Source: a virus
Reading direction: 5' to 3' (one strand)
Virus record (IMG/VR): IMGVR_UViG_3300023443_000128
Span: 1-30,746 of that record
DNA: 30,746 nucleotides
The first letter of the stretch is position 1, and every line of letters starts with the position of its first letter. This document shows positions 1 to 30,746 of this stretch, one piece after another. The position numbers and the translations under genes are program-made. The notes below the pieces were generated by a model. It searched no databases, was not told where the DNA came from, and worked only from the letters and a program-made list of their open reading frames with translations.

Positions 1-260
1 ACATAGATGAAATTAAAAGTCTAAGGGATAGATCTCTACAGCTAGAAGCTGGCGTCTGCGCAATATTTAGCGCCCTGGAGCGAAGGGGCATTGCTTATGA
101 AGTAATCGAAGAGGCCAGTAGAAGCGGCCGGATCGGATTGCTAGCCTTTTGGGATGACCATAAGAAAAGCGACGAAACAAGAATGGCCGAAGCCTTACAT
201 AAATTCTCAAAGGATGAGCACGACATTATGCGGAAGCTATTGGCGGATAGTGGCAAATGA
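1..260 (+). CDS. Hypothetical protein, 5'-truncated by window edge
   Basis: The frame is open from base 3 to the TGA at 258-260, giving at least 85 residues and no start inside the window. The visible part is charged and mostly helical in character, for example SLRDRSLQLEAGVCAIFSAL near the left edge and EALHKFSKDEHDIMRKLLAD near the C-terminus. I do not recognise a family. Its stop codon overlaps an ATG at 257 (ATGA), so it appears to be the first visible gene of a short plus-strand chain running to 825. A frame open for 85 codons plus the tight coupling makes it likely coding; its function is unknown. Confidence 0.6.
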   Translation, partial: IDEIKSLRDRSLQLEAGVCAIFSALERRGIAYEVIEEASRSGRIGLLAFWDDHKKSDETRMAEALHKFSKDEHDIMRKLLADSGK

Positions 261-313
261 TATTCGGAAGCACTAAATCAAAGCTCGATCACATCATAGA
301 GAATGAATCATGA
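257..313 (+). CDS. Possible 18-aa micro-ORF linking two genes
   Basis: An ATG at 257 overlaps the preceding TGA (ATGA). The frame reads MIFGSTKSKLDHIIENES and ends at TGA 311-313, which itself overlaps the next ATG at 310. The symmetrical overlaps on both sides suggest translational coupling: ribosomes re-initiate here to reach the next gene. No family can be assigned to 18 residues, and it may be only a coupling leader. Confidence 0.3.
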   Translation: MIFGSTKSKLDHIIENES

Positions 314-492
314 GGCGAGACAAGGAAGAACCTGAGCGCATCAAGGCTAGGATCAATGAGCGTAATAATAGAGCCATAATGAATCGCGTAATGGACTGGC
401 GGGCCAAGATGCAGTCCGAAGAGGCTACCGCCAGATGGGAGCACCAAAGAGTCATGACTGAACTATCACTAAACAAATGGGCTATATGCTAA
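310..492 (+). CDS. Small basic/charged protein, 60 aa
   Basis: The ATG at 310 follows a GAGA-type ribosome site and overlaps the preceding stop. The product is very rich in Arg, Glu and Lys (MRRDKEEPERIKARINERNN at the start) and looks like one long amphipathic helix. There is no recognisable domain and no membrane segment. Its TAA (490-492) overlaps the ATG of the next gene at 492, so it lies inside a coupled cassette. A small nucleic-acid-binding or host-interaction peptide is possible, but nothing in the sequence proves this. Confidence 0.55.
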   Translation: MRRDKEEPERIKARINERNNRAIMNRVMDWRAKMQSEEATARWEHQRVMTELSLNKWAIC

Positions 493-683
493 TGAAAACA
501 TTCACAGCCACTCACCTCAACAAACTACCCTCAGATGTATTCGAAGCCGCTAAGGAGGATGGCGCTGCGGTTATTGAGCACAGCCGGTATCGTAAGGGGG
601 TGTTTGCTATAGTGTGGAATCCAGATGATGACGCGCCATTTGAGAGAGTGCCGGCAAAGGGGTCTCCATATAATGGACAATGA
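492..683 (+). CDS. Phd/YefM antitoxin-like protein (orphan), 63 aa
   Basis: The start was set at ATG 492, which overlaps the previous stop (TAATG); an upstream in-frame ATG at 477 lies inside the previous gene. Residues 1-45 follow the Phd/YefM N-terminal pattern: MKTFTATHLNKLPSDVFEAA, then a short helix, then a strand pair (AAVIEHSRYRKGVFAIVWNP). Phd-family proteins bind operator DNA with this N-terminal domain and neutralise a partner toxin with a C-terminal tail. The tail here (about 18 residues) is short and the next gene encodes a membrane peptide, not a Doc- or YoeB-like toxin. It may therefore be a solo DNA-binding regulator or an anti-toxin used against a host toxin. The assignment is from pattern only. 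Confidence 0.6.
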   Translation: MKTFTATHLNKLPSDVFEAAKEDGAAVIEHSRYRKGVFAIVWNPDDDAPFERVPAKGSPYNGQ

Positions 684-825
684 TCTAATAAGTCAGCCGC
701 TACTAATCCTTATCATTTTAATTCTCGGCCCTGATGTATTGGTTGTCGCTGCATGCTGTGCCGCCCTGTACTGGGCGTGCAAGACGGCCATCAAAGCCTA
801 TAAGTACATGCTTGGCAGTTACTGA
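673..825 (+). CDS. Small single-pass membrane peptide, 50 aa
   Basis: The start was placed at ATG 673, preceded by AAGGGG at about 10 nt and overlapping the end of the Phd-like gene. The product is MDNDLISQ followed by a strongly hydrophobic stretch (about residues 9-35, LLILIILILGPDVLVVAACC) and a basic tail (KTAIKAYKYMLGSY). It looks like a one-helix inner-membrane peptide with N-out/C-in charge bias. In a cassette with an antitoxin-like gene it could be a small membrane toxin or a superinfection-exclusion peptide; this is inference from context. Confidence 0.6.
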   Translation: MDNDLISQPLLILIILILGPDVLVVAACCAALYWACKTAIKAYKYMLGSY

Positions 826-833
826 TTATTATG

Positions 834-872
834 GCCACCCGCTATTATCATTATTGTGGGTGGCGCTTTATT
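834..872. terminator. Hairpin terminator between convergent genes
   Basis: GCCACCC (834-840) pairs perfectly with GGGTGGC (858-864) around a 17-nt loop, followed on the plus strand by GCTTTATTATT. It sits 9 bp after the stop of the last plus-strand cassette gene and just before the stop of the convergent portal gene at 871. The T-rich tail is better on the plus strand, so it most likely ends the small cassette transcript; the same stem could slow transcription leaving the portal gene. Confidence 0.7.
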
Positions 873-2994
873 ATTGAGGTGTGACATTAGGCGACAAGCT
901 TTGAAGTGTAGCTATCTGATTACTTGCCGTCTCGCCGTCTGTCTGCCTTGTTTCAGCCATAGTCTTCAAGGTGTTAGCGTTCTTATTGCGAATACCTGCG
1001 ACTGCCTCAGCCTCTTCAATAGTCAGCTTCTGCCCTGACTGCTCGATCTTGGCCACTTCCAGGTTAAGCCTGATCGTATCATTCTGAGCCTTGGTTAATT
1101 CAGCCTGTGACTTCTTATCTTCTGCCTGTGCAAATACCATGTTCGCATCAGGTGGCTTAGGCTCATTAGCCATCTTCTCGACTTGCGCCTTTTCCTCATC
1201 GGTCATCTGCTCAACAGGAATCAGGCCAGCCTCTAGCATCTGCTTACGCTTACGCTCGGCAATCTGATCGACCAAGGGTGCATCGATAGCCTTAAGCATA
1301 ATGTCTCCGCCCTGCTGGATAATAGAGGGGTCAAGCGCTGCGTACTCAACTAGTGCAGCCAATCCAGCCTCCATCCTGTTAGTAAATGCAGGGCCGGCAT
1401 CAACCGTCACCTTGTATTTGCCTTCATTCAGGTTATTCAGCTTAACCATCTTCTGCGTTTTCTGGTCAAGCGTCTCATCGTTCAGAATGGCCATGCTTTC
1501 TGTGCCATCGATACCTACGATATTAAATTGGCGCTTAGTGTCGTATACCTCTGGAATAGCTTGAAGCAATAGGTCACACGTTCTTTGGATGCCAAAGACT
1601 AAAGCATTCACCCATTTACGAGTAGATGCGGTTCCCCGGTCAATCTGCATACGGATTGAATCTTCTGACTGTCTGCCTGCGAACTGGCCTTGCATGGCAT
1701 CAAATACACCCGCCTGCTCCTTAATGTCATTAGCCATCTGATTACCCAGATTAGCTAAGTTAGGATTGATCTGTGCCGCCCCGCTTTGTTGTGGGTATCC
1801 AGGCACCGCGTCATCAGGATTAAAGAACTGTACCGGATCAGCACTGGTGTTCATTCGAGCTAATTGCTTGATGTGACCTTTGGCCTGCTTCTTGGTCATC
1901 CAGTATTTAGGCCGTGGGGATAGTGCGCCCTCTTCAATCTCTCTGGACTTCGCGTAGTTGTGGACCCGCTGAGCGTCCATCTCCTTCAAAGTAATGCCGG
2001 AGTAAGTGACCTTTGAGCTATGGCCAGTAATTTCATAATTGCCGTAGACAGTAACAACCGGGTTGCTACGAAATACCGTAACCAGTTCGTCAGTCAGCAT
2101 GCCACCACCATCAAAGGTGCGGTGATACCAGCGAAAGCCTTTAACCGTCTTGATTCTCTCCTTGCCATCGCGCTTAGCAATGTGGATACCTTCGGCTGCT
2201 TTCTCATCCTTGATGGCCTTCCACTTGTCATCCAGCTCAACCACATCACCGTTAGTTAGCTGGGCAACTTCAATAGGGGATTCTTTCTGGTAGTAACGCT
2301 CAGCAATCGTAATCACTTCCGGCTGATAGTCATCCTCGTAATCATTGGGGATATTGTCATCGACAGAAATGCCCGAACCTTTGGGCCATTGTTCCTTATA
2401 GGAATCAGGTGATAAAGAGGTCAGCACATAAGCCACCTCACTATCTGAACTATCCGGCTCTGATGACGTATTAGCCACCCACACCCGGTTCACAGCGTTG
2501 GGAATAGCCTCAACCACTAAATCTTGCTCAAATGACCACTCGTCAAGGTACTTAGCCCGAACAATCCACGCATCAAAGCCCCTACGAATCAGGCGTCTAG
2601 CACCCTGTCGGTATAAATACTCAGTATTGGATAGGTTTTGTATAGCCCTCAACATGCCATCAAGGGTTAAGGCGGTCTCTTTGGTTGCTGATCCATCTTG
2701 AGGTTTAACATTGCCACCGAAATCCATGTCTTCAATATCAGCCATCATCGATTCAATGACGGGAGTGACCTTATCAAACGTATACCGGGGGCGCTGCTGG
2801 GAATCTAAGGCCCTGGCTATGTCATCCTCCCACTGGCCATCCTTCTCAAGCAAGAAGCGGTCAGACTCTCTCGCCTGCTCACGCTGATCCCTATCAGACT
2901 CTTGATAGTCCTTTAGTTCTTGCTGCCAATTTTTCCAAACATCATCATCATCGTTGGATTTTTTGGAATTTCGCTTCTTCTTGTCGTATGCCAT
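871..2994 (-). CDS. Portal protein, P22-like
   Basis: Forms the dodecameric portal ring at the capsid vertex through which DNA is packaged and ejected. The product is about 707 aa, close to the 725 aa of P22 gp1. The early part has the portal-type segment QWEDDIARALDSQQRPRYTF and VTPVIESMMADIEDMDFG, and mid-protein regions resemble the P22-type portal family. The C-terminal 150 residues are a long Lys/Glu/Gln-rich helical region, as in the P22 barrel, ending in a flexible tail. ATG 2994 was chosen over an upstream TTG at 3000 because AGGG lies at suitable spacing before the ATG. It follows the large terminase by 9 bp, the classic order. Confidence in the role is high. Confidence 0.93.
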   Translation of the reverse strand: MAYDKKKRNSKKSNDDDDVWKNWQQELKDYQESDRDQREQARESDRFLLEKDGQWEDDIARALDSQQRPRYTFDKVTPVIESMMADIEDMDFGGNVKPQDGSATKETALTLDGMLRAIQNLSNTEYLYRQGARRLIRRGFDAWIVRAKYLDEWSFEQDLVVEAIPNAVNRVWVANTSSEPDSSDSEVAYVLTSLSPDSYKEQWPKGSGISVDDNIPNDYEDDYQPEVITIAERYYQKESPIEVAQLTNGDVVELDDKWKAIKDEKAAEGIHIAKRDGKERIKTVKGFRWYHRTFDGGGMLTDELVTVFRSNPVVTVYGNYEITGHSSKVTYSGITLKEMDAQRVHNYAKSREIEEGALSPRPKYWMTKKQAKGHIKQLARMNTSADPVQFFNPDDAVPGYPQQSGAAQINPNLANLGNQMANDIKEQAGVFDAMQGQFAGRQSEDSIRMQIDRGTASTRKWVNALVFGIQRTCDLLLQAIPEVYDTKRQFNIVGIDGTESMAILNDETLDQKTQKMVKLNNLNEGKYKVTVDAGPAFTNRMEAGLAALVEYAALDPSIIQQGGDIMLKAIDAPLVDQIAERKRKQMLEAGLIPVEQMTDEEKAQVEKMANEPKPPDANMVFAQAEDKKSQAELTKAQNDTIRLNLEVAKIEQSGQKLTIEEAEAVAGIRNKNANTLKTMAETRQTDGETASNQIATLQSLSPNVTPQ

Positions 2995-3003
2995 CAGCAA
3001 ACC

Positions 3004-4698
3004 CTAAAATATTGACTCGAAATCAATGTCTTCAAAATCGTCATTGTTGTAGATTATACTTGCTTTATCCAAGGATACCACCGCGCTATCAAATAGGTTA
3101 GGGGAGGGTATAACGACTCTATGCCCATCAGGCATCACTACGCCCTTTCTCAGCTCATCTTTAGTATAGAACTTAATCGTATCAGCAGGCTTTAACGGTA
3201 GCTTACACGCCTCAGCCTTGAGCTTCTGGAGCATAGGGGAGGGTATGCCCTCAGAACAGAAGCTAATCAGGTCATCAGGGTCATGATACTTCTTTAAAAC
3301 CACCGCCTCATAGGTCTTATACACCCGCTCAGCAAAGCCAATAATATTCTGTGCTTTCTTGTTTGAGAATACATCCTCATTCCGGCGCTCTTCCTTCATG
3401 TTGACATTGGTATTGTCAGCCTTGAACAGCGCTTTAGGCTCATGTACTGAGGTGGAGCCCTTATACATAAAGACCTGAGTGTTATAACCCTTGAAGTTAG
3501 CTTCGGCCTGATCCCTTAACAGCGCACCCATACCGTCACCGTCATAACCGAAGGCATTAGCGCCGAACTCCTTGCACTTCCTGCTGGCTATATCGAAAGC
3601 CCGGTTAGCATTGGGAGCCTCAATCTCTTCGAAGTAGGTAAATATAACGCCCTGCCTTTCACAGTACCCATCAGCATCCTTGCCGACATCAGAAGGATCT
3701 AATGCCGCGACCTTCGCCCCTACTGGTGCCGTCTTGCCACTCTCATCAACACCAAAGCCCAGCTTCTTATGGGCATCAATGCAGGCATCGAACCACTCGC
3801 CGGTAATAACGGACGTTTCAATATCATCATTAAACGCCCCTTCCCATATGTGATTGAATCTAGCTTTGCTCATACGCCCATCAGCAGCCTTTTCTTTGTC
3901 TTTGGTAAACTCAGAGAATAGTGATTCATCGTGTATAAACCAGGGATTGTCCTGATAACCCACCTTAATGATTAAATGGTAATCATCCTCATAATACCCA
4001 TCCCTATCTAATTGGGCTTGATAAGGGACTATAAATTCTTGACTCATGGCATCGGTGGAGCTTTCGTTGTTCCATATCCACCATAATTCTGCCCCTGGCG
4101 TATCTCTTAATGTGGGGCCAAGCGTATCAATAGTGACTTGCTTGGTTCGCGCGGCCTCTTCCATCAGGAAATATTTGTAATTACTCGACCCCTTCATGTC
4201 GATAATATTAGACATGCCGCCGAACGTGAATACTCCCCCGGTCCTATGCCTGATCTCCCAGTGTGAGGGTACTGGCAAGAAGCCGGCTAAGTTTAAGTCC
4301 TTGATCGATTTGTTGATACCGGCATAAATCGACTCCTTCAATGATTTCATTCTCTCTCGGAGAACATACACCTTTGACCCGCAGCTATTAATATCACCGG
4401 CCATTACATCTTGTGCGAATCGTGACTTAGTACCGGCCCTGCCCCCAAACATGCCTTTGTGCTTCTTGTGCTTGAGTATCATAGGCTCAAGCTTTTCAAT
4501 CAGGAATATGGTTGGCTCTTCAATGGTCGGCTCCATATCGCCTATAGTCCCCTTCCATCGCCTAATGAAGTGAGGTATTAGCTCATCACCTACTTTATCA
4601 ACCCTATCCACTACGCCATAAACAGACTTCTCAAGCTTGCCTGTGCTGGCCTGCACTAAAGGCTCAAGGTAATCCAGTCGTTTAGCTAGGCTAGGCAT
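3004..4698 (-). CDS. Terminase large subunit (packaging ATPase/nuclease)
   Basis: Motor of DNA packaging: an N-terminal ATPase pumps DNA into the procapsid and a C-terminal RNase H-fold nuclease cuts the concatemer. In the 564-aa product the Walker A region is GGRAGTKS (about residues 85-92) and Walker B is FLMEEA (about 177-182), with the catalytic Glu after the hydrophobic strand. The nuclease acidic residues are in ALDPSD (about 332-337), YDGDGMG (about 385-391) and a C-terminal FDSAV. ATG 4698 overlaps the end of the small subunit by 8 bp; an upstream TTG would extend the overlap. Walker A has AGT where many terminases have GSG, a mild deviation. Next to portal and small terminase. Confidence 0.95.
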   Translation of the reverse strand: MPSLAKRLDYLEPLVQASTGKLEKSVYGVVDRVDKVGDELIPHFIRRWKGTIGDMEPTIEEPTIFLIEKLEPMILKHKKHKGMFGGRAGTKSRFAQDVMAGDINSCGSKVYVLRERMKSLKESIYAGINKSIKDLNLAGFLPVPSHWEIRHRTGGVFTFGGMSNIIDMKGSSNYKYFLMEEAARTKQVTIDTLGPTLRDTPGAELWWIWNNESSTDAMSQEFIVPYQAQLDRDGYYEDDYHLIIKVGYQDNPWFIHDESLFSEFTKDKEKAADGRMSKARFNHIWEGAFNDDIETSVITGEWFDACIDAHKKLGFGVDESGKTAPVGAKVAALDPSDVGKDADGYCERQGVIFTYFEEIEAPNANRAFDIASRKCKEFGANAFGYDGDGMGALLRDQAEANFKGYNTQVFMYKGSTSVHEPKALFKADNTNVNMKEERRNEDVFSNKKAQNIIGFAERVYKTYEAVVLKKYHDPDDLISFCSEGIPSPMLQKLKAEACKLPLKPADTIKFYTKDELRKGVVMPDGHRVVIPSPNLFDSAVVSLDKASIIYNNDDFEDIDFESIF

Positions 4699-5131
4699 GG
4701 ATACCCAATGATTCCTCAATCTTCTCGATTCTATCCTTCATCTCGGTACCCATCTCAATGTCTATCGTGTACTTAGCCGCCTGGATTAATAGCGCACCCA
4801 CATCAGGAGCGATAACACCGGATGATACCGCTTCTAGTATCGCATTAGCCTTTTGGATGGGGGTGGAGTCTTTGGGTAGGTCGAACTCAATATTGGGCAT
4901 TGTAGACTTAAGCCCTGGATAGGACTTGCTGAGTAATTCTTTTAGGAGTGTAGCGCTTTGTGGGTCTTTGGCATCAAAGGCTCTTGCGGCTATGTGGTTA
5001 ACGTATGCCTGCTCTACCTTCTCCTTTGTGTCGTTATGGCTAACACCCAGTAGCGACCCTTCTTTGATTGACTCCAGTAATAGAGTCTTAAAAGCCTTTC
5101 CGCGCTTTCTTTCATCGGGGTTAGTCTTCAT
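4691..5131 (-). CDS. Terminase small subunit (probable)
   Basis: Recognises the packaging site and hands DNA to the large subunit. The 146-aa product is mainly helical and charged; the C-terminal part (GVIAPDVGALLIQAAKYTID then EMKDRIEKIEESLG) looks like an oligomerisation helix plus coiled coil. There is no clear HTH motif by eye. The call rests largely on position, immediately upstream of and overlapping the large subunit, and on typical length. Similar proteins precede terminases in other podoviruses. A pac site would be expected in or near this gene but I could not locate it. Confidence 0.75.
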   Translation of the reverse strand: MKTNPDERKRGKAFKTLLLESIKEGSLLGVSHNDTKEKVEQAYVNHIAARAFDAKDPQSATLLKELLSKSYPGLKSTMPNIEFDLPKDSTPIQKANAILEAVSSGVIAPDVGALLIQAAKYTIDIEMGTEMKDRIEKIEESLGIHA

Positions 5132-5165
5132 AAATAGCCTAATGGATAGATTTAAGGATATTTTA

Positions 5166-5303
5166 TCACACTTTATCGTTAGCGTTTACTAACCTTATGG
5201 GGCATTCCTCACATACCCGGTTATCCATTAAGTCGGCTATCCGCTCCATGATGGCATCGGCCAGTAAATCAACGAATACTTCGACCTCTTCGGGAATATC
5301 CAT
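5166..5303 (-). CDS. Small acidic protein with Cys pair, 45 aa
   Basis: The ATG at 5303 overlaps the TAA of the preceding micro-gene (TAATG). The product reads MDIPEEVEVFVDLLADAIME, continues RIADLMDNRVCEECPIRL and ends in NANDKV. It is acidic and helical with a CxxC (CEEC) near the C-terminus. No family recognised. It completely fills what would otherwise be an empty gap upstream of the small terminase, and the perfect stop/start overlap argues that it is translated. Confidence 0.6.
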   Translation of the reverse strand: MDIPEEVEVFVDLLADAIMERIADLMDNRVCEECPIRLVNANDKV

Positions 5304-5407
5304 TAATAACTTTTTCTTGGCTTTGACTTCTTCATGCGCTTTTTCTTATTCTTTTTATGGTTAGTAGCCGCTCTCTCGCCTCGTTTCGGTCCGTCTTTAT
5401 GCGCCAT
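5303..5407 (-). CDS. Tiny highly basic protein, 34 aa
   Basis: The ATG at 5407 overlaps the TAA of the preceding gene (TAATG), and its own TAA overlaps the next ATG at 5303. The sequence is MAHKDGPKRGERAATNHKKN followed by KKKRMKKSKPRKSY, about 45 percent Lys/Arg. A peptide this basic would bind nucleic acid or acidic surfaces; related short basic peptides occur near phage packaging genes, but a role is not established. The chain of overlaps (5643, 5407, 5303) supports translation. Confidence 0.55.
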   Translation of the reverse strand: MAHKDGPKRGERAATNHKKNKKKRMKKSKPRKSY

Positions 5408-5643
5408 TAGTCTGTTGCAACCTCTACTGTTGTGGTGTTAATAAACCTGAAAGTAAAGTATCCATCGCTCAGCCTTGCCCACATTAAGTCCCTGGCGGCA
5501 AAATTAAACGAATCATCCTCAAAGAAATCCGCTGCTATTACATCTGTGGAGCTGGCAAGATAATTGCTATATACGCGCCTTGTGGCACCAAGCCAGTCAG
5601 GGCTGGTTATTGTCTTTATTGTTTCTCTATTTGGGATAGGCAT
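5407..5643 (-). CDS. Stand-alone copy of tail-protein C-terminal domain, 78 aa
   Basis: The whole protein aligns with the last 65 residues of the 556-aa upstream neighbour: both have SP near the start of the shared part, then DLMWARLSDG, a strand, and FIxTTxVEV at the end. This is a domain duplication turned into its own gene. It is a small beta-rich module, plausibly a virion-surface or chaperone-like domain that trimerises with or caps the larger tail protein. The start ATG 5643 overlaps the preceding TAA (TAATG). The family is not recognised beyond the internal paralogy. Confidence 0.75.
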   Translation of the reverse strand: MPIPNRETIKTITSPDWLGATRRVYSNYLASSTDVIAADFFEDDSFNFAARDLMWARLSDGYFTFRFINTTTVEVATD

Positions 5644-7313
5644 TATAAAACCTCGACATTCGTTGTGCTGATAAATCTAAGCGTAGCCCATCCATCGCTT
5701 AACCGCGCCCACATTAAATCACCGATAGCAAAAGGGGCTTTGAATTCATTAGAGAAATCATAGCTCGTGATATTACCCGTTGTTCTTGAATAGTTTTGGT
5801 AGAACGTCGATTGAGGGCCGTATTGCTCTGGGCTTCTAATACTATAAGGCGTAGTCAGTATGGGTGAGCCTGAAACCGCAAAAATTGCTGCGTAAATGGC
5901 ATCACCAATAAAGTCGCCTGCATTGCCAGATAAGTGCCGATTTTCCATAGTGCCGGGGTTAACTGATCCGCCGGTTCCGAGATTGCCTAAATTATCCCAA
6001 TAGCCTTGATAGTTCTGATTGCCCGCCACATCGTTAAGAATGGTTATAGCGTTAATAACTGAGACCTTAGCGCTGTAGCTCTCCCAGGCATTCACAATGG
6101 GGTTAACAATGTCGTCCCTTCGGCTTACGTTGGTTGGCGTATCCAGTATCGTGTCTTGCAGCAAAGAGCCTGTATTCAGAATAACCACTTTCTTAACGCC
6201 GGCATTAGCGTCCAGCAAATCAAGTAGCGCCTTTCCGTTGGCGTCCGTTCCGGTTGTTGGGTCAGTGACATCATTGGTATCCAGTACCGTTGAGTCGTTG
6301 TTAGACATCATGAAAAAAGCTAACTCACCCGCCGCCGCGTTCCATCCGCCAAACAGAGGCGATAAATCATTGGCACCGGTATCACATATTGTACCGCCGC
6401 TTAGCCCCGAATTGGTGATAGTGGGTGGTTCGAAGCCTGCGTTAATAAATGCCCGGGTTAATCCGTTGGCTACCGTACCGTCATATCTGGGCGCACTCGC
6501 ACCAAGTCCATCAAGGTTCGCAAATGAATCACCGTTGATGGTTGCCGTGGCATAGGGGGAGGTATTCAATAATACGGGAGCGCTGGAAATAACAAGGTCA
6601 CGAATATAAAGTGTCTCGCCTGCGCTGAATAAGCTAACGCCACCTAGATTACAGCCCATAGCGAGCGCAAAGAACATATTTGACCCGGTAGATGTGCGGG
6701 CATTGGAGTCAAGAAAGCGGCTAACCTGGTTGCCGCTGGCATCAAGATCACCCTCAACGCCGACAAATAAGCGCTCTGTAGTGGCCGTCCAGCTGATAGT
6801 GAACACTAAGTCACCAAGCTTGTTCAGCGAGGTGATCATTGCGGTAATGTTTGACCCGCCATCAATGAAGCATTTTACGTCTTCAATGTTTGAGTGGAAG
6901 CCTTGGCCCACTATTGAATTAAATTGATCGGCACCAAAGGCGTACATATTTGATGTTGCTGATCGTTCAACGCCATCTGACCCGCTTACTGATCCGCCGT
7001 TGTCACGCTTTACCGCCCCTTGCCGGGTGACGGTCCATGACATTTGCCCCTCAGTATCGAGCGGTCCTACAACCCCTTGCGCATCATGGCCGAGGATAGC
7101 ACCATCAAACCGGACGCCAGCTGTTACAGCCAGCATGCCCAGCGATCCATCAAAGGTGGGGAATACGCCGTCTGTGGGTGCGCCCGTACCCGCTACACCA
7201 GGAACAGCAATGCCGTTAAGGTCTGGGTCTGTAACGCTTGTGAGTGATTTGAGGTCGGTCTTGAAGACTATGCTCGCGTCGCTGCTGCTAAACGGTATGA
7301 TTGGTTGAACCAT
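5643..7313 (-). CDS. Tail/virion protein: lectin-like plus SGNH/GDSL esterase domain
   Basis: A 556-aa secreted-type structural protein without signal peptide. Residues about 15-245 look like a concanavalin/laminin-G-type beta sandwich (VRFDGA, ISWTATTERLFVGVEG, LYIRDLVI). Residues about 255-485 carry SGNH hydrolase blocks: GDSFAN with Ser263 as the likely nucleophile, a Gly block (SGLSGG), an NND block (about 338-341) and ENRH with His460, where ExxH replaces the usual DxxH. The last 65 residues are the module repeated in the next gene. SGNH domains in phage tails remove acetyl groups from host surface polysaccharide. It lies upstream of the terminase genes, away from the tailspike at 23850. 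Confidence 0.75.
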   Translation of the reverse strand: MVQPIIPFSSSDASIVFKTDLKSLTSVTDPDLNGIAVPGVAGTGAPTDGVFPTFDGSLGMLAVTAGVRFDGAILGHDAQGVVGPLDTEGQMSWTVTRQGAVKRDNGGSVSGSDGVERSATSNMYAFGADQFNSIVGQGFHSNIEDVKCFIDGGSNITAMITSLNKLGDLVFTISWTATTERLFVGVEGDLDASGNQVSRFLDSNARTSTGSNMFFALAMGCNLGGVSLFSAGETLYIRDLVISSAPVLLNTSPYATATINGDSFANLDGLGASAPRYDGTVANGLTRAFINAGFEPPTITNSGLSGGTICDTGANDLSPLFGGWNAAAGELAFFMMSNNDSTVLDTNDVTDPTTGTDANGKALLDLLDANAGVKKVVILNTGSLLQDTILDTPTNVSRRDDIVNPIVNAWESYSAKVSVINAITILNDVAGNQNYQGYWDNLGNLGTGGSVNPGTMENRHLSGNAGDFIGDAIYAAIFAVSGSPILTTPYSIRSPEQYGPQSTFYQNYSRTTGNITSYDFSNEFKAPFAIGDLMWARLSDGWATLRFISTTNVEVL

Positions 7314-7317
7314 TTAG

Positions 7318-7557
7318 TTAATCCTCTGTTTTAATGGTGCGGCCTGTGGGTATTCTGAGCTTGTGGGGGACACATCGCTCTGTAACAGCATACCACCAAA
7401 CGCCGTCATCATCGCAAAACCGATTATCAGTGATACTGCTACCACCCTGAAAATCAACCCGCCTCGGATCGTATGGGTATTTAAGCTCTTTTCTTGATAA
7501 AACTTCATCGCGCTCTAATATTAACACCGCATTGGCTTCGGTTATGTGATTGGCCAA
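7318..7557 (-). CDS. Hypothetical protein, about 79 aa, non-ATG start
   Basis: This frame contains no Met, so it must start at TTG 7557 or at GTG about 30 bp further in. Neither has a strong Shine-Dalgarno. Composition looks genuinely coding (KYPYDPRRVDFQ, DDDGVWWYAVTERC). The stop is 2 nt before the ATG of the SGNH protein. A competing frame (ATG 7508 to 7314) encodes a 64-aa protein with one hydrophobic segment and would also fill the gap; I favour the longer one on composition but the choice is not certain. Confidence 0.45.
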   Translation of the reverse strand: MANHITEANAVLILERDEVLSRKELKYPYDPRRVDFQGGSSITDNRFCDDDGVWWYAVTERCVPHKLRIPTGRTIKTED

Positions 7558-7592
7558 TTATACTGCATTAATCGGTGGTGCGCTATTAGGGG

Positions 7593-7808
7593 TTAAACTA
7601 CCTCATTGCCCACAGTTGGCGGCTCGAATGGCTCCGTATCAATCGACACCGAATATCCGCACCCACAAATCTCATTCAGGGAGTCTAGGCAGCGTGTACG
7701 GCCCTCGGTATCTGTTCCGTGATGTAGGCTTACAGCCATATATCCGCGCAGCTCTTTTATAAATTGCTGTACATCAACGTCATTTTCTAAATTAAAACTT
7801 TTCAGCAT
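7593..7808 (-). CDS. Hypothetical protein, 71 aa
   Basis: The ATG at 7808 has a strong ribosome site (GGAGAAGAGAG just upstream). The sequence is MLKSFNLENDVDVQQFIKEL, then RGYMAVSLHHGTDTEGRTRC and a Cys-containing C-terminus (EICGCGYSVSIDTEP). No family recognised. The first 25 residues look like a helix and the rest a small beta region. It is one of a series of small minus-strand genes between the replication and packaging modules. Confidence 0.7.
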   Translation of the reverse strand: MLKSFNLENDVDVQQFIKELRGYMAVSLHHGTDTEGRTRCLDSLNEICGCGYSVSIDTEPFEPPTVGNEVV

Positions 7809-7832
7809 CTCTCTTCTCCAGCGTATAGCTAT

Positions 7833-7955
7833 TTAAAATGTATCGTAGTGATAATTGGTATAGATTGGCGACATCCTCCGGCCATATATTTCTGCAATCG
7901 CTTTGGCTAGCGGGTTTGGCCATAAGTGGAACCATATATCTGACGGTAGTCCCAT
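7833..7955 (-). CDS. Small protein, 40 aa
   Basis: The ATG at 7955 is preceded by AGGGAGAACGAA, an excellent ribosome site. The product is MGLPSDIWFHLWPNPLAKAI then AEIYGRRMSPIYTNYHYDTF, rich in aromatic residues. It ends 24 bp before the next gene, whose own ribosome site falls in that gap. Too short for family assignment, but the signal and spacing make translation likely. Confidence 0.6.
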   Translation of the reverse strand: MGLPSDIWFHLWPNPLAKAIAEIYGRRMSPIYTNYHYDTF

Positions 7956-7984
7956 TTCGTTCTCCCTATTGGTTATGGGGTGGG

Positions 7985-8296
7985 TTAATTAAGCGTTCCA
8001 CATTCAGCGGAATAAAGCAGATACTTTTCCACCTTGGCTTTCTTTTTTTCAATCAGGTCATCGGCTCGATACATAATGCCTTTTTCGGTGTAACGGCTGC
8101 TGCTGCCGACAACTGAGGCATTCACCATATCAACCATGGCCAACAGGTCGTTAAACTCTTTGAATATGCGCTCAGCGTTTGAAGTAGGTAAGTCTCGCTG
8201 CTCATCAACACCAAAGCGTAAAGCCTTGCACAGCTCTTGGTGTAGCTCTGAGCACTCTTCGCCCAGTATCGTTAACAGGTGTTCTTGTCGATTCAT
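7985..8296 (-). CDS. MazG-like nucleotide pyrophosphohydrolase
   Basis: Predicted all-alpha NTP pyrophosphatase hydrolysing a nucleoside triphosphate to the monophosphate and PPi; in phages such enzymes may alter (p)ppGpp or dNTP pools. The 103-aa protein opens MNRQEHLLTILGEECSELHQ, giving the first metal-binding motif (EECSE, about residues 13-17), and has EFNDLL as the second (ExxD-type). The short length and the KALRFG segment match phage MazG-like proteins. A good site (AAGGAG) precedes ATG 8296. Substrate cannot be read from sequence. Confidence 0.85.
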   Translation of the reverse strand: MNRQEHLLTILGEECSELHQELCKALRFGVDEQRDLPTSNAERIFKEFNDLLAMVDMVNASVVGSSSRYTEKGIMYRADDLIEKKKAKVEKYLLYSAECGTLN

Positions 8297-8327
8297 TACC
8301 GCTTACTCCTTATCTATTTAGGGGTTG

Positions 8328-8684
8328 TTAGGTGTCGAAGTCTGTTATTCCGCCATACTCCAGAAGCCACTCCATCATATCGGCTGCATTTGTAATCATG
8401 TAGCCCTTTCGCGGGTCTCGAACCTCGTCACAATATCGATTAATAGCCTTTCTGATAATGGCCGCTTTAGGATTGACGCCGCCGGCAGTATCGGAATGCT
8501 CATTTCCTGACAATGATTTAATTGCGCGCTCATCGCCAACAACAATAAATACCTGCGGGCTGGTGTTCGGAATAGGAATCTTGCAGGCTCCAGCGCCGCC
8601 CATATGTGAAAATAGGTCTAGCGCGTCATCCTTCAGTTCGTTTTCTAGCATTTCACGCTTTTTGTTCCAAATCTCATCACTCAT
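8328..8684 (-). CDS. Hypothetical phage protein, 118 aa
   Basis: ATG 8684 has GGAGAG upstream. The product starts MSDEIWNKKREMLENELKDD and has a helical N-terminus, a possible small alpha/beta core (QVFIVVGDERAIKSL) and a helical C-terminus (NAADMMEWLLEYGGITDFDT). I do not recognise it. It sits 31 bp before the MazG-like gene and 43 bp after the oxygenase-like gene in a co-directional run. Confidence 0.65.
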   Translation of the reverse strand: MSDEIWNKKREMLENELKDDALDLFSHMGGAGACKIPIPNTSPQVFIVVGDERAIKSLSGNEHSDTAGGVNPKAAIIRKAINRYCDEVRDPRKGYMITNAADMMEWLLEYGGITDFDT

Positions 8685-8727
8685 AATTCTCTCCGCTATT
8701 TGTTTTCACTCACCAGACACATGAATA

Positions 8728-9315
8728 CTAGGCGGCTAGCTCTGGCATATTTAATCGGACAAGAGTTCTTGGCCCGCTTTGTTGTGCTGGCATCGCCTCG
8801 TGAATCATTGTTAAATTTCCAAGGTACGCCTGATTAGAATTGAGAATTACAATTTCAGCGCCGGATAAATCCATGTGAGAACAGTCGCCTCCATCGCCCG
8901 CAACCCCATAAAATTCACCTTTGTAAACTTTGGCCCCATCACGATCGCAAGCGAGAATTAATCCGCCAACAGTATCTAAATCTAATCTATGGCCACCGCC
9001 GCCATGACTACCAACGTAAAAACTGTGATGTGGGGGGCCTGGCTGACCGTGAGCTGTTATTGATGGATACCAATTGCCGTCAATGTGCGGGCCTTCTCTT
9101 CGCTGAGTACATCCGGCGTCAACATAGCCTTGGTCGATGGTTAAATAAATAGCCCCATCCACCTCAACACCAGACAGCATTGAATCAACAGTTTGCTGCC
9201 ATCGCTGTAGCTCAACAGGTAGCTGCCTATCTTTTTTAATCAGCGCCTGATAAACACGCTCACCGGTAAACTCTGGAAACGAAACATTACCCACAAGGTT
9301 TAATTTACTCTTCAT
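8728..9315 (-). CDS. 2OG-Fe(II) oxygenase-like jelly-roll protein
   Basis: 195 aa from ATG 9315, which has GGGAG at good spacing; an ATG 30 bp upstream lacks a site. The sequence shows the HxD...H...R arrangement of 2-oxoglutarate/Fe(II) dioxygenases: EGPHIDGNWYPS (His77, Asp79), a beta-rich Gly-rich centre (VGSHGGGGHRLDLD), then TMIHEAMPAQQSGPRTLVRL with the distal His172 and Arg183. Such enzymes hydroxylate proteins, nucleobases or small molecules; the substrate here is unknown. The unusually Gly/His-rich centre and the 92-residue gap between metal ligands mean a non-catalytic cupin is an alternative. Confidence 0.55.
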   Translation of the reverse strand: MKSKLNLVGNVSFPEFTGERVYQALIKKDRQLPVELQRWQQTVDSMLSGVEVDGAIYLTIDQGYVDAGCTQRREGPHIDGNWYPSITAHGQPGPPHHSFYVGSHGGGGHRLDLDTVGGLILACDRDGAKVYKGEFYGVAGDGGDCSHMDLSGAEIVILNSNQAYLGNLTMIHEAMPAQQSGPRTLVRLNMPELAA

Positions 9316-9384
9316 AACTATTCTCCCGACACCTTCTTGATGCATGATTTAATGTAATCTTTGGGCTTGTCACTGCCGTAGATG

Positions 9385-9636
9385 CTAAGTATTTACAATC
9401 TTCCAAGCCCAGCCATAAGGGCTAAGCCATGTTTTAACAGTTAATAAAGCCTCTTTCTTGTCGTTATAGAATTTAACTTTATGAGTCCCTGAATCCAGCC
9501 CAAGGAACGGAACACTCTCTTTTCCTGTTCTCTTTTTAACAGTTGAAAACTGAACTTCTCTGTACTTTTTGGCCGTTGGTAATGTTGGCGTCTTGCACAT
9601 AACAACGTCATTAAGATTGGGCTGCTCATCACTCAT
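9385..9636 (-). CDS. Hypothetical protein, 83 aa
   Basis: ATG 9636 follows AAGGGG and overlaps the end of the lambda-P-like gene by 8 bp; longer upstream extensions would run through that gene. The product starts MSDEQPNLNDVVMCKTPTLP and is basic and beta-rich (KFYNDKKEALLTVKTWLSPY, ending WAWKIVNT). No family recognised; it is placed like the small accessory genes that follow replication genes in lambdoid phages. Confidence 0.6.
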   Translation of the reverse strand: MSDEQPNLNDVVMCKTPTLPTAKKYREVQFSTVKKRTGKESVPFLGLDSGTHKVKFYNDKKEALLTVKTWLSPYGWAWKIVNT

Positions 9637-10201
9637 CACCATCCCCTTTGACCACGAGCGATCCGTCAACATCCACCAGGGACTCGTCATCTTCTGTTTT
9701 GGCTTCTGGGAACATGTCGTGTAAGCCACTGAGGGCCGCGTTACCGGCTTTCTTTCGTTTTGACACATAACCGCTATCCTCTAGCTTCTTTTTGCCGTAG
9801 TGGGCGTATTCGGGGTGCTTAGGGTCATCAAATGCAATATGTGATGACCCTTTGTGATTATGGGTGGTATCGTTTCCGTGTTTATCAACGGTAATGCCTA
9901 AGCATAGATTTCTGAATTCGCTACCATTGGGCGGAAATGAGCTCCCTCTTGTCGCAAGACTGTTCAACCCGTTTTTAATTTGTCTCAGAGTAATCCCCGT
10001 CAATAACGTTATCCATGCTTGGGGCATCACCTTGCCGTATTGTTTCACCAGTGAGCTCCCGTAAATGTCCGCCAGAGTCTGCCAAGTCTCCTCGGTTATT
10101 AGCTCTTGCTGCTCGGTTCGCTGCGTTGGTTGCTCGGACGCTGTCAACTGCCGACTGTTGATTTGCTCCTGAATTTCCGTTAAATCGATTTTGGTTGCCA
10201 T
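9629..10201 (-). CDS. Replication protein P-like (helicase loader), 190 aa
   Basis: The central part resembles the lambda P family: EETWQTLADIYGSSLVKQYG, then PQAWITLLTGITLRQIKNGL and SSFPPNGSEFRNLC, the characteristic helical block ending in a PP..EF motif. Lambda P-type proteins bind the host DnaB helicase and deliver it to the origin. The N-terminal 40 residues are Gln/Thr-rich and probably disordered; the C-terminus is Lys- then Asp-rich. ATG 10201 has GAGGT at good spacing, so the 227-bp overlap with the upstream gene (another frame) is real coding, not an annotation artefact. Family match is by pattern, moderate to good. Confidence 0.65.
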   Translation of the reverse strand: MATKIDLTEIQEQINSRQLTASEQPTQRTEQQELITEETWQTLADIYGSSLVKQYGKVMPQAWITLLTGITLRQIKNGLNSLATRGSSFPPNGSEFRNLCLGITVDKHGNDTTHNHKGSSHIAFDDPKHPEYAHYGKKKLEDSGYVSKRKKAGNAALSGLHDMFPEAKTEDDESLVDVDGSLVVKGDGDE

Positions 10202-10592
10202 CAGTAATTACCTCGTCATTCCAGCACTCTTGGTTGATATATGTTTCAAAGTTCTTGCGGTATTGCTTATCGGGGGTTGATTCGACATAGGCCGGAATAC
10301 TGTCAACCAAAAGCTGCCTATCCATTTTGTTCAATCTATTGAATTTAGTCCTGCTGGTTTTCTTATTGCCCTTCTTGCCGTAAGCCTCCCATGTACCATC
10401 AAACAGATCATAACCACTGTCATCAGCAGGTGCCGCTACCTCTTTAACTTTAACCACCGGCTTATCCATCCGCTCTAAGTATTGATGACACGCTTCCTGG
10501 ATATGGAACGAACCATTATCGGGCCGTGTTAATGCCATCATCCTCCCGTACAAATCATCGTCAAACCTTATGTTACGAGGCGTTGTACTCAT
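9975..10592 (-). CDS. Replication initiator-like protein with N-terminal RHH-like motif
   Basis: 205 aa from ATG 10592 (GGAG 11 nt upstream). Residues 1-45 (TPRNIRFDDDLYGRMMALTR to EACHQYLERM) look like an Arc/MetJ-type ribbon-helix-helix. The centre (FDGTWEAYGKKGNKKTSRTK to NFETYINQECWNDEV) is the helical module common to phage replication proteins of the O/DnaT-like type. The C-terminus is Asn/Ala/Arg-rich (ATNAANRAARANNRGDLADS), ends in MDNVIDGDYSE and lies entirely over the start of the downstream P-like gene. Role inferred: origin recognition, with the RHH perhaps binding the operator-like repeats in its own promoter. Confidence 0.6.
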   Translation of the reverse strand: MSTTPRNIRFDDDLYGRMMALTRPDNGSFHIQEACHQYLERMDKPVVKVKEVAAPADDSGYDLFDGTWEAYGKKGNKKTSRTKFNRLNKMDRQLLVDSIPAYVESTPDKQYRKNFETYINQECWNDEVITDGNQNRFNGNSGANQQSAVDSVRATNAANRAARANNRGDLADSGGHLRELTGETIRQGDAPSMDNVIDGDYSETN

Positions 10593-10614
10593 GCTGTATT
10601 TACTCCGTTAGTGC

Positions 10615-10654
10615 AATGTATACACACAGTAATACAGTGCTGTACATTGGTCAA
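10615..10654 (-). promoter_or_regulatory. Promoter with overlapping operator-like repeats (replication operon)
   Basis: On the minus strand TTGACC (10654-10649) lies 17 bp before TACTGT (10631-10626), a good sigma70 arrangement. The inverted repeat AATGTA (10615-10620) / TACATT (10643-10648) brackets the -10. Within it are the palindromes TGTATACA (10617-10624) and TGTACA (10641-10646) and the near-palindrome ACAGTGCTGT. The layout suggests repression of the replication operon, possibly by the RHH-like first gene product. Confidence 0.6.
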
Positions 10655-10662
10655 GGGGTTAT

Positions 10663-11205
10663 TTAAATAGGTGAATTTTCCAGCAAAGCCAGGTCGTGAC
10701 ATTCCTGCTCATTAACCATGTTCATTTTCTCCTTGAGGCTGAATTGATTAACGACCGTCATACACTCACCCTTGAACCACTCGCCGCGCAATTTATGCTT
10801 CTTACAGAGTCGGTGCAGCTTTTTTTCTGCCGAATATGCTGGCTTACGCTCGCGGCCAATATAAAACTTCCACAGCACCCGCAATTTCTTTGGATGGCCT
10901 GTTTGCATAGAGTTGAGACGATTACCGATATTCGTACTAACTCCCAGTTTCACGCACTCCCCGTCACCAATAGCGTACAGGTGGTATTTTAAGGCCTTCT
11001 CAGGGGGTTTATCCTTGTTCCGGTAGACGAGTGACCTGACCAGAGATACTTGCTTAGGCGACCAGTACTGATTGGATAGATACCACCTCAGAAGAGAAGT
11101 AGCCATTTCTCGATCACTACAAGGTTTCGCGGTTAAAGCTTGGAGCTGAATAAGTAACTTCTCATTTCCGCCCGCTTTGTACTTCTTTTTTTTTCTTCTA
11201 GACAT
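10663..11205 (-). CDS. GIY-YIG (T5orf172/MUG113-like) nuclease-domain protein
   Basis: 180 aa. A very basic N-terminus (MSRRKKKKYKAGG) and a helical region (20-65) precede a GIY-YIG-superfamily domain at about 74-150: YHLYAIGDGECVKLGVSTNI, then GNRLNSMQTGHPKKLRVLWK, an AEKKLH segment with the candidate catalytic Glu127, and GEWFKG. This pattern is that of T5orf172-type proteins, some of which cut DNA while others are regulators. ATG 11205 has a GGGAAAGGGA site. The gene lies directly downstream of the structured RNA at 11206-11956 and is probably on the same transcript. The basic N-terminus could bind RNA or DNA; a link with that RNA is speculative. Confidence 0.75.
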   Translation of the reverse strand: MSRRKKKKYKAGGNEKLLIQLQALTAKPCSDREMATSLLRWYLSNQYWSPKQVSLVRSLVYRNKDKPPEKALKYHLYAIGDGECVKLGVSTNIGNRLNSMQTGHPKKLRVLWKFYIGRERKPAYSAEKKLHRLCKKHKLRGEWFKGECMTVVNQFSLKEKMNMVNEQECHDLALLENSPI

Positions 11206-11433
11206 AACTATGTCCCTTTCCCATAAGTAGGGTAGGCATTATCTGCCTTACCGAACCGTATGGTACTTAGGTTCCCCGTTTGATTTTCCCACAAGCAGTG
11301 GTCCCGAAATATGACGTGGATGCAAGGTTCAGCATCGCCACGATTTACCACTCCGTATTTTCTGTCTTGAGTGCCTGACCAGGTTCGTTCGCGTTTTCGT
11401 CAGTGTCGATCGTTACTGCATCTAGTGAACTGA

Positions 11434-11543
11434 CAGAGTAATTATGAAGGGGTGCTGCTATCGGGAGTCGAACCCGTGTGACTTACCAGACCCGAATTCT
11501 TACAGGCCATCACTTTTTACAACACCACCACATAATTACTCTG
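11434..11543 (-). ncRNA. Module 1: 13-bp clamp around a degenerate tRNA-like fold
   Basis: CAGAGTAATTATG (11434-11446) pairs perfectly with 11531-11543. Inside, 11451-11457 pairs with 11520-11526 (7 bp, one G-U only on the minus strand) like an acceptor stem. A T-arm-like hairpin with loop TTCGACT (minus strand) occupies 11462-11476. GTGA/TCAC (11478-11481/11510-11513) closes an apical arm containing the palindrome GAATTC. Four unpaired bases between the T-arm and the acceptor-like stem, and no convincing D-arm, make it a poor functional tRNA. Confidence 0.55.
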
Positions 11544-11553
11544 GGTAGGCGGG

Positions 11554-11728
11554 AATCTGTATTGAAGAGAGTGGGCGGGCAGGGCTCGAACCTGCGACAC
11601 ATACCGGCTAAATGAGGAATCAGGTCATGACTCCCTATCCTGTCAGAGTCCAGTACTGCTCTCCCAACTGAGCTACCGTCCAGCCCCGTTTCATGTATAG
11701 GGGCCCTCTACTCTCATCAATACAGACT
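11554..11728 (-). ncRNA. Module 2: 19-bp clamp enclosing a tRNA-like cloverleaf
   Basis: Bases 11554-11572 pair with 11710-11728: 19 positions with one A/A mismatch (11566/11716) and one pair (11555/11727) that is G-U only on the minus strand. The clamp encloses the tRNA-like sequence at 11572-11682 and an extra hairpin CCCC/GGGG (11684-11687/11700-11703). A clamp of this length around a tRNA is not a feature of ordinary tRNA precursors. Confidence 0.6.
11572..11682 (-). tRNA. tRNA-like cloverleaf with oversized anticodon arm
   Basis: Read on the minus strand: acceptor TGGACGG/CCGCCCA (11676-11682/11572-11578, one A-C mismatch), TA, D-arm GCTC-AGTTGGGA-GAGC (11658-11673) with the conserved GG, and T-arm GCAGG-TTCGAGC-CCTGC (11579-11595) directly abutting the acceptor. 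Between them GTACTGG/CCGGTAT (11650-11656/11601-11607) forms an anticodon-like stem, but instead of a 7-nt loop it carries 42 nt that fold further into GGAGTC-ATGACCT-GATTCC (11616-11634). Candidate anticodon is GAC in that apical loop, or CTG in the 5' part (GGACTCTGA) if an intron-like segment were removed. No CCA is encoded. Probably a structural mimic rather than a decoding tRNA. Confidence 0.45.
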
Positions 11729-11748
11729 CAGGAAGGCTTAAGAAGGGA

Positions 11749-11819
11749 TTGTGCGAGCCACGTTAAGAAGCGGGACTTGTGATCTTTCGATTCACTGGAC
11801 TACATTCCAACACGCACAA
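11749..11819 (-). ncRNA. Module 3: 71-nt three-arm cloverleaf
   Basis: TTGTGCG (11749-11755) pairs with CGCACAA (11813-11819). Three arms follow: CCAC/GCGG (11758-11761/11770-11773, with A/C at 11760/11771 becoming G-U on the minus strand), GTGA/TCAC (11779-11782/11792-11795) and TGGA/TCCA (11796-11799/11806-11809). The overall size and three-arm layout resemble a tRNA, but neither strand has a TTCGANNC T-loop. On the plus strand the central loop CTTTCGA would even present TTC as an anticodon, which I regard as chance. Confidence 0.5.
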
Positions 11820-11821
11820 AA

Positions 11822-11947
11822 AAGGGCCAATATCTACAGACCCTAGAGACTTGGGGCGGAGAAAGAGAACACTTGGTAGTATTTACCTTGCTCTCTAACG
11901 CCTGTAGATATTAACCCTTAATCTCTTTCTCTCAAAAGCGCTACCAA
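11822..11947 (-). ncRNA. Module 4: 11-bp stem with crossing long-range helices
   Basis: AATATCTACAG (11829-11839) pairs perfectly with 11902-11912, extended by AAGGG/CCCTT (11822-11826/11915-11919) across a 2x2 internal loop. Inside, GGTA/TACC (11875-11878/11884-11887) and AGAG/CTCT (11864-11867/11891-11894) can form. Two further helices leave the module: GAGAAAGAGA (11859-11868) with 11922-11931 (10 bp) and TTGGTAG (11873-11879) with 11941-11947 (7 bp). They cross the main stem and each other, so they are pseudoknots or alternative folds. This is the 5' end of the minus-strand RNA. Confidence 0.55.
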
Positions 11948-11962
11948 ACGCCTACATGGACA

Positions 11963-11992
11963 ATTATAAGGCAACACCTCGCATAATTACAA
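11963..11992 (-). promoter_or_regulatory. Promoter for the structured RNA (minus strand)
   Basis: TTGTAA (11992-11987) lies 18 bp before a perfect TATAAT (11968-11963). Transcription would begin near 11956 and run left through modules 4 to 1 and into the GIY-YIG gene. There is no minus-strand coding frame between this promoter and 11205, so its immediate product is RNA. Confidence 0.65.
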
Positions 11993-12009
11993 GTTAAATT
12001 GTGGCGATA

Positions 12010-12018
12010 TGGTATAAT
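12010..12018 (+). promoter_or_regulatory. Extended -10 promoter for the 12042 gene
   Basis: TGGTATAAT gives a perfect TATAAT (12013-12018) with the TGn extension; no good -35 is present, as is usual for extended -10 promoters. It sits 24 bp upstream of ATG 12042 and is divergent from the structured-RNA promoter. Confidence 0.6.
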
Positions 12019-12041
12019 TGACGTTCATTTGAGGGGGAATT

Positions 12042-12269
12042 ATGACAACAGTTGCAGCGTTAATAGTAGCCGGTGGGCCTGGAATGTTTTGTGGCGCGAC
12101 ACTATCAGCAGATAAGACCGTCAAGATAGAGCAGCCCTGTAATTGCCTTGGGCCTCAAGTGGTCGATGGAAAGCTTGAGCCGGCCTGTCCTTGTGCTATG
12201 CGGCCCATGAGGATATTTGAGAGTAAGCGTCCATCGAATGACGGTAAAGCTCCAGACTGGGACGTATAG
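12042..12269 (+). CDS. Small Cys-rich hypothetical protein, 75 aa
   Basis: ATG 12042 follows GAGGGGGAATT, a strong ribosome site, and an extended -10 promoter. The first 25 residues (MTTVAALIVAGGPGMFCGAT) are hydrophobic and Gly-rich but lack the basic start of a signal peptide. The centre has CNC and CPC pairs (QPCNCLGPQVVDG, PACPCAMRP) that could bind a metal. It is an isolated plus-strand gene between two minus-strand blocks, transcribed divergently from the structured RNA. No family recognised. The direct repeat CGACATCG occurs twice just after the stop. Confidence 0.7.
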   Translation: MTTVAALIVAGGPGMFCGATLSADKTVKIEQPCNCLGPQVVDGKLEPACPCAMRPMRIFESKRPSNDGKAPDWDV

Positions 12270-12322
12270 CCCGACATCGCAATCACGACATCGGCCCCTA
12301 TCTAATTACCCCTGTGTATCTA

Positions 12323-12517
12323 TTAACGCTTCTTCTTTGAGTCTTTGACGGCCTGTTTAATTCTGTCCTGAATCAAGTGACTAACCTTTTTAGCTATCTT
12401 GTTCTTTTTGTAATCCTCCAGGCCAAGCACTGCATGATTATGGGCGTGACGCTCTAAAGCATTTTCTGACAAAGCGCCCTTAAATATCTGATTATAAACA
12501 AAGTCTTCTGGCATCAT
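12323..12517 (-). CDS. Hypothetical basic protein, 64 aa
   Basis: Two adjacent ATGs (12517, 12514); the first overlaps the preceding TGA (ATGA) and has GGAG at suitable spacing. The product starts MMPEDFVYNQIFKGALSENA; the last 25 residues are Lys-rich and helical (KKVSHLIQDRIKQAVKDSKK). No recognisable family; the basic helix suggests nucleic-acid contact. It is the last gene of a minus-strand accessory operon. Confidence 0.6.
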   Translation of the reverse strand: MMPEDFVYNQIFKGALSENALERHAHNHAVLGLEDYKKNKIAKKVSHLIQDRIKQAVKDSKKKR

Positions 12518-12759
12518 GACTTATACTCCACGCTTTGACCTTTCCCGGCTGATTTATTTCTAATACCCTTAACGCCTTCCATTTCTTCCCATAAAATATC
12601 AGGGTGCGAGGTGCTTCCGTCAAGTCTTAATCGTACATAGCCGCCGCCAGCCTTAACATAAACTTCTTTGTTTCGGTGATAAGCCAAGGCCTGCTTGAAA
12701 ACAGTCTTTTGACGGAATATAACAATCGACCCGTGAATAATTTGAAATCCTATAGACAT
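12514..12759 (-). CDS. Hypothetical protein, 81 aa
   Basis: ATG 12759 is preceded by GAGAG. The N-terminal half is beta-rich and hydrophobic (MSIGFQIIHGSIVIFRQKTV), then KEVYVKAGGGYVRLRLDGST, then a helical tail. It could be a small beta-barrel or SH3-like fold, but I recognise no family. It overlaps the downstream gene by 4 bp (ATGA) and lies 21 bp after the methyltransferase. Confidence 0.6.
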   Translation of the reverse strand: MSIGFQIIHGSIVIFRQKTVFKQALAYHRNKEVYVKAGGGYVRLRLDGSTSHPDILWEEMEGVKGIRNKSAGKGQSVEYKS

Positions 12760-12780
12760 AATATTCTCTCTTAAGTTGAA

Positions 12781-13392
12781 TTAAAGTTGGCTGTACGCGC
12801 TCATGAACACATGCAATCCAGTATCCGGGTGAACGCAATTTCTCAGGATTTGAGTAGGACAGTGGTTCGCCTGGTAATAAATATTCTTTTCGTAATGAAT
12901 ACCCAGCCATTCCATCATTTCTTTTTTAGCCGTTAAGTTCTGTCGATTAATGAAGTTTTTAAACTCCGGCGCATCGAATTGTGGAATATCGAAGTTTGAC
13001 CAAAACAAATGCCGGCCAATTTTTGTAGGTGAGAAGAATGGCTCATAGTACGGGATGACATTCTCGACTACCCACAGGCCCTTAAAGTCATTCATGAGCA
13101 GTAGTATTTCCTCGTACAGCTTCATATCGACATACCGGGGCTTGCGGTTGCGCCCGGACCTTATCATTCTGCTGTGGCTCTGGCATGGAGGCGAGGACCA
13201 CACGAAATCAAAGTTCTGGTGGTTGTTAAGGAGATATTCGTGAGCATCCCCGATAATCATTGTGTCGCCGGGGTTGTGGGCCATATAGACCTCGGCTATA
13301 TCTGCCTCCATTTCTACTGCTGTGACCTCGATGTCATCAGGCCACTTAAGCCTATTGCCAGAAAGTCCTGCATATAAATTTAATACTCTCAT
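12781..13392 (-). CDS. Solo DNA (cytosine-5) methyltransferase, short
   Basis: Transfers a methyl group from AdoMet to C5 of cytosine in DNA. In the 203-aa protein motif I is LNLYAGLSGN (about 4-13), motif IV is SSPPCQSHSR with the catalytic Cys at about 70, motif VI is VVENV (about 108-112), and a C-terminal RNCVHPDTGLHVF fits motifs IX-X. Typical Dcm-type enzymes exceed 300 aa; the target-recognition region between motifs VIII and IX is only about 50 residues. ATG 13392 has GGA upstream; longer starts run into the next gene upstream. No restriction enzyme is adjacent, so it probably protects phage DNA from host systems. Confidence 0.8.
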   Translation of the reverse strand: MRVLNLYAGLSGNRLKWPDDIEVTAVEMEADIAEVYMAHNPGDTMIIGDAHEYLLNNHQNFDFVWSSPPCQSHSRMIRSGRNRKPRYVDMKLYEEILLLMNDFKGLWVVENVIPYYEPFFSPTKIGRHLFWSNFDIPQFDAPEFKNFINRQNLTAKKEMMEWLGIHYEKNIYYQANHCPTQILRNCVHPDTGLHVFMSAYSQL

Positions 13393-13403
13393 AATCATTC
13401 CAA

Positions 13404-13589
13404 TTAACTGAACATAAACCCGGTAAGCAGCACCAGGCCACCTAAGAACCAATACACGGCATCCTGACCTTCCATGCTGAGCAATGCCCACCAGCGCCTT
13501 CCCTTGTCGATACGGGCGTATATCTGAGGACTGCCGACATACAGACCCGATGCAGCAAAGAAGATACCTACCCAGAATAATGTCTGCAT
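13404..13589 (-). CDS. Two-helix membrane protein, 61 aa
   Basis: ATG 13589 with GGAG 7 nt upstream. Hydrophobic helices at about 3-19 (TLFWVGIFFAASGLYVG) and about 43-60 (AVYWFLGGLVLLTGFMF) are joined by a charged loop (RIDKGRRWW). It could be a pinholin-like or exclusion protein, but it lies in the accessory operon, not with the lysis genes. No family recognised. Confidence 0.65.
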   Translation of the reverse strand: MQTLFWVGIFFAASGLYVGSPQIYARIDKGRRWWALLSMEGQDAVYWFLGGLVLLTGFMFS

Positions 13590-13601
13590 GATGTTCTCCG
13601 G

Positions 13602-13886
13602 TTAAATAGTTATAGGGGGTAAGGGCATCCAGTGGGTGACTTCTTCAAAAGGGTAATCAGTAAACTCCATATCGCGGAACTCACAGGTAACAGGGGAAAA
13701 TCCAACTAACTGAATAGCATACATCCCGTCAGCTTTAGGTAGCCCATGCTCCTCCACCTTTATCCACTTAGCGGCTTCTAGTTGAGCCTGGAGGGATGTT
13801 ATTTCGTCCCTTGCATCCCTGATTGTTCCTCTTATATTCTCCGGAACGTAGGGAATCATCATGTCTAGTCGGCGCTCTATATTCAT
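13602..13886 (-). CDS. DUF551-domain protein, 94 aa
   Basis: The C-terminal part has the DUF551 signature: WIKVEEHGLPKADGMYAIQL near residues 40-60 and FEEVTHWMPLPP at the end. DUF551 proteins are common small accessory proteins of enterobacterial phages with no known biochemical role. The N-terminal 40 residues are helical (RDARDEITSLQAQLEAA), a usual partner of the domain. The ATG has AGGAG upstream and overlaps the preceding gene by 4 bp (ATGA). Confidence 0.85.
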   Translation of the reverse strand: MNIERRLDMMIPYVPENIRGTIRDARDEITSLQAQLEAAKWIKVEEHGLPKADGMYAIQLVGFSPVTCEFRDMEFTDYPFEEVTHWMPLPPITI

Positions 13887-14176
13887 TCCTGCTCTCCTGC
13901 TGCTATCATGGCCTTGTAGAATTTACGCTGCTCATTCTTGCTTGAGCCTATTTGTGTTCCGCAATCCGTACACTTGCGCCAAGGACTAAACGGAGCCTCA
14001 TCACGCCAAAGCATTTTATCGGTAGGCTCAGCAGGAACAAGCACCTGCCCATCTGTGGCGGCTTTGATGAGGTCGATAATATCGCTAGCAGGCACGAGTT
14101 CAATTCCGTCAGGGTATTCAGAACCGTAGTCTCCTTCTTTCCCTATATCGCTGAGTAACTGTTCTATTTTGTTCAT
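13883..14176 (-). CDS. Phage accessory protein with CxxC, 97 aa
   Basis: Begins MNKIEQLLSDIGKEGDYGSE and contains QVLVPAEPTDKMLW and, at the end, FYKAMIAAGEQE, a pattern typical of small enterobacterial phage proteins that accompany DUF551. A CTDC pair near residue 70 may bind zinc. Function unknown. GAGG lies upstream of ATG 14176. It precedes and overlaps the DUF551 gene. Confidence 0.7.
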   Translation of the reverse strand: MNKIEQLLSDIGKEGDYGSEYPDGIELVPASDIIDLIKAATDGQVLVPAEPTDKMLWRDEAPFSPWRKCTDCGTQIGSSKNEQRKFYKAMIAAGEQE

Positions 14177-14186
14177 GGTCTAGCCT

Positions 14187-14423
14187 CTATGTTGATAGTG
14201 CTTTAAGTAATGCGTCTGCCTGTTGAACTGACCACTTAGCAATATCATTGGAGTGGCAATCATTAAAAACTTCTGTATTCGACATTAGCCCCTGCATTGC
14301 CATAGCTGCAAAGTGTTCGCGCTTGGTTAGGCCTTGACCGCCCCAGTCTTCTGAGCTGTTTAGGTCGCCGCATGAGCTTTCTGTTCCTGATTGCGGCATT
14401 GCTGGCATATCTGCATTGTTCAT
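14187..14423 (-). CDS. Phage accessory protein, 78 aa
   Basis: Contains the phrase GLTKREHFAAMAMQGLM and ends in VQQADALLKALST, a recurrent phage/prophage accessory motif in which the C-terminal helices follow a variable N-terminus (MNNADMPAMPQSGTESSCGD). Biochemical role unknown. The AGGTAG just before ATG 14423 is close to the start. It is the second gene of the minus-strand accessory operon that begins with the LexA-like regulator. Confidence 0.7.
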   Translation of the reverse strand: MNNADMPAMPQSGTESSCGDLNSSEDWGGQGLTKREHFAAMAMQGLMSNTEVFNDCHSNDIAKWSVQQADALLKALST

Positions 14424-14450
14424 CTACCTAATCCTCTTATACTGAAATGA

Positions 14451-14681
14451 TTATTTAACCTGCATCCTGTAGCCCTTAACAGGCACGATAGAGCGAGTCT
14501 TGCCAGCCGTATAAGTCACAGCACCCTTTTTAATTAAAGCCTGTACGTGAAGCCATGCGCCGTTAGGATATACATCAAACTCTTCACCAATCTCTACAGC
14601 GGTGGGGGCCATGCCTTTATCCTTAATATGCGCCTTAATAAAGACGTAAATATTGGCCTGCTTCTGCGTTAGTTTCTTCAT
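14451..14681 (-). CDS. LexA-type winged-helix DNA-binding protein without protease domain
   Basis: 76 aa from ATG 14681 (GGAGAG upstream; a longer start at 14714 is unlikely). The sequence follows the LexA N-terminal domain: LTQKQANIYVFIKAHIKDKG, MAPTAVEIGEEFDVYPNGAW as helix-turn-helix, LHVQALIKKGAVTYTAG and TRSIVPV as the wing. There is no Ala-Gly cleavage site or Ser/Lys dyad, so it cannot self-cleave. It is transcribed divergently from the large plus-strand operon, and the inverted repeat over that operon's -35 is a plausible target. Repressor of the early operon is the simplest reading. Confidence 0.8.
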   Translation of the reverse strand: MKKLTQKQANIYVFIKAHIKDKGMAPTAVEIGEEFDVYPNGAWLHVQALIKKGAVTYTAGKTRSIVPVKGYRMQVK

Positions 14682-14729
14682 GCTTCTCTCCAGTTGTTTC
14701 GTACATATTAACACAGCATTAAAATAAAA

Positions 14730-14770
14730 CCAGTAGTTTTGTTGACACTGGGTAATCTAGGCATTAGTAT
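14730..14770 (+). promoter_or_regulatory. Promoter of the 14801-23295 operon with candidate operator
   Basis: TTGACA (14742-14747) and TAGTAT (14765-14770) are separated by 17 bp, starting transcription about 25 bp before ATG 14801. The inverted repeat CCAGT (14730-14734) / ACTGG (14747-14751) straddles the -35, so a dimeric repressor bound there would block RNA polymerase. The LexA-like protein encoded just to the left is the obvious candidate. Confidence 0.7.
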
Positions 14771-14800
14771 TAAATCAACTTCAACGAAACGGGAAAGATC

Positions 14801-15073
14801 ATGAGAGTAGAGAATTTAGTAATCGAGCGTAAGGGGTCATACGACACTGATTACCCTAACCAGCTTGTCGGCCTTGTGCAGATAAAGGGCGAGCACGGGA
14901 AAATGGAAGTGAAGCTATCAAGCTTGGTTGTTGGTCAAATATTCGGACTCATAAAGAAAGACGTTCAAAAGGTTGCTGATTACAATTCTTCTCAAGCCAG
15001 TGACGCAGTTAGTGAAGCTGAAAACGAAATGCCGCTATTGGAAAAAAATGATATTGGCGACCCTCCTTTTTAA
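14801..15073 (+). CDS. First gene of early operon, hypothetical, 90 aa
   Basis: ATG 14801 has GGGAAAGATC upstream. The N-terminal 60 residues are beta-rich (MRVENLVIERKGSYDTDYPN, then VGLVQIKGEHGKMEVKLSSL), and the acidic C-terminus ends in PLLEKNDIGDPPF, a tail shape reminiscent of ssDNA-binding-protein C-terminal tips (acidic residues then a terminal Phe). No domain is firmly recognised. As first gene after the repressed promoter it is probably expressed very early; a single-strand-binding-like or SSB-mimic role is a guess from the tail only. Confidence 0.65.
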   Translation: MRVENLVIERKGSYDTDYPNQLVGLVQIKGEHGKMEVKLSSLVVGQIFGLIKKDVQKVADYNSSQASDAVSEAENEMPLLEKNDIGDPPF

Positions 15074-15098
15074 TAACCCCATCAAGGTCTCAAACCTC

Positions 15099-15120
15099 GC
15101 CCGCCTAGTGTGGGCATTTT
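15099..15120 (+). terminator. Attenuator-like hairpin
   Basis: GCCCGC (15099-15104) pairs with GTGGGC (15110-15115, one G-U) and is followed by ATTTT. Together with the preceding GGTCTC it resembles the site at 17694-17714, also followed by ATT. Weak as a terminator; it may attenuate the operon after its first gene. Confidence 0.4.
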
Positions 15121-15148
15121 GGGTAACAGCAATCACCGGAGCAACATC

Positions 15149-15496
15149 ATGGCCCACGTCAGATCAAATCCAGAATGCGCCTTTAGAGATATACAATTGA
15201 AGCTACATCTTGATAGCGAGATTCCAGAAGAGTCAGAGGGACAAGTTAGAAGCTTGTTTGATCTTTCTGAGCCAGTTTTACCTCTAGCCAATAATTTCAG
15301 CGTAAAGGCTTACATTGATGGCGAAGAACAGCTTAAGTTTGACGCTAAAGATAAGGCTGCAATTGAGGCTCATATGCGTGATGAGTGTGGTGGCCATGCC
15401 TCGCACCATGTTTGGAATGGCCGAGTGCTGACAGTGTTCTGGACTGACAACCTGGGAAAATTATTTACAGTTAAAGCCATTAAGGCTGGAGTATAA
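15149..15496 (+). CDS. Hypothetical protein, 115 aa
   Basis: ATG 15149 follows GGAGCAACATC; an upstream ATG at 15110 lies inside the hairpin and lacks a site. The product begins MAHVRSNPECAFRDIQLKLH and alternates acidic and hydrophobic stretches (IPEESEGQVRSLFDLSEP), with HASHHVWNGRVLTVFWTDN near the end. No family recognised. It is the second gene of the early operon, and the next gene starts 1 bp after its stop. Confidence 0.65.
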   Translation: MAHVRSNPECAFRDIQLKLHLDSEIPEESEGQVRSLFDLSEPVLPLANNFSVKAYIDGEEQLKFDAKDKAAIEAHMRDECGGHASHHVWNGRVLTVFWTDNLGKLFTVKAIKAGV

Positions 15497-15497
15497 A

Positions 15498-15677
15498 TTG
15501 AAAGAATTTAGTATTTTAATTGATGAGTACGACGAGCAGATGATGATTGATTGGCTCAAAGGCGTTAAGGAAAAAAAGATTGATCGAGTATCTGACTTTA
15601 GTATGGCGTCTAAATTAAGTGCAGCTTATGGTGTCGCGGTATCTGCTGGCGCTGTAACTGGGAGCCATGAAGAATGA
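15498..15677 (+). CDS. Small protein with TTG start, 59 aa
   Basis: The frame TTG AAA GAA runs to TGA 15677 and is preceded by GGAG 6 nt upstream, a very good site for this unusual start. The product opens with KEFSILIDEYDEQMMIDWLK, continues KEKKIDRVSDFSMASKLSAA and ends in a small-residue tail (GVAVSAGAVTGSHEE). No family recognised. The stop overlaps the next ATG at 15674. It fills an otherwise empty 178-bp gap. Confidence 0.6.
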   Translation: MKEFSILIDEYDEQMMIDWLKGVKEKKIDRVSDFSMASKLSAAYGVAVSAGAVTGSHEE

Positions 15678-15943
15678 TGGGTCCATACACATACTTCGGA
15701 GAGCTTAAGCGTCAAGAAAGGGATGCAGCGCTTGAGACTTCTGCCAAGGCCATAGCCAAAGGAAAGGCTCGGTTTGAATACGGAAAAATTATCATAGATG
15801 TAGATGAGGAATGGAAAAAGAAAATGCTGGCTGAATTTAATGACGGCAAAACTAATTTATATCCTAAAGACTCAATAGAGTTTCATGCTTACGACGATGA
15901 GCGCTTACGGATTATAAAAGAGAATAGAGGGGTGGATAAGTGA
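15674..15943 (+). CDS. Hypothetical protein, 89 aa
   Basis: ATG 15674 overlaps the previous TGA and has GGGAG 9 nt upstream; ATG 15677 is also possible. The charged sequence contains a helical segment (KRQERDAALETSAKAIAKGK), a strand (FEYGKIIIDVDEEWKKKM) and a C-terminus with HAYDDERLRIIKE. No family recognised. The stop overlaps the GTG start of the nuclease gene. Confidence 0.6.
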   Translation: MMGPYTYFGELKRQERDAALETSAKAIAKGKARFEYGKIIIDVDEEWKKKMLAEFNDGKTNLYPKDSIEFHAYDDERLRIIKENRGVDK

Positions 15944-16773
15944 GTAAAGAGACCGGCTTTTACAGTGACCTGTCGAACGATGATTACCACAGCGGAACAG
16001 GCGTAAGCAAAACTACGCTAGACCTGGCAGAGAGTGACCCGCACAAAGTCGCATGGGCCAAGGTTTGCCCAACTGATAAAGAGAAGCTTAAGACCTTTGA
16101 CTTCGGTGATGCAATGCACGCTATATGCTTGGAGCCTGACCGCTTAAAGTCTGAGTTTGTGATAATGCCTAAGTTTAGCCAGAAGGCCGCAGACAAGGCT
16201 GCAAAGCTTGTGTGGCTGGATGAGCACAAAAACTTAAAGGTACTCAGCGAAGACGATCACAAAAAGCTTAACCTGATGTTTGAATCTGTAATGGCTCACC
16301 GTGAAGCGCGTGACTTAATCGAGGCGCAAGGTGTCGCAGAGGGCTCTTACTTTTGGAAGGATGAAAAGACTGGCCTTCTTTGCAAATGCCGACCTGATAA
16401 AAATATTCAAGGCAAAAACTTATTGGTTGACGTTAAAACAACTCCCGACTTAAAGAAGTTTGCCTACTCTGTTGATGACTACCGCTATTACGTGCAAGAC
16501 CCTTGGTACTGTGATGGCGTTACGAATGTGACCGGCGAAGATTTCAGAATGGAGTTCCTGGTTATACAGAAAACTATTGATTGCGGCCGATACCCTGTTG
16601 AGGTGTTACAGCTTTCTGATGATGTTGTTCAATATGGCCGCGAGATTTACCGCAGAGACTTGGATAATTACGCTGAGTTTATGCAGCTAGAACAACAGCC
16701 GGAAACCCGTGAATTAGAAATGGGCTTCCGATTCGACCAAAAGATTGAAAATCATTATGGAGAAGTAATGTAA
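15940..16773 (+). CDS. RecE-like PD-(D/E)XK exonuclease
   Basis: Likely 5'-3' exonuclease of a phage recombination pair. Starts at GTG 15940 with GAGGGG upstream. The 277-aa protein matches the RecE C-terminal/DUF3799-type fold: an N-terminal YHSGTGVSKTTLDLAESDP, GDAMHAICLEP (about 56-66), then CRPDKN (Asp153) and LLVDVKTTPDLKKF (Asp164, Lys166) forming the metal/catalytic core, with a downstream YYVQDPWYCDGV helix. No RecT-like annealing protein sits next to it; the following gene is the common companion of unknown function. Confidence 0.8.
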   Translation: MSKETGFYSDLSNDDYHSGTGVSKTTLDLAESDPHKVAWAKVCPTDKEKLKTFDFGDAMHAICLEPDRLKSEFVIMPKFSQKAADKAAKLVWLDEHKNLKVLSEDDHKKLNLMFESVMAHREARDLIEAQGVAEGSYFWKDEKTGLLCKCRPDKNIQGKNLLVDVKTTPDLKKFAYSVDDYRYYVQDPWYCDGVTNVTGEDFRMEFLVIQKTIDCGRYPVEVLQLSDDVVQYGREIYRRDLDNYAEFMQLEQQPETRELEMGFRFDQKIENHYGEVM

Positions 16774-17306
16774 TGAATGATGACAACGATTTATCAAGCA
16801 CGATTGTAGCGAAGTCTGACCAGCTCAACGCCGATGATTTGATTGAGCCTATTAACATAACGATAACGCGCGTAGATAAAGTTAGCTCAAAAGATCAGCC
16901 GGTTTTAATTCACACCGAAGGCCGTCAGCCATATAAGCCGAGCCTAACTATGCGCCGGATGTTAATAGCTTGCTGGGGAAAGTATAAAGATAAATGGGTT
17001 GGCGAGACTATAACTGTATATTGCGACCCCGAAGTAATGTGGGCGGGTAAAGCTCAAGGCGGTATTCGCGTAAGCCATGCGACCGGAATCACTGAGCCCG
17101 TTAGCAAGTGGCTGGCGGTTTCTCGCGGGCGAAAGGCTGTGTTTACTATTCTCCCGCTAATCCTTGAAAAGCAGATAACTGAAATGCAGATAACTGAAAC
17201 GGATCAGCAGTGGATTAATGCGGTTAAGTTGGACTCGCAAGCACTCGAACAAATCGAAGACCCTGATTATAGAGCATTCATTCAGCAGCAGGTAAGTGGA
17301 GCGTAA
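16773..17306 (+). CDS. Conserved phage protein, companion of recombination nuclease, 177 aa
   Basis: ATG 16773 overlaps the previous TAA (TAATG). The protein belongs to a recurrent phage type beginning with DLIEPINITITRVDKV and containing RQPYKPSLTMRRMLIACWGK, WVGETITVYCDPEV and GGIRVSHATGI: a beta-rich OB- or jelly-roll-like core, ending in a helical Gln/Glu-rich tail. In other phages it sits beside RecE- or exonuclease-type genes, suggesting a DNA-handling role, but activity is not known to me. A single-strand-binding or annealing-like function is inference from neighbourhood. Confidence 0.65.
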   Translation: MNDDNDLSSTIVAKSDQLNADDLIEPINITITRVDKVSSKDQPVLIHTEGRQPYKPSLTMRRMLIACWGKYKDKWVGETITVYCDPEVMWAGKAQGGIRVSHATGITEPVSKWLAVSRGRKAVFTILPLILEKQITEMQITETDQQWINAVKLDSQALEQIEDPDYRAFIQQQVSGA

Positions 17307-17308
17307 TC

Positions 17309-17695
17309 ATGACCATGACATCATTCGTTGACGCAGAAAAATGTTACCGGCACATAGCAGCTCAGCAAGGCATTTCAAACAAGGAATTATTTTCTCTCCT
17401 TGGCATCACTGGAGGCACAAAAAGGATCAAGCTGCTAAAGGATGATGACCGGCTATTCTGCCAAGATTACAAGGGCGGTATTCGCTGGTACACAAATGTC
17501 TATGCCGCTGAGAATGCAATCCCTAAGATTTACAGGGAGGACAATTATGCTCACCGGAAGCCAAGGTCTGCCAAGGCTAAGCAGAAATCAAGAGCTGGAC
17601 CTGGATTACGCACAGGGGATGGTGACAGGGCAGCAACAGCGACATCTCCAAAGAATGTACGCTGGCTTGATCGAATAATGATACCAACGCAGTAG
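17309..17695 (+). CDS. Hypothetical HTH-like protein, up to 128 aa
   Basis: ATG 17309 has GGAG upstream. Residues 1-75 look like a winged-helix region (FVDAEKCYRHIAAQQGISNK, ELFSLLGITGGTKRIKLLKD). The C-terminal part (KPRSAKAKQKSRAGPGLRTG) is basic and low in complexity, and it is overlaid in another frame by the 43-codon gene at 17547 that has a strong ribosome site. The N-terminal two thirds is convincingly coding; whether the C-terminal extension is functional is unclear. Confidence 0.6.
   Translation: MTMTSFVDAEKCYRHIAAQQGISNKELFSLLGITGGTKRIKLLKDDDRLFCQDYKGGIRWYTNVYAAENAIPKIYREDNYAHRKPRSAKAKQKSRAGPGLRTGDGDRAATATSPKNVRWLDRIMIPTQ
17547..17678 (+). CDS. Overlapping 43-aa gene in alternative frame
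   Basis: An AGGGAGGA site lies 6-7 nt before ATG 17547, one of the best ribosome sites in the operon. The product is MLTGSQGLPRLSRNQELDLD then YAQGMVTGQQQRHLQRMYAG and LIE, with composition more natural than the Arg/Ala/Gly-rich peptide read in the overlying frame. It lies entirely within the 3' part of the 17309-17695 gene. No family recognised. Confidence 0.5.
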   Translation: MLTGSQGLPRLSRNQELDLDYAQGMVTGQQQRHLQRMYAGLIE

Positions 17696-17700
17696 GTCTC

Positions 17701-17712
17701 GCCCATATGGGC
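17701..17712 (+). repeat. 12-bp perfect palindrome GCCCATATGGGC
   Basis: The palindrome lies 5 bp after the 17695 stop and 49 bp before the next start. It is preceded by GGTCTC and followed by ATTAG, echoing the hairpin at 15099. It could be an attenuator hairpin or a regulator site within the operon. Confidence 0.45.
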
Positions 17713-17760
17713 ATTAGAGCAGAAATTTGTAGTTGCTCATCTTTAATTTAGGAGAAGGTT

Positions 17761-17955
17761 GTGACATTAAGTGAACAGTTAAAACAGGATCATGAGTGTG
17801 GCGACTTTGGCAAAGCGCTGGAGGGTTACTCAGATAGAGCGGCAGAGCTGGAGAATATTATTCAGCGATGCTTTGAGGATGCCTGTAGCTCGACAGGCAA
17901 AATAAGCAAAAAGACAGCACTGTTATTAATGACTGTCGCGGATACAAGAGCCTAA
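17761..17955 (+). CDS. Hypothetical helical protein, 64 aa
   Basis: Starts at GTG 17761 with AGGAGAAGG immediately upstream, a strong site. The product starts MTLSEQLKQDHECGDFGKAL and is helical throughout (EGYSDRAAELENIIQRCFED), ending in KKTALLLMTVADTRA. No family recognised. The gap upstream (17696-17760) contains the palindrome and no gene. The next gene begins 2 bp downstream. Confidence 0.65.
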   Translation: MTLSEQLKQDHECGDFGKALEGYSDRAAELENIIQRCFEDACSSTGKISKKTALLLMTVADTRA

Positions 17956-17957
17956 TC

Positions 17958-18422
17958 ATGACCGATAAGAAGCGCAAGCCCAAGACGCAAGCCGTATTGA
18001 TGATCAAGGTAGGAAACTATCAGGGTATCGATACTTATGCGCCTGCTGATGGCCAGGGTGAGAGCATCCTAAATGGCCGTCACAGCTTCGAGGCTGCGAT
18101 ACCTGTTATGGGTAGGTCATTGAATATGAATGCGCTATGGGCCGTATTTTACGTCCAGATAGGCAAGGAAACAGGGCAGACTCCGGCAGAGGTTAAGGCT
18201 GAGTGCAAGCTTAATTATGGCGTACCGATTATGTGCGCGAGTAGTGAAGAGTTTAGGCGGGTATGGGCTGCTAAGTTTGCCGGTGATACCTACGAACAGC
18301 AGTTGTTTATGATGAAATATTTACCGGTGACAAGTTTATTCAGCAAGTTTCAAGGCGTTGATTACACTGACACACTTATTCGAGAATACGCAAAGCAGCA
18401 AATACAGCTGATTGTGTTATAA
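17958..18422 (+). CDS. Conserved-looking phage protein, 154 aa
   Basis: A basic N-terminus (MTDKKRKPKTQAVLMIKVGN) is followed by an alpha/beta region and helical segments such as MNALWAVFYVQIGKETGQTP, FRRVWAAKFAGDTYEQQLFM and YLPVTSLFSKFQGVDYTDTL. It is reminiscent of accessory recombination/Nin-region proteins by size and position, but I cannot name the family. It lies in a block with nuclease genes. The 60-bp gap after it holds a hairpin CCTAG/CTAGG (18433-18448). Confidence 0.6.
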   Translation: MTDKKRKPKTQAVLMIKVGNYQGIDTYAPADGQGESILNGRHSFEAAIPVMGRSLNMNALWAVFYVQIGKETGQTPAEVKAECKLNYGVPIMCASSEEFRRVWAAKFAGDTYEQQLFMMKYLPVTSLFSKFQGVDYTDTLIREYAKQQIQLIVL

Positions 18423-18482
18423 TTACGGCAGACCTAGCTCAAACTAGGCCCACCTAACCAAAACGATATAGAAGGTATCGAA

Positions 18483-18806
18483 ATGGCTTCAAATAGTATA
18501 ACACGCAAAATCCCTAAGTTACGCAAGTCTGCCAAAGGCGAAGAGTGCTGCTTAGCCATTCACCCCTACTGTAACGGCAATACTGAAACCACTGTCCTAT
18601 GTCACATATCCTCATCCGTTAGCTCTGGGGCCGGAATAAAGCCGCCTGATTGGTTTGGCGTGTATGGGTGCTCAAGTTGCCACGATGTTATCGACGGGCG
18701 CATTCAGGTTGATGCCAGCCTAGGTATGGCCAAGCACCAGATAATCAACGATGCGTTATTCAGAACCTGGCAGCGCATGATTGAAAAGGGGTTGATAAAG
18801 ATATGA
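18483..18806 (+). CDS. YbcO-like (DUF1364) nuclease
   Basis: 107 aa with the DUF1364 signature: RKSAKGEECCLAIHPYCNGN, ETTVLCHISSSVSSGAGIKPPD in two pieces, then GVYGCSSCHDVIDGR. The cysteines and the CxxCH motif form a zinc-stabilised HNH-like fold. YbcO of the E. coli DLP12 prophage is the best-known member and has been proposed as a recombination-associated nuclease. The gene lies immediately before the RusA-like resolvase, as in lambdoid phages, and overlaps it by 4 bp. AGAAGG precedes the start. Confidence 0.85.
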   Translation: MASNSITRKIPKLRKSAKGEECCLAIHPYCNGNTETTVLCHISSSVSSGAGIKPPDWFGVYGCSSCHDVIDGRIQVDASLGMAKHQIINDALFRTWQRMIEKGLIKI

Positions 18807-19141
18807 GAATCGACATCAAACCAATGAGCATAAACAAAGCGTGGGGCGGTCGTACCTACAAATCCAACGAGTATAAGAATTACGAGATTGACCTGTTGAA
18901 GATATTGCGGCCAATGGATATTCCAGAGGGTGACTTGCAGATTTACCTTAAGTGGGGATTCAGCAGCAAGGCCAGCGACTTTGATAATCCTATTAAACCT
19001 TTCGTGGATATTTTGCAGAAGAAATACGGATTTAATGACAAGCGAATCAAGCGGGCCATTATTGATGTTGACCACGTTAGGCGCGGGCATGAGTACATTG
19101 AATTTGATATAACGAAACTGGAGAACAGCAATGAACATTAA
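18803..19141 (+). CDS. rusA: RusA-like Holliday junction resolvase
   Basis: Cuts four-way DNA junctions made during recombination or replication. The 112-aa protein has the RusA core: KASDFDNPIKPFVDILQKKY with Asp59, Asp61 and Lys65, followed by FNDKRIKRAIIDVDHV with a further acidic cluster; these Asp residues bind the metal in RusA. Length matches the family (about 120 aa). ATG 18803 overlaps the YbcO-like stop (ATGA), and the 3' end overlaps the next gene by 11 bp. Confidence 0.88.
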   Translation: MRIDIKPMSINKAWGGRTYKSNEYKNYEIDLLKILRPMDIPEGDLQIYLKWGFSSKASDFDNPIKPFVDILQKKYGFNDKRIKRAIIDVDHVRRGHEYIEFDITKLENSNEH

Positions 19142-19403
19142 ATTACCAAGCATTCAAAAGCTAAAACTCAGAGAGTTAAATTTAAGCTGTGGCGCACGAA
19201 AGGAAACAATCGACATCTTGAGCCTCAAGCAGAATATCAACGGGTTTAAGTTCAGCACCAGGGATAAGCGCTGTGTAGCTGTAGGCCAGTTTAGCGGGAA
19301 TGATTTCGACTTGTGGGACTTTGCTGCGAAGGTTGAGCAGTTGATGAGTAGTCGAGGCCGTCCGGCTCCTGAGAAGTATCGTTTTGTTTTTATAGCTGCA
19401 TAG
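19131..19403 (+). CDS. Hypothetical protein, 90 aa
   Basis: The ATG is inside the rusA-like gene (11-bp overlap). The product is basic at the start (MNIKLPSIQKLKLRELNLSC), with strands around KFSTRDKRCVAVGQFSGNDF and a C-terminal helix/strand (FAAKVEQLMSSRGRPAPEKY). No family recognised. Its position after RusA-like corresponds to the nin-type accessory region of lambdoid phages. Confidence 0.6.
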   Translation: MNIKLPSIQKLKLRELNLSCGARKETIDILSLKQNINGFKFSTRDKRCVAVGQFSGNDFDLWDFAAKVEQLMSSRGRPAPEKYRFVFIAA

Positions 19404-19412
19404 GTGACTGTT

Positions 19413-19616
19413 ATGAAGAATTGCAGCACTTGCGTATTTTACGAAGTCCCTAAAGGCGATTGCTCTCTCGGTATGTGCGGCTACCCAGTTCCAGAGTGGC
19501 TAAAAACTGGAGCCTGTGGCGGCGGGTATATAGGGCACCCTGATTATAATGGCGCGGATTGCGCAACATTTAAAAGTCGGGCCGAAGTAGCAGAAGAGCA
19601 AAAGGTGGACAAATGA
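19413..19616 (+). CDS. Cys-rich putative zinc-binding protein, 67 aa
   Basis: ATG 19413 is preferred over GTG 19404 because AGGTG lies at proper distance. The pattern MKNCSTCVFYEVPKGDCSLG, followed by MCGYPVPEW, a further Cys and DYNGADCATF, gives seven cysteines arranged as CxxC pairs, as in many small phage zinc-ribbon proteins. Role unknown. The stop overlaps the next ATG (19613). Confidence 0.7.
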   Translation: MKNCSTCVFYEVPKGDCSLGMCGYPVPEWLKTGACGGGYIGHPDYNGADCATFKSRAEVAEEQKVDK

Positions 19617-19921
19617 AAATGCCCCGCAAAATACTCCGCAAGAATATCGCTGATGAAATGCTAAGGGATCATGCTTATTCGCGGGGTGAGCTTTGGATGT
19701 TTTACAGCAAGATAATGAGAGCTGATCATTGCTTGGCTAATTATTCCAAGATGAGCGAGCAGTCATTCTATCGACTGTTGCGGGAATGGAATAGGCATGG
19801 CGGATTGGTGCGGATTGATAAGAAATATATATTGGCCTCGCAAGATGCAAAGCCCTGTTGGTGCCAAAGGAATGTAGATAGGTTTCGGAGAGCGTGGCAA
19901 TGCATCAAATCATTTCTATAA
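19613..19921 (+). CDS. Hypothetical basic winged-helix-like protein, 102 aa
   Basis: Overlaps the previous stop (ATGA). The strongly basic protein has helices around KNIADEMLRDHAYSRGELWM and a possible HTH at MSEQSFYRLLREWNRHGGLV followed by a wing (RIDKKYILA). A DNA-binding role is plausible. The C-terminus has a CWC. No firm family; in phages this position sometimes holds antitermination or Q-like regulators, which I cannot confirm. Confidence 0.55.
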   Translation: MKMPRKILRKNIADEMLRDHAYSRGELWMFYSKIMRADHCLANYSKMSEQSFYRLLREWNRHGGLVRIDKKYILASQDAKPCWCQRNVDRFRRAWQCIKSFL

Positions 19922-20139
19922 ACAGAAGCAGGGAGCGCCAGAGTACTTTGTTCAATGCTCGGCGTCAGATGAATATGGCCAAGAAGTTAGAGCATGATAT
20001 TGGTATAATGAGAGAGCTGGAGCGGGAGTTAGTGTTAACTGAAATCGAGACTTTCCACTTGAGCGAGCAGATTAAAATATTTGTCGACGCGATGAATGAT
20101 TACAGAAACCAAGCGATGAAAATGAGGGCAAGTGTATGA
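19900..20139 (+). CDS. Helical/coiled-coil protein, 79 aa
   Basis: ATG 19900 has GGAG 9 nt upstream and lies 22 bp inside the previous gene. Residues about 25-70 are a heptad-like helix (KKLEHDIGIMRELERELVLT, EIETFHLSEQIKIFVDAMND). No membrane segment, so not a typical spanin. Its ATGA overlap with the holin-like gene suggests a lysis-linked expression unit. Confidence 0.6.
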   Translation: MHQIISINRSRERQSTLFNARRQMNMAKKLEHDIGIMRELERELVLTEIETFHLSEQIKIFVDAMNDYRNQAMKMRASV

Positions 20140-20621
20140 ACTGGAAACAAACGCTAGCAGCAGTAGCGCCATCACTAGCAGGCGCAATCGGTGGGCCGTT
20201 AGCATTTTCGGCTGTGAAAAGAATAGGCCAGGTTTTAATTGGCGATGAATTTGATGGTGATGAAAGCGATATAGAAACCGCTATCATGGGCGCTAGTCCG
20301 GAGCAGTTGTTAGCCTTGAAGAATGCCGATAATACTTTCAAAGTTCAAATGAAAAAGCTGGATGTAGGTAACACGCAAGGGGCTAGAAAGCTGGCCATTG
20401 ATACGTCGATACTCCCGCAAGTGGCGCTAAGTATTATCTATACGCTGGGTTATTTCTATCTAATCTATGGGCTTGGTTCCGGCGAGATAACTATTCCTGA
20501 AAAAGTAGCGCAGCCATTTAATATTCTGCTGGGTATTATGACAGGCGCTCAAGCTCAGATAATGAATTTCTGGTTTGGCTCAAGTTCAGGCAGTAAGGAA
20601 AAGACTAGCAAGTTGAAATAG
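20136..20621 (+). CDS. 3-TM holin-like protein
   Basis: Holins collect in the inner membrane and open it at the end of infection to release endolysin. The 161-aa product matches the three-helix GTA-type holin pattern: an N-terminal helix (APSLAGAIGGPLAFSAVKRI), a soluble middle (SPEQLLALKNADNTFKVQMK), then two closely spaced helices (VALSIIYTLGYFYLIYGL and FNILLGIMTGAQAQIMNFWF), and a polar SSSGSKEK tail. The start overlaps the upstream gene by 4 bp. The M23 peptidase remnant lies 1 kb downstream in the same operon, fitting a lysis role. Confidence 0.78.
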   Translation: MNWKQTLAAVAPSLAGAIGGPLAFSAVKRIGQVLIGDEFDGDESDIETAIMGASPEQLLALKNADNTFKVQMKKLDVGNTQGARKLAIDTSILPQVALSIIYTLGYFYLIYGLGSGEITIPEKVAQPFNILLGIMTGAQAQIMNFWFGSSSGSKEKTSKLK

Positions 20622-20634
20622 TTTATAATAACCC

Positions 20635-20680
20635 TGCGCCTAAACACGGCAGTGGCTGGATTCGTACCCAGTATGGCGCA
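20635..20680 (+). promoter_or_regulatory. Nested hairpin in gap after holin gene
   Basis: TGCGCC (20635-20640) pairs with GGCGCA (20675-20680), enclosing CTGG/CCAG (20656-20659/20668-20671) with an ATTCGTAC loop. It lies in the 94-bp gap between the holin-like gene and the 20716 gene. No U-tract follows, so attenuation, processing or RNA stability is more likely than termination. Confidence 0.4.
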
Positions 20681-20715
20681 AACTTCAAAGTACGAACTCG
20701 ACGGAGAATCAGATT

Positions 20716-20910
20716 ATGCCTAAAGAAAAAAACACCTGTTTTATATTCCATAAGTGGAGCAAGTGGGAAGAGTACTCTCAGGAGATGACTTCATATCCGG
20801 GGTTCATAAATAGACACCGTGAAGCATACGATTTTGTTCAGCCTATGCAGGTAAGAAATTGCTTGCAGTGCGGGAAGACTCAGCGCGAGAAAGTGGAGGC
20901 TTCATCATGA
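20716..20910 (+). CDS. Small CxxC protein, 64 aa
   Basis: ATG 20716 is preceded by GGAG. The pattern NTCFIFHKWSKWEEYSQEMT followed by QVRNCLQCGKTQREKV is common in small phage proteins of unknown function, with a C-terminal zinc-ribbon half (CxxC). The stop overlaps the next ATG at 20907. Confidence 0.65.
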   Translation: MPKEKNTCFIFHKWSKWEEYSQEMTSYPGFINRHREAYDFVQPMQVRNCLQCGKTQREKVEASS

Positions 20911-21116
20911 ACAGCGACTCACAACTAAAATACATCCTTAAATATCTACAGCGCGGTAACTCACTCACTGCTATTGAGGCTATGCGCCTGTGTGGCTGCT
21001 TTAGATTGGCGGCGAGAATATACGATTTAATTCAGGCTGGTCATGACATCGCAAGAGAGATGGTCAAGATTGGCGGTAAGTTCGTGGCTCGGTATTCGTT
21101 GAAGGTGAAGTCATGA
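20907..21116 (+). CDS. Helix-turn-helix protein (HTH_39-like), 69 aa
   Basis: The start ATG 20907 (ATGA overlap) was chosen over a longer frame that runs through the previous gene. The whole protein is an HTH_39-type domain: LKYILKYLQRGNSLTAIEAM, LCGCFRLAARIYDLIQAGHD as recognition segment, and KFVARYSLK as a terminal strand. Such proteins are frequent in phages and probably bind DNA; the target is unknown. Overlaps the YopX-like gene by 4 bp. Confidence 0.8.
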   Translation: MNSDSQLKYILKYLQRGNSLTAIEAMRLCGCFRLAARIYDLIQAGHDIAREMVKIGGKFVARYSLKVKS

Positions 21117-21586
21117 GAGAGATTAAATTTGAAATTTTATGGGTTTGCAACAATAAAGATTTCACAAAATCCATTAAAACCCATTACACAACACTTGACC
21201 GGATAACAGACGGTAGAGATAAGTTTGATTACAGCATGGTTGATATTGTTGCTAAGCGTCAGTGGACCGGACTACAGGACAAGAACGGAAAGGATATTTA
21301 TGAGGGGGATATTGTTGAATACATCCGTCATATTTCGTCACCTTCCGATTACCATACTGGAGAGCCGTTATTTCCTGATGGCGAATATAAAAGGGTTGGC
21401 CATGTAACTATTACGACAAGCAGGGGCGTTGTAATAAATGGCTATCAAGATTTTGAGCCTGACACCATAGATGATGGCCAGAAGACGCGCAGGAAATATA
21501 AAGAAAATCCATCTTGCTGGAATCAATACGCAGAAGTCATCGGCAACATTCACCAGAACCCTGAGCTACTAAAGGAAATAAACTAA
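21113..21586 (+). CDS. YopX-family protein
   Basis: 157 aa with the YopX pattern: REIKFEILWV at the start, then RQWTGLQDKNGKDIYEGDIV in the centre and AEVIGNIHQNPELL at the end. YopX proteins are beta-rich and widespread in phages of both Gram types, without a known activity. ATG 21113 overlaps the HTH gene. Its stop overlaps the start of the M23 remnant (TAATG). Confidence 0.88.
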   Translation: MREIKFEILWVCNNKDFTKSIKTHYTTLDRITDGRDKFDYSMVDIVAKRQWTGLQDKNGKDIYEGDIVEYIRHISSPSDYHTGEPLFPDGEYKRVGHVTITTSRGVVINGYQDFEPDTIDDGQKTRRKYKENPSCWNQYAEVIGNIHQNPELLKEIN

Positions 21587-22007
21587 TGCCATTAATTAAA
21601 CCACCACAAAGAACTGTAGACGCATGGGGCCAAGGTCACTACGGCGCACCACGGGGCTCACGTAAGCACAACGGGATAGACTTCGCCTGTTACCCTCACT
21701 CTGCTCTGACATATTGGCCGAGAAGTACGGCAAGGTGACTAAGCTGGGCTTTCCGTATGCTGATGATGCTGACCGCGATGGCCGTCCGGATTATGACTAT
21801 GTTGAAATAACCGACCCTGATGGATTTAAGTGCCGATACTTCTACGTCAAGCCTGCTGTATTGGTTGGCGATATGGTTGCGTCAGGTCAGTCAATCGGCA
21901 CCAGCCAGGAACTTGGCACGAAATACGATGGAATAACCGAGCATATCCACATTGAGGTTAAAGACCCTGATGGCAAGTTTATCGATCCAATGGATTATTT
22001 GTCTTAA
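21586..22007 (+). pseudogene. M23 (LytM-like) endopeptidase split by a -1 frameshift
   Basis: ATG 21586 (AAGGA upstream) begins MPLIKPPQRTVDAWGQGHYG, then APRGSRKHNGIDFACYPHSA, the standard M23 N-terminal half with the HxxxD metal motif (His28, Asp32). That frame stops at 21738. The rest of the enzyme continues in the -1 frame from about 21690-21714: KYGKVTKLGFPYADDADRDG, then VEITDPDGFKCRYFYV and the HxH motif EHIHIEV, ending at TAA 22007. All zinc ligands survive, but in two frames. M23 peptidases cut cross-links or stems in peptidoglycan, so this is the likely phage lysis enzyme. A sequencing error, a recent mutation or a programmed frameshift are all possible; no classic slippery heptamer is seen. 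Confidence 0.8.
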
Positions 22008-22037
22008 TTAACATCAGTTACATAGGGGATATAGATA

Positions 22038-22298
22038 GTGAATTTTATGCGGAAAAAATGGAACGCCTTTATATCTGCTTTGGGATTTGAGCAGACTTGG
22101 CATGTGTGCTGGGTGGCAATGATTGAGGGTAAAAACATTACTTATGGTGATGGAACCTTTGCATTCAGCCCAAGGCTCGAATCTTCTGATATAGGCGACT
22201 TAAGAGAAAAGCTGGCAAAAGAGGTCTCGGACGTCCTTGGGTATGAGCTGAGTCCAAAAAAGATAAACATTACCGGCCTGATACGGATAGGCAAATAA
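22038..22298 (+). CDS. Hypothetical protein, 86 aa
   Basis: GTG 22038 has AGGGG 9 nt upstream; ATG 22047 is the alternative start. The product contains FEQTWHVCWVAMIEGKNITY and FAFSPRLESSDIGDLREKLA, then a beta-like C-terminus (KKINITGLIRIGK). A small alpha/beta protein, not recognised. Confidence 0.6.
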   Translation: MNFMRKKWNAFISALGFEQTWHVCWVAMIEGKNITYGDGTFAFSPRLESSDIGDLREKLAKEVSDVLGYELSPKKINITGLIRIGK

Positions 22299-22342
22299 CC
22301 GATTAATTAGGTCTGCTAGGGCGGATAACAAGGGTAAGAGAT

Positions 22343-22600
22343 ATGATACCACCAGAGATTAAAGCGTTAATGACAGAGTGGGGCGCGACTCCGATTGACT
22401 TTGTAATCATCCTTATGGGGCTTGGCGTGGTGCTGTGGGTGTTACCGCTCCGGCATTCAGTCATTCAGCATGACAAGTTGTTACTGGTTCACTCTTGGAT
22501 AATCAAGCTCAAGTGGGGAATCAGGACAACCAAGAATCATCGGTCTGGTGACTACGAGATAGTTGACCCGCTGAATGATGATGACACTGCAAGCAAATAG
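22343..22600 (+). CDS. Single-pass membrane protein, 85 aa
   Basis: AGGG lies upstream of ATG 22343. A hydrophobic helix at about 18-36 (IDFVIILMGLGVVLWVLPL) follows a soluble N-terminus; the rest is basic, then acidic. The position after the holin and endolysin genes fits an accessory lysis or spanin-like role, but there is no lipobox and no second gene nested in it. Function open. Confidence 0.6.
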   Translation: MIPPEIKALMTEWGATPIDFVIILMGLGVVLWVLPLRHSVIQHDKLLLVHSWIIKLKWGIRTTKNHRSGDYEIVDPLNDDDTASK

Positions 22601-22610
22601 AGGGCGAGTG

Positions 22611-22886
22611 ATGCCAGAACTTAATGACATTAAGGATCGATCACCCAATGAAGGCACCATAAATCTACTGGAGACTTTACTTGAGCAAGCCAAATCAGGG
22701 GAATTGAGAAGCATATTCTATGTCGTCTCCTTTGATGATCAGGTCGCGACTCATGGCTGGTCAATGGATGCCCGGTGCAACCCAAGGAAAACGCTAGCTG
22801 AAATGGTAATGGCACAACATGATTATGTGGTCAATATAGAACTGCTTGAGAATGATAGTGTTTTAACCGCCGCGCTGGATGAGTGA
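22611..22886 (+). CDS. Hypothetical acidic protein, 91 aa
   Basis: ATG 22611 has GAGGG upstream; the longer frame would overlap the previous gene. The product has helices LLETLLEQAKSGELRS, a strand pair (IFYVVSFDDQVATHGWSM) and a helix (TLAEMVMAQHDYVVNIELLE), a pattern seen in small phage proteins of unknown function. It overlaps the HNH gene by 8 bp. Confidence 0.6.
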   Translation: MPELNDIKDRSPNEGTINLLETLLEQAKSGELRSIFYVVSFDDQVATHGWSMDARCNPRKTLAEMVMAQHDYVVNIELLENDSVLTAALDE

Positions 22887-23295
22887 CTTTCATAAGTCTA
22901 GACGCTGGCGCAAGCTGGCCAAGGTTCACAAGACGCTTATATGCCATGACTGTGGAAGCACTAAGGATATTCAGAGCGGTCATATACTCGCGGCTAAGCG
23001 CTTTAAAATGTCACGGCTATGGCGAATCAACTTAAAGCACCAATGCCAGCCCTGTAACTTAAAGCAGGGTATAAAGCTAAGGAAAGACCTTCTCACGTTA
23101 AAACTATTAATGGTGTATGGGATGATCAAACTAGGCAAGTACTTATCAACCGGCATTATCATTGCAGTACTGGGGGGGTTTATTTACTACGACCAGACGG
23201 GTAATGGGGGAACTATCAGCAGTCACATGATGGCGGATGCGATGGATATACCTCGATGGATTGGCGAGGGCTGGGAATGGCTTGAAGAGTTATAG
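22879..23295 (+). CDS. HNH nuclease domain fused to a membrane segment
   Basis: Residues 1-70 are an HNH domain: RRWRKLAKVHKTLICHDCGS, SGHILAAKRF and LKHQCQPCNLKQG give Cys22, Cys25, His35, Cys56, Cys59 and Asn60, consistent with the zinc-bound ββα-metal fold. Residues about 88-104 (YLSTGIIIAVLGGFIYY) form a membrane helix, followed by a 34-residue C-terminal segment. Phage HNH proteins usually act with terminase or as homing nucleases and are soluble, so this fusion is odd. An internal ATG at about 23110 could express the membrane part alone. It is the last gene of the plus operon and overlaps the convergent gene by 6 bp. Confidence 0.7.
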   Translation: MSDFHKSRRWRKLAKVHKTLICHDCGSTKDIQSGHILAAKRFKMSRLWRINLKHQCQPCNLKQGIKLRKDLLTLKLLMVYGMIKLGKYLSTGIIIAVLGGFIYYDQTGNGGTISSHMMADAMDIPRWIGEGWEWLEEL

Positions 23296-23853
23296 GGCCA
23301 TTCCAATAACCACCAGCATGCCCACCACCTTGGTTACATCCCAGATTTTGCTGAATACTGAGCTCCACTTAATGTGATCGGCCAGCATATGACCCTCAGC
23401 GTAGATATTATCCATCATCAGCCTGGCCTCACGTATAAGCGCCTGCTTGCGTAGTGGCTCGGTTTCCCGCTCAGCCTGCGCCAACAGTGGGGCAATCATC
23501 GATAGTTGCTGTGGGATGGCATTAGCGACCTTGCAAGTGAAGTCTAGCGACCCAAAGGCAAAGGTTAGCCGAACCGTTCCAGAACTAGCCCCCTGAGTAC
23601 AGTAGTGCAGATTTAGATTGGCCGCATTAGCAGCAACCTCTACTTCCCTTTGGATTTGAATAATCGTATCAGCTTCGACACTAATTGGACTATCAGATTC
23701 AACAGATACACTGCTATCGCCAGCATGATTAGACTGTTGGTTATAGTCTGGTCCTTGATTCCAAGACCTGACACTAAAGTCTGGAGCTGTATTAATTCGT
23801 CCATCGCTTTCTCCTGACATCAATAGGAGGGTGATTAATACGAGGGCTTTCAC
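23290..23853 (-). CDS. Exported protein with C-terminal membrane anchor, 187 aa
   Basis: GTG 23853 overlaps the tailspike stop. Residues 1-18 (MKALVLITLLLMSGESDGRI) look like a signal peptide or signal anchor. The central region is Ser/Asp-rich then helical (PLLAQAERETEPLRKQALIR) with two cysteines (HYC, FTCK). The end has a hydrophobic helix (VTKVVGMLVVIGMAL). It lies at the end of the late operon after the tailspike, where P22-like phages often carry exclusion or lysogenic-conversion genes; that role is inferred from position only. Confidence 0.65.
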   Translation of the reverse strand: MKALVLITLLLMSGESDGRINTAPDFSVRSWNQGPDYNQQSNHAGDSSVSVESDSPISVEADTIIQIQREVEVAANAANLNLHYCTQGASSGTVRLTFAFGSLDFTCKVANAIPQQLSMIAPLLAQAERETEPLRKQALIREARLMMDNIYAEGHMLADHIKWSSVFSKIWDVTKVVGMLVVIGMAL

Positions 23854-26000
23854 ACCAAAACCCCGGTATATTCATAGCCTGCTGGGGCATCGGTGGATTT
23901 CACAATAGCAAATGTACTCGCGTTATTCTTGGTGAGAGTAGCCAATACAGCCCCGCTACTGCCTGCCTCAGTCTTCACAAAGACAAACCGATCATATCCT
24001 GCAGGTGTGTTTATGAGCCCGCCAGCGCCCCCGTCAGTATCAAAGAAGTAATCACTGCCCTCTAGCATATCCGCCACATCCACACCTTTCAGAGAGACGC
24101 CCGACCGGCTAAACCCTGAATTATCACCAATCACAAACCGCTTTAAATACGGAATGCCATCAGATGAATTGATAATGTCAGAGTTAGTGGTTTTAAAGTT
24201 ATTCCTATTCTCCTTGATATACAGCCAAAAGGTATCAGAGAATAACGGACCTTTAACAGCGTCCTCAACAATGGCCAGGGCAGAGGTGGAAAACCTGAAC
24301 AAGCGGCCGTTACCGGCAGGATACAGATTGTCAATAATAGAGATGCTGAACTCATTCATGCTCTCTTCAACGCCAGTGAATACAAAGTTAGTCACCTCTG
24401 ACGCATCGGATTTAGGTGTGACAACCGTATTCGACTCAATCACCGCATTAGCAAAAGTAGCACCGGGGAGCACCGTAATAATCACGCCGTAAATGATTGT
24501 ATTTTCCAGAATAATACTATTAGATTCAAAGATAGCGGATTGCTCAAAGTCGCCCGTGGATCTGAATTGCATCCCGCACAGAGCCGCACTGGTGCCGCCG
24601 ACAGAATAAGATAGCCGCATTTCATTGCCGCTTATCTGACAAGCTCCAGCCTGTGAATCAACGCCCCTGAAATTAGTAATCAGCTCAATACCTACGTTGC
24701 TAAAGTAATTCCCGGTCACAGAAGCATTGGCAACGATTAACTTAACCCACCGGCCTTTACAGTTAACAATCCTGTTATGGATAATGCTGGGGTTAGCTAT
24801 CTGGCGCTCAGAAGGTGAAGCATCCCAATTCGAGCCCACTATTACAATGCCATCCGCATCATCATCACCGGAAGGGCTGTCAACATTAGAAATTGAATTA
24901 CCTTCTATCTCAAGCAAGGCATTTAAATTGAATACGCTAATGCCCGATGAGGATATAACGCCTGGGTTAACTTGGACCCTGCTCACATTCTGGATAAAGT
25001 TGCCGGTAATTTTGATGATAGAAGTGGTTGCACCATCGACCCGAATACCTGATGTAGACCGCAAAGCTGCCACATTATTCACATCAAGGATCGTGTTGCC
25101 ATCAATATTTATCTTAGCAATGCGGTTGGTGTCATCGACAAATATGCCAATAGCCACCACGTTATCGCAAGACATCTCAATGCCTTCAACAGAGACCGAA
25201 TCAATAGCGTTTGCTGAATCAATATACAGGCCGTAATCAATCTCAACCGCTGAAAAATTCAAGGTAAGGGGGCCTGATATTTCTATCGATTTCGTAGGCG
25301 AGCACGTTAACTTAGCGCTGACGGTATGTGTAGAGCTTGAGTTGCGAAGGGTTCCGCCATTGGCTGCGAGGTAATTAAGCGCGGATTGAATGGCCAATGT
25401 ATCATCGCCAGAGCCTACCGCAGTGAATTGCTGCACATTCAACAGGTGCCCAGGGAATAATGCTAGAAACTCAATAGTGAGATCACCAGTAGACGCAAGC
25501 AACGAACCAAGGTCATAAGGCCCGCCCGTCACCGCTTGAACGAGAAATATATTGCCACCACCATCACCATCAGTAAGGCGCCCGGTAGTCTGCACATAAT
25601 CGCCAATAGAATAGGTGGTGGTTTCGGCTATCATTTTGTCAGTAGTGACTAACGGTAGTCCAGCATCACCATCGACAAGGGGCTGGCCATTAAATGCATT
25701 CTCGATGTAGTAAACCTGACTACCTGCCTGGTTTAATACCTTGAGCGAATAATTGCCCTCGACAAGTATCTGAACAGGGGAGCCTTCGAAAATAGGTACA
25801 CCACCCGCACCCGTAACGGCAGGCTGCATAACAGGGACTTCTGTGCCATCTTCTTGACGCAGTGTAATCTGCTTTTGATTGCCGGGGATTTCTGGATCAG
25901 TATCTGGAATTCCTACAAATATTTGACCAAAGAATACAGGCCGGCCCTTGGTGGGGTCGGGGTAATATTCAATACCCAATTCAACTAGATTTAATGCCAT
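23850..26000 (-). CDS. Tailspike with P22-like head-binding domain and beta-helix
   Basis: 716 aa. Residues 1-110 resemble the P22 tailspike head-binding domain: PDPTKGRPVFFGQIFVGIPD, IPGNQKQITLRQEDGTEVPV, then PIFEGSPVQILVEGNYSLKV, with YYIENAFNGQPL closing the domain. From about 120 to 600 the repeated G-N-x-I and strand-turn rungs (ITGNFIQNVSRVQV, IEGNSISNVDSP, VTGNYFSNVGIEL) show a right-handed parallel beta-helix, typical of enzymes that cut or deacetylate host polysaccharide. A C-terminal beta module follows. Catalytic residues cannot be placed from sequence alone. ATG 26000 has AGGG upstream. It is the main candidate for host-receptor specificity. Confidence 0.88.
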   Translation of the reverse strand: MALNLVELGIEYYPDPTKGRPVFFGQIFVGIPDTDPEIPGNQKQITLRQEDGTEVPVMQPAVTGAGGVPIFEGSPVQILVEGNYSLKVLNQAGSQVYYIENAFNGQPLVDGDAGLPLVTTDKMIAETTTYSIGDYVQTTGRLTDGDGGGNIFLVQAVTGGPYDLGSLLASTGDLTIEFLALFPGHLLNVQQFTAVGSGDDTLAIQSALNYLAANGGTLRNSSSTHTVSAKLTCSPTKSIEISGPLTLNFSAVEIDYGLYIDSANAIDSVSVEGIEMSCDNVVAIGIFVDDTNRIAKINIDGNTILDVNNVAALRSTSGIRVDGATTSIIKITGNFIQNVSRVQVNPGVISSSGISVFNLNALLEIEGNSISNVDSPSGDDDADGIVIVGSNWDASPSERQIANPSIIHNRIVNCKGRWVKLIVANASVTGNYFSNVGIELITNFRGVDSQAGACQISGNEMRLSYSVGGTSAALCGMQFRSTGDFEQSAIFESNSIILENTIIYGVIITVLPGATFANAVIESNTVVTPKSDASEVTNFVFTGVEESMNEFSISIIDNLYPAGNGRLFRFSTSALAIVEDAVKGPLFSDTFWLYIKENRNNFKTTNSDIINSSDGIPYLKRFVIGDNSGFSRSGVSLKGVDVADMLEGSDYFFDTDGGAGGLINTPAGYDRFVFVKTEAGSSGAVLATLTKNNASTFAIVKSTDAPAGYEYTGVLV

Positions 26001-26032
26001 GGTAATACCCTATTTTGATTTTGGTTTTTGGG

Positions 26033-27859
26033 TTATTGATCTTTCAGTAATTCGCGCATTGCCTTGAATTTCTTTTTGTCATCCAACTGCTTTTTCTTGA
26101 GCAGGCCAATAGCTTTTTTTCCTATCGCTACGCCACCCTGTATTCCGCCTCCTGCAATATCAGCCGCCGCCGATGCTGCGCCTTGCTTTGATTGCCCTGC
26201 GAAGCCTGTGCCTCTTGACGGGCCCCAGATGTCATCTAGCTGATTAGCAAAATGTACTTGCTGGGTAAGATCATCTTTAAGTTTATAGCCGTTATCTACA
26301 GCTATCGAGTCCAAATCTTTAATGGCCGTCATTATCTCATCTCTTGAGATTCTTTGGCTCATTATCGCCCTAGACATACGGCCTAAATTAGCATCAGTAA
26401 ACTCGCCATTTAAATCAACCTTGCCCGCACCCTTTTGGATGCGGTTCATAACATCGACAGTCTTTGAATATTCAGCATTAGCCCTGCCATACTCAGGAAA
26501 TTGATTTTCTAAAAACTCTTTAGTTGATAGCCGGAAGTCAGATAGTAACCCCTGTGTTTTTGCATCAAGCCCTGTGACGGTTTTACCGTAAGCAATATCC
26601 TCATCAATTCTACGCTTGAGATTATGAACGTCTTTGGCTGTCACCCTCTTTACACCAAACGCTTCAATCTCATCGAAAAGATCATTAATGACTTTCTGGC
26701 CTTTCTTGTTTAAATTCAAGTCACCGAAATCAATGCCGCCATTGACATCCATATCAAGGTTAATGCCTTTCTCTCCCCACATCTCAGCCACTCTATCCAT
26801 CAAAGGTATGGTATTGACCTCAATATTGGCGAGATTGTTATTAACGTACTTATCAATATTTCTACCGGCTTGCTTGTTGGTGTCCTTAACAATTTTAAGC
26901 CTGTCACCTAATGACTTGCCGGTAACAATTGACGGATCATTGGTAACAGATGATTCTGGTATCTCAAAAAGCCGCTCTCTTGAGCTTATCATCTGGTTAA
27001 GTTTGGCTTTTGTATCTGGATTGACCCTTTCAGTAAGCCCCAATATTGCATCACTAAAACCCGCCTCTTGGGCTATCTTATGCCGAGGGTTATCAATCAC
27101 TTTGCCATGCCTATTTAACTTATAAGGGGCTGTAGTGGTGGTGTACCCCGACAATCCTAAATCATCAGGATCAGCCTGGGGCGGCTTGACGGCCCATGGG
27201 TCAGCATCGACAGGAACCAAGTCTGTACTTTCCGCAGGAATATAGTCACCCTCAACCGCTTGGCGTTCTAATTGCTGTGCTATTGCTCTTTTTTCGGGAG
27301 AAGCCACCTTTTGAGCCGTAGCGGAAGCCCTACCAATAGCCGAAGGAGCCTTAAGAGCACCACCGCCTTCAAGAACAGTAGGCACAGCGCCAGTAGCGGC
27401 GGCAAGAATTGGAGCGCCCAACTGAGATACATCGGCCAGTGTATCAAATCCTTTCTCCCTTAATCGTGTAGAGGTATCCATGCTGCGCTGAAACATTTCT
27501 TCCGGCGCGCCTTGGGCTTCGGTAATCAATTGCTTAACGCTATCAGGCACATAATCTTGATAGGCTTTTGATATTAGCTGTGCGACCTGCTGGCCTTTCT
27601 CGCCTACCTCGTAATCAGGTATCGATTCTTTGATGGCTTCTGAAATAGCTACGGACTGTGGAATATCGCGACCTGCAATCATCCCGCCAGCACCCGCCAG
27701 AAAGTCCTCTGCGCCCTGTGCTACTCCAGACCCTATAATGTCAGCAGTGCCGGTTATAGCGTCCATAGCGCTCATTGATGGCTGCTCAGCCTCACCGTCA
27801 AACTGGTCAAAAGTATTCTGCTCAGCCTGCTCATCAAATTGGTCGAATGCATTAGCCAT
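26033..27859 (-). CDS. Ejection/internal virion protein (gp16-position), 608 aa
   Basis: Length (608) and place, last of three genes before the tailspike, match P22 gp16, which is injected with the DNA. The first 26 residues hold a tandem repeat, FDQFDEQAEQ then FDQFDGEAEQ, a feature of internal virion proteins. A Gly/Ala-rich segment (about 30-65) and possible membrane-active stretch (AQLGAPILAAATGAV type) follow, then long helices and a C-terminal Lys-rich tail. ATG 27859 overlaps the previous stop (TAATG). No lytic transglycosylase motif was seen. Role assigned from synteny and architecture. Confidence 0.7.
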   Translation of the reverse strand: MANAFDQFDEQAEQNTFDQFDGEAEQPSMSAMDAITGTADIIGSGVAQGAEDFLAGAGGMIAGRDIPQSVAISEAIKESIPDYEVGEKGQQVAQLISKAYQDYVPDSVKQLITEAQGAPEEMFQRSMDTSTRLREKGFDTLADVSQLGAPILAAATGAVPTVLEGGGALKAPSAIGRASATAQKVASPEKRAIAQQLERQAVEGDYIPAESTDLVPVDADPWAVKPPQADPDDLGLSGYTTTTAPYKLNRHGKVIDNPRHKIAQEAGFSDAILGLTERVNPDTKAKLNQMISSRERLFEIPESSVTNDPSIVTGKSLGDRLKIVKDTNKQAGRNIDKYVNNNLANIEVNTIPLMDRVAEMWGEKGINLDMDVNGGIDFGDLNLNKKGQKVINDLFDEIEAFGVKRVTAKDVHNLKRRIDEDIAYGKTVTGLDAKTQGLLSDFRLSTKEFLENQFPEYGRANAEYSKTVDVMNRIQKGAGKVDLNGEFTDANLGRMSRAIMSQRISRDEIMTAIKDLDSIAVDNGYKLKDDLTQQVHFANQLDDIWGPSRGTGFAGQSKQGAASAAADIAGGGIQGGVAIGKKAIGLLKKKQLDDKKKFKAMRELLKDQ

Positions 27860-29010
27860 TATAAGCCCTCTGGCAAGTAACCGTATTTAGCTTTGAACTC
27901 TTCCGCCATGCCAGGGTTGGCCATCAGCATATCAATAGCAGCCTGTGGAGGCGTAGCAGGTGGAGCGCTAACCTCAAACTTACCGGGTATTCTTGCCCGC
28001 ATGTTGTTGAGCTGCTTGCCTGTAAGATTGTCAGATATGACATCTGTATACTTTCCAACTGAATCGCCGGCTGAATCGATTGATGAGTTTGCCAGCACCT
28101 TGGCAGTATTGACTATCTGAGCAAAGCCCTCTTTAGATAATCCACCCTCTCCAATCATTCTGTTGTACATATTGGCCATGCCTTTAGCTGCACCCTCAAC
28201 CCCCTCAACCATTCCAACCTCGTTTTCTCTTACGGCAGATGTAGGGTCTAACGCCTTCATAAACTTAAAGATTGCGGCAATCATGGACGCGGGTGATGAG
28301 TTTTCTGATAGCGCCTCAAGGTCAGCAGCTGCACCGCGAATACCGACAGACTCTTTGACTAGCCCTGTCACTTTGTCGTTAATGCCTGACACATCTTTGG
28401 CGTTTAGCATATCTTTTCCGGCCAACCTTCCGGCATCACTCGCCAGAAAATCCTGATAATTAGGATCAAGGGTAAATGCGCCCGTGCTTTCGTTAAAGTT
28501 CCAGCCTCCCATTCCTTTTGCTGTGGCTTGGGTAAACTTAGGCTTAGTTTTCTGTAATGACTCATGCTCTTTGCCGAACTGAGCAGCCATAGCCATATCA
28601 GTGCGCTTAACAATTTCATCATCATCCAGCTCTAAGAGCTTGAGCATGTCGGAAGGGTCGCCGCCAAGCCTGCGAATTTCATCAGCCGTATTATTAATTT
28701 CTTGCCTTACATCGCCTGTGCCGGAGAGAATATTTGTCATCCCCTTAAGCCGAGCCCCTTTGGTTTGCTCGTTACGATGCCCCGCCTCTTTATTGATACG
28801 TTCGCCCATTTCAGGGTTGGCAATAGAGAAAGCCGCCATTTCCTGCGGGGTGCCTGATTGCATGATTCGTTGAGCCTCGCCGACTAAGGCTTGCTCTTGC
28901 TGCTGCCGGGCAACGGCTTGCTCACCTTCCCGGTTGGCTTGAATCCCGCCGTAAATACCTTGCAGGCCCTGAGTGAAGTCGGCAGGTTGTACATAAAATT
29001 GATTTTGCAT
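27859..29010 (-). CDS. Ejection/internal virion protein (gp20-position), 383 aa
   Basis: Begins MQNQFYVQPADFTQGLQGIY; residues 15-130 are a Gln/Glu-rich helical region (EGEQAVARQQQEQALVGEAQ), and the rest is helical with Ala-rich stretches, ending PGMAEEFKAKYGYLPEG. It lies between the other two ejection-type proteins, as gp20 does in P22 (471 aa there). No enzymatic motif. It is expected to leave the virion with the DNA and help span the envelope; inferred from position. Confidence 0.65.
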   Translation of the reverse strand: MQNQFYVQPADFTQGLQGIYGGIQANREGEQAVARQQQEQALVGEAQRIMQSGTPQEMAAFSIANPEMGERINKEAGHRNEQTKGARLKGMTNILSGTGDVRQEINNTADEIRRLGGDPSDMLKLLELDDDEIVKRTDMAMAAQFGKEHESLQKTKPKFTQATAKGMGGWNFNESTGAFTLDPNYQDFLASDAGRLAGKDMLNAKDVSGINDKVTGLVKESVGIRGAAADLEALSENSSPASMIAAIFKFMKALDPTSAVRENEVGMVEGVEGAAKGMANMYNRMIGEGGLSKEGFAQIVNTAKVLANSSIDSAGDSVGKYTDVISDNLTGKQLNNMRARIPGKFEVSAPPATPPQAAIDMLMANPGMAEEFKAKYGYLPEGL

Positions 29011-29018
29011 AATAACCC

Positions 29019-29690
29019 CTAAACGTATGTATCACCGTAACCACCGGTCGTATTAACACCCCACCCAGCGTTATTAGGTGGCGGCTGTTGTTGTGGGCGA
29101 TTACCCCATGCCTGAACACCTTGCCCGATAGCATTAGCAGCGCCCTGAATACCTTGCTGCTGAGCTTGTGCTGACGCTACCATACCCTGCGCTTGAGTTT
29201 GACCAATACCGGTCATCGTGCCGGAAATCTCAGACGCATAAGAAGGCAATCCAACCAGGCCACTTAAGCCAGATAATTGATTTTGATAAGACTGTTGATA
29301 AAGCTGGTGATTAGCCCGCGCCAATGCATCTTGAGTATTGCCCGATCGCAATCCGCCCGTTGCCGCAGCGTTGCGCATAATAGAGCTTTCAGCCGCATCA
29401 ACAGAGCCGGTATAAAAGGGGCTGGTTCGTGCTCTCTCTGCAATAGATGTGCCGTCAGAGATAACATTGCCGTCTTGATCGACGGTTAGCCCGTATTCAG
29501 AGCCAATGCCCTCTAATGCGCCCTCACGGTAAGCTCTAGGCATTCTCTCAACTTCTTGGAGATACCTAAGCGATTCATCTTGAGCGCCCGCTAACTTCTC
29601 AGCCGCCCCCTCTGCCTTTCTTGACGACTCGCTACCTGCATAGATAGCCGCCGCTCCACCAATAACCGCTCCTGCAACTGCCCAAGGCAT
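29019..29690 (-). CDS. Ejection/internal virion protein (gp7-position), 223 aa
   Basis: The N-terminal 20 residues are a hydrophobic Gly/Ala segment (AVAGAVIGGAAAIYAG) like that of phage DNA-transfer proteins, followed by helices (EGAAEKLAGAQDESLRYLQE). The central SPFYTGSVDAAESSIMRNAA and GLRSGNTQDALARANHQLYQ type sequence is typical of this phage family. The Gln-rich middle and Gln/Pro/Asn-rich C-terminus are probably disordered. Length is near P22 gp7 (229). ATG 29690 overlaps the oxygenase stop (TAATG). Confidence 0.72.
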   Translation of the reverse strand: MPWAVAGAVIGGAAAIYAGSESSRKAEGAAEKLAGAQDESLRYLQEVERMPRAYREGALEGIGSEYGLTVDQDGNVISDGTSIAERARTSPFYTGSVDAAESSIMRNAAATGGLRSGNTQDALARANHQLYQQSYQNQLSGLSGLVGLPSYASEISGTMTGIGQTQAQGMVASAQAQQQGIQGAANAIGQGVQAWGNRPQQQPPPNNAGWGVNTTGGYGDTYV

Positions 29691-30241
29691 TATCGCTCTC
29701 CCTTAATGCAAATTATCATGGCTATTCTATCCTCATTTGAATCATTATTAACCCAGTGAGGCACCGAATTATTGAACTTCCACACATCACCGATGGCAGG
29801 ATTAATCTCACCATCAAAAAACCCGAATGTTGCACCCGGTTTATTCTGAACAGGTACAAAGTATTTATCATAATAGGCAGCGTGCCATCCCGCATCAGTG
29901 TGAGGGGTTATCTTGCCGCCAGGAGGTAAGCGAGTAATCAGCACACCGCCCAACCTTTCACCCCGCACAAGCGCCATTACATCAAAGCAGATTTTTCTAC
30001 ACGCCGGTAACGCTTGCAGCCAAATAGAATCATGCTCATCGGCAATCTTTGAGTAATCCCCGCTCTCAATCATGGCAGAAACGTCACCGTATCGAAGCCA
30101 TATATCATCCATCTGAGCGTGCGGGCTACCTTCGGCGCTCTTTCTTGCGTTAAATTCGCCAAACAGGTGGGCATTAGCCGCTAACTCGTTAATAACGGGT
30201 TGCATGTTCATCATATTGCTAACTTGCTCATGACTGCTCAT
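29690..30241 (-). CDS. Aspartyl/asparaginyl beta-hydroxylase-like 2OG oxygenase
   Basis: 183 aa with the jelly-roll core of aspartyl/asparaginyl hydroxylases: LITRLPPGGKITPHTDAGWH with His114 and Asp116 as iron ligands, a central FVPVQNKPGATFGFFDG, then GDVWKFNNSVPHWVNNDS with His162 and Arg172 for 2-oxoglutarate binding. This family hydroxylates Asp/Asn or Pro in proteins. It lies in the virion gene cluster between a sulfotransferase-like gene and the first ejection gene, so a virion protein could be its substrate; this is inference. AAGGG lies upstream of ATG 30241. Confidence 0.8.
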   Translation of the reverse strand: MSSHEQVSNMMNMQPVINELAANAHLFGEFNARKSAEGSPHAQMDDIWLRYGDVSAMIESGDYSKIADEHDSIWLQALPACRKICFDVMALVRGERLGGVLITRLPPGGKITPHTDAGWHAAYYDKYFVPVQNKPGATFGFFDGEINPAIGDVWKFNNSVPHWVNNDSNEDRIAMIICIKGER

Positions 30242-30728
30242 TGATAAACGCCCTTGCTGCCTTCATGTCCACATCTTTAATGCTGGCCTGTATGTTGAGT
30301 TTAGCTATATTTCCCAGCTTATCACTCCACTCACACCCGGTTAAATGTTCGTAAATCATGGGTAAATTATCATTCATTTCTGACTGCCTCACCCGTAACC
30401 CTGTAATTCCCATCAGTATATCATTTTGCTCAATCATTGACTGCCTTGAATCTCTGCCAAAATTAGCAGCACACCACTCAAGGCACCGGGCAAACTCTGT
30501 TTTGTTTTTCTCAATAATTAGAACAGGGCTTCCCAGATAAATATATTGAGGAATGTATCTAAACGCCGTCGTGCTGTCTCCGAACCCTTTGATCTTTTCC
30601 TTGTACTCATTCAGGGTATAGCAGCCGTTTACGCCCTCATGATGCCATAGAGTACCGCTTTGGGATAAGAACGCTGACAGCCAGGCTGTGCGGCTTCGTG
30701 GTAGGCCAAAAGCAAAACCTTTAGGCAC
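30228..30728 (-). CDS. Sulfotransferase-like P-loop protein (start near window edge)
   Basis: The N-terminus carries the PAPS-type loop, FAFGLPRSRTAWLSAFLS, close to the GxPRSGT..L consensus of sulfotransferases; the rest is helical with no second clear motif. I set the start at GTG 30728 because AGAGG lies 7 nt upstream; ATG 30746 at the very edge is possible, and the gene could extend beyond the window. Predicted to move a sulfuryl group from PAPS to a hydroxyl, so pairing with the following hydroxylase-like gene, with which it overlaps by 14 bp, is suggestive. The C-terminal 60 residues are lineage-specific. Confidence 0.65.
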   Translation of the reverse strand: MPKGFAFGLPRSRTAWLSAFLSQSGTLWHHEGVNGCYTLNEYKEKIKGFGDSTTAFRYIPQYIYLGSPVLIIEKNKTEFARCLEWCAANFGRDSRQSMIEQNDILMGITGLRVRQSEMNDNLPMIYEHLTGCEWSDKLGNIAKLNIQASIKDVDMKAARAFINEQS

Positions 30729-30746
30729 TATAAATCCTCTTCCCAT

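Follow-up and report, generated by a model that had tools for sequence, protein, structure and literature searches.

Proteins of the IscB/HEARO systems use structured RNA located in front of their own ORF. To our knowledge, very few classes of large structured phage RNA have been described, and no function is assigned to the well-known ones. GOLLD and ROOL are phage RNAs found near tRNA islands, and GOLLD carries tRNAs in a linker and has a conserved 3' region (PMC12286853). An abundant non-coding RNA of approximately 800 nt is present in Vibrio phage ICP1 (PMC7567579), and T5orf172, a GIY-YIG superfamily domain, is found in most putative homing endonucleases of the same phage (PMC9040626).

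The sequence analysed here (the window) is a 30.7-kb IMG/VR record (30,746 nt). It derives from a P22-like phage whose terminase shares 67% identity with those of Vibrio lentus phages, and head and injection genes of P22 type (portal, terminase, head-binding tailspike and injectosome protein) are located at 871-5131 and 23850-29010. An earlier note had assigned the segment 11206-11956 to a giant RNA of probable GOLLD/ROOL class. This identity was not borne out, as neither Rfam 15 covariance model was matched at E-values up to 10 (window), up to 1 (six relatives) or up to 5 (four more). The Rfam scans likewise gave no HEARO, riboswitch or intron match, with no group I or group II intron family in cmscan, and interpretation of the 3' motif as a group I intron was rejected (no P7-like core, no Rfam match). 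Searches of phages and plasmids with the whole region using blastn gave short tRNA matches only. The RNA is a family absent from the catalogues and coupled to a homing-type nuclease; it is GOLLD/ROOL-like in style and HEARO-like in arrangement, and belongs to neither.

Like GOLLD, the RNA is phage-borne, several hundred nt long and pseudoknotted, sometimes with tRNAs within and with a better conserved 3' part; unlike GOLLD, it is always followed by a GIY-YIG ORF, ranges from 359 to 751 nt among members (751 nt in the window), lacks covariance-model similarity and has a core consisting of another pseudoknot and a 9-bp hairpin. ROOL is also a large phage RNA with pseudoknots and tRNA association, whereas the present RNA shows no similarity to its model, is ORF-linked and in many members has no nearby tRNA. 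The HEARO RNA (IscB omega RNA) resembles it in being structured, lying right in front of a small nuclease ORF and moving with it as one unit. Such an RNA immediately precedes the nuclease ORF in every copy here, but this ORF encodes a MUG113/T5orf172 GIY-YIG protein, not an IscB-like HNH/RuvC protein, and neither an Rfam match nor a guide or target was identified. Free-standing T5orf172 (GIY-YIG) homing endonucleases, for example those of ICP1, share the superfamily, the domain and a presumed mobility, whereas the present unit includes a long conserved structured RNA. The ICP1 non-coding RNA is comparable as an RNA of approximately 800 nt in a Vibrio phage, but adjoins the lysis cluster, a different neighbourhood, and the covariance model R1 (3' hairpin only, see below) had no match in ICP1.

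Strand, repeats and promoter

From its sequence features, the large folded RNA is the minus strand, running from approximately 11956 down to 11206 and reading into the GIY-YIG gene, opposite to the strand previously assumed. Folding exceeded chance on both strands (z −6.7 for minus, −4.3 for plus; 20 shuffles each), and the same strand out-folded its complement in 12/12 members tested. All four inverted repeats listed in the earlier note were present where it had placed them: a 13-bp repeat (11434-11446/11531-11543), a 20-nt repeat of 90% complementarity (11553-11572/11710-11729, given earlier as 19 positions, 11554-11572/11710-11728), a 7-bp repeat (11749-11755/11813-11819) and an 11-bp repeat (11829-11839/11902-11912) that is part of a 28-nt arm pair of 82% complementarity (11822-11849/11892-11919). 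The segment was also gene-free as claimed, with no ORF of at least 50 aa in the six frames of 11206-11956. An outer helix from the minimum-energy fold (11949-11955/11545-11551) overlaps the stem of hairpin P1 (see below), was unconfirmed in relatives and was discarded.

The promoter-like TTGTAA-18-TATAAT proposed earlier exists at 11963-11992 (boxes 11992-11987 and 11968-11963), corrected to the minus strand, reading down towards 11206 from approximately 10 nt ahead of P1. The promoter scan by itself was at chance level (2 sites found, 1.4 expected); most relatives have a TATAAT-like box shortly before P1. A small ORF with a Cys-rich middle (12042-12269, plus) diverges from this promoter; it matched no PHROGs or NCBIfam family and had no tblastn counterpart in phages.

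Identification of relatives

A single annotated phage, Vibrio phage 1.110.O (L084), was obtained by tblastn with the GIY-YIG protein, and its leader and that of the window have a common hairpin kept through compensatory changes. Exact-pattern hairpin scans of 2.9 million viral contigs gave L086, L087 and L088, and the pattern with stem positions left free gave L101, L103, L104 and L105, in which the stems were complementary although the pattern made no such demand. The free-stem pattern also gave two chance matches in coding sequence, and two chance pattern matches on genome contigs (L109, L110) were set aside. Protein profiles gave L089, L090, L091 and L093, followed by L126 and L127. The final set comprised 15 loci (the window, 1.110.O and 13 IMG/VR contigs), clustering into approximately nine independent lineages, and strong folding was found in most members.

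Hairpin and ORF were found in the same order in 15/15 loci. The gene was present in all seven loci found by RNA motif alone (L086, L087, L088, L101, L103, L104 and L105), and L126 and L127, found by protein only and excluded from R1, which spans the 3' hairpin only, matched this model with 67.4 and 71.3 bits just ahead of the ORF. R1 had no match in the remote GIY-YIG loci L096-L100 or in approximately 30 phage records with related terminases, many of which are fragments. A terminase scan (80 contigs) yielded no second copy of the unit, single-protein scans using neighbouring genes found nothing, and the search for host or prophage copies was shallow, its scan of 369 genomes from the class to which L109 belongs, run with no positive control, giving no match. 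Two further structured elements were seen on contigs of members, an abiF RNA in L093 (148-210, minus; RF03085, 37.5 bits, just above the gathering score) and a second long terminator-like stretch in L087 (approximately 2960-3180, minus), just ahead of an antirepressor-type gene.

The 5' pseudoknot domain

A 5' domain was found in 12 members; by inspection, L087 and L103 have no recognisable copy and consist of the 3' part only. Coordinates below are for the minus strand of the window. The domain starts with hairpin P1 (11936-11953; stem AGGCG/CGCTT, 8-nt loop TTTGGTAG), of which an equivalent stem is found in 12 members. The P1 loop constitutes strand a (11941-11948) and forms a pseudoknot with strand a' (CTACCAAG, 11872-11879). 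Strand b (GAGAAAGAGA, 11922-11931) pairs with b' (TCTCTTTCTC, 11859-11868), and strand c (AAGGGTTAATATCTACAG, 11902-11919) with 11822-11839 in c', which together with the U-run after it (CTGTAGATATTGGCCCTT, 11816-11839) makes a terminator-like end; since the strands follow one another as a b c a' b' c', the pairs cross. A run of 6-8 T (U) closes the domain in 12/12 members having it, and a terminator scan limited to loops of 3-8 nt reported no terminator. Among members the P1 loop is 8-10 nt long and pairs with the distal strand in many distinct sequences, including, besides that of the window, TGTGGAAG, AGGTGAGATG, TTTAGTAG, TTTGCCAGAG, CGTGGATT, TGTGAAGAG and others.

The register was set by eye and afterwards tested by permuting partners among members, which is the proper control because the c5 strands and P1 loops were hand-chosen. 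Helix a scored 197.5 with its own loop versus 141.8 (sd 9.4) permuted (11 members), helix b 226 versus 156.5 (sd 10.8) and helix c 325.5 versus 153.3 (sd 20.4), each with 0/50000 permutations. With the register fixed, paired cells were 47/48 (P1), 72/72 (a), 65/65 (b) and 95/96 (c), with two-sided changes at 3, 6, 6 and 6 pairs, respectively. The strand that pairs with the P1 loop was found at two places with the pairing kept, before b' (window, L086, L088, L091 and L093) or instead inside hairpin d, a small CCC...GGG hairpin (L084, L089, L090, L104 and L105), which looks like a switch in pseudoknot topology inside a single family.

The 3' hairpin and translation start

The conserved 3' hairpin (CGTGGCGATGCTGAACCTTGCATCCACG, 11315-11342, minus), defined by covariation and model R1, has 9 pairs, with 117/117 cells paired in 13 sequences, two-sided changes at 4 pairs, no slid version close to it and a largely fixed loop sequence. 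It is located approximately 100-140 nt ahead of the start codon in every member, and L087 and L103, having the 3' part only, reveal which portion is linked to the gene. The start codon follows a purine tract resembling a ribosome-binding site (GGGAAAGGG, 11203-11222, minus, start codon included), and GAAAGG or GAAAAGG ahead of the ATG is conserved in relatives. Pairing of CCUU in the hairpin loop with AAGG of the ribosome-binding site was considered and dropped as inconsistent, being present in some members and unclear in L090, L101 and L104.

Covarying helices in homologous regions, suggested earlier as a check, were found in the 3' hairpin as well as in P1 and helices a-c, with many two-sided changes. 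The reading of the segment as a large, conserved and covarying RNA stood; the earlier note had overlooked the strand of the RNA, its pseudoknots and conserved 3' hairpin, and the GIY-YIG gene linked to it.

Mobility and proposed role of the RNA

Within 3.5 kb, the GIY-YIG protein was the only ORF common to all members, and the few other neighbours that matched did so in pairs; as flanking genes are mostly unrelated, the unit looks mobile. A 1.1-kb block, extending from just before the promoter to approximately 70 nt past the ORF, is 87% identical between L093 and L127, whereas their downstream neighbour proteins are only about 41% identical; approximately 160 nt of 3' RNA are nearly identical and the ORF is more diverged. 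This block, together with related-terminase records that have no unit, fits a mobile cassette; neither an empty site nor a target site was found. Comparison of the loci shows a minus-strand RNA conserved by structure, its 5' pseudoknot domain ending in a U-run, and RNA and gene always together while neighbours change. As judged from sequence, RNA and nuclease appear to travel between phages as a single unit.

We propose, with roughly even confidence for and against, that this is a mobile phage cassette in which the RNA serves as an extended structured leader for a homing-type nuclease gene. The cassette, approximately 0.8-1.4 kb, would comprise the promoter, 0.36-0.75 kb of structured RNA and the GIY-YIG gene, most simply as one transcript. 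Acting as a homing endonuclease, the nuclease would propagate the cassette. The 5' pseudoknot may compete with or modulate termination at the U-run, so that a short RNA is released or transcription reads through, and the 3' hairpin, located ahead of the ribosome-binding site, could tune translation or bind the protein. The proposal is based on covariation in the 3' hairpin and the permutation tests on a, b and c, on the presence of the gene in all RNA-first finds and of R1 matches in the protein-only finds L126 and L127, and on the L093/L127 block, in which identity outruns that of the neighbours. The register-fixed pair counts, the lack of R1 matches in remote GIY-YIG loci and related-terminase records, the MUG113 and T5orf172 matches of all 13 aligned proteins and the T5orf172 domains of putative ICP1 homing endonucleases (PMC9040626) also count in its favour. 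The 5' domain is apparently not needed for the unit, since L087 and L103 lack a recognisable copy. Counting against the proposal are the unusual length of a 0.4-0.75 kb leader, a promoter that does not stand out in the scan, the negative terminator scan (loops of 3-8 nt), the inconsistent pairing of the hairpin loop with the ribosome-binding site and the clustering of relatives into approximately nine lineages.

The chief alternative would be a large ornate RNA of GOLLD/ROOL-like kind that acts in trans (an RNA-only particle or scaffold, sometimes with tRNAs), beside which a homing endonuclease settled and which it now spreads. The 751-nt size in the window, the pseudoknots, the optional internal tRNAs and the strong fold in most members agree with this, as do the precedents of GOLLD/ROOL near tRNA islands (PMC12286853) and of the abundant ICP1 RNA of approximately 800 nt (PMC7567579). 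We consider it possible, but rather unlikely: the RNA has no Rfam similarity, varies from 359 to 751 nt with only the 3' part in L087 and L103, and has no R1 (3' hairpin only) counterpart in ICP1, and the position of the hairpin ahead of the ORF in every member points to cis linkage.

The GIY-YIG nuclease gene

Directly downstream of the RNA, a nuclease-like ORF of 180 aa (10663-11205, minus) matched the Pfam families MUG113 (37.0 bits, cut-off 22.3) and T5orf172 (26.4 bits, cut-off 20), as did 13/13 aligned proteins (E ≤ 0.001). Protein length among members was 156-234 aa, and invariant residues include Y77, G88, R96, E127 and the GEW motif. The N-terminus is basic, and three N-terminal helices precede the GIY-YIG fold in an AF2 model (mean pLDDT 81, pTM 0.56); a structure search with this model gave nothing usable, and a PDB profile search gave short spurious matches only.

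Protein and RNA might instead form one mobile RNP nuclease with no relationship to IscB, TnpB or Cas, the RNA guiding, scaffolding or activating DNA cleavage. Such a system could account for the strict co-occurrence (15/15 loci), for an RNA preceding a small nuclease ORF with a basic N-terminus and three N-terminal helices, and for the near-identical 3' RNA beside a more diverged ORF in L093 and L127. However, no guide segment or target was identified, a literature search found no RNA-guided GIY-YIG system, and ordinary GIY-YIG homing enzymes rely on protein to recognise DNA, so that we regard this as improbable. It is more doubtful still that the 3' element acts as DNA, as an operator or homing site with a nuclease-bound inverted repeat: this would suit its small size, strong conservation and constant position next to the gene, but its stem letters vary in concert where arms bound by a protein ought to stay constant, its loop is conserved and the whole upstream strand folds.

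Variable middle and tRNA content

Between the U-run and the 3' part, the PB module of the window (11749-11819, minus) has a TTGTGCG/CGCACAA helix and a loosely tRNA-like interior with no Rfam tRNA match. Helix PB follows the U-run in L086, L088 and L105 (TTGTGTCTG/CAGRCACAA), succeeded by a pyrimidine-rich CCTTTC-type stretch, and a complete canonical tRNA-Gly(TCC) is found in place of PB in L104. Comparison of L104 and L105, in which an arm is replaced by a complete tRNA, shows at sequence level how tRNAs join larger RNAs. PC and PD are additional modules in the window. PC (11553-11729, minus) has 20-nt arms of 90% complementarity around tRNA-like fold C (11571-11682, minus; 112 nt), with acceptor, D and T arms and a greatly extended anticodon arm with a 48-nt interior; fold C is the sole Rfam match in the window (RF00005, 35.7 bits). 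PC-like arms (GTCTGTAT...ATACAGAT) surround non-tRNA sequence in L090 and L091. PD (11434-11543, minus) has perfect 13-bp arms around a relic with T-arm CGGGTTCGACTCCCG and no Rfam tRNA match.

ARAGORN found no tRNA in the window and none in 12 of the 14 relatives; 1.110.O has a tRNA-Met. The earlier description of tRNA-like folds inside the RNA is upheld by the one fold recognised by Rfam and was overstated otherwise. A tRNA inside or adjacent, as in GOLLD, is a trait of some members only (L104, L084 and, as tRNA-like sequence, the window) and is not diagnostic. Comparison of the members shows tRNAs or tRNA-like folds occupying replaceable arms, and since only some members have them in the variable middle, they are optional inserts, which may be captured passengers or folding/processing modules. 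A degenerate phage tRNA array, with the repeats as tRNA stems and flanks, could explain fold C, the PD relic and the canonical tRNAs of L104 and 1.110.O, but is most improbable and as a full explanation is contradicted by members that have no tRNAs, in which conserved helices outside the tRNA-like parts still covary, and the window itself has no canonical tRNA gene.

The constant protein partner and the availability of one member in culture (Vibrio phage 1.110.O, host Vibrio breoganii) make expression, structure and function directly testable. Vibrio phage 1.275.O (L003) was set aside from the family as it had no R1 match; its folded intergenic region at 32816-33150 (z −4.9), with a tRNA-Gly between other strong hairpins, is possibly another structured phage RNA.

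Follow-up and report, generated by a model that had tools for sequence, protein, structure and literature searches.

A clamped tRNA-like RNA with a rebuilt anticodon arm in phage contigs, a candidate family of non-decoding tRNA mimics

Introduction

What purpose is served by a tRNA-like body whose anticodon arm has been inflated and whose acceptor end is enclosed in a long stem? The question is raised by an IMG/VR phage record, here called the window (the whole stretch of 30,746 nucleotides that was analysed), which encodes a P22-like portal protein and a large terminase. The tRNA-like structures lie in an 836-nt gap between an ORF at 10663-11205(-) and an ORF starting at 12042(+). An earlier note on this DNA had proposed a tRNA captured as a structural module, an intron-bearing tRNA, or bait for tRNA-cleaving host defences.

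Structure of the clamped element

The element is encoded on the minus strand, a point absent from the earlier note. The near-canonical acceptor, D-arm and T-arm described there were borne out by a match of the Rfam tRNA family RF00005 to 11571-11682(-), at 35.7 bits against a gathering threshold of 29, with a long insert in the anticodon arm. The parts, all on the minus strand, are as follows.

11571..11682 (-): tRNA-like body; RF00005 35.7 bits, 160.7 bits with model R1 (described below)
11676-11682/11572-11578 (-): acceptor stem
11658-11673 (-): D-arm
11650-11656/11601-11607 (-): anticodon stem
11579-11595 (-): T-arm
11608..11649 (-): 42-nt anticodon-arm insert, with conserved hairpin UAGG(9)CCUG at 11634-11637/11621-11624
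11711..11729 (-): clamp, 5' strand; 18 of 19 positions pair with 11553-11571
11553..11571 (-): clamp, 3' strand; it follows on from the 3' strand of the acceptor without a break, leaving no free discriminator or CCA
11683..11710 (-): 5' hairpin with loop AUACAUG and a CGGGGC stem, filling the 28 nt that separate the acceptor from the 5' strand of the clamp
11434..11543 (-): second clamped tRNA-like; its 13-bp clamp (11531-11543/11434-11446) is perfectly paired

The acceptor (UGGACGG/CCGCCCA) forms six of seven pairs with one A-C mismatch, and the D-arm, the T-arm and the 5-nt variable loop are all canonical. As the earlier note had it, the anticodon stem (GUACUGG/CCGGUAU) is 7 bp long and encloses 42 nt; the second hairpin placed within that loop, with AUGACCU as its own loop, is possible in the window as a 6-bp hairpin, but the relatives described below conserve UAGG(9 nt)CCUG there instead. 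The clamp, reported as 19 bp, proved to be paired at all but one position, with one U-U mismatch and one G-U, and was equalled by none of 2000 shuffles of the flanks. Measured as an ungapped helix score (duplex energies of the flanks were dropped as too noisy), it reaches 13.8; among 620 ordinary phage tRNAs just 5 reach a score of 11, and most of these are repeats or tandem tRNAs.

The overall layout of a clamped tRNA-like was thus confirmed, but the 28-nt hairpin and the second tRNA-like had been overlooked. With that hairpin on the 5' side, and with the clamp directly continuing the acceptor on the 3' side, the helices meet in a three-way junction. No CCA is encoded at the acceptor end, and a closed clamp precludes the formation of a 3' CCA end. 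ARAGORN called no tRNA in the window element with introns off and, with introns on, an implausible 'tRNA-Stop(tta)' with a 37-nt intron; no other Rfam family was matched at the element. The second tRNA-like adjoins the first and is more degenerate. Its body (11451-11526) consists of an acceptor stem and a canonical T-arm with T-loop UUCGACU, one long arm replaces the D- and anticodon arms, no Rfam tRNA match was obtained, and its 13-bp clamp was again equalled by 0 of 2000 shuffles.

Relatives in other phages

When 2.9 million viral contigs were searched with a pattern requiring a D-arm and T-arm 48-78 nt apart, at least 120 stretches were obtained. Among the matches listed, 80 have at least six of seven acceptor pairs and no overlap with an ordinary tRNA, and only one, L151, has the window's insert and a strong clamp in the same geometry. 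A narrower pattern scan of viral contigs gave a second relative, L224. The clamped family therefore comprises at least three members, all of them environmental contigs whose records are possibly incomplete. Four other pattern matches (L219-L221 and L222) were rejected as chance or ordinary tRNA, and no copy of the clamped element was found with the exact tRNA pattern or among relatives of the GIY-YIG protein encoded downstream or of the terminase. By terminase, the L151 and L224 phages are not closely related to the window phage: the window terminase has no match in the L151 record and a weak one in the L224 record (30% identity over 234 residues).

Model R1, built from the window and L151 only, matched the unseen L224 with 91.1 bits (E = 4.8e-18), whereas all other tRNAs and tRNA-likes compared, ordinary or otherwise inflated, scored at most 53 bits. 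In all three members the D-arm is intact, the anticodon arm is extended and the T-arm is present (with two mismatches in the T-stem of L151), and U8, A14, G15, G18G19, C48 and TTCGANY are kept. The insert motif ATAGGG-N8-CCTGA-N5/6-CATTTAG is common to the window and L151, and within it TAGG(9)CCTG, the UAGG(9)CCUG hairpin of the RNA, is invariant in 3 of 3. The clamps span 19 positions in the window, 27 in L151 and 18 in L224; the 5' clamp strand stands 28, 27 and 30 nt from the acceptor, with a hairpin in each case, and the gap between the acceptor 3' strand and the clamp is zero throughout. The loop and stem of the 5' hairpin are conserved between the window and L151, and L224 has a 30-nt hairpin of looser sequence in the same place. 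L151 and L224 each fold alone into the clamped cloverleaf (z = -5.4 and -5.2, respectively).

Pairwise comparison of the clamps showed that 11, 10 and 11 of 18 shared pairs differ on both sides and yet pair, with one-sided changes numbering 0-2, so the clamp is maintained as a structure. In the core alignment 88% of cells pair, against at most 49% with partners slid; covariation there is weak because only three pairs differ on both sides, and invariant helices are unable to show it. The occurrence of the same design, with different stem sequences, in two unrelated phages argues for a real conserved RNA and not a broken tRNA gene. The capture of a tRNA as a structural module is likewise well supported by the two further phages with a clamped, rebuilt tRNA body and a covarying clamp. 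Other tRNA-likes with clamps of 13-18 bp were also seen (L152 5910-6037, L181 2660-2791, and L182); their sequences are unrelated to the window family, and the clamps of L152 and L181 extend the acceptor directly.

Genomic setting and a possible cis-acting role

On the minus strand the whole 836-nt gap folds with z = -4.2. It holds further features that bear on a role for the element in its own transcript.

11963..11992 (-): promoter-like TTGTAA-18-TATAAT, a consensus match only (2 occurrences, against a chance expectation of 1.6)
11822..11919 (-): long hairpin (28-nt arms, 82% complementary) with a U-run (GCCCUUUUUUGUG) after it, upstream of the tRNA-likes
11315..11345 (-): conserved hairpin CRYGG-CRAUGCYNAACCUUGYAU-CCRYG, preceding the GIY-YIG ORF
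10663..11205 (-): downstream ORF of GIY-YIG type (MUG113/T5orf172; Pfam PF13455 5e-9, PF10544 1e-5)

By consensus match, the hairpin and U-run at 11822..11919(-) would be a terminator-like or leader RNA domain, and in Vibrio phages tRNAs are again preceded by a hairpin with the GCCCUUUUUUGUG end. An ORF of the GIY-YIG type (MUG113/T5orf172) is also present in Vibrio phage 1.110.O, where a homologous 3' hairpin comes before it and the gap holds an ordinary tRNA-Met. Similar gaps in other Vibrio and Pseudoalteromonas phages hold 0-3 ordinary tRNAs, several of them preceded by a hairpin whose end is GCCCUUUUUUGUG or closely similar, a feature shared with the window. Since related phages keep ordinary tRNAs in the gap, the tRNA-likes of the window occupy an ordinary-tRNA slot.

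Two of these hairpins merit separate description. At eight loci of Vibrio phages, tRNA arrays or slots are preceded by a long hairpin with AAGCCCUUUUUU(GUG), or a sequence close to it, at its end; this hairpin is likely a late-leader terminator or antitermination RNA. The CRYGG...CCRYG hairpin occurs in four phages (window 11315-11345, L082 5872-5906, L088 1292-1335, L089 1934-1969), with an ORF shortly downstream, compensatory changes in the stem and no Rfam match, and is likely a 5'-UTR regulatory element. In L089 it lies directly upstream of the ORF with no tRNA nearby, and is thus a separate element.

Preceded by a promoter-like site and by a conserved hairpin of terminator-like form, and followed by a conserved 5'-UTR-like hairpin and same-strand genes, the element might act in cis within a late leader transcript, in which tRNA-likes, hairpin and terminator-like domain would control the processing, stability or read-through of downstream genes. 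We consider this unlikely, because the L151 and L224 copies lie among different genes and without that leader, a difference in setting that instead marks the clamped element as portable. No neighbouring protein is common to all three loci, and the neighbourhoods thus give no pointer to a partner.

Intron-bearing or working tRNA as an unlikely alternative

Long stems flanking pre-rRNA are RNase III processing sites, and the clamp could be such a stem; it may instead block normal 5' and 3' processing, as the earlier note had supposed. The element could then be the precursor of a working tRNA, its clamp cut by RNase III, its ends trimmed by RNase P and 3' exonucleases, and its insert spliced out or tolerated. 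Such a precursor is in keeping with the ordinary tRNAs that related Vibrio phages carry in this slot, ahead of the same ORF, and with the seemingly removable short inserts of other phage tRNAs, but the insert is conserved between phages and CCA is not encoded. An exhaustive deletion test of the insert was also unfavourable. Against 14.5 for a perfect canonical anticodon arm, the best spliced arms scored 9 in the window, 10 in L151 and 6 in L224, with U33 or purine 37 missing or the stem poor. That the test is able to detect removable inserts was indicated by the restoration of an arm scoring at least 13 in 30 of the 80 inflated phage tRNAs (among the matches listed), compared with 3% of shuffled inserts. 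As none of the three members regains a canonical anticodon arm after any cut, an intron-bearing tRNA, as the earlier note had suggested, is unlikely, and a tRNA precursor in general is rather improbable. A group I intron was rejected in addition, on a criterion of more than 200 nt or a family match: the insert is 42 nt long, and the Rfam scan found no intron family.

The scans also brought out other inflated tRNAs. Seventeen IMG/VR loci carry tRNA genes with 40-52 nt inserts at 28/29 or 29/30; once the insert is taken out, the anticodon stem is perfect and the loop in most cases canonical (Thr, Ile, Asn, Arg and others). A 7-bp hairpin with a 4-nt loop and then (A/T)ACAGC(A/G)A recurs in many of these inserts. 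As a class they resemble very short tRNA introns or inserted modules, and Rfam intron families gave no match at the scanned loci bearing them. A second kind of rebuilt anticodon arm, with the common sequence CCTCATGGTGAAGGACCAAA..CGC..GGGAATAAA, was seen at eight loci. One tRNA-rich phage contig also encodes a HEARO RNA (L112 14095-14337(-); RF02033, 139 bits).

Known RNA classes as alternatives

YrlA is an RNA of 90-150 nt in which the 5' and 3' ends form a large stem and a tRNA-like domain has D, T and acceptor arms (PMC8394870). A Y RNA of this type, in which the clamp would be the stem bound by the Ro60/Rsr ring and the tRNA-like domain would tether PNPase, has in its favour this shared combination of end-to-end stem and tRNA-like domain (PMC8394870), and also the presence of YrlA-like RNAs in phages. 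Three of four YrlA features are nonetheless missing from the clamped element, the tRNA-like domain with a long end-to-end stem being the one present. RF02553, which scores 47.8 bits in an Enterococcus phage, matched none of the three records (window, L151, L224) at E <= 10; a PF05731 search of these records, possibly fragments, gave no TROVE (Ro60) gene at E <= 1; and RF02553 runs T-arm, loop-closed acceptor, D-arm, whereas the clamped element has D before T and its stem on the acceptor. There is accordingly little probability that the element is a Y RNA.

The Enterococcus phage is PEf771, where an unannotated array of circularly permuted tRNA mimics was found (L228 740-1580; MN241318 about 77370-78210); L229 is a further such locus. 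In these mimics the T-arm comes first, then a closed acceptor and the D-arm, and ACAGC(A/G)A and long end stems are present; their score with RF02553 lies below the cut-off of 69, and the phage has no TROVE gene. The stem and ACAGCRA element are common to these mimics and to the short tRNA inserts described above, in opposite arrangement.

GOLLD linkers sometimes hold phage tRNAs (PMC12286853), and the element might belong to a large ornate RNA of the GOLLD/ROOL type, as the fold of the whole gap and a possible 14-bp outer helix around it would allow. This is very improbable: no such model matched at E <= 5 in the window region or at E <= 0.5 in related loci, the element stands alone in L151 and L224, and the outer helix was rejected because it overlaps the conserved 3' hairpin and, with its 5' arm upstream of the promoter-like site, falls outside the likely transcript. 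Least credible of all is a decaying tRNA gene with chance inverted repeats, which the acceptor mismatch and the second tRNA-like without a D-arm might suggest, but which is contradicted by the shuffles of the clamp and by the relatives: across the three phages the clamps covary and the insert is conserved.

A proposed non-decoding tRNA mimic

What remains in the element is a tRNA body with the elbow residues intact, an anticodon arm rebuilt around the fixed UAGG(9)CCUG, and an acceptor end enclosed in a long stem, with the 5' junction occupied by a hairpin. The tRNA elbow is recognised by RNase P, several tRNA-modifying enzymes and T-boxes. As the elbow residues are kept while the anticodon and acceptor end are given up, we infer, with a confidence close to but short of an even chance, that the phage produces a tRNA mimic, conserved and non-decoding, which would engage an elbow-binding factor. 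The RNA would fold into the L-shape of tRNA, would be neither charged nor decoding, and may be retained for its binding to an elbow-recognising host factor. Candidate partners are RNase P, a tRNA-modifying enzyme, a tRNA-targeting defence protein and PNPase, the last by analogy with YrlA; the RNA might act as decoy or tether for such a partner, and the clamp would provide stability and exclude the RNA from translation. Bait for tRNA-cleaving defences, as the earlier note had also proposed, is possible from the sequence; the anticodon loop, target of known anticodon nucleases, is missing from the element. That the members represent a new phage RNA family of non-decoding tRNA bodies, with covarying clamp and fixed anticodon-arm motif, serving as decoys or tethers for a host elbow-binding protein, possibly a tRNA-targeting defence enzyme or RNase P, is put forward with more doubt than conviction. 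If true, a phage family with elbow kept, acceptor sealed and anticodon arm rebuilt would reveal which tRNA-binding host proteins phages must occupy. The class escapes tRNA gene finders run without intron settings, and rebuilt anticodon arms are probably no rarity in phage contigs, to judge by the pattern scans.

Comparison with known systems

Non-decoding tRNA mimics are few (tmRNA, YrlA and viral tRNA-like ends), and the clamped family is placed among them as a new family; T4 rnaC and YrlA were rejected as homologues on model and topology. T4 species 1 RNA (rnaC), which the element resembles, is a known stable phage RNA with a canonical T-arm, acceptor-like ends and rebuilt D- and anticodon arms, and its gene clusters with tRNAs and a GIY-YIG endonuclease gene. 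It is closest in kind to the second tRNA-like (11434-11543), is without the D-arm, clamp, 5' hairpin and UAGG(9)CCUG insert, and model R1 found no match to rnaC at the locus compared (L223). tmRNA is a tRNA mimic with acceptor and T-arm within a larger RNA. It has a free, charged CCA end and no D stem, whereas the clamped element has a full D-arm and a sealed acceptor, and the Rfam tmRNA models gave no match. The GOLLD region resembles the present one as a large phage noncoding region with a tRNA (PMC12286853), but neither by sequence nor by model is there a match, and the tRNA there is ordinary and here it is clamped and rebuilt. Nearest in concept is YrlA, a non-decoding tRNA mimic with D, T and acceptor arms and a long stem formed from the RNA ends (PMC8394870). 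The stem of YrlA lies at the anticodon side, whereas the clamped element carries its stem on the acceptor side, together with an extra 5' hairpin and a conserved insert.
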